The translations under genes and the position numbers were made by a program. A stretch of 64,000 bases of DNA, taken from positions 40,655,236 to 40,719,235 of the forward strand of contig CM055900.1 in the NCBI GenBank assembly GCA_029582155.1, in the 5' to 3' direction. This document shows, piece by piece, positions 1 to 64,000 of this stretch. The number at the start of each line of letters is the position of its first letter. Positions within the stretch are counted from its first letter, which is position 1. The notes under the pieces are model-generated. The model saw nothing but the letters and a program-made list of their open reading frames with translations. It had not been told where the DNA came from and did not search any database. The stretch comes from Panopea generosa (Eukaryota > Mollusca > Bivalvia > Adapedonta > Hiatellidae).

Positions 1-286
1 CTGAACACCATATATTTAAGATACCTTTATCTGACTGATTGTTTAATTTCCCTAACAGTGAATGAGGTTTGACACATGAAATGAAACTGATTAGAACATT
101 CGGCCCGCTGCAGGTAACTCGTTAACTTTCTCAAACTGTCCATAAACATGTTTGTTTGCTGTGGTTCGACCCAATATTTTTCATGTTGATAGGTAAGTAG
201 CTAAATAAATTTGTTGCCAGATTGATTAATATCATTTCGATAAAAAATATAGTAAAAAATCATTAAAAAATTCAATGCTATGAAAA

Positions 287-637
287 TCAATAAAAAAGTA
301 TTTGGAGCAGATAGGTAGGAGTATGGGAAACAATAGAACAGCCTCGCTCAAAATATTGGATCAAGCTCCACTTGAACCTACAACCTATATGGTGAAAGTT
401 GAGTGAACATAGATCACACAGACAGCAATCACTTACAGATGAGTCATCATTACTTAAATCCGGATGAAAAACATGACCATAAATAAAATTTGCTTTTGTT
501 ATTAGCAGAAAAAGTTTAAAGAATGCAACTCCCAAGCTTCTGGGTGTCATGAGTAGCCATTGATTATGGTCAAACACAAATGAAGACCTGGTGGCATTAT
601 CAGAGATATCAACCTCTGAAGTGTCATTAATGAACAT
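287..637 (-). CDS. weak exon candidate, unknown product
   Basis: A minus-strand frame starts at 637 (MFINDTSEVDIS) and stays open to 287. A good donor (TCT|GTAAGT, exon edge 437) would end a 67-codon exon whose sequence looks protein-like, with a hydrophobic stretch LGVAFFKLFLLI that could be a membrane segment. I do not recognise it. No partner exon lies in the remaining 286 bases, so it may be chance. Confidence 0.25.
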   Translation of the reverse strand: MFINDTSEVDISDNATRSSFVFDHNQWLLMTPRSLGVAFFKLFLLITKANFIYGHVFHPDLSNDDSSVSDCCLCDLCSLNFHHIGCRFKWSLIQYFERGCSIVSHTPTYLLQILFY

Positions 638-1651
638 TACTGGGTTTTATATCTCTACAATTGTATATTGATTTAAGGAAGGTATGTGCTATACCAGCCA
701 ATCTGTGATATAAGAGAATAATAAGGCAACACGTGTTAAACAATGTACAAAATAGACTGTCTATAGAGGGAACGAGAAGGCAACATGTGGTAATGCTCAC
801 AAGTCACAACCTATTTGTTTTCAGATCAACAAGGATTGTTTACATGCCACCCAGTAAACAAACCTGACTGATATTCTATTAATAAAAAACAGCCGTCCTC
901 ACATTATCTAGAAATGTGACCTAAACAACTGAAGTAATCAAGAAGGGGAGACCCGCACAAGTGTACTTATCAAAACCATTGTTTTTATTGTTTATCTGTT
1001 GTACTAATTATCTTTATCTAGGTATTTTTGCCTGGTAATAAGCCAATTAGGAGAAAATAAAATTGAGGCTTCAATGAAACGCTATTCTATCTACACATAA
1101 AAAATATGAAAATAGAACAGTGTTACGTTGATATCAATTGACACTGTAGGCTCTTTACACGAATTGAAATGACGTGTTTACAAAATGTTTTAATAATTAA
1201 ATATATCCTGGTATAAACTCCATTTTCTATAACAATCTATTTGATCCTTGCTTTTGGACCATGTCATTCTAATTAAGATACAGTGTTATTAAAAATGAAC
1301 TTGATGAGAGACAAACAATGTACACATCACAATTAAATAACTTCTACATTTATTAATTGAACATTTTAATGACAATTGAGTGATTTAACAAATGAGACTG
1401 GAAATGAGTTATTTACTTAATAAGGTACTTAATTTCACAAAGAGTTGATTTTTTTTCTTTGATCTTACAATCAAACTTCTTAAACAAGCCTTTATTGCAG
1501 CAGAAGAAAATAGCAAGCTTACAGAGAAAAATTGTTTGTTTCAGTGACATTTGATTTTTATTTCATCGAGTTAACATGACAGTTTCTGTGTTCTCAAGTT
1601 GAACTTATTTGATATTTAACTGAACCACAATAATTTTTATTTTATGATTGA
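638..1651. other. AT-rich stretch, no feature seen
   Basis: No open frame, RNA gene or repeat that I can support. It lies downstream of par-6. Confidence 0.5.
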
Positions 1652-1878
1652 AAACAGTGAAATTATGATTCATAATATCACTATATTAAACATGAAATTA
1701 TGATTTATAATTTCACTATATTAACGAGAAATTATGATTTATAATTTCACTATATAAAACAGTGAAATTGTGATTTATATCTTCACTATATTAAACAGTG
1801 AAATTGTGATTTATAATTTCACTATATAAAACAGTGAAATTGTGATTTATAACTTCTCTATATTAAACAGTGAAATTA
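1652..1878. repeat. hairpin-forming tandem array, about seven 35-38-bp copies
   Basis: Each unit carries GTGAAATTATgatttATAATTTCAC or a close variant, a 9-10-bp inverted repeat around a GATTT loop, joined by TATATTAAACA or TATATAAAACA. Later copies have GTGAAATTGT, and some right arms decay. Confidence 0.85.
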
Positions 1879-3598
1879 CCTAAAATATTTTGATTTGAAT
1901 TCTCAATAAATCACAAAGCATAAAATAGAATAAGTTGATATTATAATATCATCTGTTATTTCTATTCATATTAAACTGCTCAAAATGGAAGCCCTGGAAT
2001 CATTAAAACTGTGTGTAGGAAATAACAAACCATTGAATCATAATTTATTAAAATATAGTTTAAAAAATAAAATATTTATGTAAATAAGAATGAAAATTTC
2101 TGTAAGAAATGTCAATTCTCTAGTCTGTTTAAAACAGATAAACAATTCTTAATTCACACTTCCTGTACATCTATAATTTTGTATTGCATTAAAATTTCAA
2201 TTCCTGAAAACAACAGCATTGTCAAAATCTATAAAAATCATATTATTCAATATACAATATACTGTTCCGAACATCTAGAACTGCATTATGTAAATAAGTA
2301 TTTTGATTTTCTTTTCAGAACGGAAACAAGTTTGTTCTGGTTCTAATTGATAAAATGAAGTGTTAATTTGGCATTCTAACCAAACCTTAGAATTTTGTGC
2401 TTTAATGAAAAAAAAACTAAATATAGACACAATCCACTACGTTCAACCAAATTTTTATAGGAGAGTCAATATAACATATCAATATGATTAATACACGGTT
2501 AAAACTTCATGAATCTCAAAGCAGCAGATTAAACTGCACAATACAATAAAATATTTCTAAAGTGTAGAGTTGTTATAAAAAAATATTTTGCATTTAACTT
2601 GTAATACAGTGTCAAAAACATTTGAAGAAAAAAATTCAGATTCTATTGATAAAATGCCTCAGCAAGGCTAATAAACTAGAGTATGATGTTTATATTTTCA
2701 AATACTTACAGTAAAGAAAATATCATTAGTCAATCTTTTGGTCAATTTTATGTTAAGTATTAACGAAATATATACCAAATAACATGAATGAGGGACTATT
2801 TAATGTGAAAACATTCAAAACCATTAACTTTCTAGAAAAAATACACACAACGAAAATCATTCATCTGCAGCAAATTCAGAAAGCTAACCTTCATATCAAT
2901 ACTTGTGAACTGTTTTCTTTACATGAATCACATGTATCATGGTGACATGTTGACATAATGCATAGATCCACAATATTGTCATAGGTAGAAATCATTTGAT
3001 TGGCTTTGACAGGGCTTGAAATTTCTCATAAAATCTATTCATCCTCCATTTTCAACATTTTTAATTCAATGCTTAAAATCAAAGAAATATTAAGGTCAGT
3101 TTCTTAAATCTTACTTGTCGTGACCAAATATTCACTCATGGTGCGCGGAAAGTGGAATTTACCTTCCCTGTTTGATAAGCATTCTCCAATACAACAAAGG
3201 AGGTAAAAATTATACTGCCATTTCATTGATTCTTTGATCAATCCTAAATCTGCAGACCAAGTGTATGGAATGTAGGAAAATGTACATGCTCACCATGTAC
3301 TTCATATTGTTAACTAATTTATGTACTGGCGCTTTAGTAATAAAGTACTAATGTATAAAAACACTATTTGGCTAATCTTACAAACTAAACCACACTGACC
3401 GAGTGGAAGACAATATCTTACAGGCACCATTTCAGCAGAGTACCTGATTTTCATGAGGTATACATTGGGTCAAGAAATAATAATGAAATTATCGAACGTA
3501 TTAATTTTTTTTTTTTGGTAATTAAAGTTGTGTGTTTCCCAGTAGTTTTTTATTAAGATATCAAATTTGATTATATTATCAAAGTTTATATCTCAAAT
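1879..3598. other. AT-rich stretch, no feature seen
   Basis: No supported gene or repeat. Several short A/T runs only. Confidence 0.5.
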
Positions 3599-3610
3599 AA
3601 AACTCCGTGG

Positions 3611-3903
3611 ATTGATTGATTGATTATTAAGCGACATTTTTATGCCATTGAGGGCTATCAGACGATCAGTTAACCTAACCGTTTTTTCCTGGAATCCTAA
3701 AAGGTTAACCAGTACTCGAGCATACCCCATCACTACAAGTAACTGATGACTTTCCTACTTGAATCAGCGGTGAGAGATGAATGATGAGACGCAATGTCGT
3801 ATATCAACTATCACAGAGATTGTGACTAAGCAGGTATTCAAACTCACAACCCCTGGACTGATAGTCAGACGCGCTAACGACTGAGCTAATCAGGCTCGGC
3901 AGA
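3611..3903 (-). mobile_element. tRNA-headed SINE, copy 1
   Basis: Read from the right, it starts GAGCCTGATTAGCTCAGTCG (A box) and has GTTTGAATACC-like B-box sequence about 45 bases on. It ends at the left in (TCAA)n. Flanking target duplication: AAAACTCCGTGG (3599-3610) and AAAACTCCATGG (3904-3915). Same family as copies at 10541 and 29356. Confidence 0.85.
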
Positions 3904-3915
3904 AAAACTCCATGG

Positions 3916-4439
3916 AAGAAACAACAGTAATCTTTATTCTTCCCAATATGTTGGTATGATACCATTTCAAGAAAAATATCAAAATTAGGATTAATTTTTA
4001 ATCCACGATCATTTCTTACACGTATCTTTTACAGTAATCCTCATCACCATATTGCTTATTCTTTAAAAAAATTAAATACATTGTATAAAACTTGCAACTT
4101 ACCCTAGCCTGGCCCTACAAGCATGATTTTGCAAATATAAAATACAGTACTTTAAGAAAAGCTCTTATTCATAGTTTCACTCCAGACAAAATGAACCAAG
4201 CAAGGTAAGACTTTTTTTTATTTGTAAGTTTATTGATGTTTATCCAAAAGTGATTGGATGGATGGTCAGAATATTTTTCTTTAGAAAATTCCGTAAAAAA
4301 CAGGAGAATAAAAGAAATTTAGAAGTGTGAGATGTTAATCCCCATTACTACGACTTTTTGGTGTACAATTTTGGTTGTCAAGGAAGTCTGCAGTGTTTTT
4401 CCTTTTTCCCCATTTTAAATTAGAGCCAGAATAATCAAA

Positions 4440-4470
<31 letters not shown>

Positions 4471-5880
4471 GAATGATAATACTATTACCAGTAATTTTTT
4501 TTGTTCACAGATAGAATAAATAGATGATAGTTTCCAGTAACTAACAAATAAAGAAGTCTGGCATAAGGATAAAATAACAATAGGCAAGTACAACTACATG
4601 TAAGCAAAAGTTAGATCAAATGAGTTTCATAAGCAAATTAGGCTGCCTACATTAATGCTCCCTTTCGCGATTAAAAATTGATCCCATAAAGCAAATGCAC
4701 ATATTTATTAGAACATGTACCATAAAAATTCTTATAATAGAGTAAGATGATGAAAGCCAAGGGTGAAAGATGATTCTACCGTTTACCGCCAGTGCATTGT
4801 ACTTGATTAAACATTCTTGGTGATAAGATTCAGGAAGAAGTGAATTTGTTATCATACCGGTGTTTAAAAGCAAAAGTTGCAAGCTTGCATAAAATGTAGC
4901 TCAAATGAAGAAAAACATAGTTATTTCCTCTGAGTACTATATATAATTTGATCTAGTCATTCATTTTCCTTGGTTTTTATCCTTGTATCTGTAAACAAGA
5001 AAATGTTCAAAATTGTGTATTTCTATTGTCATTACAATCTTTTGCATCATTCGTACAGCATTTATTGCTCAATAAACTCATACTTCATCCAGAATGTATC
5101 CAATGTAAATCAGATAATATAATGAGGTAACTTAAAAAAATGTGTTCCTGGTACACAGAAGCGAAGCCTCTCCACCAATAAGAATTTGTTTACCAAATAT
5201 CAAATTGAAAAAGGGTAATAACTCCTGTAACAAACACTGACAAATATCAAGCTTTATCTGGATTTTGTAATTATACAGTTACACACCAATTATTAATTAA
5301 ATACATAGACCTCTTCATATGTTAATGATCAAAAACCAATTAATGACGGACTGACTAGGTAATACTTAATGCCCAATCACCATTTTTTGAAAGGTGGAGC
5401 AAAAAAATAATTCTAATGCATTATAATGATTATACTGATAAGATACAAGGATAACAAACAAGGAAGCCAAATACTCAGAGTTACATTTGGTATGTTTTAT
5501 GTTTATGGTGGTAATTCAAATGTTAATCTCATAATTTTTGGCAAGTTTGCTTTTTGTGCTTATAAGGTGATAAGCATACATAATTTGTTTTTTTAAGGTG
5601 GTCGGGTTTCACTTTGATATTATTATAAGTGATTATCAGAACTTTTATGGTAAACTAAGAAAAAAATTGGGAATGTTTATTTTGTTTTTTGCTTACCAGC
5701 TAAACAAATTTTATATATAAAGTCATTGCAAACATGACCATGCATACATCTATGTATGGAAGTTATAGAAAAATATAACAGACTAAAAACATGGTAAATT
5801 CGTAGATCCCCTTCCTAAAAATTTAAACATTGCTTTCTTTAAGGGGCCACAATTTGGGTTTGTGTCTTGATCCGTGTAAA
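3916..5880. other. 3' flank of par-6, with a poly(A) run
   Basis: Contains an A-rich run at 4437-4470 and probably the 3' UTR of par-6 at the right end. No other gene is supported; the short frames here have no recognisable content. Confidence 0.5.
5676..5681 (-). terminator. candidate poly(A) signal of par-6
   Basis: AATAAA on the minus strand, about 200 bp past the par-6 stop codon. It is a plausible cleavage signal. Others occur further left in this AT-rich DNA, so the true 3' end is not fixed. Confidence 0.3.
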
Positions 5881-6734
5881 TTACAATGTGACGACCGGTC
5901 CATCCTTATCCTGCTTTGTGACCCCTTCGTCATATTTTTGCTTTTCACTCCCATTACTTCTTCCACTGTCATTGTTTCTGTTGCTTCTATCAAGTTTTTC
6001 GCCATTACGGTTTTTATCCAACTTTTCACTTTTTTCACTCAACCGACTTTTTTCAGACTTTTCACTTCTATCACTCTTGTCACTTTTGGAACTTTTATTT
6101 AAGTAATCCTGCACCTCATCTTCATCATCTTGTTCTGCAATGAGGTCACTGTCATAAGACTTTGATGACTGTCTAGAATGCCCAGAGGCAGACGATAAAT
6201 GTGAACCATGTGACATTTGTGAATATCGCCCCACTCCTCCGCGCTGAGGGGCCAATGTCAACCTCTGGTTGACAGGTTTCACTGTAATAATCAAGTTAGA
6301 ACTATTCGCTACCATCATGTCTGTTACCTGATCAAGTGTCTTACCACAAACTTCTATACCGTTCACCTCTAAAACTTCATCATTCACAGCAAGAAGGCCT
6401 GTACTCTCCGCTAGACCACCAGGTACCAAACGAGAAATAAAAATGCCAGGCACTTTCTCCAAACCCTGGGGGGTAACTCGCACACTTGTGCCATCTCTAA
6501 TGTAAAATCCAAGCGGTTTATCGGAACCGTTTTTCATCAGTTTCACTCTCCGATGTTGCTCTGGGACGATATCAACATCAATAATTGCAGAAACCCTTCG
6601 AAAGTCTTCAGGCATCCCTATTTGAAATCGTGACCTTGGGGCATTTGGTGAATCACTACTCAATAGTTTTGTTAGAGGCTTGCGTTTTTTAACATTCAGC
6701 GTTCCATAGCCATTTATCTCTGCATAGTTATCAC
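5881..6734 (-). CDS. par-6: par-6 coding exon 3 (semi-CRIB, PDZ, C-tail)
   Basis: The acceptor is TTTTAAG right of 6734, and the exon joins exon 2 in phase 1. It carries the linker with basic KKRKP, the semi-CRIB, the PDZ domain and a tail with repeated [13 protein letters not shown]-type Ser/Lys/Asp runs, then the terminal VVTL and a TAA at 5881-5883. Semi-CRIB and PDZ on a single exon make this the most reliable gene segment in the left third of the window. Confidence 0.97.
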
Positions 6735-7982
6735 CTTAAAATTCAAACAAAAAATATTAATAATAGTTTGTCATCAGCAAGTTTCAGTGGAAATGTAAAA
6801 AGAGTCATGTGTTAGTTGTGGTGTAGACCTAAATTGTATATCGAGAGTCTTACACGGGTGCTCATTTATTATTGAATTTATCAAATAAATTTTGCCAATC
6901 AGTTTTATAAATTAATTATTAAACTGAGCATGAATGTAAGACTCTTTTTATTACATAACTCAGGAAAACGATATATTAACCATTTATTTAACAGACCACC
7001 TCTATAAGGAACAAGAAAACTTATCAACCACATTAGTTTCCATCAGTTGTCATATGACGCAACGTCTCAAAATAACATTATTTTGCCATGACAAATTGAC
7101 ATCATTAACATAATTATATTCGAGCAAATCGGAAAGATGGAAAGTAGTTAGACTCTTTGGTTTAATACATATGAGAGCCGAATCATACGGAGAAAGAGCC
7201 AACAGAAGTGATATTACATTAGGGCAATATCAAAAATATGTTATTACATTCCTGCACCGTGAATTACCGGTATGTGATAAATACCATGTATCATATGAGC
7301 ACCACATTGGTGAACATCTCACTCACCTGCCAATTTTCCAATTCTGATAATTTTTCAAGAAGACATGAAATCATGACCAACGTGTGATCAGGAAGTTATT
7401 AGTCATTAACTGGACATTATGAATACCAATTATGAGGTATGTTTATAACTGGTAAAAATGAATTAAGATATAGGTATGGATACATTGTATAGTATGACAT
7501 TCCTCGAATGTTAGGGCCATCTGGCACGGCAACACCATGGGAGTAATGAGATGATTAATCAATTTAAAAAAATGTGCCTCAAATATGGACCAGCCGGTGT
7601 TTGAGGTATGAAGAGCAGGACTAACAGTCACGCTCACCCTACTGATGGACAAGTAATATATAAAGACTTAAGCTGCCATTTGTACAGGACAAGTTAACAT
7701 TAGAAAATTTAACAATGCAAAACATAACAAAAGATCTTAATAATTTTGTCCATGAATAAATTCATTTTTAAAGAAAATATTACAGAAAAGGTTTATAAAC
7801 AAAAATATTTCATGAAAAGCACGCTCGAGTAATATAAACTAATAAAGAAATGAAAATATTATTATTGTAAAACAAAGTGGGTGGGAAATATCAATTAAAA
7901 ACTTTTTGAACAGCAACTGTAAATTCATTATATACACTTGGTATAAAGTTGTGTTGAAACACGCTTTATCTGGATATAGCCA

Positions 7983-8020
<38 letters not shown>

Positions 8021-11000
8021 TTAAAAGTCTGTAATGTTTTATTAATAAAAGGATGGTATCTTGTACAACACACCAGTATCAAGATGTATGACCATGTCTC
8101 AAGGTCAGGTCTCAGGACAAGTAAATTCAAGTAAAATATTGCCCAGATAAGTACATTAGAAAGCTAATATCATTCCGTGAAGCCAAACAAAATATCAGAT
8201 TTTAATTTTCAGCTTCACTGTGATTATATATCCTCTTGGTTTATAATTTGACCTCCATCATAAAAGAAAAAGGAAAAAACATGCACAGGACACAATTTGT
8301 TTTCCTTAGTTTATGAAAAGACACTAGTTCCTGCACAAGTTTTTGCTGTTTGACTGTAACCCTGTTTTGTTCATCGTCAGCTTGTAAACAATGAGGATCA
8401 GGTTTACAACTGTGACAATACACAAAACAGGAAGTAGACCTTCATGTAAACAACTTTGTACCTTGTTGCTAATTGTCAGATGAAAACTGTTGAATAATAA
8501 GGCAGTGTATCAAATAAATTTACAATACATGTACCAGTAAATGTTTTAAGATTAACATAGCGTTTAAAATGAATATAAAGCATCTAGTTATCATTTGTAA
8601 TTAAAATCAAAATTATTTAGAATCTTAAATCTTCCATAATGTAACAAAATAGGATATTCTTATAGGATAAATGGAGTTCCCTTTCTAAATATAAACATGA
8701 CACAAGCACTGCTTGATGACCTTCACCTTGTCATTCGGACTATTTTTCAGATGAACACCATGTAACCAATATATATGACAGATCAAATTGAAATCACATG
8801 TTAATTTTTAGAGGGGAAATTATTTTGAACCTGGACACGTAGGCCAAGTTAGGAAATCTTTTTTTCAATATATATGATTTTGGTATGTTTCAATAGTTTT
8901 TCTCCGCTTTGGCAATCAGGGCTCAGTGAGCATATCTAAGAATGGTTTATTGGAAACGTATAAAATTTTGAGAAAAAACAAAACTCAGTGTATATGTACG
9001 TGCATCTTCTGGTAACCAGACAAAAGCCCCTTGGTAAAAAAAATGTGCACATTAGCAAAAGCTTTTGTCCAGACCACCATGTAAATTTCACCAATGGGGC
9101 TTTCCTCCACCTAAAATCTACCAAGAAGCTTTTGTCCTAAATTCGCATCTTCAGTGTACGCATATTTCTACAGTTGGTGTAACAATGTGATTGCTATCAC
9201 ATAGCAGGAACATTTATTAGTCCAATCAGTTACAAGTAAAAACAAACCACTTTATACAGTGCAGGGTGGGATCCAAAACATGCATAATGGGTTTTATTTG
9301 AGTATAGCCCACTTGACATGCTTCAGGTCTAGGGATCCCAAACATTCCTGATGGGTACTGGTTTGAGTATAACATACAGAGCACAGACAGTCACTTGGCC
9401 TTATTATCCTGCTGTCTGTATGTCACTAGTAAGAAATGCTGGTTACCCTGATGCCCCTGTGTAATTGGTAAGAATGGCCTTTTTCTACTACAATATTTCA
9501 GTGTGCCAATGCAGACACAACCATAGCAGAAATCAGAAAGGTTGTTAAAATGAATCTTTACACCGTAAAAACATTCCAATAAAACTGTCAAACTAAAGGT
9601 GTATCCAAGATTTAGAATTATAATCAATATCAAAAGTTGCAAAACAAACAGAACTTAGCTCCCCTACTGCTTTGCTGGAACAGAGCACTAGAATTTATCT
9701 GTTTATGGCTTTTTGATGGCTTCAACTTGAGATAGCACACTGTGTGGTCTTAATGAACCCAAAGTAATCAAATGAAGTTAATGTACATGATCAATGAGTC
9801 ACTGAGACACAAATTTACACAGTCTGCATACATAACAGAATTTCCCTGTCAATTTGATTCACCATGATGTGCATTTAAAAACAAGTTTGCACCTAAAATA
9901 TAATCACAATTAAATTGTATTTGCTCAGCAGTACATTTGTGAACATTTCATGTCTATGTATGACTGCAATAGGAGGAACAATAAGGTCTTTATGTGATGA
10001 CATGGAGGTCTTATCTGACTTACTATATATGCACTGATGCAAGATAGTGCCAACAAAGTAACGCACAGAAAAAATAAAAATGGACACTGACCCCTATACC
10101 TCTGCTAATATCCTCATTTATCATATTTTTACCTTTAACAACAATGGGCCAGAATGAATTAGATGATAAATCAGAATAATTCAACAGAACTTTTCAACAC
10201 AAACGATGGTGATGGAAAAATACAGTTACATCTGCTGAGTTTGTTCAGCACCCATTACAATGTATATATAAATACTCAAGTGCAGATTGACAGCCTGCAA
10301 TTTTGTGGTTGACCGGGCAGCCAACATTTGGATTTCTTTGTGCTATTGAGGATAAATACGGGCCCAAGGTGCAAAGGTACTGCCTACATCTAATATTGTA
10401 TATGGACATGTAAATTGTATATTGAGATAAAACTAGAAACATGGATGACCCCACTATAAATTAGTAAATATACCAAATATTAAGTTGAAAATGGGCCACA
10501 ACTCCTGTAAGATCCAATTTGACAAGCAGATGCAGACAACTGATTGATTGATTGAATATTTAGCGCCATTTTTATGCCATCGAGAGCTAACAGACGATCA
10601 GTTAACCTAACCACTGTTTCCTGGGATTAACAAGTACTCGAACACACCCCATCTCCGCAAGTAACTGATAACTTTCCCACTTGAATCAGTGGTGAGAGAC
10701 GAACGATAATGACACACAATGTCGGAAATCAATCATCACGGAGACTGTTGCCAGGCGGGGGATTCAAACTCACGACCCCTGGATTGATAGTCAGACGCGT
10801 AACAAACTGAGCTAATCGGGCCTGGCAGGTGCAGACAAAGGATACAAGTATGAACACAAAGGTGTATAATTAATGCCCTATTGCCATTCTTCCAATGGCA
10901 GCAACATAAATACAAGATAGACATGTTATCTGCTCCTGGAATTTACAATTTTTGGTCACCAAGTTATTACCTTTCTTTTGCACTAATATCCTCATTACTG

Positions 11001-14000
11001 GTTTAGCTGTTGACAGGGCCAGGTTAAAATTTTCATCATTATTGATCGGTAGAAGGTCTCCGTGGATGTCCGTGTATGTGATAATGAAGGGAATCTCCTT
11101 CAGGTAATGTAGATTGGTAACAATATCACGGAATGGTTCAAACTTCTGTATTTTGCTTCGATCAACCGAAAATCTTCGGAACTCTGCATCAAACTGTAAA
11201 GATAATAAGATTTATAATATCATACTGGTCAAAATTTTAATATTCTTTGAAAACCGAAGTCCCCCCCCCCCCCCCCCCCCCCCCCAACAGATGATGACAA
11301 ACCTTAATTAAGCAGTAACCATGAACATAGTTTAAGGAGGTGGATTCTACACAGGCGAGTAGGAACAAGCATTGAAAAACTTTGTGAAATAATGTGAAAC
11401 CTGTATTTTTCTAATTAATGAAACATTGTGAAATGTCAGAACTACTTAAATTAACACTTGAAGTCTTACTGCATACATGTGGATCTTTTCATCTCTGATG
11501 CCATTTATGTAAATAGAATTAATTGCTATCTATACAAATATAAATAAAACCCTGCAATAAACCAGAATGACATCTTGCATGGGTGCACACCACCTGGTCA
11601 GTTTCCTGAGTGATTTATGACACTATAAAGTTTGGATAGGGGCCAAGATTGACATATCAGCCAATAGTATACATAATTTATCTTTACAAGCAACTCCTCA
11701 AGTCTACTGGTAATCCTTTCAAAGAAGTAAAAATTGGAGACCATGTACATAAAATATTATTTTAGTGAAGATGTGAACATTTTGTTGCCGTTATTTATTT
11801 GTAAAATAGAAAGTTATATCATTAGAAAGACTTGAAATAACTTTAGAAATCTTGCTACATACAAGTATATTTTATTAAATTATTGCAATGTCTTTTTCTT
11901 GGTTTTATCACACCTCTTTTAATCTTATTTTTTTCATTTTCATTACAATTAATAAAATTTTTATACAATTTATTACATCTTTCTTAGCTTTCTCTTAACT
12001 AAAAGTAAAAACATTTGCTCTTGGAAAATATTGCTATATATTAGGTTTGTTAAACAAAACTTGTGTTGAAGTAAAGTTTGTTCTCCTTCAATAACTTTGT
12101 AGTTCAAGGATTTTGTTGTGGGTAAGACTTTAAGCTCACCTCTCATTAAGACTTGTCAGTATACAACTTGGAATGGAGTCATATGCAGGGACTGCTGCAG
12201 CAGTGAAGTTATTTAACCTTGATCCTAAAAGCTCAGTGTCAGAACTGGCATGTCAAAAGTCAGATTTACCAAATATTTGACTTCTTTCTTCATAAACTTA
12301 TGCAGGTACTTGTATTTATATATATATATTACATTATTAACAAACATAAAACGTTGAGCTTTTTTTTAAAAATAATATTAAGAACTATGTGAAAAATTGC
12401 ATAATATACAGACTGCTGCATTCGCCAAGTAGCGATATAGACAGCTTTGAAGTCAATTTCAAACAAAATATCTGCCCATATAATTATATTGAATGGCAGA
12501 CAGCTTATTCTGAAATAATTTACCTCACACTTTTATTTGCAGCAAGTGCAGAGCTATACTTGCTATTAATACCTACTTATTGATTTATATATTTCACATA
12601 TTTACTGAAGTAGAATGTCTACCTTGTGAATAATGATATCAAAACCATTTTATTGTAAGGATTTGATTGGAATGTTGTTTGTTTGTTTTCCCACTTAAAG
12701 GGAATTTATCTGGATTTTTCAAACTTTTAAAATTGCCTACAAATTTTTTTTTTCCAACATAATTTTTTTTATTAGCATGCCTAAATATATACTCACTGTC
12801 AGACCCCATATTGCCATAAGGATATCTATTTAAACGTGCAAAAATAGTATATTAACAAGAGTTGTTGGCTCACCCCTGAGTGTTTAAGTCGAAAAAGGGC
12901 CATAACTGTGCCAAAATGCAATCCAGAGTATTGGTTCTTGTCTGTGATGATGGTGAACACACATGCGAAATTTCATTCACATCCAATGAGTGGTTGCATA
13001 GATATTTTTAACTTAAATGCAAAAGTTTAACCTGGGTGTCTACAGACAACGATAACGATGATGAGCCGGCCCGGCGAGCTAAAAAGGGGTTTCCTAACTC
13101 GGGCTACCCGCCTAGGTAGACTGAAATAGATTTTCCGCTATAAAGTGCAACATAGTTTGTGACGTATTAAATGAGTCATATGATTTCATTTGGACTTTAA
13201 TTTGATCCATTATACACTACGGTGGATCCAGGATTTCAGTTTAGAGGGGCGCAACACAAGAGACTTTACTTTAATTAATACGACGCATTGAGTGAAGTCA
13301 ACTTCACTTTTTAATACCTTGAGCACGAATTAATGTGAAGTTTCCGCACAACAAACCATTTGATAAGTCTTAAGATTTTGTTCAAACAAGGAAGACAACT
13401 ATAAGCGTTGCATACAGTCTGTATGAATTTTAATATATGGAATACTTGCAGAGTTCTTGTGGTGACCGTAATGGAATACTGTATCAGTGCTCCAGATAAG
13501 CTGCATATTTCACTTAAATTAATTCAAGGAAGACACAAACAGTTTTGTTTTTAAGCATACACGTTAATAATTTTCCTTTCACGCAATTATTGGTAATTTT
13601 CCTTTCACGCAATTATTGGTAATATAAACAGCTGTTTTACATTTCCTGTATATCAATAAATAGAAAACAGCCAGATAAACCAGTTCCCAGTTGTCACGGT
13701 TTGTATCTCACAAGCAGCAGAGTGAAAGTAGAGACAAGTACCAGTTTATTCAATCTTCTCATACATGCATATTATTCGTAGGTAGTAATGAAAGCATTTA
13801 GATGAACAATATCACACACAAAGTGAGAACAAAAAATTCAGCTTACGAAGGAAAAACATTCTAACTCAAATCAAAGTACAATTTTAAGTTACTTTTTGCC
13901 CCCACCACAAATTTCTTTGATATTTAGTTTTACAACAATATTATTTAATATTGTCATCAATGAATAAGACCAGAAATTTGGAGTTGCAGGCAGCTGCATA

Positions 14001-16965
14001 TACGTGCAAGAAAAAACTAATTTGTTCAGGACTTCACATTTGATACAATACTGAAAATGCAAATCAAGAGTTGCAGGCAGCAACAATTTTACAACTGTAA
14101 TTTAATATAGAATAGTTCAATCAAGATAAAGCATTTGAATTACTTTCATTTAGACAATTCTCCATGTTTCAATCAATTATTGTAAACTTAATGCTCAAGT
14201 GAAAATCACCCAATTAAATTTTTAATTATAACATTAAACTCAATTATTTTGATTTTGATGTGTTTTCACCCTTCTTATCTGTGGCACTGCATAGTATATG
14301 AATTTCATAACTATTTCTGTCTCTTTCACATAAGAAATTGTAAACCTACAAACATAAGTAAGATGTGGTTGGCGAAAAGGAAATCTAGAGGACAACATAG
14401 AGGTCAGTATAAACTTTTTATAGAAATTCTCAATGAGTTTAACCTCATACAAGTAGTCAAAGAACCTACTCGCTTCGACAACGTCCTCGATATTTTCTTC
14501 ACAACAAATGAAACACTGGTTGAGAAAGTCTCCATTTTACCTGCTCTTTATATAGTGACCATGACATTGTAAATGTTGAGGCTAACCTTAAACCAAGACT
14601 GATGAAGATCAAACCCCATCAGGTATACATATACAGAAAGGCAAACTGGGAGCTCTTTAGAAATAAGATCAGAACCTTTAGGGATACATTCTTACTAAGT
14701 TGTCATGGTAAGTCAAGTACAAAACCTCTGGAATGAGTTTACAGAACACTTAGACAAATTCCAATCTGAATGTGTGCCATCCAAGTTATTAATAGGTAAG
14801 AGGTTGCTACCCTGGATCACACAGGACATAAGGTGGGCAACAAGAAAACTTAACAGGCTCTATGACCGTTTCAAACGTACCAAATACCCCAAAACCAGAA
14901 GACAACACATAAGATGGAGGCACGTTGTCAGAAGCCAAATACAACTGGCACATAGTAAGTATTTGGACAACTTACTAGGCATGAATACCACTGAAGATCC
15001 TGAAAATAAAAAGGTTATCACTAAGCGTCTTTTTACCTACCTTCAGAGTGCTAGGAAGGACAGTGAGGGCATCGCACCACTACAATCTGAAGGCAAGCTT
15101 CACTCAGATACCATTAACAAAGCAAACATATTCTATGGACAGTTTCAGTCAGTGTTTTCAGCTAGAAACCCAATAAATAGTGATGGCATAGCAACAAAAC
15201 CAGGTAACAATATCACCATGCATGACATAGACATATCCACCAACTGGGTCCTGAAGCTATTAGGTAATCTCGACCCCTACAAAGCTGCTGGCCCAGACAG
15301 GATGAAACCTTTGGTGCTGAAGGAATAAGATTGGAGATTGCACCAATCTTAATATAATTTTTCAGCTTTCATTTGAACAGGGCCAAGTACCAAAAGAATG
15401 GACGACAGCAATCATGACTCCACTATTTAAGAAGGGAGGCAGGTCAGTTGCAGCTAATTATGCCTCGATTTCTCTCACCTTCATTTTTTGTAAGGTGCTT
15501 GAGCATATATACCTTCAAACCTAGTCAAGCATCTGAACAGAAACATCATACTAAGAGTTTTAGAGAGAAAAGATCTTGTGAGACACAGCTTGCTATGCTA
15601 GAAGAGGATTTGGCAAAATGTTGCAGCGAAGGTAAGCAAATGGACCTCATCCTCTTAGACTTCAGCAAGGCATTTGACAAGGCTAACCATGAGAAACTGC
15701 TCCACAAACTCAAGTCCCATAGAGTCCAAGGCAACTCTCTTCACTGGATAAGAGCATTTCTCTGAGACCGGACACAGACTGTAGTTAAATTTGTAGCATT
15801 ACTGCACACACAAAAACACATAATGTAGAATTACTAGGCAGTCCAAACTAAGCGGCATAACTCTAACCATGACTGCGTTCAGTTAAGTTAAACGTATGAT
15901 AATGTATTTTCCTTGACACAGCTCAACCTCAAATTAGCACACAGTACGAAACAATTTTAGGGAACCAGGCATTAAACATGTTTGCTGTTTAAAGGTGCTG
16001 AACACCTTGTTCTAATGACGCAATATATTAAGCACCGTAACACTTCCAGGTACGATCGGCTTCAGTTATTTCCCTTCTATATTTTACGACATTAGAAGAC
16101 AAATTTATGATTTATTGATATTAACGACAAACAACACCTTTCGACATGTCTCTATACAATTTTGGCTTCACCGGGGCAAAAGATCGGGATGATAACAATG
16201 ACAAAAATACAAAAGACAGAACTGAAACAAAGAAAACTTATGAGAAAGCTCTGATTGTGATCAACTTATAGTACTATGTCCGGAGTAATAGTTACGATAT
16301 TGGTCTGGGTTAGTGGAAGTTTGGTCAGGTCTAGTAGTTTTATTGAGATACTAGCACGGTGGTCTAGTGGGAAAAAAAAGTTAATGTCGAACCCCATAAT
16401 GTAAGACATGACGTGCAGCTGCCGGATTATGCAAGCGAAGGCGTGTGATAAATTATAAAGATAGATAGAAAGAGCAATCTTGGACAAAACACTGAACACA
16501 GTGCTTGTACACAATTATTAATAATGCATCACAAGCAAGATAGTTTATGCTGTTTAAATAGTGAGATACATAAATAAAGTATTAAAGTGCCTATAGATGT
16601 AATTAGACAACAGTGCACTGGACAACACCCTCAAACTAATGTCACCTGTCCAGTGTTCAGTCAAGTGTGCAAGCATAAACACAGCGGATCATTTTCTAGT
16701 TATAACACATTAATTACACCATTGTGAATTTGTCAGGGTTTGCAGATAATCAATTTGTAAATAACAAACTCGTTTAGCTAATGAATGATTTTACTCAGAT
16801 TGACAACAAAAGATGAGTCATCTAAGCAAAATTTTGGCTGAAATTCCCATAAACCACACCTGCCCCCTCGCGCACCTGAACAATTTGGACGAGGTTTCTT
16901 ACCTTGCTTTTGATCTCAACTATTCCAGATTCACTCCGGAGTGAAGATTTTGAACTTTTAGACAT
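5881..16965 (-). CDS. par-6: par-6, PAR6 polarity scaffold (3 coding exons, complete)
   Basis: Coding exons are 16965-16903, 11193-10971 and 6734-5881, all with GT/AG junctions and matching phases (0, then 1), giving 379 aa; vertebrate PARD6 proteins have about 350-375. Residues 22-95 form a PB1 domain with an acidic OPCA-like stretch ([16 protein letters not shown]), which in this family binds the PB1 of atypical PKC. Residues about 138-161 are the semi-CRIB ([16 protein letters not shown]) that binds Cdc42-GTP. Residues about 155-252 are the PDZ domain with the carboxylate-binding loop PLGF (169-172). A low-complexity Ser/Lys/Asp/Glu tail follows, and the protein ends in VVTL, a class I PDZ ligand. 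The start fits because exon 1 ends in IVEIKSK, as in other PAR6 proteins. The role (Par complex scaffold at the apical cortex) is known from the family. The gene is divergent from acd. Confidence 0.96.
7986..8015. repeat. (TA)n microsatellite
   Basis: About 15 TA units in par-6 intron 2. Confidence 0.95.
10541..10826 (-). mobile_element. tRNA-headed SINE, copy 2
   Basis: Same structure as copy 1: right-end head GCCAGGCCCGATTAGCTCAG, B-box-like GAGTTTGAATCCC, left-end TCAATCAATCAATCA tail. Target duplication AGATGCAGACAA (10528-10539) and AGGTGCAGACAA (10827-10838), one mismatch. Confidence 0.88.
10971..11193 (-). CDS. par-6: par-6 coding exon 2 (PB1 domain)
   Basis: The acceptor (TTTACAG) lies just right of 11193 and the donor (GTAATAAC) just left of 10971. 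The 223-nt exon encodes essentially the whole PB1 domain, from FDAEFRRF to VMRILVQKK. It contains the acidic OPCA-type cluster that pairs with a basic patch on aPKC. Confidence 0.95.
11261..11285. repeat. poly(C) run of 25
   Basis: Uninterrupted C run 67 bp upstream (in par-6 sense) of the PB1 exon acceptor, G-rich on the transcribed par-6 RNA. Confidence 0.95.
12868..13080 (-). mobile_element. short TIR element (AGCTCGCCGG family), copy 1
   Basis: Ends in CCGGCGAGCT at the right and GGCTCACCCC at the left. The interior matches the element at 36056-36313 in the opposite orientation, including GTCTGTAGACACCCAGGTTA. Non-coding, probably a MITE. Confidence 0.7.
13565..13624 (+). repeat. 29-bp tandem duplication
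   Basis: TTTTCCTTTCACGCAATTAT followed by TGGTAA occurs twice back to back with no difference. Confidence 0.9.
14350..15800 (+). mobile_element. LINE fragment: endonuclease end and N-terminal reverse transcriptase
   Basis: In shifting frames it encodes an endonuclease C-terminal piece ([20 protein letters not shown]), the connecting region ([30 protein letters not shown]) and the start of reverse transcriptase ([20 protein letters not shown], then [19 protein letters not shown]). It ends before the YADD catalytic motif. Multiple frameshifts and stops make it dead. By motif style it belongs near the CR1/L2/Jockey-type non-LTR elements; the clade is not resolved. It lies antisense inside par-6 intron 1. 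Confidence 0.85.
16903..16965 (-). CDS. par-6: par-6 coding exon 1
   Basis: The exon has 21 codons from ATG (16965-16963) to a GTAAGA donor read leftwards from 16902. It encodes a short Ser/Lys-rich N terminus ending IVEIKSK, the segment that directly precedes the PB1 domain in animal PAR6. It ends in phase 0, matching exon 2, which starts FDAEFRRF. Confidence 0.93.
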
Positions 16966-17076
16966 TTTCACTCCTTAAGCCCCCAATCAGGGCGAAATAT
17001 AACGGGGTTTTCCCTAATTTTATCTGTCTTCTAAGATTCGACAAATGCAAAACAATTTCAAAAGCACGAAAAGTGA

Positions 17077-17084
17077 TGACGTCA
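17077..17084. promoter_or_regulatory. CRE palindrome TGACGTCA
   Basis: A full 8-bp consensus cAMP-response element (CREB/ATF site), 112 bp from the par-6 ATG and about 255 bp from the acd ATG. Its symmetry allows it to serve both directions. Binding is inferred from the motif only. Confidence 0.6.
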
Positions 17085-17276
17085 TGGAAACTTGTGTTGT
17101 TAAAAGTCTCTAACCGTATAGATTTTCATAATATATCTTGACTGATATCATATTTGATTTATAGGATATAAATTTGTTATCGTAATTTAATTATTGTATA
17201 CATCTCTAATATTTTCAAGAAAATGTTAACAATTGCGAATATCTAAATAAAAACATATTTAGCGGATATTTTCAAT

Positions 17277-17333
17277 ATGGTGGCGCGACTTCGAAAAACC
17301 AAAACAAACGCAGTTTTAATGAATAACATTTGA
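17277..17333 (+). other. 18-codon upstream ORF before acd
   Basis: ATG at 17277 opens an 18-codon frame ending with TGA at 17331-17333, five bases before the proposed acd start at 17339. If transcription begins upstream of 17277, ribosomes would meet it first and acd would depend on leaky scanning or reinitiation. The peptide (MVARLRKTKTNAVLMNNI) has no recognised domain. Confidence 0.4.
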
Positions 17334-17338
17334 AGAAA

Positions 17339-17458
17339 ATGTTTGGCTTTGTTAACAAGCTTTCAAATAGACATTTAAAGCCATGGATTAAGAATTATAT
17401 TCTTAATGAGTCGTCGTCATCGAAACGATGTAGATCCAAAACGATAAAACTTATATCA
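17339..17458 (+). CDS. acd: acd coding exon 1 (start of OB fold)
   Basis: The exon has 40 codons from ATG to a near-perfect donor (TCA|GTAAGT) in phase 0. Residues NRHLKPWIKNYIL match the opening strand of the TPP1 OB fold. The next in-phase exon is 14.9 kb away at 32336 and continues the fold. Between them sit a MULE-type transposon, a LINE with a SINE in it, and a MITE. Joining these two exons is inference from phase and homology. Confidence 0.75.
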
Positions 17459-20400
17459 GTAAGTGTTGTCTGCTGAATGTTTTGAAAATCTATGTCAGTT
17501 TTCAGGTTCAGCGTTTCTGAGTTTTGACGTTCGTAATTGATTGTTTTACCAAATAAAACGAGCTGTAAATGATGACCAAATTTACACTTATTGTATGGCG
17601 TTATTATGCTGTTTAATTAAGTGTTGGCGATAATTGCACTGCGGTACATAGAAACACCGGAAAACACCGAAAAACACAGGAAAACACCGGAAAACACTTT
17701 CAATATATCAAATTTAACATTGATGTGCTTGTTTAATACCAGTTTCTTTATATATTACTCTATTTACGACAATTGGATATGTGTTTTTCGGTTTCCAAAG
17801 TGAATATTAACACCGGAAAACACCTAAAACACCGAAAAACACAGGAAAACACCCAAAAAACACCGAAAAACACTATCATTATATCAAATTTATCATAAAG
17901 TAACTTGTTTAATACCAGTTACTTTATATATTACTCTATTTATGACAATTTAATATGTGTTTTTCGGTTTCTCAAGTCATACGGTTAGAAACAACGGAAA
18001 ACACCCGGTGACCGTGAAATCTGGAAAGGTGTGACAATTACCAATACTTGCAATATTCTTACAGTTTAATTAAATTTGAACATTTAATTATATTAAATGT
18101 AAGAAAAAGCATTAGACAGAATAATGTATGTTTAAGTTTTTATTTATCCTCGCACTTTGAACAGGTCATTTTGGCGAGCAGGATAATTATTAAAAGATGA
18201 TTATCACAAGTGTATATGATTGATTGATGAATGATTATGATATCTATTTGACAATGATTTCTCAAACTTTGAAGATTATATTGAGAACTCGAGAAGATTA
18301 TGGTTATAAAATTCAATTATCTGCACACACTATTTGGAGGTTGTAAATAATTATCATAATATCTGGCTGCAATGTTTTCAATTTCTAAATATAAGGTCTT
18401 GTTGGTATGATGGTTATTTTAAATATATTGAATGTATGTATAATATATGTATGTAATGAGAAACATGAGATGTTTATGTTATAAATAAAGAAATCTAGAA
18501 TCTATATTTGTGTTAGTTCATCAGCTTAAGTCAATTGATTAATTAATGCAAATATGGATCACAAAACGAAGCCTAATTAGTTAATTATTAAGTTGGGCTT
18601 TGTTGACACAAATGTAGAACAAACCTTGATCACTCGTATGTCAAATAAGCCCAAGTAATTGCTAAATTAATTAATTGAGATTGGTCGAAAAAACTGTAAC
18701 ATGGTTCACTCGTATGTCAACCAAGCAAAAAACTGTATATAAAACCCCCCTAATGTGTCTTTATGAACACAATCAAATTGATTTCAATAATATAATAATG
18801 TCTTCTTCCTTGAAAATAGCGTTGTATGGAGATAGCTATATATCACGTCTTGCATTTTATTGCAATTTTGATTTGAAGGTAAGAATTAATGTTTAAACGA
18901 TTAGTAAACGCATTATTTTTATGATTGACTACATATTTATTTAGCTTTAAAATACCACTCTTCTATCTAAAAATAACTTACATACAAATATTATGTTTGC
19001 TTGTCCGTGTTTATTTTATACAGTAATGGAAATAAATATTTTATAAACTATATAATTGTATAGGTTTGAATCTGTCTGTTAATATACACTTTCTGCTGTT
19101 TTACTAATGATTGTTTCCCAATTATTTATAGGTACCCAGCAACATACAGTTTTTTGGTAAAGGCGGTATGATGACAACAAAACAAGACCCTGGGAATTTC
19201 GAAAGACTCACCATCTTTAAGCCGGACGTAGTTTTCGTAAATATTGGCGGGAACGATATTTCAAGCACCTCACAACCTGCAGATATCGCCAACAACATTT
19301 GTAAATTAGTGTCTTCCCTTAAAAATAACGGTGCAGAAACTATATATGTGGCGGAATTGTGTGAAAGGGGTATATTTAAGAAAGATCCTGAATTAAGTAA
19401 AAAATGTTTTAATGCCCAGAGAAACAAGATAAACATTTTGTTAAGTCGCAACAGCGATTTAAGGTTAGTGAAACTGAACATGCGCTTTCCAAAAGATTAT
19501 GCAGACGACAAGGTGCATTTCAGGGATCCAGCAGGACTTTCAAAGTTTTATTATTCAGTTAAGAGAGTTCTATTACAACATAAGACCACGTGAGCATGTA
19601 TTGATTTAATGTAATAAAAATGTTAGAAATGTAAAATAAATACACTGAAAGTATTATTCTGAATAAATGTAAAAATTGCATGTACGTGTTCATTTGTTTC
19701 TATGAAGTAATTATTGGATCAAACGATTTATTACAGGTCTTCCTTATTCAAACTTGCGAAAAATATCGACCTGGTTGTCAAACACGATTTACCACCAGGG
19801 TATAATACAATTATCGAGGTACAGTTGTGAACAACTGCCCATTGTTTTAATAATCTTGTCACTATGTACAAACATTAATTATCGCAAGGGTTATCAATAA
19901 CTTCGGTTGTGAATAACTGTGCATTGTTTTAATAAACATCTGTACTCGTCACTATGTCCAAACAATAATTATCACTGATGTTAAAGACGCCGATTCGGTT
20001 ACTTTAAAGGGGTCTAAAAAAACAATGTGCCCTAATGTGAATTATAATTGTTTGTAATTGTAATTATTGAGATTCCAAATAATTCGAAAATGTATATAAA
20101 CTAAGCCTTGAATCGGACATGGTGTCACTTTTTCATATTTCACGATGGATACATGTCCGTGTGTAATTTGCACCAAAGAGTGTCAAAATGATACCATACA
20201 ATGCTCTAACTGTCTTAGTTGGGTGCATGTAAAATGCGCAAAAATGGTTGATAGTGACTTAAAATCATGGTCAATTAAATCTTTGAAATATTTGTGTAAG
20301 TGCTGTGCATTCAGTGGAATAGATTACAATTCAAGAGCTGCCCTGGCAAGGTAAGACAAATTATTCATTATTCAACGTGTATAATGTTAATATTTTTTAT

Positions 20401-21711
20401 ATCATTAATACAACCATTAATGTTTTATACCAATCAATATTTTTTTTTTTTTTGCAAATTATTATCATTTTTTAATTTGACGATTATTATAATTATGTGT
20501 ATTAATATTTTTATTATTATATACTAAACGATACGATATTTGGTCATTTTTTTTTTCGACGTGTATATACGATTATTATTTATAAACAATTTCTTATTAT
20601 TTGATTATTATTAATATTTTTATCAGTATTATTATTGTCAACAATTATAATTAATCAAAGATCATTATAAGTATTATAAATAAAAATCTATATCCACCAA
20701 AAAGATTAATAATTTAAATACAGATTTAATTTAAAAAATGTTAAAGATACAAAGTATATAGGGAAATTTTTTATTCATATATATTTCAATGTTTTCTACT
20801 AATCTAATCTGTATTTTCAACAAACATTTAACAAATACAATTAAACTTTATTCATATTAATTACATACTATAATTAATGTTATAATAATTGGAATAAACA
20901 TATACTTAATCGGGTTAGCTGCCCGCATGTCACGCTAACTGGATTATCACACCTCCCGTGGATAGTCGCATGTCGGTGTATCTTGTACACAGGTATAACG
21001 CGTGCCGCCTCTATGAAGCTACTGTGTCGGTAGCAGGTAACAATAGACATAGACATCATGAATAATGACATTAAAAATTAAGTGGAACTATTTAAAAACT
21101 GTATATATAAATTAATAATACAGTAGTTTACTCTTGTTAATAAATAGTTCTTTAAATCGACAAATTTAGAACATTTCCTCTTTTAAAAGCATTAAAACGA
21201 TATACAGTAATACTGATAATACTTTTCTCATCTTTCAAGCTTAATACTATTTAATACATGTTTAGCGACTTATTTCTTGACCAATTAGTTTTGAAGAAAG
21301 TTTGCCTAAACTTTTCATACTCATTACATTCAAAGAAGAAGTGAAACTCATCTTTGACTACAGAAATATTATGTTTCATATATATAGGACAGAATCTTAG
21401 ATTTAAAATGTTTATAATGCTGAGATTTAGGAGAATCGTTCCCGTCTATTAACAGTGATGATTATGAAGAGTCACCCCTGCGGCTACATGTTAAAATTCA
21501 TATTAAACATTTAAAATGCTGTTTCTTAAATATGTTATTATTAATATTATTATTATGATTATTATTATTATCATTATTATTATTAATATTACATGAATTT
21601 ATTCCACTCACATTATTCGGTCTCGTCCTACCATAGTTTTAAAAAAAACCACTTCACTGCTGTTTCTTAAATATGTTATTATTATAATTATTATTATTAT
21701 TGTTATTGTTG

Positions 21712-21760
<49 letters not shown>

Positions 21761-24700
21761 GATTATTATTATTATCATTATTATTATTATTACTACATGA
21801 ATTTATTCCATTCACATTATTCGGTCTCGTCCTACCATAGTTAAAAAAACCACTTCAGTGCTGTTTCTTAAATATGTTATTATTATAATTATTATTATTA
21901 TTGTTATTGTTGTTTTTATTATTATTATTATTATTATTATGATTATTATTTTGATTATTATTATTATCATTATTATTATTATTACTACATGAATTTATTC
22001 CATTCACATTATTCGGTCTCGTCCTACCATAGTTTTAAAAAAAAACCACTTCACTGCTGTTTCTTAAATATGTTATTATTATAATTATTATTATTATTGT
22101 TATTGTTGTTTTTATCATTATTATTATTATTATTATTATTATGATTATTATTATCATTATTATTATTATCATTATTATTATTATTACTACATGAATTCGG
22201 TCTCGTCCTACCATAGTTAAAAAAACCACTTCACTGCTGTTTCTTAAATATGTTATTATTACTATAATTATTATATTATTATAATATTATTATTATTATT
22301 GTTGTTACTATTATTATTATTATTATGATTATTATTATTATCATTATTATTATTATTACTACATGAATTTATTCCATTCACATTATTCGGTCTCGTCCTA
22401 CCATAGTTAAAAAACCCACTTCACTGCTGTTTCTTAAATTTGTTATTATTATTATCATTATTATCATTATTATTATTATTGTTGTTACTATTATTATTAT
22501 TATTATTATTACATGAATTTATTCACCTCACATTATTCAGTCTCGTCCTACCATAGTTAACAAGAACACTTCACTTTCAGGTTGCAGACAGCCCTCATCG
22601 GCAAGAAACATGCAACGCTCATGACTGTTGCTAAAACAGAGAAGAAATTGTTGGAAGCACATCATGTCGATGTACCTGAGGGTGATATGCCTAGATTTAC
22701 TGAAATAGATCCGGTATCTGTGACAATACTTAAAAGTATCACCCAGCTATGGCCATTAATAACACACCTGTCAAAACTGTAGGTGATGGCAACTGTCTTT
22801 ACAGAGCTGTGTCGAGTGCGCTGAGTGGATCAGAAAGATATCATGAACTATTAAGATTGAAAACTTCGTTGGAGTTAATTTTAAATTGTAATTTGTACAA
22901 TACAAATATCAAACTAAATGATGTTGTTGGTGACAATAGAATCGTCACTGGTGATTACCAGAGTATAGTTCATGACGCGGTATTCATAAATTCATTCTCC
23001 GGGCTCATGCACATGTACGCATTAAGCGCTGCAATTGGAAAACCAATTCGGTCGTATTACCCGCCACAAATTAATCCGGAATATTCTTCGGAACCTCATA
23101 CACGGCGGGTAATCGGTCGCGCAGTTAGCAACCACTTTCCCGAAATATGTGTGATGTGGACATGTGTGACAACACCAGTATCTGTGACTGAGTTCACACC
23201 AAATCATTTTGTACCGCTGGTAGCGAAGAACAGTCTTCAGCCTGCGGTACTGGATATAAGTAATACTGTATATGACGATGTTTCATCAGTTGATACATCA
23301 TCAGTTTCAATGACTGCCATTGACTGTACATCATCAGTCAACTCAGCAATGGCAGTCATTGAAACTGATGATGTACAGTCTAAACAAAACTTTCTGTTTC
23401 AGACACAAATGATATATCATCACTGTCAATGACTGCCGGTTCTGAATTGACAGATGATATACCATTTGTGTCTGCAGCAGAACCAAACAGTGAAACACAA
23501 GGGGTGCTAGATACGGGGTTCTTGGAAACAAGCATAGTTGTAGATTTATTAGCGAATGGAACTGTAGGGTTGGCTAAAATTCCGGGGGGTATTAAGCAAA
23601 ACGTGTATTTCGTAATTGAAAACTCAAACAACCAAAATAAATGGGCACAAAAAAAATCTAGTTCTTTCTCTGATGACTGTGGGGTTTGGGATACTTCAAG
23701 CGGGACCTCTCCAAAAACACTCTATTTTCGGGATATGGGGGGACTTTCGGTAATTTTTTTCAAAGATGGGGAATACTGCACCAAAAAGCGCATCCAACGG
23801 AAAATAGTGTATGTGCCTATGAATCCGCAACCAGAGAAATACCAGGTCGTGGCTATTCATAGGCATTATACAACATTGAAGTTGGATGCTTCATACAAAA
23901 AACGAGTTTCGTGGTTAGGTGATGGGGGTTTGGTAAGTAAATTTGCAGTTGTTGAGTATTTAGGAAAGTTCCCCGGTCTAGCACCACATGGCAATTAAAA
24001 AAAAATCGGACCATCAGACTACCTCCGCACACCTGACTATGTTATGACTGACGTTCAGGACATGGTCACAAAAGACAAACCAAAACAAGTTTATGAAAAA
24101 CTTAAACACAAATATGACGAGGTTACTCGACCCACTGGTCTGCAACAGATAAGAGACAAAAAGAAATACATGACAAGTAAAGAAAAAACATATTCTGGAC
24201 CTAAAAAAAACATTGCAGACCAAATAAACATTTTAGAAAACAGGGTGTCTGACAATGACAAGTTCGTAAGGTCAATTGTTAGGACTAATGGCAAGACACC
24301 CTGTACACGGACGAACAAATTACGGACCTAAAAAAACTCTGCTGCAAAGGTCATACAATATTAGGTGTTGACAAGACGTTCAACTTGTGTGAAACGTAAG
24401 GTCAATGAAAGGACGATGACAGCAAAACGAACAAAAATTGAAAATTAATTTGTATTTTTGTTATCAAATACTTAAACAATGCTTGTGATACACACGCCGA
24501 GAATCCTCTTGTTGGGAGCTCCAGCTACTGGGGTGGTAGTGCATGACAGGTACCCTGTTTAAGTTGTGTTCTTGAAACAAATGTACAAATTAATTATTCA
24601 AGTGCGGGGGTGTCTGGTCAGGTTTTTGTAAATAAAACTGTTCTATGTATAAATATGTATATTTGTCTTTATTTATAAACATTATGCTTGTGATACACAC

Positions 24701-27700
24701 GCCGAGAATCCTCTTGTTGGGAGCTCCAGTTACTGGGGTGGTAGTGTATTGCAGGTATATTTTTATAATATTTTGCAACAAAATTGAATTTTATAGACAA
24801 TAATGTTATTCTGAATTGACATATATTTATATTTCGCATTTTCATACCTTATACTTTACATAATTATGTGTTTTTTTGTGTATTCATGCATGATTTATCT
24901 TTTACTTATCATAACTTTTACAACGTACTTTCATTTTAACATCTATGCATCTATACATGTGATATATATTTTTTATAACATTTTCAATGCATTTAAATTT
25001 TATATGTTTATATTTCACACCAACAACCTGATACTTTTTACATCAAGGTCCCTATATGCAATAATGTTATTCTGAATTTACATATATTTATATTTCGCAT
25101 TTTTCGTACCTTATACTTTACATATGTGATTTTTGTCTAGTCATGCGTGATTTATCTTTTACTTAACATAACTTTTACAACGTATTTTCATTTTAACATC
25201 TATGCATCTATACATGTGATATATATTTTTTATAACATTTTCAATGCATTTAAATTTTATATGTTTATATTTCACACCAACAACCTGATACTTTTTACAT
25301 CAAGGTCCCTATATGCATTGTTATTCTGAATTTACATATATTTATAGTTTGCATTTTCTTACCTAATACTTTACATATGTGATTTTTGTCTAGTCATGTG
25401 TGATTTATCTTTTACTTATCATAACTTTTACAACATACTTTCAATTTAACATCTATGCATCTATACATGTGATATATATTTTTATAACATTTTCACTGAA
25501 TTTAAGTTTTATATGTTTATATTTCACACCAACAAACCTGATACTTTTTACATCAAGGTCCCTATATGCAATAATGTTATTCTGAATTTACATATATTTA
25601 TATTTCTCATTTAAATACTTGTTACCTTTACAATTAATGTTACTACCGCAATACTGCTTTTTGTTATTTTCTTTTGTACATTTACTATATGACATTATCT
25701 TGTTTGTTTGTATTAAAAATAAAAGATGTTGATATTTACTAAATTATTGTTTTTGTTATCACTAGTTTGTATAAATTATTGATGCCTGTCCAAAACCAAT
25801 TAAAAAGAATACACACAACAATAATCTATAATATATTTACAGCCATTGGTAATTATCACACGTGCCAGATTTCATGGTCACCGCATACGAATAAATGCCG
25901 ACATGAGAAATCGAAAAACACCTACTAAATTGTCAAAAATAGAGTTTACGTATAGTAATTGGTATGAAACATTTACATTTTTAATATTTTAATACGTTTA
26001 ATAGTGTTTTCCGGTGTTTTAGGGTTGTTTTCCGGTGTTTTTGGGGTGTTTTCCGGTGTTTTAGGTGTTTTCCGGTGTTTTAGGTGTTTTCCGGTGTTTC
26101 TACATACCCATTGCACTGTAGGATATACCTGTTCTACTTCTTGTAATCGCAATCACAAATGAGAAACAAGCACATAATTACAGACTTATCATTCATTCTC
26201 CACTAACGTGAGCTATCAGGGGTGGGGTAAAAGTGAAAATGTGACCAGAGCAGACTCGTTTCACTCCATATAATGAAACCACACATCTGAAGAACTCGAA
26301 TCCATACTGGTTGATCGTAAATAATTTGTGTTTCAAAGATATGACGCTTGCAATACATCAACCTGATATTACCATGCACAGATACGTTACCTCTTAACAG
26401 AACAAGTTTCAAGCCATTAGATTTAAACTGCAAGAATGGCCTTTTTCAGTGCTGTGGTATTGTGATATGACGTACATCAGAGGTTACATTGTTCTGGTGG
26501 ATATTAAGATTTCTAGTATTTTATTGCACTATTTGAACAAATCATTCAATTTGCAGTTTCAAATTTTGTAGTTCAAGTGCATTCATGATTTAACTTTTGT
26601 ATGTATTGATTTATCCAGCGTTAGTTAATTGTGTTTAAATTTGAAACCCCAAACATGGAATATAGGATAGCAAATTATGACGGATGCATTTTCTCCATAA
26701 TAACTTAACCAAAGCAACTAATTGAATGTAATGCAAGAAGTAACGTATCTGTCCATAACTTAAGGCATTCAAAGGCATTCAATAAATATGACAAAACAGT
26801 TTATATATGTGAATAGAACGTTTAATAGCTAAAAATTGGCATGTCTTCATTATAGACAACACAAAAAGTATACTTCCATTAGTGTAATTGTACCACATAT
26901 TCCCGCTGCACAAAGTTGATAAATAAACTATGGATTTTGGGGAGGTTGGGGAGTGGGGTTTTTCAGAATTATGTGGAATATAGAAATAAATAACATACTG
27001 AAATCTTGATGCAAAGTATTATATGACTAATTAATCCTGCAGAAATATGATGCAACTGTAAAGACTAAAATGATTTGAAGATCGATCTCGATAGACAGCT
27101 TGCTTAAAACAATATCACAATAACAATAATCAGTTTCCTACAGAACACTGTTACACTGTAGAATCTAGCAGAACCAACAAATGACAGTGGTTCGGACGCC
27201 TGGCAAATTTTAGTTATGCATGAAACCCAAATACTTTGAGAAGGCCACCGAACTTGAATTTGGTCCTTAGCATTGTGCTTTGACAAGAAAGATACATGTA
27301 TATAAAAACTTCCTTGTCCTCATCGGTTTTTTTAATAAACAAGTATTTGTCAATGCACTGTGACGTAAGGTTGACTGGTGGTATGATGGGTTTTGTCTGA
27401 TGAGTTGATGTTTCAAACTTCTGTGATGATGGGCTGATCCTACGATGAGCCTTCAATATTGACCTGATAATCAGTGGATTTTGCTTGTGCATGGGAGACT
27501 TTGTGTTCCTTCCAACTGTCACAAACAGTATCTCCTTTTTCATCTCTTTTCATTGCAGCACATTTTCTTTCCCTGTAAAAGTACTCGGTTCCTTTCTTCT
27601 TTTGCCATTTCAGCTCTTAACTTAGCCATGTCCCTCCAAAAATGTTTATACATTGATTTATAGTTTTATTTTGTTTAATGTTAATTTTGTGAAAAAACGT

Positions 27701-30700
27701 GTTTACATTGTTGCTGCTGCTGTTGTTTTGTTGTTGCTACTGTTGTTGTTGATGATGATGTTTTTGTTAAAAATTCAACCAATATTTACATGTTACATAA
27801 TATTCGATAATTTACTCTTGACACGTTACCACTTACAACAGATACGTTATAATGCTTTAAATCTTCAATATGGCTTCCAAATTAAATAAACAGGTTGGTA
27901 ATTATAATTTTGTGTTTATCTGATAAAAGGTAGGATTAAAACAGGTTGATTTTCATTCAATAGTCTACATAGCTGACAACGTCCTACCGTGTTCTTATAA
28001 GCAATCTAGGCACAGATATGTTACAGTTTGAAACAGATATGTTACCTTTGCTGAAGCCAGGTACAGAGAAATACACTAATACTTCACCACATCAACATGA
28101 GCAAAGCAGCGTATAAGGGTGCACAAGGCATGTAAATGAGAATGATTAATATATGGAGTTTACAAAGCTGGATTTTAAGAGAAAAATTAAATGATATATT
28201 CAGCCTCTTGACAAAAAAGTGTATCTGTACAACTTTGAGCTTCATACTTTTCTCTTTCGTCACCACGAAGACAAATATGATGTCCCGAACACGTGGTTGC
28301 TCATATATAGCGATTTCATGAGAGAATTTATACCAAAATGTGGTGCATAATTCAAATAAATAGCTTGGTAACATATGTATGGGTAACGTATCTGTTGCAC
28401 AATAGGTATTATCATTGCAAATTTGCAAGGGTTTATAAAAGATCACTTCAGGTGTGATTTTTCAACGACTAAAAGGGACTACTGCAAGGTTAAATAGTTA
28501 AAACTGATAATATATTTAAAACCGGGAGTATAGTTAGACAAATATGGTAACGTATCTGTTCCAATTTGAATGTAATTCTTTAAGGTTCAGTTGTATGACT
28601 TCATTTTTACGAAGAGAGATCTATGAGAACTTGTCACTAAATGTTTTATTATTAGGTTTGTACCCATTACATAGTATGCCAAAGTGATTAGCATTTATTA
28701 AATATGAACATAACTACGGTCTTGGGTCCATTGAAATGTCAGTAACGTATCTGTTCAGAAACTCTGGGACATCTGTATTTCCAGTATTTGGAAAGAAGAT
28801 GGAAGAAAAAGTATTGACACTCTGTCAATAAAAACACAATAAATTCGATCAAATAGAAGTTGTACCTGTAACTATGAGACATATTTAATATACACTTCAC
28901 GCAGGGACACAGCAAATTAGTAAAATGTTCAGCAGTACAAGGTGAATTTTGAGAAACAGGTGCACGTTACACTGGCTTGGTTATTTCAGTTGGTGAAGAC
29001 CCATCATAATGTGTAAAATAACACTGAAAATACCACTCAATGTTAAAAGACTTTCTCTTGAAACTCCAGGGACTTTAAAAATGGTAATTGGCTTCTATTA
29101 GTGGAGAATTAATGATATGCACTCTTGAACTTTGGGACATGGAGTTTAACCCATCAAAGTGTCAAGTTATATATACATCACAATGTCAAAGAAAAACATC
29201 GGCACCACATATAACTTGCATAACACTAAACTAGAGTTGGCCGTCTCTGCAAAACACCTAGGTCAGTAGGTGTCACTATTGCAGAGGACTTAACATGGAA
29301 CACCCACAACAACATCACTAAACAAGCAAACCAAACATTAAGATTTTTAAGAAGATTGATTGATTGATTGAATATTTAGCGTCATTTTTATGCCATCAAG
29401 GGCTAACAGACGATCAGTTAACCTTACCACTGTTTCCTGGGATTAACCAGTACTCGAGCACATCCCATCTCCGCAAGTAACTGATAACTTTCCCACTTGA
29501 ATAAGTGGTGAGAGACGAATGATAATGGGACACAATGTCATATATCAATCATCACGGAGACTGTTTGCCGGGCGGGGGATTCAAACTCACGACCCCTGGA
29601 TTGATTGTCAGACGTGTAACCGACTGAGCTAATCGGGCCTGGCTTTTTAAGAAGAAATATAAAGATTCATTCAGAAGATTTAAAGTCCATTGCATATAAA
29701 ACTCTTGTCCACTCTCAACTGGAGTACTGTTCAAGTTTATGGTCACCTTATACTGAGACTGCCATAAATCAGGTTAGAAGCATCCAGCTACGTGCAGCAC
29801 ACTAGGCAAAACATAGATCTATTTTTAGAGCTCAAATTTCGGTATTCCCTGTAGGGCCTCAGTTCAGAACTTTCCAGTCCTGGCTACTGGTCCATCTAAA
29901 CAGCTTATAGTATGACAACAGAAGACTATACCAAAGACATAATGACAGCCGACTCTCTCTATGTTACAAAATCACAAATGACCTTGTAGCTATCCTCCTA
30001 AAAGATTACATGACACTGATGAACAGACTATCCTGACATTTACATTCTGTATTCTCCACAAGAAGGAATGCAAGCGCTAGGGTAAGAGCGCGTAAACACC
30101 TTCAACACATTTTCAATAGCTTTGTAAGGCACTCATTGAAATATATTTCATCAGTAAAACATGTATTACTCAGTTAAAGTCATCATATTTAGTATGTTTT
30201 ATTTTAGGCATTAAAATGAGAAAAGATAAGCAAAGAAAAAAAATGATTTAGAGAAAAGTAAGCTTTTGCAATTTTTTTTACATAATTCAAGCTCTAGGGG
30301 AATACAATTTTTGATAGTCAAGCGCTGGGGTGCCCCTGTACTTGAATGGCCGGTGGAGAAGCCCCAGTCATTCACTTGCTTTCAAACTAATTGATACAAC
30401 CACCGACTATTACAAATTCCCATTTTTCCCCTGAACAGATTTTCATTGGAATTTATTAGCTTCTGATATATCCCTATATCACCAACCATAGAACAGTTCA
30501 ATTATGAAATCAGCAGAATTGAACATATCTAACCGTAAATTCATAGTATGTTTTTATTTTTAAATGTAACAACCGAAACATCACTGTTTCTTTTAAGCTT
30601 TTTTTTTTTTTAATACATTTAATAACTAACAGTCTTAATCGGTACAATACATGGCTTGGTCCCCAAAAGGGGTTTAGCATTAACGGATGATAGATAGAGA

Positions 30701-33700
30701 TAAATAGCAATTGATGAGTCCAACAATGATAATCTAGTCAGCGATATTGGTTCCAGTGCCACCATTGTTCCTAGGCAAGGTGATAATCTCTACTTTTCGT
30801 TCTCCCGTCAGGTAAATTAATTACATTGGCAGAGGTAAGAGTATATAGAATTACAGAAGGTACAAATCAGCCAGGGCTAGAGTATGAATTGACCAGGTTG
30901 GGTTACCCGGACAGGATAAGAAATGTCCAGGATTGGGTATGAAATGTTCTGGGTACAAATGGCAACCAAATTTAGCATTCATAAGATTCATATTCCCATG
31001 AATAACACTTTTAGTTTCAAGTTTATAGATTTGCATAGGAAGTTGCAGAAGGAAGAGATGTCTAAAGCATGCAAGCAGAAATCATCAAAGACTCCCCATT
31101 TTTGTGTACCCAAAATTGATTGTTTCATACCTGAATTATTTTCTTCTGTTGCTTGTTGGCATTTCATCAGTGGTGGTTACTGATAACGTTTCGTCCATTT
31201 GTTACCCAATTGTTAACACTAACTGAAGAGCTTCATTTGTGATACTTATTTACTTACCAAATTACTCAATAAACTTTGTACATGCTGTTATACTTTCTAA
31301 ACTGATCAAGATAAACATAAAAGTGTGAAATAAACAACAAAACTATTTATTTATTGAGATTTTATGGAAACCTTGGTTTCTGTTTTAAAAATGAATTAGC
31401 GTTCTGTGTTTTGCTTAGGTCATAATAAATTAATTGCTAGATTATCATCCCTGCCTGCCCTAATTTTCATGCCGCCCGACCGTTTTTATTTTGATTTTTT
31501 TAAAAATAATAATAAAACATAAAATCCTCTCGCCCTCCCCATTTTAAGAAAAATTTGGTTGATAATCTAGCAATTAATTTATAATGACCTTAAAATATGA
31601 TCATGTCAACACACACATGACATTGTGATATTTAAAACAACTTCTAAATACATGATTAATTTAATTCCAATATTACTAAATAAAAAATACTTCTGGCAAC
31701 ATTCATAGTGTTGTAGATATTCATAAAAAGATAAGAAATTAATTATAATCAATAAGCATGGACTTGAGACTAATTCTTGGTGTTGACCTTAACAGAGCGA
31801 GTTTGTGTCAAAATTCTGTCTCGATGTAAAAACAAATTAAGCGCTATAAAAATACATATTTGAGTTGTCTAGATATATAATTGGTTACTCTCTACTGAAC
31901 CATGTAAAAGCTTAATGGATAATTTGATGTAAACTTTTGGTGTTTTAAACCTTTTGTCACAAACTGAAAGTTCTGCAAAGTGAAAATAATGACGTGTGTC
32001 AAAAAGCGAAGGTGCCTTTGAGGATATTTCAGATGATAATTTACATACACCAAGTATGCCAGTGTGAAGATAATTAACTTATGTTTAGGCTTGTGATTGG
32101 GGCAGCAGGTTATATACAAGGGAAGAAAGGTGGAAAATACAGGCCAAGAGGCATAGCAAAAATTTGGCAACGCACTGTGCCTTTCCAATCAGTTATCTGC
32201 TTTAGGAAAAACACAGAATTGTATTTGACGAATGGTTTTCACTTTCAGACTTAGGAAGATAATACTTTTTTTTTTTTTACACATTGTTTTTCAATGTAAG
32301 AGAGATTATCATTAATATTATACTTTGTTTTTCAGGCTACTGGAGAACGCTGTAAGAGGGATGGAACTGTTACAAAGATATCAACAGATGGGTGTGTGTC
32401 AATCACTACAGTGATTCTAAATGAAGCCATCACAGAGGCGTAAGTACATAATTATTTTAAGTGTGTCAAAGATTAGTCAGTTTTTCTAATCAAAGTGTTC
32501 ACATTGTCAGTCCGTACATGTTTATAGAGCTTTCCTCTTTTAGCTGTCAAAGGAGGCATTATTTTGTAAATTGTTTAGTTGGAACTTGACATGGCTATAT
32601 AAGGTGAGACAAATAGTGCCCTCTTGTTTTAAAATCTAGTAGTGCAATTTATTAACCTAGGTCATCTTCTGATTTCTTAAGTATTTTTTTTTCTTTATAC
32701 ATACTGGATCCTACTCTTGTAAAGCTATCAAGCTTAGGGAAGGGTCGTAACTAGCATTGTAAGAAATTGTGACTCGACTCAATTGTATATTTATAGCAAT
32801 AAAATATGTTTAACTAACTAAAACTAAAATAAAGCTATCAATTTATGTTTGTAAATTGTCTGTCCAGTCCAGATGTGTTGCATGTAAAACCATAGTATAT
32901 AAGTCGTGGTTGACACCAATTCTGTTTGTTGGTAGAGGCCTTGATATTGTGTCTATGTTTTGAATTGTAGCTAGGTGCACTCGCAGTAGTCTGATCTGTA
33001 CATTGTCTGATTGTTCACAAATAATTCTCTCCATATATGTATCTTGTATTAGTTTATACTAAAGAATATTGCTTTGATAAACAATAGATCTTATTAGGTT
33101 TTAGTATTTACCTCACAGTGATGCCCCTCATTAAAGGTCAGCACGGGAAGCGTATATTTAAACAATGAACCTTTTTTTTATTTTTTCTTCTTTTTTCCTA
33201 TATGAATATGTTTTTTGCCATCTTGATTGTTTTTATGCCCCCACCCCCACCCCCAATTTTTGAGGTGGCATATAGTAATTGCAGCGTCCGTCCAGTATTT
33301 TGTTTCCGGCCTGTATCTTTGTCATGTATAGATGGATTTTGTTGATACATGGTACAAATGATCAGCATAACATGATGACGTGTTTTGAGTAAGACCCACA
33401 CCCGTACCTCAAAGGTCAAGGTCACAATTTCAGTTTGTTTGAATACACTTGAGTCTGTGTGGGATTTCGTGTCCAGCCTGTAACTTTTTCATGCATAGAT
33501 AGATTTTAATGATACTTGCTAATGATCAACATAACATGACGACATGTCGCAAATAAGACACACACCCATACCTCAAAGGTCAAGGTCACAATTTGAGTTT
33601 GACAACACTTTGAGTATGTGTGAGAGTATGTGTCCGGCCTGCAACTTTGTCATGCATAGATGGATTTTTATAAATACTTGTTATAAATGATCAACGTAAC

Positions 33701-36700
33701 ATGACGATGTGTTGCACTTAATACCCAAACTCCCACTTCAAAGGTCAAGGTCACACTTTAACTTTGATTGACGACACTTTCAGTCATTTTTGACATTTCT
33801 TGTCTGGTCTGTCATCTATGGATAAATTTTAAGAACACTTGGCTCATTTGATCAACTTGACATAATTGAGTGTCGCATGTAAGACCCAGAACCTTTCCTC
33901 AAAGATCAAGGTCACACTTTCAATTTGTTTGATATTGTGTGCCATGTTTGTGACTATGCCTTTAACTTGGCTCAATTGATCAAGATGACATGACAACGTG
34001 TCATAAGTAAGACCTAGAACCTTACCTCAAAGGTCAAGGTCACACTTTTAATATGTATGACAACACTTTGCATCTGTTTGAGATTTCAAGTCCATCCTTT
34101 AACTTTATCATACATATATGGATTTCAAAAACACTTGGCTCAATTTATCAACGATTTATTATCGATCTGTAACTTTGTCTTACATTTAGGGATTTTAAAA
34201 AGCTTGACACAAGTGATCAGCAAGTCATGATGATGTTTCAGCAGCATTTAACTGTTGAAATACCCAGACCATTACATCAGATGTCAAGGTCAAGGTTACA
34301 CAAAGGTCAATGTCATGCTTTAATGTAAAAAAACATGGAATTGTATCTCTAGTCTCAAACATCAGTCCATTACTCTTTATATTCATGGATACATCACTAC
34401 CTATTATAACATAATTATATTGTTATTTTTCTACGACCATTTGGGGGGCATGCGACACTTTCCAATGACATTTCTTGTTTGGAAATAATTTGTTGTTGGG
34501 AAGAACCCATTTTAATGTTGGATAACTTGTGGTCCAATCCTACTACATGTATACAAAAAAGCAGTAAAGTATTTTTAAAGTAATGAAGGCCATACAAATG
34601 ACTTGCAGGCTAAATGAAGATGAAGAAGGAACACCTGCAGACTGGAGCTCAGCGCTGTTGATTCTGCGACAGTTCACGGTAGAGTTCAGAGATAGTAATA
34701 GACAGGTATGTATACTTAATAACAGTAAACACTACTGATATAATGTAAATACTGCCCTTATATGATATAAATGCTGTCATGATATGATGTAAATACTATA
34801 TACAATGATATAATGTAAATACTGTTATAATATATTTTACAATATTAATGGAAGTAACACAAAAGCACTAACCATTCAATGAATATTTGTCTTAGACCAA
34901 TTATCATATCTAATTGTTTCAATATATATTTATACTAAGTTTAAAGATGCTATTTATTTATTTCCAATATTTTTACTGAGTAACAGTGAAATAAATTTTT
35001 AGAAGACTATGCATGTAGATAATTATTGATTGGGCCTTCCTTAAAAAGAAAAGTTTGCCTGATCCTACTTTCTGACTCAAAATTGCTTTTCAAAGCATTT
35101 AAATTTTTTTCATAATTTCTGTCCATTTCTGTTTTCTGCAAAATATGACAAAACAAAAAAGTTACCTACCTACTCACTTAAAAAATACTGGGTCAGAGCA
35201 CATAAGAATAAATAACAAGTCATGAACTCTGAGTTTGAGACAATGTCATATGTATATTTACTGCTGAGACAATATATGTATGGTTTAAGTTGAGTTCCCC
35301 CACGATGAGTGTCGAGTTGTCTAAGATGCAATAACTTGATCACTTACCTCTCACCTTTGAGTTTGTGGATTAGGATGTAAACTCTGTTGGAAGTTTAAAG
35401 TGAGAAGATTTGTTAGTGACTGTGAGACAGTGGTTTTTCTCCACCAATAAAACAAGGTTCTTTATAAAATATAAACAATCAGGGCAAGGTCATTCTTCCT
35501 CCCTTTCCATATATTTTTTTGAATGCTTAAAATAAGTGAAATATTTAAAACCAACAGGTCATGGTGGGAGGACAAGTGGAATTTTCCAGTCCTAACAATG
35601 TAACCTACAGTGCTTTCAATTTTTTTTTGTTTAGAATGGGGGTTTAACGCCATTTTCAAAACATTTCAGGTTATATATGGCATATCCAGTTTTATTGGTA
35701 GAGGAAGAACTCAGAATCACTGTCCTTCTGCAAGTAACTTACAAACATTCTCACAAAACAATTAAACAATGTCAGAAATAAGAGAAATGCTACATGAATA
35801 ACTACCAATATTTTTATTGCAGAATGGGGGAGAATATATATTACTGGTTGAGAAGTTCAGTTTCTGGGATCTCCAGCAGGGCTATGAAGGAAAATATGCT
35901 GTAACACCATGGTCAGTACACAGTCTTAGTATGTTTTCCTGAGCTTGTCATTATAAACATGGATAGTTATCATAGACTTGTGACTGAGAGTGTTCAATTA
36001 TTTTTTGTCTTGATTTTTTGATGAAAAAAGAAAGAGGCGTATTAATGGTTTTATTAGCTCGCCGGGACGAAATCCAAGGAGAGCTATTGCCATGACCCCG
36101 CTGTTATCAGCGTTGCCGTCGTCTGTAGACACCCAGGTTAAACTTTTGTGTTTAAGTTTAAGATACCTATGCAACTACTTATTGGATGTGAATGAAACTT
36201 TGCATGTGTATTCGCCATCATCAATGGAACACACACAGACAAGAACCATAACTCTGGATTGCATTTTGGCACAGTTATGGCCCTTTTTGGACTTAGACAC
36301 CCAGGGGCGAGCTTTGTTGTCTTCTAACCACTCTTGTTTTTCTGTTGGCATTGGAACAACAATTCAATGTGTAGTTCACATTGCTCAGTTTCTCAGAAAC
36401 TTATACCAAGAGTCACCATATATGTTCTATAGTTGTTTAATGAGTAATTTTTACTCAAAATTATTAGATGACCTTGACCTTCACTGGTAAATATTTAACC
36501 TACACAATCTTCTCAGAAACTGTCTGACCTGCAGTTACCAATTCTGGTCTGTAGTTGTGTTATGGATGGTTGTACGCAGCATTATTTTGGGTGGCCTTTA
36601 CCTCTACAGATAAATAATAGAGAAGGCTCAAACCAACAGATGTACCTCCACCAATGAATAAACCAATAAATAAACTGCATGCCATCAATTAAACTGCATG

Positions 36701-39700
36701 CCACCAATTCAACTGCATACTATAATTATATGACCAGTAATATGTTGAAATATGTAAAATGTTGAAAGTGGCATTTAACTTCGTTCAACCAATACAGAGT
36801 TACTTACTGGTTGATTGTGTAATCTTCTTACATTTCTATTTTATCTATATAGAAAAGTTGTATTGATACTAATTAGACAATATGAATAGAAATATAAAAA
36901 CACATATGCATCAAATTTGTTTTACGTGCGTATCAATTACGCATAAGCAACGAGTATTATGCTAAAATAAATTTTTATATGCATAAATTATATAAGTTTA
37001 CATTCTTTGAAAATCTAGCTTTACTAATTTCTTGACTTACCCGCGTAAATTGAAATGGCTGAATGGTTTCAATTCAACTCTAACTAAATTTTACCTGTTA
37101 TAATGGTTATCCAGTCTGTGTAATAAATCAACAATATCGGTAAGATGCTTGATTTATCATTGTGCATGGGATTCCCGGCAACTTCCAGCCATATTTTTTT
37201 AAATTTTTTTTTTTAAATTGAAATTATTTTACCTATATCTTCACAAAAGCATTATTTGGTGAAGGAGGTTCAGATTTGTATAAATGACTGAGTTCCACTG
37301 TCTTAAGGGGTCAGGAGGGGCCCAAAAGGGTAAAAATTGGGAATTACTAAAATCATTTTCTTAAGAACCGGTATGTCAGAATGGGAAATTTAATGACCAT
37401 TTGAACAGCTAAACACAAAATACCCTAGCAATTTAACAGGAGTTTACAATAACCTCTGTTATGCATCCACATGTGTTAAGCAGCCAAACATGTTAGTTTT
37501 ATATTTATAGCCAAACTTGGTCTGTATTCAAGACCACATGCTCTAAGGGGCCATTATAGTACCTTCCCACTGTATGCTGCATCTTAATGAAGGTTTGGTT
37601 GTATATCATATGCACAATACTCATCACTATTCTGAAAAACTAAAAAATACTCATCTACTCAGATTTTGATGAGTAATTACTTAACTGCTTAACTGCTTAA
37701 AAAACTATCTAGGGCTCTGTTAATTTTCATATGACATTGTACTAAGTCTTCATAAACACATCTGGATATACCACGTTGCATTAGACTTCATTTGTTCTTT
37801 TTCAGCATGGAAGTTCCAGCTATTAGAGCAATGGCTGACCAAAAGGTAAAGGAGAATAAAGCAAGGTGAGTCATATTCTAAATGTTTATTAGTGTATTGT
37901 AGAATGTTCAGCACCATTTTCACTATTTAGCTCTACTGACTAAAGGCCAGATGGATTTATGCCGTGGTAATTTGTTTGTTGTCCATCCATCCGTCTTCTG
38001 TCTGTTAACTTTTCTTGTAAACACTGTAGCACCTTTTTATTCTGATCTCATCTTACCCAGACTTGGTTAGAATGTTAAGCATAAAAATTCAGATGATTTC
38101 TTGAACCAATTCTATTGGAATAGAAATCAAACCAGAGTAAACAGTTATTGCCCTTGAATATTTAAAAAATACTGATTTTGACTTTGTAAACATTGTAGCA
38201 CTTATAGTTTTGACACTTCCTTGATTGAAAACTTTTGATTGTTGCCTAACAAATGGTTTACGATTCGTTCTGATCATGGTCAAGGTGAATGTAGCTAGTA
38301 ATATAAAAACTGCTTAGGACTTTTCCAAAAAAAAAATGTATGAGGGGTTCGGAAGGCACTTATTTTTTTACCCACAGAGCATAAAATTTAATTGTGCTAT
38401 ATACCGCCATGCATTAAATTTTAATTGATAAATACCACCATGCACAAATAAAAAAAAATTAGGAAAAAATCCCCTTTCTAATTTTTTTTTATTGTAACAC
38501 TTTGCAAGATTAGTAGTCTGGATGTTTGCCTATTTTCTTTGAAGTATGAAATCCCCATTCTAAAAAACAACAGCACTTAAATGCTGCTTGACAACCTTCA
38601 TCTTTTGGAACTCTTTCTAAGATGAAACAATTTTTACTACATGTAAACCTGTATAATGGATCAAATTGAAATAAAAATGAAAGCATATGACTCATTTAAT
38701 ACATTTCAAAACATGTTTCAGTTTAAGCGGAAAACATATTTCAGTCTAAAATAGGCACGTAGTCCAAGTAAAGAAATCCCTTTTCAATATATTATTTTGA
38801 CATGTTGACAAAAAAGTGTCAGTGAGTATATATAGGCATGATATATTGGTATAAAATGTTTCTAGTCAATTTTAAAATTGTGAAAAGTCCTGATATATTC
38901 CCTTTAAGACAGTTGCCACAACATTGAGGTTCATGTAAATTTCTACAGATTACATATGATAGCTGATCCAGTAACATTATAGTGGCACCAGTCCCAGAAC
39001 ATTCCTCTTAATGCTCAACAATTTATACAGGAAATTAATCCATGATAACTACAACTTTTATATATATAAGAAATATTTGCTTATATCATTACTTTATTAT
39101 TTTTTTTGAAAATTATGGGAATGATCTGATTTTTTTTTCACATTTGGTTAACTTTTCTGTTGCTGTAAGTTTGATGACAAGTTTGAAGTGCTGCCAACAG
39201 CACATGTCACAAATTCACCTGACTTGCAAGCGGCAATATTTTTTAGTATCTGACCATCTGTTTATTTTCAAGCCATCAGTTACTCCAAATGACCTTGTTA
39301 CTGGTTGTATCATAGCAACAAAAATCTGTGGTTCGCTGGTACTTCTATGCACCTCTTATATTACATAGCATGTAATCTTTGTTTAAATAGAAAATACAGA
39401 ACACAATTTTATGTTGAAATTGTCTCAGAATTCATTTATAAATATGTTTCAGGTTTATCTTTGGAAACAATTATAGGGATTGTTTCTGGTATTAGAATTA
39501 TATAAAGATCATTTAACACTCTAATTTACAGAGAGATTGCAAAAGAAGGTAATTGCAGTACAGGTGACAAGGGAAGCAACTCTGAAAGTATTCATTTGAC
39601 ACAATTACTAGAAGAGATGGCATGTGCTTCAACAAGCTTAGCGAACACAGAACCATGTCAGTCTCAGACTGGATGTGATGAACCAATCATAGGTGAGTTT

Positions 39701-42700
39701 ACATTGACATTTTTGTCTTTATTTTAAACTTGATGTTGGAAGAAAGGAGAGCTATTGTATTGGCCCTGGTGCCAGCATCAATGAAACTTTACATGAGTGT
39801 GCATAAAGGGGACTTTAGGAGGATGGAGTGGGAAGAACTAAGGAGGATGGGATGGGAAGGACTTTGGAGGATGGGTTGGGGAAGACTGAGGAGGATAGGG
39901 GTGAGTAGCTATATGTTGATTTTAGGCAATATTGATCAATGCCTCTGTCAGATTGAAACTACACGTCTCTTCAGCACTATTAAAGGGACTCAAAGGGACA
40001 TGTGCGGTAACTCAGTTATACACTAGTCATACAGTGCATAAAATGTTTCAACTTTTCAAAAGTCCAGCATGCTTGTTTTGTGAGAGTATGAGAATATATG
40101 ATGTAGTAAGTAAATAAAATTGTTCATCAAATGCGATGTTTTAAAATCTGATTTCAATTTACTTGGGAAAAATTGATGATTTTACATATCTGCAATCTCC
40201 ACATTAACTACCTGTAATTGTGTGTAGTTACGAGATCAGCTAGTTTGTACATTAATTATATGTGTGAGTTTCTGTTTTCTTTCAGAAAATTTTATGAAAC
40301 AATTGTTAAAACCCTTCAGAGTTGATGAGTTCTTGATTCCAAAATCACAAGAAAAGCTTCTGGAACAAATAAAAGGTATGTGTAAGAATACATGGCATTG
40401 TCATTTTGTTAGAGTCAAGGTTGTACATGTCTTTTTGCCATGCATTTGATAACTTGCATAAATGGGACTTTTGCACTTTTTTTTAGAATTTACCATCATA
40501 TTGACTGATCTTCACACTAGTTAAATAAGATTATAATCTCAGAAAGTCTTTTTACATGTATTATGTTGACTTTTTTTTATTTTTTAGTTATTGTCTTTGT
40601 ATTGTCATATTATTTTCATCTATCTTTTTTAATATCTTTTGGGAAATGATAGATATATATTACAAATGCAACATTTTCATGATACAATGGTGTAAACACA
40701 AAAAAGTGAGTTATCAAGTATTGTATTTGATATAAACTTAATTGGGTTTTAATATACTTAATTCGGTTTTAATATACTTAATTGACTTTTGGGTAAGAAT
40801 TTGTTATTTCTTGAAACCTTTTACCTCTACTGACCAAAGGCCATAAGGGCTTATGTCATACTAATGTTTCCTTCTGTCAACTGTCTGTTAAGTTGTAGTC
40901 CTTTTAGTGTTTATCTGATCCAAATAGAATGTGTTCAGGATATTCATACACATGGAAGCTTGAATGAGTTCTTGAATCTACTATATTTGATCAGAATGAA
41001 CATAGTATATGTCCCTTGATTTATGGGAAGCACTTCAGCACCTCGTTTTCATCTGGTTATGAGCAAACTTGATTAGAATATTTTGGTTCATGCAAGCTTA
41101 GAAGAGTTCTTGAACTTCTTATATCAGACCAGAATGGACTGGTTGATTGATGAAAAAAATTGCTATTTTTAAACTATATCACCATTAATTATGCCCCGCC
41201 ACTGCTCGTAGAATGGAGCGCAGGATATAGAAATGGGCTGTGTCCGTGTGTGCGTGTGTCCCCTGCACCGTATCTCCTTCAGTTGTGATTGGAATTTTAA
41301 ATCACTTGGCACAAATGTTCACTAGGACAAGACGATTTGTGATGCGAATGACTTGGGTCTGTTAGTCAAAGGTCAAAGTCATGGCTCTAGGTCAAGTGTT
41401 TGAAAATCCAATATATACACTGTGTTTCCTCTTATCTGGACCATATCTTCTTTAGTTGTGATTGGAATTTTAAATAACTTGACACAAATGTTCACTAGGA
41501 CAAGAGGATGTGTCATGTGAATGACTTGGGTCTGTTAGTCAAAGGTCTAGGTCATAGCTCGAGGTCAAGTGTTTGGATATCCAATGTATACACTGTTTTG
41601 TCCTGTCCAGACTGTATCTTCTTTAGTTGTGATTGCATTTTTAAATAACAAAAACCTGGTTGTAGTCTAAGTCTTTGTTACTTAAAATAGAGAAAGGGTT
41701 TCTGCACAATTCTTATAGGTCTCACTGAACAATTACCTCCCTTGCATGACGGTAGCAAGATTATTACGCCCAAGAAATTAGAGCTGTGTAAAGGTTGGGT
41801 AATTTTTTTTTTAAAAATGCATAAAATGTCATATTTCTTTGTGCATATGGGAACATTGGAACATTTTCATGATTTCTGCAAAGTTTGGGTGACCCTGGGA
41901 ACTGTTTGATGATGCTATAACAGTTTAAAGATGCGTAGTGATACACTGCAACAAATGGGCAGAATTGTCAAAAATGAAGGGGTGCCATCAAACCATCGAA
42001 ATTGTGAAAAAGCAACCTGGTCAACCCCATGTTTTTTTCTGCATATTTGGACCAACAGAGGACTATCTATGGGAATAAGGCACTTTTAGAACCATTGGTA
42101 ATGTATCCAGTGTTCCAGAAGTGCATGTCTCTATATGTAGAACAGTACAAAATTAATTGGTGTGTGAGACGTATAGTTTATTTTGACATATTTTGATGAA
42201 ATTTTGTGTATATGTTCCTGACATAAAAAGGAAGCTTTAGATTGGTTTTGAGGTAAATGGGTCGCAGGTAAGGTCCTAGTTACATAAAAAATCTTAAACT
42301 ATTTTTCTAATTAGTCAAATTGGATCAAAATGAAACAATAGAGAGATACAGGTTTACCTTTTAAAAACAAAGAATGAGTGTGGAACTCACAAACTGTATT
42401 TTCATTTTGGTAAATGATGTCTTAAATTCCACTACTTAGTACATGAGTCATCATTTCATACACTCAGAAAATTGAATGATACTGAAACCAAAAATTGTTC
42501 ACCTGTAGTGTGTTCATCAATAAAGAGCTAGGAGTCAGTTTTTGGCCAGCTGGGCTTATATCATGGTAATTTATTTGTCGTTTATCTGTCTTTGTATGTA
42601 AACTTCTGATCTTGTAAGTTAGATAAAAGTTTTATTTTTAATTAAATTTTTATCTAACTTTTTCAGTTTACCACGACTTGCTTTTTTGCTGTGTTATTGT

Positions 42701-45700
42701 TAATCTTTTTTAACTGTACAAGGACACAAACTTGGCATTCCAAGATTCTTGGTTTAATACTACCCATTATGCAAATCTATTGTACATGAATATCAGACTG
42801 TCTTCTGACCATGTGCATCATCCAGCTTTTGTGTCTACAAAGTTGATACTCTGGAGATGAGTTACTGTAGCTGACCTACACCTTTTGCTATACAAGATAC
42901 ATAATTTTATTCTGTAACAGAGTCTTTAATTTGAGCATGTATCTGTCCCCAGATCAACATTGCATGGTCCAGTGGTAGAGCATCGGACCTAGGAGGGGAG
43001 GGTTGTGGGTTTGATCCTGCCCCATAGCTATACATGTGTGGTATCCTTGAGCAAGACAATTTTTCTGCATATGTTTAGGACTGGTTCTACCTAGGAAGAC
43101 TTTTAGTGTGAATTGTATAAGTTGTAATAACTTTTTCATAATCGAAATGAAATAAATAAGTTTAAACTAGATAAACGTTAGATTTCCTTGTTTTGTTTAC
43201 AGAATGGCAGCCAGACTACAGACCTTCACAGACCCCGGATGGAGAGGAGATGCAGGTATCAGATGATCAGTTTGATGTCGAGTTAGTTAATACACTTGTC
43301 AGTGACTCTTCATTCAGGAGAAACAGAGTTGTAGATAAAGGTAGATAAGACCATTTGTTTTTGTCTCATCTTTACTAAGAATTTAATGTAATGGTAGGTG
43401 TTGTAGAGCTGATCTATATTCATTTGTATGAAGAGCTTGTGTCAGTTCGAAATAAGTTAAGCCAGTATAGTAGTTATTTTCAGTAATATATAGTTTTTGG
43501 TTCTGGTGGGGGAGAAACAATCAACAATCATAAAATTATTGATGATTTATTTGCATTTTTTTATCTGTGTGTTTTTTTTCATCATAAAAAAATAAGAAAT
43601 AAAACTAAATATTCCTCACTTTAATGATATTCACAATGAATAAGTGGGGGTGGCCTTCCCTGACCCCCACATACCTATGAAGGGGAAATTAGTGAAAAAA
43701 ATGACCGTGACTGAGATTCGGCTGTGTTAAATGACTTGTAACTGTTGAAATGTCTGAAGCTCAGTGTTAAATTCTGTTTTAAACTGTTTCCTTTATATGT
43801 TGGCATTGCTGAGGTGTTTAGTATTCATTGTTGTAATAAATCACAAGGTTATTTGATTTAATTTGATTTGATATTTATCGTCATTATTGTGCTATCGGCT
43901 TACAGACGATCAGTTAACATAACCACTGTTGCCTGGGATCCTGAAATGTTTTTGAAGTAAATTGATATGAAAGAAAAATTAATAGATTTGAAGAGAGTGT
44001 CAGTGGTATGTTAGAAAAGGAATCGGTCATCAATCATGTTATTCTTTTCATAAAACAACCGTTTTTTCGTGATGAAATATTGTTTTATATGTGTAAGCAG
44101 TTAAATGATGAGTTATGATTTAGATGTATTCTACATATCAGTTATGTCATTACAGAAACAGTAGAAACCAATCTTGATCCACAGGTGCCTGAGCTTGGAA
44201 AGGATCATGCCATTAATAACATTCTCCAGGGTGTGATGGACGATAGCTCCAGCAAACAAGCCTATGCTGCACAAAGTAAACCAGGAACACAGTCACAGTC
44301 ACAATCTCAGGTAGGATGAGAAAAGTGATATTGTTTCATTTTCATTATACTATAGTACTGTCAGTCACGGACAATGTGATGGTATTAGATAAAGCCTATG
44401 TTTAGTTCACGGAAACAAAGCTCCATCACAAGTTTTACTAGTCACCATCTGTCAGTTCTTCATCCATTGCTGTTTGCCATCCATAGTCCATTAATTTTTA
44501 CCTGGTGTACAATTTACCAACATAAATATATATTTGGATTTTGACAACAAAATTTTTGTGAAGTCAAAAATGGACAATAAGACAATTAAATGTGTTGAAA
44601 TTTTGATTCAGTGCATCAAACCATGAAGTTCATGGCAGCTTCTCCTGTAGTAGGATAAAAAGGAATAATTTAGTTGTTAAAAATGTCTTGTGTACACTAA
44701 AACACCTAGGGCCAGTTAACGAATTATTTTAAATGTAAAATTTGAAGTTATTAAAAAAGTCAAGAAATTCATTTAGTGTTTCACTTGTATCATTTTATGA
44801 ACTTCTGCAAGCCTTGTAAATAGTATTCTTTTTAAGATCTGAAAAAATACTGCACAAATGGCCCATATCCAGAATATCAAATATACTCGTGATGTTAGTG
44901 AAACAGGGCCCTGTTCTGTAACCTCTCATATCAACCAGAGCTCCATCTTCCATGATGATCATACATTTGTTACATTTTACATCATCTTAGCTCTCTCAGT
45001 CATGTTATTGCATATCGAACAACCTTTATCAGACTCAAGGGTGAGTCATATAAGCTCTTAGCTATCTTCTCTATCAAACTAAAATAAATTAGTATAAATT
45101 AAGGCCATTTTAAAAGAATCAGTGGTTCATTTATTTTCGTGGGTATTAAATTTCAAAGACATATTCGTGGGGACTTAAATTCGTTGAAAACCAATTTAAA
45201 AAAAAAAAAATTGTTTACGCTTTCCACATCCAGCTTAATCAACATCGCATAGGGTGTTCCAGTTATTAACCTTTGCTGTAATACACACATCGTGTGTCAG
45301 GATTTATCGCACCTGGCTGTATGACACATGCCAATTAGTAACCTAATATACAAACTGTACGCTATTGAACTAATAGTTATGCAAACAAGAGGAGATGAAA
45401 GGAAAAGTACGAGATCTAATCCAGAAAGGGTTTCAGAAGGCAGGCCTACTGTAAATAATAATAGTGCCACATCACGTGACTGATAATGGACAGTAAACCA
45501 ATGTGCTACATCTTTAAAGAGAATACCAGTAATTTGTTTTCATTAAAAATGTATCACCATATATGTGATCATAAAAAAACCCAATAAAATTAAGAAATAA
45601 AATAAAAATACCACTAAATAAAAGATATAACTTCACTAGAAACTTGCGTTTTAGTTTTCTTTGTATGCGCGCATACTGTTCATTTACAATGTTTTGCACT

Positions 45701-48700
45701 TCTTTTTACAATGTTTACTGTAGGCCTATTCTTAGCATAAAAATACGTCGCATTGTTTTAAACTGTTTCAACCCGAGACAAGGTGACTGTCTGTTTTTAG
45801 CACCTCTGACATTTGATTAAAATACATGCACAGTAGGGTAAAATCTCGCTACACATATACATGTTAAAAAATGGATGGATGTAGATTTAAAGATGATATG
45901 AGTATTAAAAAATTCTTACTCTATTTACAAAATCATCAATGTAAATATTGATGCAATATGATAAAAGAAAATATGTAAGTAAAGGATGGATTATTGAAAA
46001 AGTAGGCATATGAAAACAGGGGTAATTTATATTGACAACATTACATGTAGTGTAAACTAAGTTTGTGGGTATATGATTTCATTGTCTAGGCTCCCCAAGA
46101 AATCAACAAAAATTAGTACCCCACGAAAATTAATGATTTCACAGTATTTGAGAATATAACTTTTCTTACTGTAATTGTTGGGAACATGAAGGGTATCTGG
46201 GGGGAAGGGTTCAACGATACATGTTACCATGATGAGTTAAATAAATAATTATCCATTTCATCTGTGACATGTAAACATATACTTTAAAAATAGATCTTTG
46301 TAAAGAGTATAAACATTCAAAATTGTATGTAAATTTAGGTTTATATTTATATGAAAGTTTATAGTTAATATCTGTTTATTGAGTTTCAGGGTAATTCATC
46401 ACTATGGCAACAAGATGTTGATTCTGTGAGATTTAGTTGCAGTGATGAGTCTCTAGATTTTGGTTCCCCTGATGCACACAGCACACAGCTGGACTCGAAG
46501 ACACAGCTGGACTCAAAGACACAGCTGGACTCAAAGAAAATGCCTAGTGTTCCTACACGACAGAGTCTTAGGTTAAAACATTGCAAATCACCTTGTGTTT
46601 CCTGCAGTCGGGTAAATTTAGACAAAGTTGATTTGAAGGGAGATCTGTTAGAAGATAAGGATAATGAAGTAGTTTCCAAAGCAAGACCAGAGTATTTAGA
46701 TACCACACCAGATGGCACTTGTGGATCTTTAGCAATTGACGAAGGAGAACGTGAACCCTCTCCAATTGTGATAAGTTCTGATTCACTTACTGAAGGATCT
46801 GAGGAATCTACTAATGATGTTGCTATGGCTCACTTTCATAAGTCACCGTTCATTAATAACCGGATTTTTTTGCTTGAGAGGAAGTGGACTAAGTGTATGG
46901 AAGCCCTGAAGATGAGAAGAAAAGAACTGAAAACTTGTGAAAAGCAGGAGCTTGACAGATTGTCATCACTTGCAGAGGAGAGAGTAACTTTAAAAGGTTG
47001 TGATGACATTATCATAAGTGGAGAACAGAGCCAAAGTGTTGATTCCGCATCATGTTCAAGTAAATCTAGTTACTCTGTTTTAAGACAACAGCCCTTTGAA
47101 GAAGGTGTAAAAAAGAGGCCTGATGGTCAAGAGAATGAACTACAACCAAAGAAACATGAACCTGAACATTCACAATTGTCTGCTTCATTCAATATTGATA
47201 TAAACTCTACAAAGCTCAAAATTGTTAAAGATTCAGTGACAGGAAAATGGTGTTCAGTTGCTGTGATTGGTGATTCAACTGCAGAAAGTCAAGTGGACCA
47301 TTGTGATGCCTCATCAGTTATGACACCAGATCAAGTGCACAATAGCTCATCAGATAAAAGTGTCATTTCCCCATCTCCGGAAAATCACCAGTCTTTTTTT
47401 ACACAAAAAGCAGAGAAACAATGGCATGAAATCAAAGCCAAACTTTTTAATATTTCTAATTTGACAACTTCGAATTCCTTACTGGAAAAACAAAGTGAAG
47501 TTAGTGATAAAAGAAATTTTACTGAAATTAGCATCGAAAATGATCCATTAGTACCTAAGAATAATGCATCTTCCCAACAAAAATCAAAATCAGTTTTGAG
47601 TAACACATCATTGAAATCGTTGTGTCAAGTTGTTATAGACCAAACTGAGAGTTTATCATTGCAAAACATGCTTAATAAGGCACAGTGTGATCATTCAAAT
47701 AGGAATAAAGTAGAGAGTGACAAGAGTAAGACTCCAGAAGTACTGGAACTTGAACAAGATGCTTTTGAAGAAAATGCTAAATCCGCTAGAAATATAGTTG
47801 AACATCGTGATAATGAAACTGAAAGGATTGCTGAAGACAATGTAGAATGTGAAAAGGCGCAAAGAATGGTGGCCCCAGTAACAGCTTCAAGTGGCATAGA
47901 CATGGAGAAGTATAAAATATCAAATGAAACTTTAAGACAAATTGAACAGTCCATTTCCTGGACTACTGGTGAGAGTGATGAAACGCAGTATGATTTGAAA
48001 CATGTTACAGCTGATAATAAAAGTCAAACATCTGAAACTGACACAAACGGTATACAATTGGATAAATCACTGATGATTAAATATTATAATCAAAAGAATT
48101 CACCAAAGAAAACTAAAAAATGTCATGTATTATCTTGCAAATCAGTTGAAGGTTCTACAGACACAAAATGTTCAGAAAAAGAGGGTGAAGGTCAGAATGC
48201 GATTTATGAAGAATCTGTTGATGAAATAAATGAATCTGGTGATTTCAAAAGAATTGTTTTAAAGGAGGTTAGTAGTGAACATATAAGTACAGTATTAAAT
48301 GAAAATGACAACTGCGTTGAAGGAAATAGTGAAACTATTTATCCAAATTCCAAATGCACAAACTCATTGGAAGATTTCAATTCTGAAATTTTTTCTGGAA
48401 ATGTTTTATCCAGTGTTGAAAATGCCTGCAACCAAACAGATCTTGAAAGCATAAATCAATTTCATATAGAAAATATAGTGGAAAACAATATACATAAGCT
48501 TGGACATGGTATCAAGGATAATGTTGGGAGTGAAGGTGATTATTATATTGCAATACCGTGTCTGAAGGAAAGTCTGGAAAATAATGAAACAAATAGAGGT
48601 AATCAAATAAATTCACACATTGACTGCATTGGTAGTGAGGTTGATTCAAACATACGTGCTAAAAATAAAAAATCAATAGCGAATGTCGCTGAAATATCAA

Positions 48701-51700
48701 TTGAAAATGTTGATGATTTTATGGATAATTCTGGGGTAGAATCTAAAAATAAGGAAACAGGGAATGTGGAAATACAACATTTAGAGACTGTGAATAGAAA
48801 ACACATAGTTAAAAGCATGGAACCAACATACTTTGATACTGAAAGTACTAGTAAACGGAGATCATATTTATTGAGAAAAAAAGTAGCATTAGCCAGAAAA
48901 ACAGATAAAACTATGGCAAGAAAGGAAAACAATATGATACCAGCAAATGTTGGAATAACAAATTCTTTCAATAAAGTAGTAAATGGAGAAAGACTTGGAA
49001 AACCAAATTCAAATGATGAAAGTGAAAAGTCAGTAAGAGATGAGAAGGATTGTGATGAGTCGAAGAGTATAGTCAGTAATGATCAACAACACAAAGGGGG
49101 CAGCAATCCAGTCAATTCTAAGGGAAATGAGTTGAAAAAATCACAAAATAATGTTTTTGTAAAAAATGGTCAACAAACGAATGACAATATCAGGGAAAAC
49201 GCTGAGGATGTCAGTTCTGGGTCCACATTAAATGTTCCATCAGTGCTAAGTTGGGAAAATGCATTTAAAAAATGGGTTTTAAAGACTGATGTACAAGAAC
49301 CTGGTGCTGTTATAGATACAAATAAAAACTTAAACTGTAAAAAACAAAGGGATATGTTAAAAGAAAATAACCATCCTGAACCTCAATTTGATGTGTTAAA
49401 TGACAATAAGAAAATAAACAAAAATGAAGACAGAGATAGGCAAAACAATGTTGTGTTAAATGAAAATGAGAAGAAGAAAAAGAGGCAAGAAAATGCTTCT
49501 GTAAATGAAAAATCAGCTAGAAATGAACAAAGTGCTGCATTTAAGCGTACAAATGGGAAAACAGGTAAAAGAAGACAAAAATATGCATTAAAAGAAAATG
49601 AGAAGATGGATAAAAATGGAAACACTTTAAATGAAAATGACAAAACAGCTAAAATGGGGCAAAAACATACTTTAAAAAAAAACAAGAAATCAGAAACTGA
49701 TGATCTAAATGTTGAGTCGATTAAAACAGTTTCAGCTAGTAACAATGATGATGTACATGTAACAAATGCAAGCTATTTATGTTTTGGAAACGAAACAGCA
49801 AATAAAGAAAGTCAAATGGAAAAAAATGTCTCTTTGTCTGAAAAAAATCAAAGTCTTGTTAGCAAAAGTGAAAAAGCTGAAGAAATAGATAAAGTATGTA
49901 TAAAAAGCAAAACATCAGAAACAACAATAGGCATTTCAAAACAAGAAGACAGTGTTCATTTAACAGACACTCAGCCATTTGAGATATGTGAGTATTCGCA
50001 GACTCAACCATTTTCTCCTGATTTAACGAGCCCTCCACCATCCCCCCTTTCGTCAGAACAAGAGATATCTCCTCAGATTGAATCACTTTCTCCTGTTTCA
50101 TCAAACACATTGAAATCATCCACACCTAGTCACAAGTTGTCTGTAATCAATGTTTCTCCTGCCAATAAACTAGAAGAAAACTCGGTTATGACCATAAATA
50201 TATCTGAAAATAGTCAATTTAGTTCAGAAAATCAACATTCATTGAATTGTGATATTAAATCTTGCAAAGTGCCGAGTAAGTTAGAGGTCCAACCAGTGCC
50301 AATAAAAAACAAACAGAAACTACCTAGTCATGAACATATTGTGAATGCCTTACCAGTTAAAAATTGTGAAGTGCCAAAATGCTGCAAAGGACATGGTTTG
50401 TTGAAAAACAGATATGGCATAATGCTTAAAAGAAAACGATCATGTGATAATGACAAAATTCAGAGTGGCGAGAAAAGGGTTGAAAGGAAATTTGAAAAGG
50501 TGAAAAAATCAAAACATCCTGATTCATTGATACAAATGTTTTTGCACAGTTCAAAGAATAAATCTGTAGACAATGTTAGTGCCACTGTGATGAAACCAGG
50601 TTTTATTGGCATTCCTCCATTGCCCAATGAAACATTTAAGCAACCCTGTGAACAGTTTGTTGTTAAACCTAGAAAAAGGAAAGGTCTTTACCTGGATAGT
50701 TCAGATCTTGTAGAAAGTGAAAACATAAAGTTAAAGAGACAAAAAACATATGAACCAAAGAAAATTTACATTGATGGCCATTGTTTTGGGAAAAAGGTAA
50801 ATTGGATGAATTACATTGAGTCACCTAAATCAAATCAAATAGAAACTTCAAATGATGATATAAAAGAAATGCAACAGAAGCATGAAAGTGAAAGTAAAAA
50901 GAACATTGGACAGTTAATACAGAAACAAGTTAATGGAATCCACAAATTCTTCAGAGTAACTCCTGATCGAAACTCGGATGAAAGATTCGATGTGAAAGAT
51001 TCAGATGAAGTTATAGGCATGGGAAGCAGAGGTTATGTCAAGAAAAAATTGCCAGTGACCGAAGTATTAAAACTTGATAGAAATAATATTGATAACACAA
51101 CAGAAGCTAATGATGTAAATGTTGTTGAACCAAATATAAACCCTAATTGCAAGAAAGGTGCTTTTAAAATGGCCAGGACAGCTGCAGGAGTAAATGTTTG
51201 CAAAGATGCAGTTATTAATATCTCTCCATCTCACAGATATGCTGATAAGAATGCCTATATTCATGACTGGATTCAGGAGGTCTCTCAGACAACAGTTGTG
51301 GATGATATTCTGCAAGGTAAGAATGATGTTGCAATATTGTGTCACATTAAGTGAAAAATGTTATTTTCATATCAAGATGAGGTGATCTTCCAATTGGGCC
51401 ATATTTTATTATCTATTTTACAAACTTTTTCTTTTAAAGAAATAGGGTTGGAGGATTAATTGAACAACTGATTGAATATAACTGAAAAAGCTGCTGTTCT
51501 TTTGGCTAACTTTTTGTAGAAAAATGCTAATACCGGTATTCAAAATTGTTGATGTCATCTCTCTTTGATAGTATTTGGTATGATATCAGTTAAATATGTT
51601 TGTGACATTTCAAAATATTTGTCTAAAAGAAACGTGTATTAAACCTTTATACATTTGCAAATTCCTTGTTTTGATAGTTTAACGGTCTAAAAACATCAAA

Positions 51701-54487
51701 AGCAGTATATCCTTGTAAAAATTTGTAGCATTGTTTCATGATAGGATTGGCAATGATACATCAATATAATCCTCCTTTCAGTTTACCTTTCAAAGTATAG
51801 CTTAGGTAAATGACCTTAAAACTTTCTTGCTGTCAATCAGTCGTCTGGAGAGGGTCACCCTCGGCCGAGATCACTTATCTCTCAATGTCAACTTAGTAAG
51901 GGCATAAGTTTGAGTCCTGCTCCCTAAAAAACTTTAAGTGAGAAAGTTTGCCAATTACTTGCAGAAGAACGGTGGTTCTACTCAGATTCATTCTGAGGTC
52001 TTCCTCCACCAATAAAACTGGATATGCCATATTATATATAACCGGAAATGTGTTGAAAATGGCTTTAAACCCAGTAAAGAAAGAAAGTCATCTAGAGCAG
52101 TGTTCAATAATGGCAGTGAGTATAACTGCAATGTATTTCAGCTAACCAGTGTGTTACATATTATGGCTTTTAAAGAATTGCAAAATACCAATTATCCTTG
52201 AGAGGTCATATGACACAATTTGGTTTTGTGAATAGCAAGCCAAGTCCATCAACATTTATACACACTCTTGTACTGTAGTTATAATGCTAAGGCATAACAT
52301 ATTAATTGCTACATTATCATTCCTGCTGTCCTGACCAGGTTTTATTTTCATAAAAAAAAAAAAATCAAATATAAAAAAAAAATCCTCCCCCACCTTCCCT
52401 TTATAAGGAAAATTTGGATGATAATCTAGCAAATAATTTTTAATGGCTTAATATGTTGCATAGTGTTTTGTGATGGTTGACTCAGTTGACAAAACTGCCA
52501 AATGTGTGCAAGAATAGATTAAAACACACTGGGGTTCAGGCAACATTCAAGTGCACTAGGTACATGTTTCCCTTTAATACTAGCTTTGTATGATTTCACA
52601 TTAAGTTGGTGTCCTCAAAACTGAAATGTGAGGTGAATGAATCAAGTTTTGATATTAATTTATAGTTTATACTTGATTAAATTAAACAGTTTAAACATGT
52701 TTATAAAGGATTTCATAACAAGTACATGTATGTGCTTGTTCTTAAAAATATAAGAGATTTGTTTGATGAAAAACAATACGAATCAAATGCATTTATATAT
52801 ATAAAGCATTTAAAAATAAGTATGGACGCTTGTACATTAAACTAAATATTTATTAGATAAAAAAATGTCCCCAGTGAGTTCCATTTAGTGTAGTATTGCT
52901 ATTAGTGTAGTATTTAGCAATTAAAGTTATCTTTGATTCATGTATTCTTTTTATATTTACAATATCATTGTAGCAGTGGAACAAAACAGCATATTTATCT
53001 TTTGTTGATGTTTTTTTTTCAGACACTGTATCTCCTCCTCATTCTCTTCCCTCCTTCCAACCACCTGTTGAGACTATAACAAAGAGTGTGGGTGCATGTT
53101 CTGTGATGAAAGGTGTTGGCAATAGAGATGACCAGATTATTATATCAGGCGAAACAACTAGCTGTGATGAAACGCCATATGCAGCTTACTGGAAATCTGT
53201 AAGTTTAAGGTTCAGGGCAGATTTTTATACACTTTTATACATGGTACAAATCAGAAAGACTTTTTTAAGCCCATGCCATTCAAAAAATGGTGTTGTCGCA
53301 TTAAGTGTTACCCATGTCCCTTGGTAAGTGCATTCATCCGTAAAATGGATAACTTCTGATAGAGTGTATTTAATGTAATTTTAGTGAAAAGCTGTATAAT
53401 TATGAAACATAGCCCATGATCAATATTTGTAAATGTCAGTCAAATTTTAAAAATGTTATTGCCCCCTCTTCATTTTATTCTTAAGACTTTGGTAAAATTT
53501 ACTAACATACAGCAGGGGTATCCATGTCCTTTGGACACATTTCTAGTTTAATTTCAGAGTCATATTGCATTGTTCTTGTTGCACAATGTTAGAGTAATGT
53601 TAAAACATTCAATTGGCTGAATCATATTTTCAAGTAATGTATTTGTGACAATTGCTTATCATGCCAGCCCGTGTGGTTCTGGCTAAGAATAAAATCACTG
53701 TCAATCTCTGCAGAGGGGTAGGAATCCTCGGAATGGGTGTCATTTTCATTTTATCATTTTTTGTCATGTTCACTATTGTTGATAAATTATCAAACCCTGA
53801 GTGGTTCCAGGGAGCCATGATTGATGACAACAATAGGATCACTGGCTTATCCACGTCATAAGAGGTGACAAATTTAGTAATATGATAGAATTTGCTGAAA
53901 CTCTGCAGTACTGCAGGTATCAAGGTTCTAGGATCATTCTGCATATTCATTTGTTGATGTATTTTTTAATCTGAATGTTAATTTGTTGTTTTTGTACATG
54001 TAGAGTGAACCTGGAATCTTCATTCCTGTTGGCGTCGAATAACCTAGAATGTGTTGGTACGCCATAAAACCGTATTCATTCACTATCATGCCAAACTTGA
54101 AAATTGCATAACAAAAAAAACCCTTTCTTATATTTACCTTTCCTTCAGCATGCTTAGTATATATATGTAATGTTGTATTATTAACAGACTGTTAAGTCGC
54201 TTACAGGTAAACAATACAGCTGTTATACATAGCCACTCCTACAAATGATCACTACTGGGGCAGGAAATATTGACGCTACAATAAATTAGTTATTTATTCA
54301 ATCACATAGTTCTTTGATATAAGTTAAAAATTGTAAAAAGATTGTTTTCTATCTATTGCATCTGAGCCATTTTAGATGCAACATAATTAATAAAATAACA
54401 TTTCTGCTTCAGCTTCTCACCTCCCTGGCTGTGAAAACTGACATTGCTATTGGGCATAAACTACAGGAATTCAAATCAACCTTGTAA
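17339..54487 (+). CDS. acd: ACD/TPP1-like shelterin protein, 12 coding exons, 2063 aa
   Basis: Exons: 17339-17458, 32336-32439, 34609-34705, 35823-35911, 37806-37865, 39532-39692, 40286-40375, 43203-43340, 44156-44310, 46390-51316, 53023-53198, 54413-54487. All have GT/AG ends and compatible phases; the total is 6192 nt with no internal stop. Family evidence: exon 1 has LKPWIKNYIL, like the LRPWIRELIL opening of the vertebrate TPP1 OB fold; exon 2 has STDGCVSITTVILNEAI, like its SDGTHSVRCLVTREAL; exon 4 has EYILLVEKFSFWD, like FYLQVDRFSLLP; exon 6 has SIHLTQLLEEM, like the POT1-binding LSLSQLLDEM. TPP1 joins POT1 and TIN2 at telomeres and recruits telomerase through its OB fold. Vertebrate TPP1 is about 460-540 aa; the excess is exon 10. 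The family call is by eye, so a profile search should confirm it. Confidence 0.82.
17642..18045 (+). repeat. left terminal inverted repeat of the MULE-like element
   Basis: Tandem CACCGGAAAA/CACCGAAAAA units (from 17651 and from 17812) are separated by a roughly 160-bp unit repeated twice (AATATATCAAATTTA... to GTGTTTTTCGGTTTC). It ends in a block at 18006-18045 that is mirrored at the right end. The left terminus is longer than the right because of this internal duplication. Confidence 0.8.
18736..18744 (+). promoter_or_regulatory. TATA box before the SGNH hydrolase gene
   Basis: TATATAAAA, 54 bp before the ATG at 18798. It suggests the element supplies its own core promoter. Direct repeats of ACTCGTATGTCAA occur just upstream (near 18630 and 18707). 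Confidence 0.5.
18798..19593 (+). CDS. element-borne SGNH/GDSL-like hydrolase, 2 exons, 180 aa
   Basis: Exon 1 is 18798-18878 (27 codons, donor GTAAGA) and exon 2 is 19132-19593 (acceptor TTTATAG), both phase 0. All four SGNH blocks are visible: nucleophile GDSY (residues 11-14), Gly in FGKGGMM, Asn in VFVNIGGND, and the Asp/His pair in DDKVHF. The family hydrolyses esters (lipids, acyl or acetyl groups); the substrate here is unknown. The frame is intact, unlike the neighbouring element genes. Esterase and PHD domains are also known together in ORF1 of CR1-type retrotransposons, so capture from a LINE is an alternative origin. Poly(A) signals at 19613-19618 and 19635-19640 suggest it is its own transcription unit. 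Confidence 0.8.
20093..20100 (+). promoter_or_regulatory. TATA box before the PHD-OTU gene
   Basis: TATATAAA lies 45 bp before the ATG of the PHD exon, a second self-contained core promoter inside the element. Confidence 0.5.
20145..20350 (+). CDS. PHD-finger exon of the element protein
   Basis: Starts MDTCPCVICTKEC. The zinc ligands follow the PHD order C4HC3: Cys6, Cys9, Cys20, Cys23, His28, Cys31, Cys51, Cys54. PHD fingers read histone H3 tails. The exon ends GCAAG|GTAAGA in phase 2, which fits the exon beginning at 22580 (G completes Arg). It is therefore probably the N terminus of the OTU/transposase polyprotein, separated by a 2.2-kb intron full of ATT repeats. Confidence 0.75.
21520..22560 (+). 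repeat. higher-order tandem repeat with (ATT)n cores, six copies
   Basis: A marker CGGTCTCGTCCTACCATAG recurs at about 21618, 21822, 22014, 22198, 22389 and 22538 (one with CAG), spaced about 150-205 bp. Each unit has an ATT-rich microsatellite followed by this marker and CACTTCACTGCTGTTTC. The last unit carries the genuine acceptor CACTTTCAG at 22579, so the array looks like repeated duplication of the intron's 3' end. Confidence 0.85.
22580..24399 (+). pseudogene. decayed OTU protease and MULE transposase polyprotein
   Basis: After the acceptor at 22579 the frame runs RLQTALIGKKHATLM... to QLWPL. A one-base loss near 22757 shifts it into the OTU region: GDGNCLYRAVS with catalytic Cys (22794-22796) and NHFVPLV with catalytic His (23205-23207). 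The frame shifts again near 23400-23430, continues to LAPHGN, hits TAA at 23996-23998, resumes as IGPSDYLRTPDY and KYDEVTRPTGLQQIRDKKK, and shifts near 24295 into LYTDEQITDLKKLCC and ILGVDKTFNL. That last string is the first catalytic-Asp motif of MULE transposases. It stops four codons later, so the remaining catalytic core is absent. OTU enzymes cleave ubiquitin-like conjugates; some MULEs carry cysteine proteases. Confidence 0.75.
23295..23374. repeat. perfect 28-bp inverted repeat in the OTU reading frame
   Basis: 23295-23322 is the exact reverse complement of 23347-23374, separated by 24 bases. It falls in the Ser/Thr/Asp-rich segment after the OTU domain (encoding IDCTSS/SSVNS-type residues). 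It could fold as a strong hairpin in RNA, and its instability may explain the frame loss just after it. Confidence 0.85.
24481..24760 (+). repeat. 205-bp-spaced direct duplication, two copies
   Basis: A block beginning GCTTGTGATACACACGCCGA occurs at 24481 and again at 24686, near-identical over about 75 bases and ending in a GCAGGTA-like stretch. It sits just after the transposase remnant, so it may have replaced the missing part of the gene. Confidence 0.8.
24780..25610 (+). repeat. 256-bp tandem repeat, three copies plus a partial
   Basis: TTATTCTGAATT recurs at about 24806, 25067, 25321 and 25577, with near-identical AT-rich sequence between. No coding potential. The short open frames in it are the same repeat translated three times. 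Confidence 0.85.
25843..26109 (-). repeat. right terminal inverted repeat of the MULE-like element
   Basis: Reads inward from 26109 as TAGAAACACCGGAAAACACC with five CCGGTGTTTT-type units (26005-26100). It continues with a block matching the left end (CAATTTAGTA, GTGTTTTTCG, TTTCTCA) and closes with the 25843-25883 segment. Confidence 0.8.
27708..27762 (+). repeat. (TTG/TGC/ATG)n trinucleotide run
   Basis: An imperfect triplet repeat (TTGCTGCTGC to GATGATGATG). It is simple sequence, not coding. Confidence 0.8.
29100..30080 (+). mobile_element. LINE reverse-transcriptase C-terminal fragment, split by a SINE
   Basis: Encodes LWDMEFNPSKCQVIYTSQCQ, then TIAEDLTWNTHNNITKQANQ and TLRFLRR. After the SINE it resumes as NIKIHSEDLKSIAYKTLVHS and QLEYCSSLWSPYTET. 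This is the thumb-side region downstream of YADD in CR1/L2/Jockey-like elements. Stops and frameshifts show it is inactive. It may belong to the same family as the piece at 14350-15800, but the two do not overlap. Confidence 0.85.
29356..29643 (-). mobile_element. tRNA-headed SINE, copy 3, nested in a LINE
   Basis: A 288-bp insertion with identical target duplications TTTTTAAGAAGA (29344-29355 and 29644-29655). On the minus strand the A box TAGCTCAGTCG is near 29631-29621 and the B box GAGTTTGAATCCC near 29590-29577; the tail is TCAATCAATCAATCAAT. The perfect duplication makes it the youngest-looking of the three copies. Confidence 0.93.
31417..31590. mobile_element. 174-bp MITE with 31-bp terminal inverted repeats
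   Basis: The left end AGGTCATAATAAATTAATTG...ATTATCA is mirrored by the right end with one mismatch over 31 bases. The interior is C/T-rich (CCCTGCCTGCCC, CTCGCCCTCCCC). No coding. A diverged second copy lies at 52289-52449. Confidence 0.9.
32336..32439 (+). CDS. acd: acd coding exon 2 (OB fold)
   Basis: The acceptor TTTTTCAG precedes it and GTAAGT follows. Only one frame is open, and it starts in phase 0, as exon 1 requires. It encodes VTKISTDGCVSITTVILNEAI, which aligns with OB-fold strands of vertebrate TPP1. It ends with two bases of an Ala codon completed by exon 3. Confidence 0.85.
33234..34452. mobile_element. non-autonomous element with about 165-bp internal repeats bearing AGGTCAAGGTCA
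   Basis: Starts TATGCCCCCACCC and ends GGGGGGCATG, short inverted ends. Inside, five to six diverged units repeat TTTGTCATGCATAGATGGAT, ACATGACGACGTGT, AAGACCCACACC and CCTCAAAGGTCAAGGTCACA (at about 33412, 33576, 33741, 33903 variant, 34030). This type is common in molluscan DNA as I know it. It lies in acd intron 2. Confidence 0.75.
34609..34705 (+). CDS. acd: acd coding exon 3 (OB fold, acidic loop)
   Basis: The acceptor is ACTTGCAG and the donor GTATG. It encodes LNEDEEGTPADWSSALLIL and then RQFTVEFRDSNRQ. The acidic run lies where vertebrate TPP1 carries glutamates of the telomerase-contacting TEL patch (SDWEEKEF region). That functional equivalence is inference. Confidence 0.85.
34740..34850 (+). 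repeat. short AT-rich tandem repeat
   Basis: Three to four diverged copies of TGATATAATGTAAATACTG, about 33 bp apart, just after acd exon 3. Confidence 0.75.
35288..35470 (+). mobile_element. SINE-like repeat (CTCCACCAATAAAAC family), plus copy
   Basis: Contains GTTTAAAGTGAGAAGATTTG and TTCTCCACCAATAAAACAAGG, shared in order with the better-preserved copy at 51850-52088. It lies in acd intron 3. Confidence 0.55.
35627..35760 (-). mobile_element. SINE-like repeat (CTCCACCAATAAAAC family), minus copy, 3' part
   Basis: Its reverse complement reads ACCAATAAAACTGGATATGCCATATATAACC...AAATGGCGTTAAACCCCC, matching the 3' half of the repeat at 51850-52088. It ends about 60 bp before acd exon 4. Confidence 0.7.
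35823..35911 (+). CDS. acd: acd coding exon 4 (OB fold)
   Basis: Acceptor TATTGCAG, donor GTCAGT. It encodes NGGEYILLVEKFSFWDLQQG, the clearest match to the late OB strand of TPP1 (FYLQVDRFSLLP). The last two bases join exon 5 to form Cys. Confidence 0.87.
36056..36313 (+). mobile_element. short TIR element (AGCTCGCCGG family), copy 2
   Basis: Begins AGCTCGCCGGGACG and ends GGGGCGAGCT, with the same interior as 12868-13080 inverted. It explains the open frame at 36092-36490, which I do not count as a gene. It lies in acd intron 4. Confidence 0.75.
36314..37805 (+). other. rest of acd intron 4
   Basis: AT-rich, with a short direct repeat near 36672-36720 (AAACTGCATGCCA...). No gene supported. 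Confidence 0.6.
37806..37865 (+). CDS. acd: acd coding exon 5
   Basis: Acceptor TTTTTCAG, donor GTGAGT. It encodes MEVPAIRAMADQKVKENKA, corresponding to the helix that closes the TPP1 OB fold. Phases agree on both sides. Confidence 0.82.
37929..38290 (+). mobile_element. fragment of the AGCTCTAYTGRCTAAAGGCC element family
   Basis: Begins AGCTCTACTGACTAAAGGCC and shares TTAACTTTTCTTGTAAACAC...GTAGCACC with 58395-58932. The end is not clear. It lies in acd intron 5. Confidence 0.6.
39532..39692 (+). CDS. acd: acd coding exon 6 (POT1-binding-like helix)
   Basis: Acceptor TTTACAG, donor GTGAGT. Residues 176-186 of the assembled protein (SIHLTQLLEEM) align with the vertebrate TPP1 helix LSLSQLLDEM, located just C-terminal to the OB fold in the POT1-binding domain. 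The order OB fold, then this helix, is the TPP1 arrangement. Confidence 0.85.
39808..39905 (+). repeat. G-rich minisatellite, about four 25-bp copies
   Basis: Repeated GGGAAGRACTWWGGAGGATGG units. On the plus strand (acd transcript) it is purine-only and GGAGG-rich. It lies in intron 6. Confidence 0.8.
40286..40375 (+). CDS. acd: acd coding exon 7
   Basis: Acceptor TCTTTCAG, donor GTATG, phase 1 at both ends. It encodes ENFMKQLLKPFRVDEFLIP and a following helical KSQEKLLEQIK. This may extend the POT1-binding region. No independent domain is recognised. Confidence 0.78.
40821..41165 (+). mobile_element. diverged AGCTCTAYTGRC-family copy
   Basis: CCTCTACTGACCAAAGGCCATAAGGGCTTATG begins it, followed by two diverged units of TCTGATC...TTGAACTT. 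It lies in acd intron 7. Confidence 0.5.
41190..41650 (+). mobile_element. ATGCCCCG-family repeat with about 180-bp internal units
   Basis: Starts ATGCCCCGCCACTGCTCGTAG. Two and a half units share TTAGTTGTGATTGGAATTTTAAAT, CACAAATGTTCACTAGGACA and GACTTGGGTCTGTTAGTCAAAGG. Architecture is like 33234-34452 but the sequence differs. The right end is not defined. It lies in acd intron 7. Confidence 0.65.
42524..42660 (+). mobile_element. short AGCTCTAYTGRC-family fragment
   Basis: AGCTAGGAGTCAG...GGCTTATATCATGGTAATTTAT is shared with 58395-58932. A nearby inverted repeat (TTAGATAAAA...TTTTTATCTAA, 42619-42658) may be its decayed interior. Confidence 0.5.
42956..43145 (+). mobile_element. tRNA-derived SINE of a second family
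   Basis: The head TGCATGGTCCAGTGGTAGAG (A box) is followed 40 bases later by GGGTTTGATCC (B box). A body with TATCCTTGAGCAAGACAATT and an A/T-rich AAATAAATAAG end follow. Ends just before acd exon 8. Confidence 0.75.
43203..43340 (+). CDS. acd: acd coding exon 8
   Basis: Acceptor TGTTTACAG, donor GTAGAT (weaker than the others), phase 1 both sides. It encodes an acidic, Asp/Gln-rich stretch beginning EWQPDYRPSQTPDGEEM. No domain recognised. The open frame and matching phases support it. Confidence 0.75.
43855..43955 (-). mobile_element. truncated copy of the (TCAA)n SINE family
   Basis: Shares ACAGACGATCAGTTAACATAACCACTGTT and CCTGGGATCC with the full copies at 3611, 10541 and 29356. The tRNA head is missing. 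It lies in acd intron 8. Confidence 0.75.
44156..44310 (+). CDS. acd: acd coding exon 9
   Basis: Acceptor CATTACAG, donor GTAGG. It enters in phase 1 and leaves in phase 0. It contains a hydrophobic ELGKDHAINNILQGVMDD segment and ends in a TQSQSQSQ run, so it forms the transition into the low-complexity part of the protein. Confidence 0.77.
45115..46146. mobile_element. 1-kb element with TTTTCGTGGG inverted ends
   Basis: The left end has TTATTTTCGTGGGTA. The right end, read inward, is TACTGTGAAATCATTAATTTTCGTGGGGTAC. A second TTCGTGGGGA lies just inside the left end. The interior is AT-rich and non-coding. Both ends lie in acd intron 9, close before the giant exon. Confidence 0.55.
46390..51316 (+). 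CDS. acd: acd giant coding exon 10 (1642 codons, disordered extension)
   Basis: The acceptor is GAGTTTCAG and the donor CAAG|GTAAGA. The frame stays open for 4.9 kb in AT-rich DNA, which cannot be chance. Composition is Lys/Ser/Asn/Glu-rich with few hydrophobics. Features: three tandem copies of TQLDSK (residues 370-387); PIVISSDS (about 464-470), a good SUMO-interacting motif; many basic clusters (for example MLKRKRS, KPRKRKG) that could be nuclear signals; a proline/serine block with repeated TQPF near 49970-50110; and GIHKFF (about 50935), resembling a degenerate PIP box. It occupies the position of the Ser/Pro-rich linker of vertebrate TPP1 but is several times longer. Function unknown. 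Confidence 0.88.
51850..52088 (+). mobile_element. SINE-like repeat (CTCCACCAATAAAAC family), best copy
   Basis: Has a B-box-like AAGTTTGAGTCCTGC, CTTTAAGTGAGAAAGTTTGCC and TTCCTCCACCAATAAAACTGG. It ends AAATGGCTTTAAACCCAGTAAAGAAAGAAAG, a simple 3' tail. An A box is not clear. It lies in acd intron 10. Confidence 0.7.
52289..52449. mobile_element. MITE, second copy of the 31417-31590 family
   Basis: Ends AAGGCATAACATATTAATTGC and, read inward from the right, AAGCCATTAAAAATTATTTGC. Both continue TAGATTATC or TACATTATC. The interior keeps the A-run and CCTCCCCCACC tract. Confidence 0.8.
53023..53198 (+). CDS. acd: acd coding exon 11
   Basis: A poly-T tract and CAG acceptor precede it, and GTAAGT follows. 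It joins exon 10 in phase 1. It encodes a Pro/Ser start (PPHSLPSFQPP), then RDDQIIISGETTSCDETPYA. The DQIIISGE string resembles DDIIISGEQ in exon 10, possibly a repeated short interaction motif. Confidence 0.8.
54413..54487 (+). CDS. acd: acd terminal coding exon 12
   Basis: Acceptor TGCTTCAG, 24 codons and a TAA. It encodes a compact hydrophobic C terminus (LLTSLAVKTDIAIGHKLQEF). In vertebrate TPP1 the C terminus binds TIN2, and this ordered tail after a long disordered region would suit that role. This is inference. Confidence 0.78.
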   Translation, partial: LLTSLAVKTDIAIGHKLQEFKSTL

Positions 54488-56034
54488 GATGATGCAAACT
54501 TGAGTATTGATGACTTCTGATGTTCCAAGAAACAGATGCAGAGATAAATGCACATGTTTTGTTGATATGTGGGGTGCCATTCAGAATTGTGTCAATTATG
54601 TTAACTATAAACATGCTGGTTATTAGACACAAGTTTCTTCAACTGTTTCAATGCATGTTTTAAGAGAGACAGAATGGAACATGCAATAATGGCTGAAAAA
54701 AGATGCAATGTTGAGAAGATGCATGGGATAAAGAAACCTTATGTTAAATGTTAAAGGTCTGTTCTAGATAAATGTGATATAAAAGAGATTGTTACACAAA
54801 CATTACCTGATATAGATAAATGTAAAACGTCTTATTAAATTGTTTGATGAAAATGAAATATAGCCAAATGCTTTATGGAAAATGGTGTTAAGCTAAACAA
54901 AAGAAATTGGAATTTTACAAGAAAAATGTCTACATAATTTTGTCTCAAATTTGGAATGATATGCAAATAAAGCAACATTGGTCCTTTGTTTAAAGGATTA
55001 AATCAGAGTATCTTGTCTGAACTTGAAAGTAGTTATTGACTGATACAGTAGAAGGGGGACATAACTGTTGCTTACAGAATTAGTATGTGTGATACAAAAT
55101 TTGAAAATCAACAGAAACTTGGATAAAAGATAAAGTTGAACACTTAACATTTCTTAGTTTTCTTTATTAATTTGTGAAGCTCAAGTTAAAGTCTTGCATA
55201 CTTTGTAAATTGGAGTGCCATGTTCCCTTTGACAATGGAATATGACTGTTGAGCTTTAATTCATCTGGAAATATGAAACTTTGTAATTCATGTTACAATT
55301 TTTCCAAGAAATTCACATTTTCTTTCAAAGAACACTTACCGTAATTTCAATGAAACATGAATAGAAAACTTCTAAAGTCGTGTTTATAATTATGAATTCT
55401 ATTAAAAAAATGGTTGATATTAAGTGTTAAGACTTTCATACTTTGCTGAATTCCATCCCTGATCACATGTTAGATATTTAGTTGCATATTGGACAAGGGT
55501 TTCCCTAGATTTTTACCGAGTGCCGATTTTTCATCCTACACCACTGTCATGCACTTATCCTACACCATGTGACCATGTTGGTATGTTAAAAACATATGAC
55601 ATAACATATCAATTTGACATCCAAAAAGCCATTGTGGTTAAAAATATAATAATTTAAATTCAAATAATTATTGAATGTGTTTGGTTTGCAAATAAAATAA
55701 TCTTACTTGACTTTTTCGGTTCAGATAGAAAATTCCGTCCCTTGGCATAGCTATTTTCATGGGAACTTGGCAAAGTTTCGTTCATGCCAAAACAGTTATC
55801 CTTCAAGATGGAATTTTCTATACCAACCACATACCCATGTAAAATTCTTATATAAGGGAATACAGTGCAATCACAATCTGCAAGTTTTGTGTATTTAAAT
55901 ATTTATTGATATTGGTTAGTACTGGAAATTATGAAAAATGCAGAATTTAAGAGCGAAGTTTAATGTGATGTTGGTTAAATGGCACACAGAAATGTTTGAA
56001 TAGAATGTACTCGTGTTCATGCATGAGATCAGTA
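54488..56034 (+). other. 3' flank of acd
   Basis: Probable 3' UTR (poly(A) signal at 54966-54971), then AT-rich sequence without supported genes up to the minisatellite. Confidence 0.55.
54966..54971 (+). terminator. candidate poly(A) signal of acd
   Basis: AATAAA about 480 bp after the acd stop codon, the first good hexamer I noticed in the 3' flank. The real cleavage site is not visible. Confidence 0.35.
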
Positions 56035-58270
56035 TTTACATCTGTGAATGTGTACTCATATAGGGAAGTTGGCAACATAGTAGTACCATCTGAAACTTTA
56101 CATCTATGAATGTATACTCATATAGGGATGTTGGCTGTCTAGTAGTACCATCTGAAACTTTACATCCATGAATGTGTACTCATATAGGGATGTTGGCATC
56201 CTAGTAGTACCATCTGAAACTTTACATCCATGAATGTGTACTCATATAGGGAAGTTGGCATCTTAGTAGTACCATCTGAAACTTTACATCTTTGAATGTG
56301 TACTCATATAGGGATGTTGGCAGCCTAGTAGTACCATCTGAAACTTTACATCTATGAATGTATACTCATATAGGGATGTTGGCATCCTAGTAGTACCATC
56401 TGAAACTTTACATCCATGAATGTGTACTCATATAGGGAAGTTGGCATCTTAGTAGTACCATCTGAAACTTTACATCTGTGAATGTGTACTTGTATAGGGA
56501 TGTTGGCAGCCTAGTAGTACCATCTGAAACTTTACATCTATGAATGTGTACTCATACAGGGATGTTGGCAGCCTAGTCGTACCATCTGAAACTTTACATC
56601 TATGAATGTGTACTCATACAGTGATGTTGGCAGCCTAGTAGTACCATCTGAAACTTTACATCTATGAATGTGTACTCATATAGGGATGTTGGCAGCCTAG
56701 TAGTACCATCTGAAACTTTACATCTATGAATGTATACTCATACAGGGATGTTGGCAGCCTAGTAGTACCATCTGAAACTTTACATCTATGAATGTTTACT
56801 CATATAGGGATGTTGGCAGCCTAGTAGTACCATCTGAAACTTTACATCTATGAATGTGTACTTGTACAGGGATGTTGGCAGCCTAGTAGTACCATCTGAA
56901 ACTTTACATCTATGAATGTGTACTTGTATAGGGATGTTGGCAGCCTAGTAGTACCATCTGAAACTTTACATCTATGAATGTATACTCATATAGGGATGTT
57001 GGCGGTCAAGTAGTACCATCTGAAACTTTACATCTATGAATGTATACTCGTACAGGGATGTTGGCAGCCTGGTAGTACCATCTGAAACTTTACATCTATG
57101 AATGTATACTGGTACAGGGATGTTGGCAGCCTGGTAGTACCATCTGAAACTTTACATCTATGAATGTATACTCATATAGGGATGTTGGCAGTCATGTAGT
57201 ACCATCTGAAACTTTACATCTATGAATGTTTACTCGTACAGGGATGTTGGCAGCCTGGTAGTACCATCTGAAACTATACATCTATGAATGTATACTCATA
57301 AAGGGATGTTGGCAGTCATGTAGTACCATCTGAAACTTTACATCTATGAATGTATACTCGTACAGGGATGTTGGCAGCCTGGTAGTACCATCTGAAACTT
57401 TACATCTATGAATGTATACTCATATAGGGATGTTGGCAGCCTAGAAGTACCATCTGAAACTTTACATCTATGAATGTATACACATTATAGAGATGTTGGC
57501 AGTCAAGTAGTACCATCTGAAACTTTACATCTATGAATGTATACTCATATAGGGATGTTGGCTGTCTAGTAGTACCATCTGAAACTTTACATCTATGAAT
57601 GTATACTCGTACAGGGATGTTGGCATCCGAGTAGTACCATCTGAAACTTTACATCTATGAATGTGTCTTTGTATAGGGATGTTGGCAGTCTAGTAGTACC
57701 ATCTGAAACTTTACATCTATGAATGTGTACTCATATAGGGATGTTGGCAGCCTAGTAGTACCATCTGAAACTTTACATCTATGAATGTGTACTTGTAAAG
57801 GGATGTTGGCAGCCTAGTAGTACCATCTGAAACTTTACATCTATGAATGTATACTCATATAGGGATGTTGGCAGTCAAGTAGTACCATCTGAAACTTTAC
57901 ATCTATGAATGTATACATCGTACAGGGATGTTGGCATCCGAGTAGTACCATCTGAAACTTTACATCTATGAATGTGTCTTTGTATAGGGATGTTTGCAGC
58001 CTAGTAGTACCATCTGAAACTTTACATCTATGAATGTGTACTCATATAGGGATGTTGGCATCCTAGTAGTACCATCTAAAACTTTACATCTATGAATGTG
58101 TACTCATACAGTGATGTTGGCAGCCTAGTAGTACCATCTGAAACTTTACATCTATGAATGTGTACTCATATAGGGATGTTGGCATCCTAGTAGTACCATC
58201 TGAATCTTTACATCTATGAATGTTTACTCATATAGGGATGTTGGCATCCTAGTAGTACCATCTGAAACTT
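56035..58270 (+). repeat. 62-bp minisatellite, about 36 copies
   Basis: Units contain CATCTATGAATGTGTACTCA, TATAGGGATGTTGGCAGCCT and AGTAGTACCATCTGAAACTTTA. Two common variants differ at CATATAGGG/CGTACAGGG and at GTGTACT/GTATACT, and appear in runs. 62 is not a multiple of three and frames close quickly, so it is not coding. Confidence 0.97.
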
Positions 58271-58394
58271 CTTATTGAAGTAATTATTTACAGTTTTTAT
58301 AAAATATCTATGAAAAATACAAATTGATATTTCCTTGAATTTTTTCAATCGTCTTGATTGAAAATGATGAATTTAAATACTTTTTACATTTTTT

Positions 58395-58932
58395 AGCTCT
58401 ATTGGCTAAAGGCCAGAAAGGCTTATATCATGGTAATTTATCCATTTTCCCGTTGTCTGTCCGTCCGTTAACTTTTCTTGTGAACACTGTAGCACCTTCA
58501 GTTTTATCCAATCATGGTCAGGATATTTATATCCATGAAAGTTCAGAGAAGTTCTTGAACATGTTATGGACAGGACAGAGTTATAGCCCCTGACTGATGG
58601 AACACTATAGCACCTTCAGTTTTCATCCAATCATGACCAAACTTGGTCAAATGTTAATATCCATGGAAGTTCTGAGAAGTTCTTGAACATGCAATGGACA
58701 GGACAGAGTTACAGCCCCTGACTGATGGAACACTATATCACCTTCAGTTTTCTTCTGATCTTGACTTAATCGGATGTTTTTGTCCATGTAAACTCGGAAA
58801 AGTTATTAAACCAGCTGTATTGTAACTGAAGTATGGTCCTTGACATATCCAACCCTTACAATTCTTAATGGAAATGTTCATGATTATGAATTCAAAATAT
58901 TTCTTGAACTGGTGAAAATGAGCCAGTAGAGC
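58395..58932 (+). mobile_element. TIR element with about 130-bp internal repeats
   Basis: Begins AGCTCTATTGGCTAAAGGCC and ends GAGCCAGTAGAGC (inverted). Inside are three diverged units with GTAGCACCTTCAGTTTT...CCAATCATG...AAGTTC..GAGAAGTTCTTGAACATG and GACAGGACAGAGTTA. The open frame at 58354 is this repeat. Confidence 0.75.
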
Positions 58933-60367
58933 ACTACAGGGCCTACTGGGCCCCTTAGTTTATTTGATTTTCAGAAATTGTGTTGCACTAAACATTCATC
59001 AAAATTTGCCTTGTGTCTTTTTAAGTACATCCCTGATGAGCAGGTACGTGTCAGAGTTATGACTCTTGAATTACAAGATACGGTACACTTTTTTTTGTGT
59101 GTACACAATATTGAAAAAAGTAAACACTACCTTAAATGGTCTTTACCAAGTAATAGTTAGATTTCTAACAGAGAATTGTCAAGTTAAATTTTTGTTAACA
59201 GATATATTTCATTTAATTTTTATTATGGGCGATTATCTATGTAAATATAGGTGGTTTCACATTTTTGAGTTGTACATTGATGTTAACAATACTAAATTTT
59301 TTCCGATTCCACTAGCTTCTGTAGTTTGCATTGCACATATTTCTTTCTGCGCAGGGTAAGTGAATTATGGTCACTGTCACCCTCTTGTTAGGAATTGGTA
59401 TTGTTTTAACTGTTTAATGACAATCAATGATTTTTATATTTGTGTATTTTGTAATAAAAACTAACATTAATTGTTTACATGTTATTTTGTTCTTTTTTTC
59501 CACGTTGACTGATTGATTCTATGCATTATATCTCCACAAATAAAGATATTTTTACAAATATACTCTCTGTTTGTTTGGTTCTTTCTTCTAAAATAGCACG
59601 TTGCTAAGGTATTTTATGGGTCCTTTGGTCACAAAATTGGAAGACTTACTTGTGCTATAAGTCCATATCTGTACTCTGTACTTTTTATTATGTCGATGTT
59701 GTTGGGCATTTAGAAAGTCTTAACTTTACCAGAAAAGTTTGAATTAAGTAAAATATTTATTTTCAGTTCATTTGCCATTCCTGTGCTGCGACATATCGTT
59801 CACCTCAGACAAATTGCATTGGTAGTCTTTCTGTACTTTTGTCAGTCCAGAGCAATAACCTCATAATAGTTTGCTGGATCTGTTGTGATTGTGATGTGGC
59901 ATAGCTTTTCCATGATCCGGCATGCCAAAATAACATTGAAAAGGGATTTCCTAACATTGACAATTCGCCTGTGTTGGACTTAAATCGATTTAATCCTGCT
60001 TAAATTTACAACTGCAATTTATTTTGTGATGTATGAAACGATTTCTGATTTTATTTCAATTTCAATTTCATCAGTTATACAGAATAACACTTGTAGTCCA
60101 TTAAAAAAAAATCATAGCATTGGGTACGGAATGTAATGTTCATGGAAGAGACTATACTTGACCATATTTTATCGGTTGCCAATGTTTCTAATATACTCAA
60201 ACACTAGAGACTTCATTTGAGTATTTATTTCAATGAAATACATATATTTGCTTATTATAAATACCATAATCTTTCAAAGTTATCTTTATTATTATGGGGA
60301 TTCCGTAACAAAACAATTAAAGCATCAAAGTACTTTCGAAAACTGGATTTAGATATTACGGATTTTT
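58933..60367. other. AT-rich stretch, no feature seen
   Basis: Overlapping open frames at 58978-59359 have no recognisable domain or splice context. I treat the stretch as non-coding. Confidence 0.5.
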
Positions 60368-63318
60368 AGCTCACCTAAGCAAAGCTCAATGTGAGCTTTT
60401 CTTATTGCCTGTTTTCTGTCTGTCAACCTTTTCGTGAACTTTTTGTTGTGTGCACTGTAGCACCTCGATTTTTCATTGGATCTTTACTAAACTTATGTAG
60501 TACATGTAGTTATATAACCATAATATCTCGGACAAGTTCTTGAACTGGCCAAATTGGATTATTAATGTCAGAGTTATGGCCCTTGAAATATTAAAAATGC
60601 ACTATAGGACCTTGTGTGCACTCTAGCATCCTAACATCCTCACTAAACTTGCATATCAAATCAAATCAAGTTTATTCACAGTAAATAAAGGCCATCGGCC
60701 CATAATACACAACAATACATTTGAACATGCAATGTCATTTGAAAAAGAGTAGTGTCAGACATATTATAATTGTAGAGGTTCTGCATCAACATTGGTTTCT
60801 GAATTGTTCATTATGTTGTATACATATTTTGTATTCTTTTTAATTCACAATCATCATTAGTGTTCATTAATCGGTAGAAATGATATAAGTTTTTTCCAGA
60901 TGAGTACCATTTTTATAGATAATGTGTGCGAATAGTGTTATATTTAGGACGCTCAAAGAAAACATGATATTCACATTCTACAATAGATATATTCAGATTA
61001 GTTATGCAAAAGAGACATCTTTGTTCTCTTCGAATATTAACGTGTCAGCCAGTTTCAACATGAAGTCTGTAGCCTGAACAACGGAAACGAGCAATAGTAA
61101 TTTTATACATACGCAGCATTTCTATATTTAAATATCTCTCTGGATCAAGTAATGTCATGAAATTTTTATAATGGTAACATCTTCCAGAGTTATTTATATT
61201 TTCATGCCAGTTTTGAGATTTGATATCTACTAATCTTTGCTTAAAAACAGAGATAAAACAATGCATGTCCCCAACATCTTTGGCAATCCAAACATATCCA
61301 AAACCATACATAAATAATAAGTTTTTAACATGGGTGGCCCATGATTTTCGACAAACATCATCTTAGAATTTTAGCATTTTACAACAATTCTTTGGATATC
61401 TAAGGTTAGGCATTTGTAATAGTTTACACCAATATTTTATGCAGTTTGTAAAATATGTAATACATATTGGATGAAGTCCGCACTCACCCAGCACAATCAA
61501 ATTATTTATGCAATTATTAACACCAATATATTTCTTACAAAAAATAGTTTGTACACTCTCAATTGTATCTACATAGCTGTGACCCCATATTTCTGACCCA
61601 TAACAAAGAATAGGCTTGACCATGGAATCGAATAAAACGAATAATTCATTTGTGCGAAAATGTCCATAATGTTGTTGATAGTGAAGAATTGAGAATATTG
61701 ATTTTTGAGCTTGTGCTGCAAGCTTCTGTTGTGTTGCCAACCATGAAGGACGAGGGGTAAAAAGCAGTCCCATATAATTGTATACTGGTGTAACCTTTAT
61801 GTGATTACCACGAAATTGCCATTTCTCACTGTTCCTTAAGTTCCCATCATTTCTAAATACAATAATTTCAGTTTTATGTAAGTTAACTTCCATACCAGTA
61901 TTGTAACAAAATTCATCTACAATATTAAATTGATGTTGAAGTTTGATAACTGTATCTGCGCAATTTGTAACATCGACAGCAAAAAAAAGACAAATCATAT
62001 CTGGAATATCAGTGTTTATGAAAATATTTGAACCACATTTTTCTCTTTAAAGGAGTAGTAGTTATATAACAATAATAACTTAAACTGGCGAATTCGGATT
62101 ATTTATTTCAGAGTTATGGCCCTTGAAACATTAAAAAATGCATTATTTGATCTTGTGTGCTTTCTAGCACCCGCATTTTTCATTTGATCTTCTCTAAACT
62201 TTCATTGTAGTTATATAACTATGATATCTCAGATAAGTTCTTGAACTGGCCAAATCGAATAATTAATGTCTGAATTATGGCCCTTGAAACATTAAAAAAA
62301 ATGCACTATTTGACTTTGTTTGCACTCTTGCACCCGCATTTTTAATTTGACCGTCACTTAAACTGCACAGTAGTTATATAGCCATAATATCTTGGACAAG
62401 TTATTGAACTGGCCAAATAGACTTATTAATGTCTGAGTTATGGCCCTTGAAACATTAAAAAATGCACATTTTGACCTTGTGTGCACTTTATCACATGCAT
62501 TTTTTATTTGATCCTCACTAAACTTGCACTGTAGTTATATAATCATAATATCTCAGACAAGTTATTGAACTGGCCAAATCAGATTATTAATGTCAGAGTT
62601 ATGGCCCTTTAAACATTAAAACATGCAATATTTGACCTTGTGTGCACTCTAGCACCAGCATTTTTCATTTGCTCCTCATCATACTTACACAGCATAACCA
62701 TAATATCTCCAACAAGTTCTTGAACTGGCCAAATTGGAAGATTAATGTCAGGGTTATGGCCCTTCAATTGTCAAAAAGTGCACTATTTGACCTTGTGCGC
62801 ACTCTAGCACCAGCATTTTTCATTTGATTCTCATCAAATTTACACAGTTGTTATATAACCATAATATCATGACCATGTTCTTGAACTGGCCAAAGTGGGT
62901 AATTAATGTCTGGGTTTTGGCCCTTGAATCATCAAAAATTGCATTATTATCTAGCACTTTTCATTTAATCTTTGACACACTTACACAGTTGTTATGTAAC
63001 CATAATATATTGAACGAATTCTTGAACTGGCCAATCGGATAAATATTGTCATTGGCCATTGAATTGTCGAAAATTGTGTGTATTTGGTGTTGTATACACT
63101 ATAGCATTCACAGTTTACGTTTGATCTTCATTAAACTTATACAGTTGTTATGTGATCGTAACTATCTTGGACAAATTCTTGAACTGACCAAATGGATAAA
63201 TAATGTCGGGTGTTATGGTCCTTGAATCGACAAAAATTGTATTATATGAATTTATGTACACTCTAGCACCTGCAAAAATTGCCTTCCTTTGCATTGTCTC
63301 CTCTGCCACAGGTGAGCG
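60368..63318 (+). mobile_element. TIR element with about 160-bp internal repeats, interrupted by a LINE
   Basis: Begins AGCTCACCTAAGC and ends CAGGTGAGCG (inverted). Units repeat GTTATATAACCATAATATCT, CAAGTTCTTGAACTGGCC, TTATGGCCCTTGAAACATTA and TTGACCTTGTGTGCACTCTA, at a spacing of about 160 bases (TTATGG at about 62113, 62275, 62437, 62599, 62754, 62914). One to two units precede and about eight follow a LINE insertion (60645-62045). Confidence 0.8.
60645..62045 (-). mobile_element. LINE fragment: reverse-transcriptase C-terminal region
   Basis: A 211-aa minus-strand frame (61998-61363) has FNIVDEFCYNTGMEVNLHKT, VYNYMGLLFTPRPSW and LFDSMVKPILCYGSEIWG, the post-YADD region of non-LTR reverse transcriptases. 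A second frame (61311-61045) carries ITIARFRCSGYRLHVETG, the C-terminal region, followed by Cys-rich remnants. Its 3' end (left) has TGATTTGATTTGAT-type sequence. It is 5' truncated. The protein differs from the LINE at 29100, so it is a separate family. Confidence 0.85.
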
Positions 63319-64000
63319 TTTTAGGGTCATTCTGGCCCTTTTGTTAACAACAAAGTTGCTATGAAGGGATAAAATGAAAATAATCATATCGTACGCGATG
63401 AACTCCATACCAACCTTAACAAACATATTTAAATGTTCTGGCAACGCAACACATACAAAACGAGTGTTTGCTTGATATTTTTTTTCCGTTAAAACGTAAG
63501 CTAGAAATAATACCGGTAAATGGTTCAAGTGTGTATTAATGCCATTTCTAATGTAATTCAATGCTTTTTTAAAAAAATGTGTTTCCATTTGAATATTATT
63601 AAACAATAAATAAATATATATACTGGCATTTAAAGGGAGTAAATCAAAATTGTTCAAAATTTTGAAATTGGCTAAAATCATTGGCCCTATCTTACTATAA
63701 CTTTTGGATAGCTATATATAGTAAATAATGGAAAGGTAGGACACTTCAAAATGACCATATCTGGTTTGAAGAACATATAGGTGTGAAGCAAGAAAACTTA
63801 AATTAAATCCGTGGACAAAATCATAATAAACCTATTGACTAATGTTGATCTCTTTGAAAATAGTAATTAGCAAGAAATATGCATTTTCCCGCGAAATCCA
63901 AGTTTCTACATTTACGAAGGCTGTGCACATCCGGTACTGACACGGACTGATGTCGTCATTGCATGATTAGCAGAAATTTAAACCTTACATTTTGAAGGTT
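63319..64000. other. right edge, no supported gene
   Basis: A minus frame at 63681-63148 (177 aa) runs across the end of the TIR element and has no recognisable motif; I do not call it. The last 100 bases are less AT-rich (CATCCGGTACTGACACGGAC), which might be promoter sequence of a gene beyond the window. Confidence 0.4.

Follow-up and report, generated by a model that had tools for sequence, protein, structure and literature searches.

The question raised by this locus is whether the protein domains encoded between positions 17642 and 26109 of a 64,000-nucleotide stretch of Panopea generosa DNA (the window) form one mobile unit, and which of them belong to the transposase itself. The original prediction was of a Mutator-like element (MULE) with an odd cargo, namely an SGNH hydrolase, a PHD finger and an OTU protease beside a transposase remnant.

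Borders and gene content of the window element

The unit at 17642-26109 is a Mutator-like element flanked by a perfect 9-bp target duplication, ATTGCACTG; the chance of such a 9-base match at this base composition is about 1e-5. The left terminus starts with CGGTACATAGAAACACC and the right terminus, in reverse complement, with GGGTATGTAGAAACACC. Long terminal inverted repeats are present, with about 290-430 bp alignable, and include two blocks among the 46 inverted pairs listed: 17643-17673 with 26078-26108 (31 nt, 90%) and 17933-17978 with 25900-25945 (46 nt, 89%). The borders first proposed were exact, and both the duplication and the pair of inverted blocks that had been claimed were recovered. 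The features in window coordinates are as follows.

17633..17641, unstranded, left copy of the target duplication ATTGCACTG (exact match)
17642..18068, unstranded, left inverted end with 10-bp tandem units AAACACCGGA (repeat and inverted-pair listing)
18798..18878, + strand, SGNH hydrolase exon 1, 27 codons, GDS block (reading frame, GT-AG intron)
19132..19593, + strand, SGNH hydrolase exon 2, 153 codons and stop (Pfam Lipase_GDSL_2, splicing by sequence)
20145..20350, + strand, PHD-finger exon, first of the transposase gene, ending in phase 2 (profile search, junction alignment)
20351..22580, + strand, predicted intron with TTA-rich tandem arrays at 21526-22575 (splicing by sequence, repeat listing)
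22581..24448, + strand, OTU-MULE exon of the transposase gene, disrupted here (frames, alignment to C3 copy)
22782..23220, + strand, OTU protease domain with GDGNC and NHF motifs kept (Pfam OTU, alignment)
24000..24391, + strand, transposase-region remnant before the deleted DDE part (alignment to C3 copy)
24798..25612, unstranded, 257-bp tandem array of 3.2 units before the right end (tandem repeat listing)
25822..26109, unstranded, right inverted end with 10-bp and 19-bp tandem units (repeat and inverted-pair listing)
26110..26118, unstranded, right copy of the target duplication ATTGCACTG (exact match)

SGNH exon 2 alone matched Pfam Lipase_GDSL_2 at 5e-9 (37.3 bits, cut-off 32.9), and it contains what we take to be the GGND and D..H blocks. 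The window copy and those on C3 and C16 retain every catalytic block, in agreement with the complete esterase set that had been claimed. The OTU domain scored 25.7 bits against a cut-off of 23.3, and its GDGNC and NHF motifs are retained. The profile searches proposed earlier thus bore out SGNH and OTU in the window copy, while the PHD finger fell just under its cut-off here (23.9 versus 24.0 bits) and passed it in two relatives, the C3 copy and family 3 (27.2 bits).

The element in the window is a dead derivative of a mobile family. Frameshifts and a stop (23996-23998) interrupt its transposase exon, from which 871 bp are also deleted at about 24392; because of these missing 871 bp, a Pfam scan of the window frames found no MULE profile match. 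The proposed transposase remnant therefore stands by its alignment to the C3 copy at 24000..24391 and not by a profile match in the window.

A single transposase gene

The architecture was read from the C3 copy, in which the frames are open. The two-exon SGNH hydrolase there has 180 aa, the OTU-MULE frame has 923 codons, and the PHD exon joins the OTU-MULE exon in frame across a phase-2 intron, giving 985 aa when spliced. In this copy the MULE profile PF10551 scored 28.2 bits (cut-off 27.6), PHD scored 24.1 bits (cut-off 24.0) and OTU was above its Pfam cut-off. The D, D and E regions of the transposase could be aligned between families, and the aligned residues are assumed by us to be catalytic. 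In family 3, which is 52% alike, the splice phase and the R-LQTA junction are identical to those of family 1, the family of the window element. Because the C3 PHD exon is predicted to splice in frame to OTU-MULE, PHD and OTU are, as read from the sequence, N-terminal domains of the MULE transposase in one predicted spliced gene, and separate PHD and OTU cargo genes are ruled out by this reading. The claim of an odd cargo accordingly survives for SGNH, a separate gene, and fails for PHD and OTU.

Across the genome, at least 12 of 47 PHD matches have a transposase match within 15 kb (0.02 expected), and all 12 of these transposase matches lie downstream of the PHD on the same strand; the other 35 of the 47 have none within 15 kb among the transposase matches listed. 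OTU was not seen in the family 2 transposase, in the part of its sequence that was read. The OTU structure predicted from the single sequence was uninformative (mean pLDDT 31), and the best match of the OTU sequence in the PDB was OTUD1 (E 0.035). SGNH exon 2 had no match in the PDB by sequence.

Mobility of the element and its relatives

Perfect 9-bp duplications flank six of the seven family 1 insertions for which both ends were read; the open-framed copy on C3 shows none. The search for further duplicated copies suggested with the original prediction thus succeeded within the source genome, and these copies elsewhere in the genome agree with a single Mutator-like unit moving the genes. C4 carries a 3.7-kb derivative that matches the C3 copy at 99.93% identity along 2911 bp and at 100% along two stretches of 396 and 179 bp, which shows that movement was recent.

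Two further families have terminal inverted repeats of about 490 bp (family 2) and 282 bp (family 3), the latter with its own inverted ends and its own target duplication. A perfect 9-mer is common to both ends in three of seven family 2 pairs: C16, C3 (whose left tip is damaged) and C15 (at an A-rich site). The C5 pair shares an 8-mer by eye, and C9, C4 and C17 share none. Significantly fewer coding than non-coding differences were found in five of nine transposase copies (C15, C7:30.1 Mb, C10, C12 and C3:89 Mb). In the window copy the deficit was not significant (p 0.09), and the copies on C6, C9 and C19 did not show it.

The SGNH hydrolase: accessory or passenger

The pertinent question then is whether SGNH belongs to the element or was merely caught by it. 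Passive carriage of a host or retrotransposon gene, captured more than once in Pack-MULE or texim-Helitron style, has a little short of an even chance of being correct. SGNH is also present in family 2, in a place and orientation different from those in family 1, and it is absent from family 3; the family 2 copies have dN/dS near 0.8-1.2, and the available text of PMC4021074 describes uptake of texim by a Helitron in fish. Against capture, the SGNH introns of families 1 and 2 coincide in position although identity is 42%, and the catalytic blocks are kept as noted above. Moreover, among the 13 DNA matches to SGNH listed there are no near-identical copies outside element sequence. The long matches, which are family 1 copies, lie inside element sequence, 10 of 10 having it on both sides, where a Pack-MULE would show a recent host-gene fragment found elsewhere.

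Proximity bears on both sides of this reading. Outside family 1, at least 4 of 41 SGNH loci have a transposase within 12 kb (0.05 expected), which is above chance, and two of these four are copies of one family; 37 of the 41 have none among the transposase matches listed. This count rests on transposase matches alone and is fairer than a marker set partly seeded by one SGNH locus. Selection on SGNH is weakly supported: the pooled p was 0.007 over six copies, leaving out three near-identical ones, and 0.068 over all nine, and the signal was reversed in C14.

Since family 3, with its own ends and duplication, lacks SGNH, the gene is optional. On the predicted gene structures, SGNH is the sole gene extra to the transposase and an optional accessory. 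That relatives might lack these genes had been named as grounds for doubting the unit; this proved partly the case, as SGNH is missing from family 3 while PHD-intron-OTU-MULE is kept there.

We consider it quite probable that these elements are a Mutator-like family of cut-and-paste DNA transposons with two genes, a PHD-OTU-MULE transposase and an SGNH hydrolase. The first gene (PHD exon, intron, OTU-MULE exon) would yield the transposase, whose DDE part, by the chemistry of the MULE superfamily, would cut at the long repeat-rich ends and insert with a 9-bp staggered duplication. The likely task of the PHD finger is to anchor the transposase to histone tails, and OTU probably deubiquitinates either the transposase or chromatin or repair proteins found at the site. 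The second, optional gene would encode a small two-exon hydrolase, likeliest a lipid- or acyl-directed helper by analogy with what is proposed for LINE esterases. That an animal MULE clade has long kept all of this as a kit working in transposition, with PHD and OTU on the transposase and SGNH as a resident and no passenger, is a tentative reading that we hold to be possible but rather doubtful. If it is true, the parts that such MULEs kept together were acquired one by one in LINEs, Helitrons and Ginger elements.

Relationship to known transposons

The element shows the traits of the MULE superfamily: a duplication in the range of 8-11 bp (usually 9), long inverted repeats and, in the C3 copy, a MULE-type DDE transposase. 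The description of Rehavkus of Repbase combines a PHD finger with a 9-bp duplication and, ahead of the right end, a minisatellite (PMC6446971, available text). Compared by feature list only, it resembles our element in its MULE-like transposase with PHD, found here in the window element and its relatives, its duplication, its long inverted ends and its array before the right end, and differs in that OTU and SGNH are not listed there. Membership of the Rehavkus group, with OTU and SGNH added, is nevertheless unlikely: PHD and duplication fit that list and a tandem array stands before the right end here, but its 257-bp unit exceeds the usual minisatellite length, and the table in PMC6446971 places Rehavkus in arthropods and annelids and lists OTU under a different group, the cnidarian MuDR-6_HM. 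The latter (Hydra, group 14) shares an ovarian-tumour (OTU) motif within a MULE with our copies, in which OTU is above cut-off in the window and on C3; compared by description only, it has no PHD, SGNH or inverted ends listed.

A transposase fused to PHD and a cysteine protease of the ubiquitin or SUMO type is likewise described, in the available text of PMC2836005, for Mutators (Ulp1 and PHD) and for Ginger1 (OTU or Ulp1). Those Mutators differ in having Ulp1 in place of OTU, and Ginger1 in its Gypsy-type integrase with extra domains at the C-terminus; both are described without SGNH. Texim resembles our second gene as an intron-bearing SGNH hydrolase gene carried by a DNA transposon, but it has 15 exons, and its Helitron is rolling-circle and described without a PHD-OTU-DDE transposase (PMC4021074, in part). 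The same kinds of protein occur in CR1, L2 and RTEX LINE ORF1s (esterase, PHD) and in Vesta LTR and Athena elements (GDSL), which are retroelements described without inverted ends or DDE transposase (PMC4120745 and PMC5408684, in part).

Chance nesting, in which a CR1-like ORF1 (PHD, esterase) and other pieces landed in a MULE, was rejected as highly improbable: CR1 and L2 ORF1s do bear PHD or esterase (PMC4120745, in part). A LINE source would show an intronless ORF1 followed by endonuclease-reverse transcriptase, whereas both genes here have predicted introns, PHD and OTU-MULE join in frame, seven frames scanned gave no reverse transcriptase match, and related combinations recur in the source genome at insertions independent of one another and across diverged families. 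A viral or phage source gained no pattern match in viral_contigs or in phage records.

A search of the literature available found no described MULE with PHD, OTU and SGNH together, in line with the original statement; each is known singly in the sources available, PHD in Rehavkus, OTU in Hydra MuDR-6_HM, and SGNH in LINEs, LTR elements and fish Helitrons. PHD, OTU or Ulp1, and SGNH modules are thus recurrent in unrelated transposons, and here all three occur in a single DNA transposon family that has moved recently. What each module contributes can be tested directly, because this genome contains a copy with open frames together with near-identical deletion derivatives, as well as relatives that have SGNH and relatives that lack it.

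The transposon and its mobile family

The Mutator-like (MULE) transposon at 17642-26109 is bordered on both sides by the 9-bp target duplication ATTGCACTG, and its ends pair as inverted repeats in two clear blocks, or over ~290-430 bp if gaps are allowed, which bears out the position given in the original prediction. Short tandem units are present in both ends. Two of its coding features are laid out as follows.

Coding features of the window copy
18798-18878 and 19132-19593, SGNH hydrolase, two exons with a GT-AG intron
20145-20350, PHD exon

The window frames also hold an OTU frame and a piece that turned out to be a transposase remnant. The window copy has frameshifts and one stop, and is missing 864-872 bp at ~24392 that seven of the ten fetched copies have (two on contig C3 of the same genome, one each on C6, C7, C10, C15 and C19). 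The C12 copy has more than this length at the equivalent place, and the C8 and C9 copies do not span it.

The window belongs to contig C7 of a genome that comprises 1.47 Gb in 39 contigs, and searching it with a 711-bp OTU query returned full-length matches at no fewer than six further places (at least six, 96-98%) and at least two additional partial matches (98%). Perfect 9-bp duplications were found at six of the seven insertions of this family (family 1) whose ends were read, the five outside the window by comparison of flanks by eye; the ends read of the copy at C3:15.4 Mb (L009, hereafter the C3 copy) had none.

Family-1 9-bp duplications outside the window
C4:10146018, GGTCGTTGT
C1:68050712, CTAATCAAC
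C4:11858360, CAGATTTCG
C4:51949589, TCGAGAATA (insertion also on contig C30)
C14:66.98 Mb, GTTTTGGAG

The window unit therefore belongs to a mobile family. Deletion derivatives are therefore common, insertion lengths ranging from ~0.3 to 8.6 kb. The derivative at C4:10146018, in which SGNH and the PHD exon are retained, is nearly identical to the C3 copy (99.93% over 2911 bp; 100% over 396 and 179 bp), and movement of the family is therefore recent. C4:51949589-51949907, on a chromosome-sized contig, and C30:203373-203748, on a small one, are a single 0.3-kb insertion with identical flanks, which probably reflects a second haplotype retained by the assembly.

A PHD-OTU-MULE transposase gene

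The OTU-MULE exon of the C3 copy forms a single 923-codon open frame, in which OTU scores 23.6 bits (Pfam cut-off 23.3) and MULE 28.2 bits (cut-off 27.6); its SGNH exons and PHD exon are likewise open. The PHD exon ends and the OTU exon starts in phase 2 (junction R-LQTA), and the product, spliced by sequence, reads to the final stop at 985 aa. Judged by these frames, PHD, OTU and MULE are one gene, not three. The original prediction was right to place SGNH, PHD, OTU and transposase in one mobile unit; its description of PHD and OTU as cargo gives way to the in-frame phase-2 junction.

The transposase of family 3, a diverged MULE family (C13:7653063), is 52% identical to that of family 1 over 821 aligned columns and has the same PHD-OTU donor, acceptor and phase, with the OTU part of the C13 copy frameshifted; its inverted ends match over 282 bp at 93%, and its 9-bp duplication, GTTTTTTTG, lies at a low-complexity site. 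Family-3 PHD exons at C12:11821543, C5:85935009, C5:85941704, C8:33597798 and C13:7657097 encode identical protein over 64 residues, and these five exons suggest that this family may also have been recently mobile.

Genome-wide, 12 of 47 PHD matches have a transposase match within 15 kb (0.02 expected), always downstream and on the same strand (12/12), three of these being family 1; the remaining 35 have none among the 82 transposase positions listed, a count that leaves out second pieces of one place. One of the 12, C4:70279673-70282435, is an open OTU-MULE frame of 931 codons, 30% alike to family 1, with PHD ~7 kb upstream and OTU at 18.7, below the cut-off of 23.3. Inverted ends were not found in the 10 kb read, and this locus may have been domesticated as a gene or may be an element whose PHD intron is long.

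The SGNH gene across families

The family-1 SGNH gene has at least 13 DNA matches, and all ten long ones among those listed are surrounded by element sequence. Both duplications were read for the units that hold four of these ten (window, C4, C1:68 Mb and, as a gene fragment, C14); at C1:62161423 no terminus was seen, and flanking element sequence and a PHD exon are present. The nearest other SGNHs, 40-44% alike, led to family 2. Its example at C16:43583889-43588021 shows a 9-10 bp duplication and inverted ends that match at 91% over ~490 bp; it contains an SGNH gene of two exons with the family-1 intron position (following FDLK), and its PHD exon is frameshifted but has the matching donor.

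Gene content at other loci with family-2 ends
C9: PHD (+), SGNH (-), transposase fragment (+), in order
C4:6892441: PHD (-), SGNH (+); no transposase match
C3:3221549: PHD and transposase; no SGNH match
C15:44855005: SGNH and transposase, between TATAAAAAG duplications

From these gene orders, the place and orientation of SGNH differ between the families: in family 1 it lies upstream of PHD in sense orientation; in family 2 it is antisense and sits between PHD and the transposase. A further lineage on C11 has PHD (+), SGNH (-) and transposase (+) within 12 kb, its ends not seen. Family 3 (C13:7653063) lacks SGNH. When only transposase matches are counted, 41 SGNH loci outside family 1 include four with such a match no more than 12 kb away (0.05 expected), and 37 have none at that distance among the matches listed.

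A third SGNH lineage, ~33% alike, comprises L070 (C14:54328900-54331620) and relatives. On the same strand, some 400 bp downstream of SGNH, it has an ATG and a PHD-like half exon (MVKTYPCSVCSENCKTSCIYCE, followed by GTAAGT), and at C9:72902140, C12:14648877 and C2:64801890 a copy of its SGNH region and a MULE transposase match are ~2.5 kb or less apart.

Selection

Coding and non-coding differences from the C3 copy were compared by one-sided Fisher tests, in which copies are not independent. For SGNH, nine copies gave 29/3816 coding vs 94/8885 non-coding (p 0.068), and leaving out the near-identical C1, C4 and C8 copies gave 28/2649 vs 93/5170 (p 0.007). Singly, p was below 0.05 in two of nine SGNH copies (C19, C1:62 Mb), with the direction reversed in C14, and in five of nine transposase copies, the window, C6, C9 and C19 copies not reaching that level. 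Three family-2 SGNH copies showed no sign of constraint (dN/dS ~0.8-1.2). Given these results, what speaks for SGNH being useful is mostly that the window, C3 and C16 copies, from families 42% alike, have open frames and retain all blocks.

Relation to known elements and possible mechanism

Rehavkus is described as having a MULE-like transposase with PHD and a minisatellite before its right end, and MuDR-6_HM is tabulated as an OTU MULE (both PMC6446971); by these descriptions the present element shares PHD in a MULE-like transposase with the former and OTU with the latter. Mutator transposases with Ulp1 and PHD, and OTU in Ginger1 and Helitrons, are mentioned in PMC2836005. SGNH/GDSL esterases are noted in LINEs, LTR elements, Penelope-like elements and one fish Helitron (PMC4120745, PMC5408684, PMC6431247, PMC4021074). 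A survey of bivalve transposons that includes 39 curated MULEs does not use PHD, OTU or esterase as whole words in its main text (PMC10294476), and OTU, PHD and SGNH are likewise absent from that of an arthropod MULE survey (PMC13359780). Our search of the literature, Repbase being outside its scope, found no MULE with PHD, OTU and SGNH together; one may exist that is unpublished or entered in a database only.

Alongside the established structure, mobility and gene layout of family 1, a mechanism can be proposed in which the transposase would act by DDE cut-and-paste, PHD would dock on histone tails and OTU would cleave ubiquitin; a suggestion made in PMC2836005 is that proteases of this kind may assist the repair of DNA while transposition is under way or afterwards. 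The best guide to SGNH is the LINE esterase ZfL2-1, reported to bind acidic phospholipids and, in a kit assay, not to deacetylate histones (PMC3905857). By this analogy, that result would count slightly against the acyl-mark role originally proposed.

Other features of the window

5881-6735 (-), PDZ-domain exon (Pfam PDZ 44.2 bits), presumably resembling PAR-6
46369-51354 (+), open frame of 1661 codons

The second, with no Pfam match at E 0.01, is probably a giant exon.
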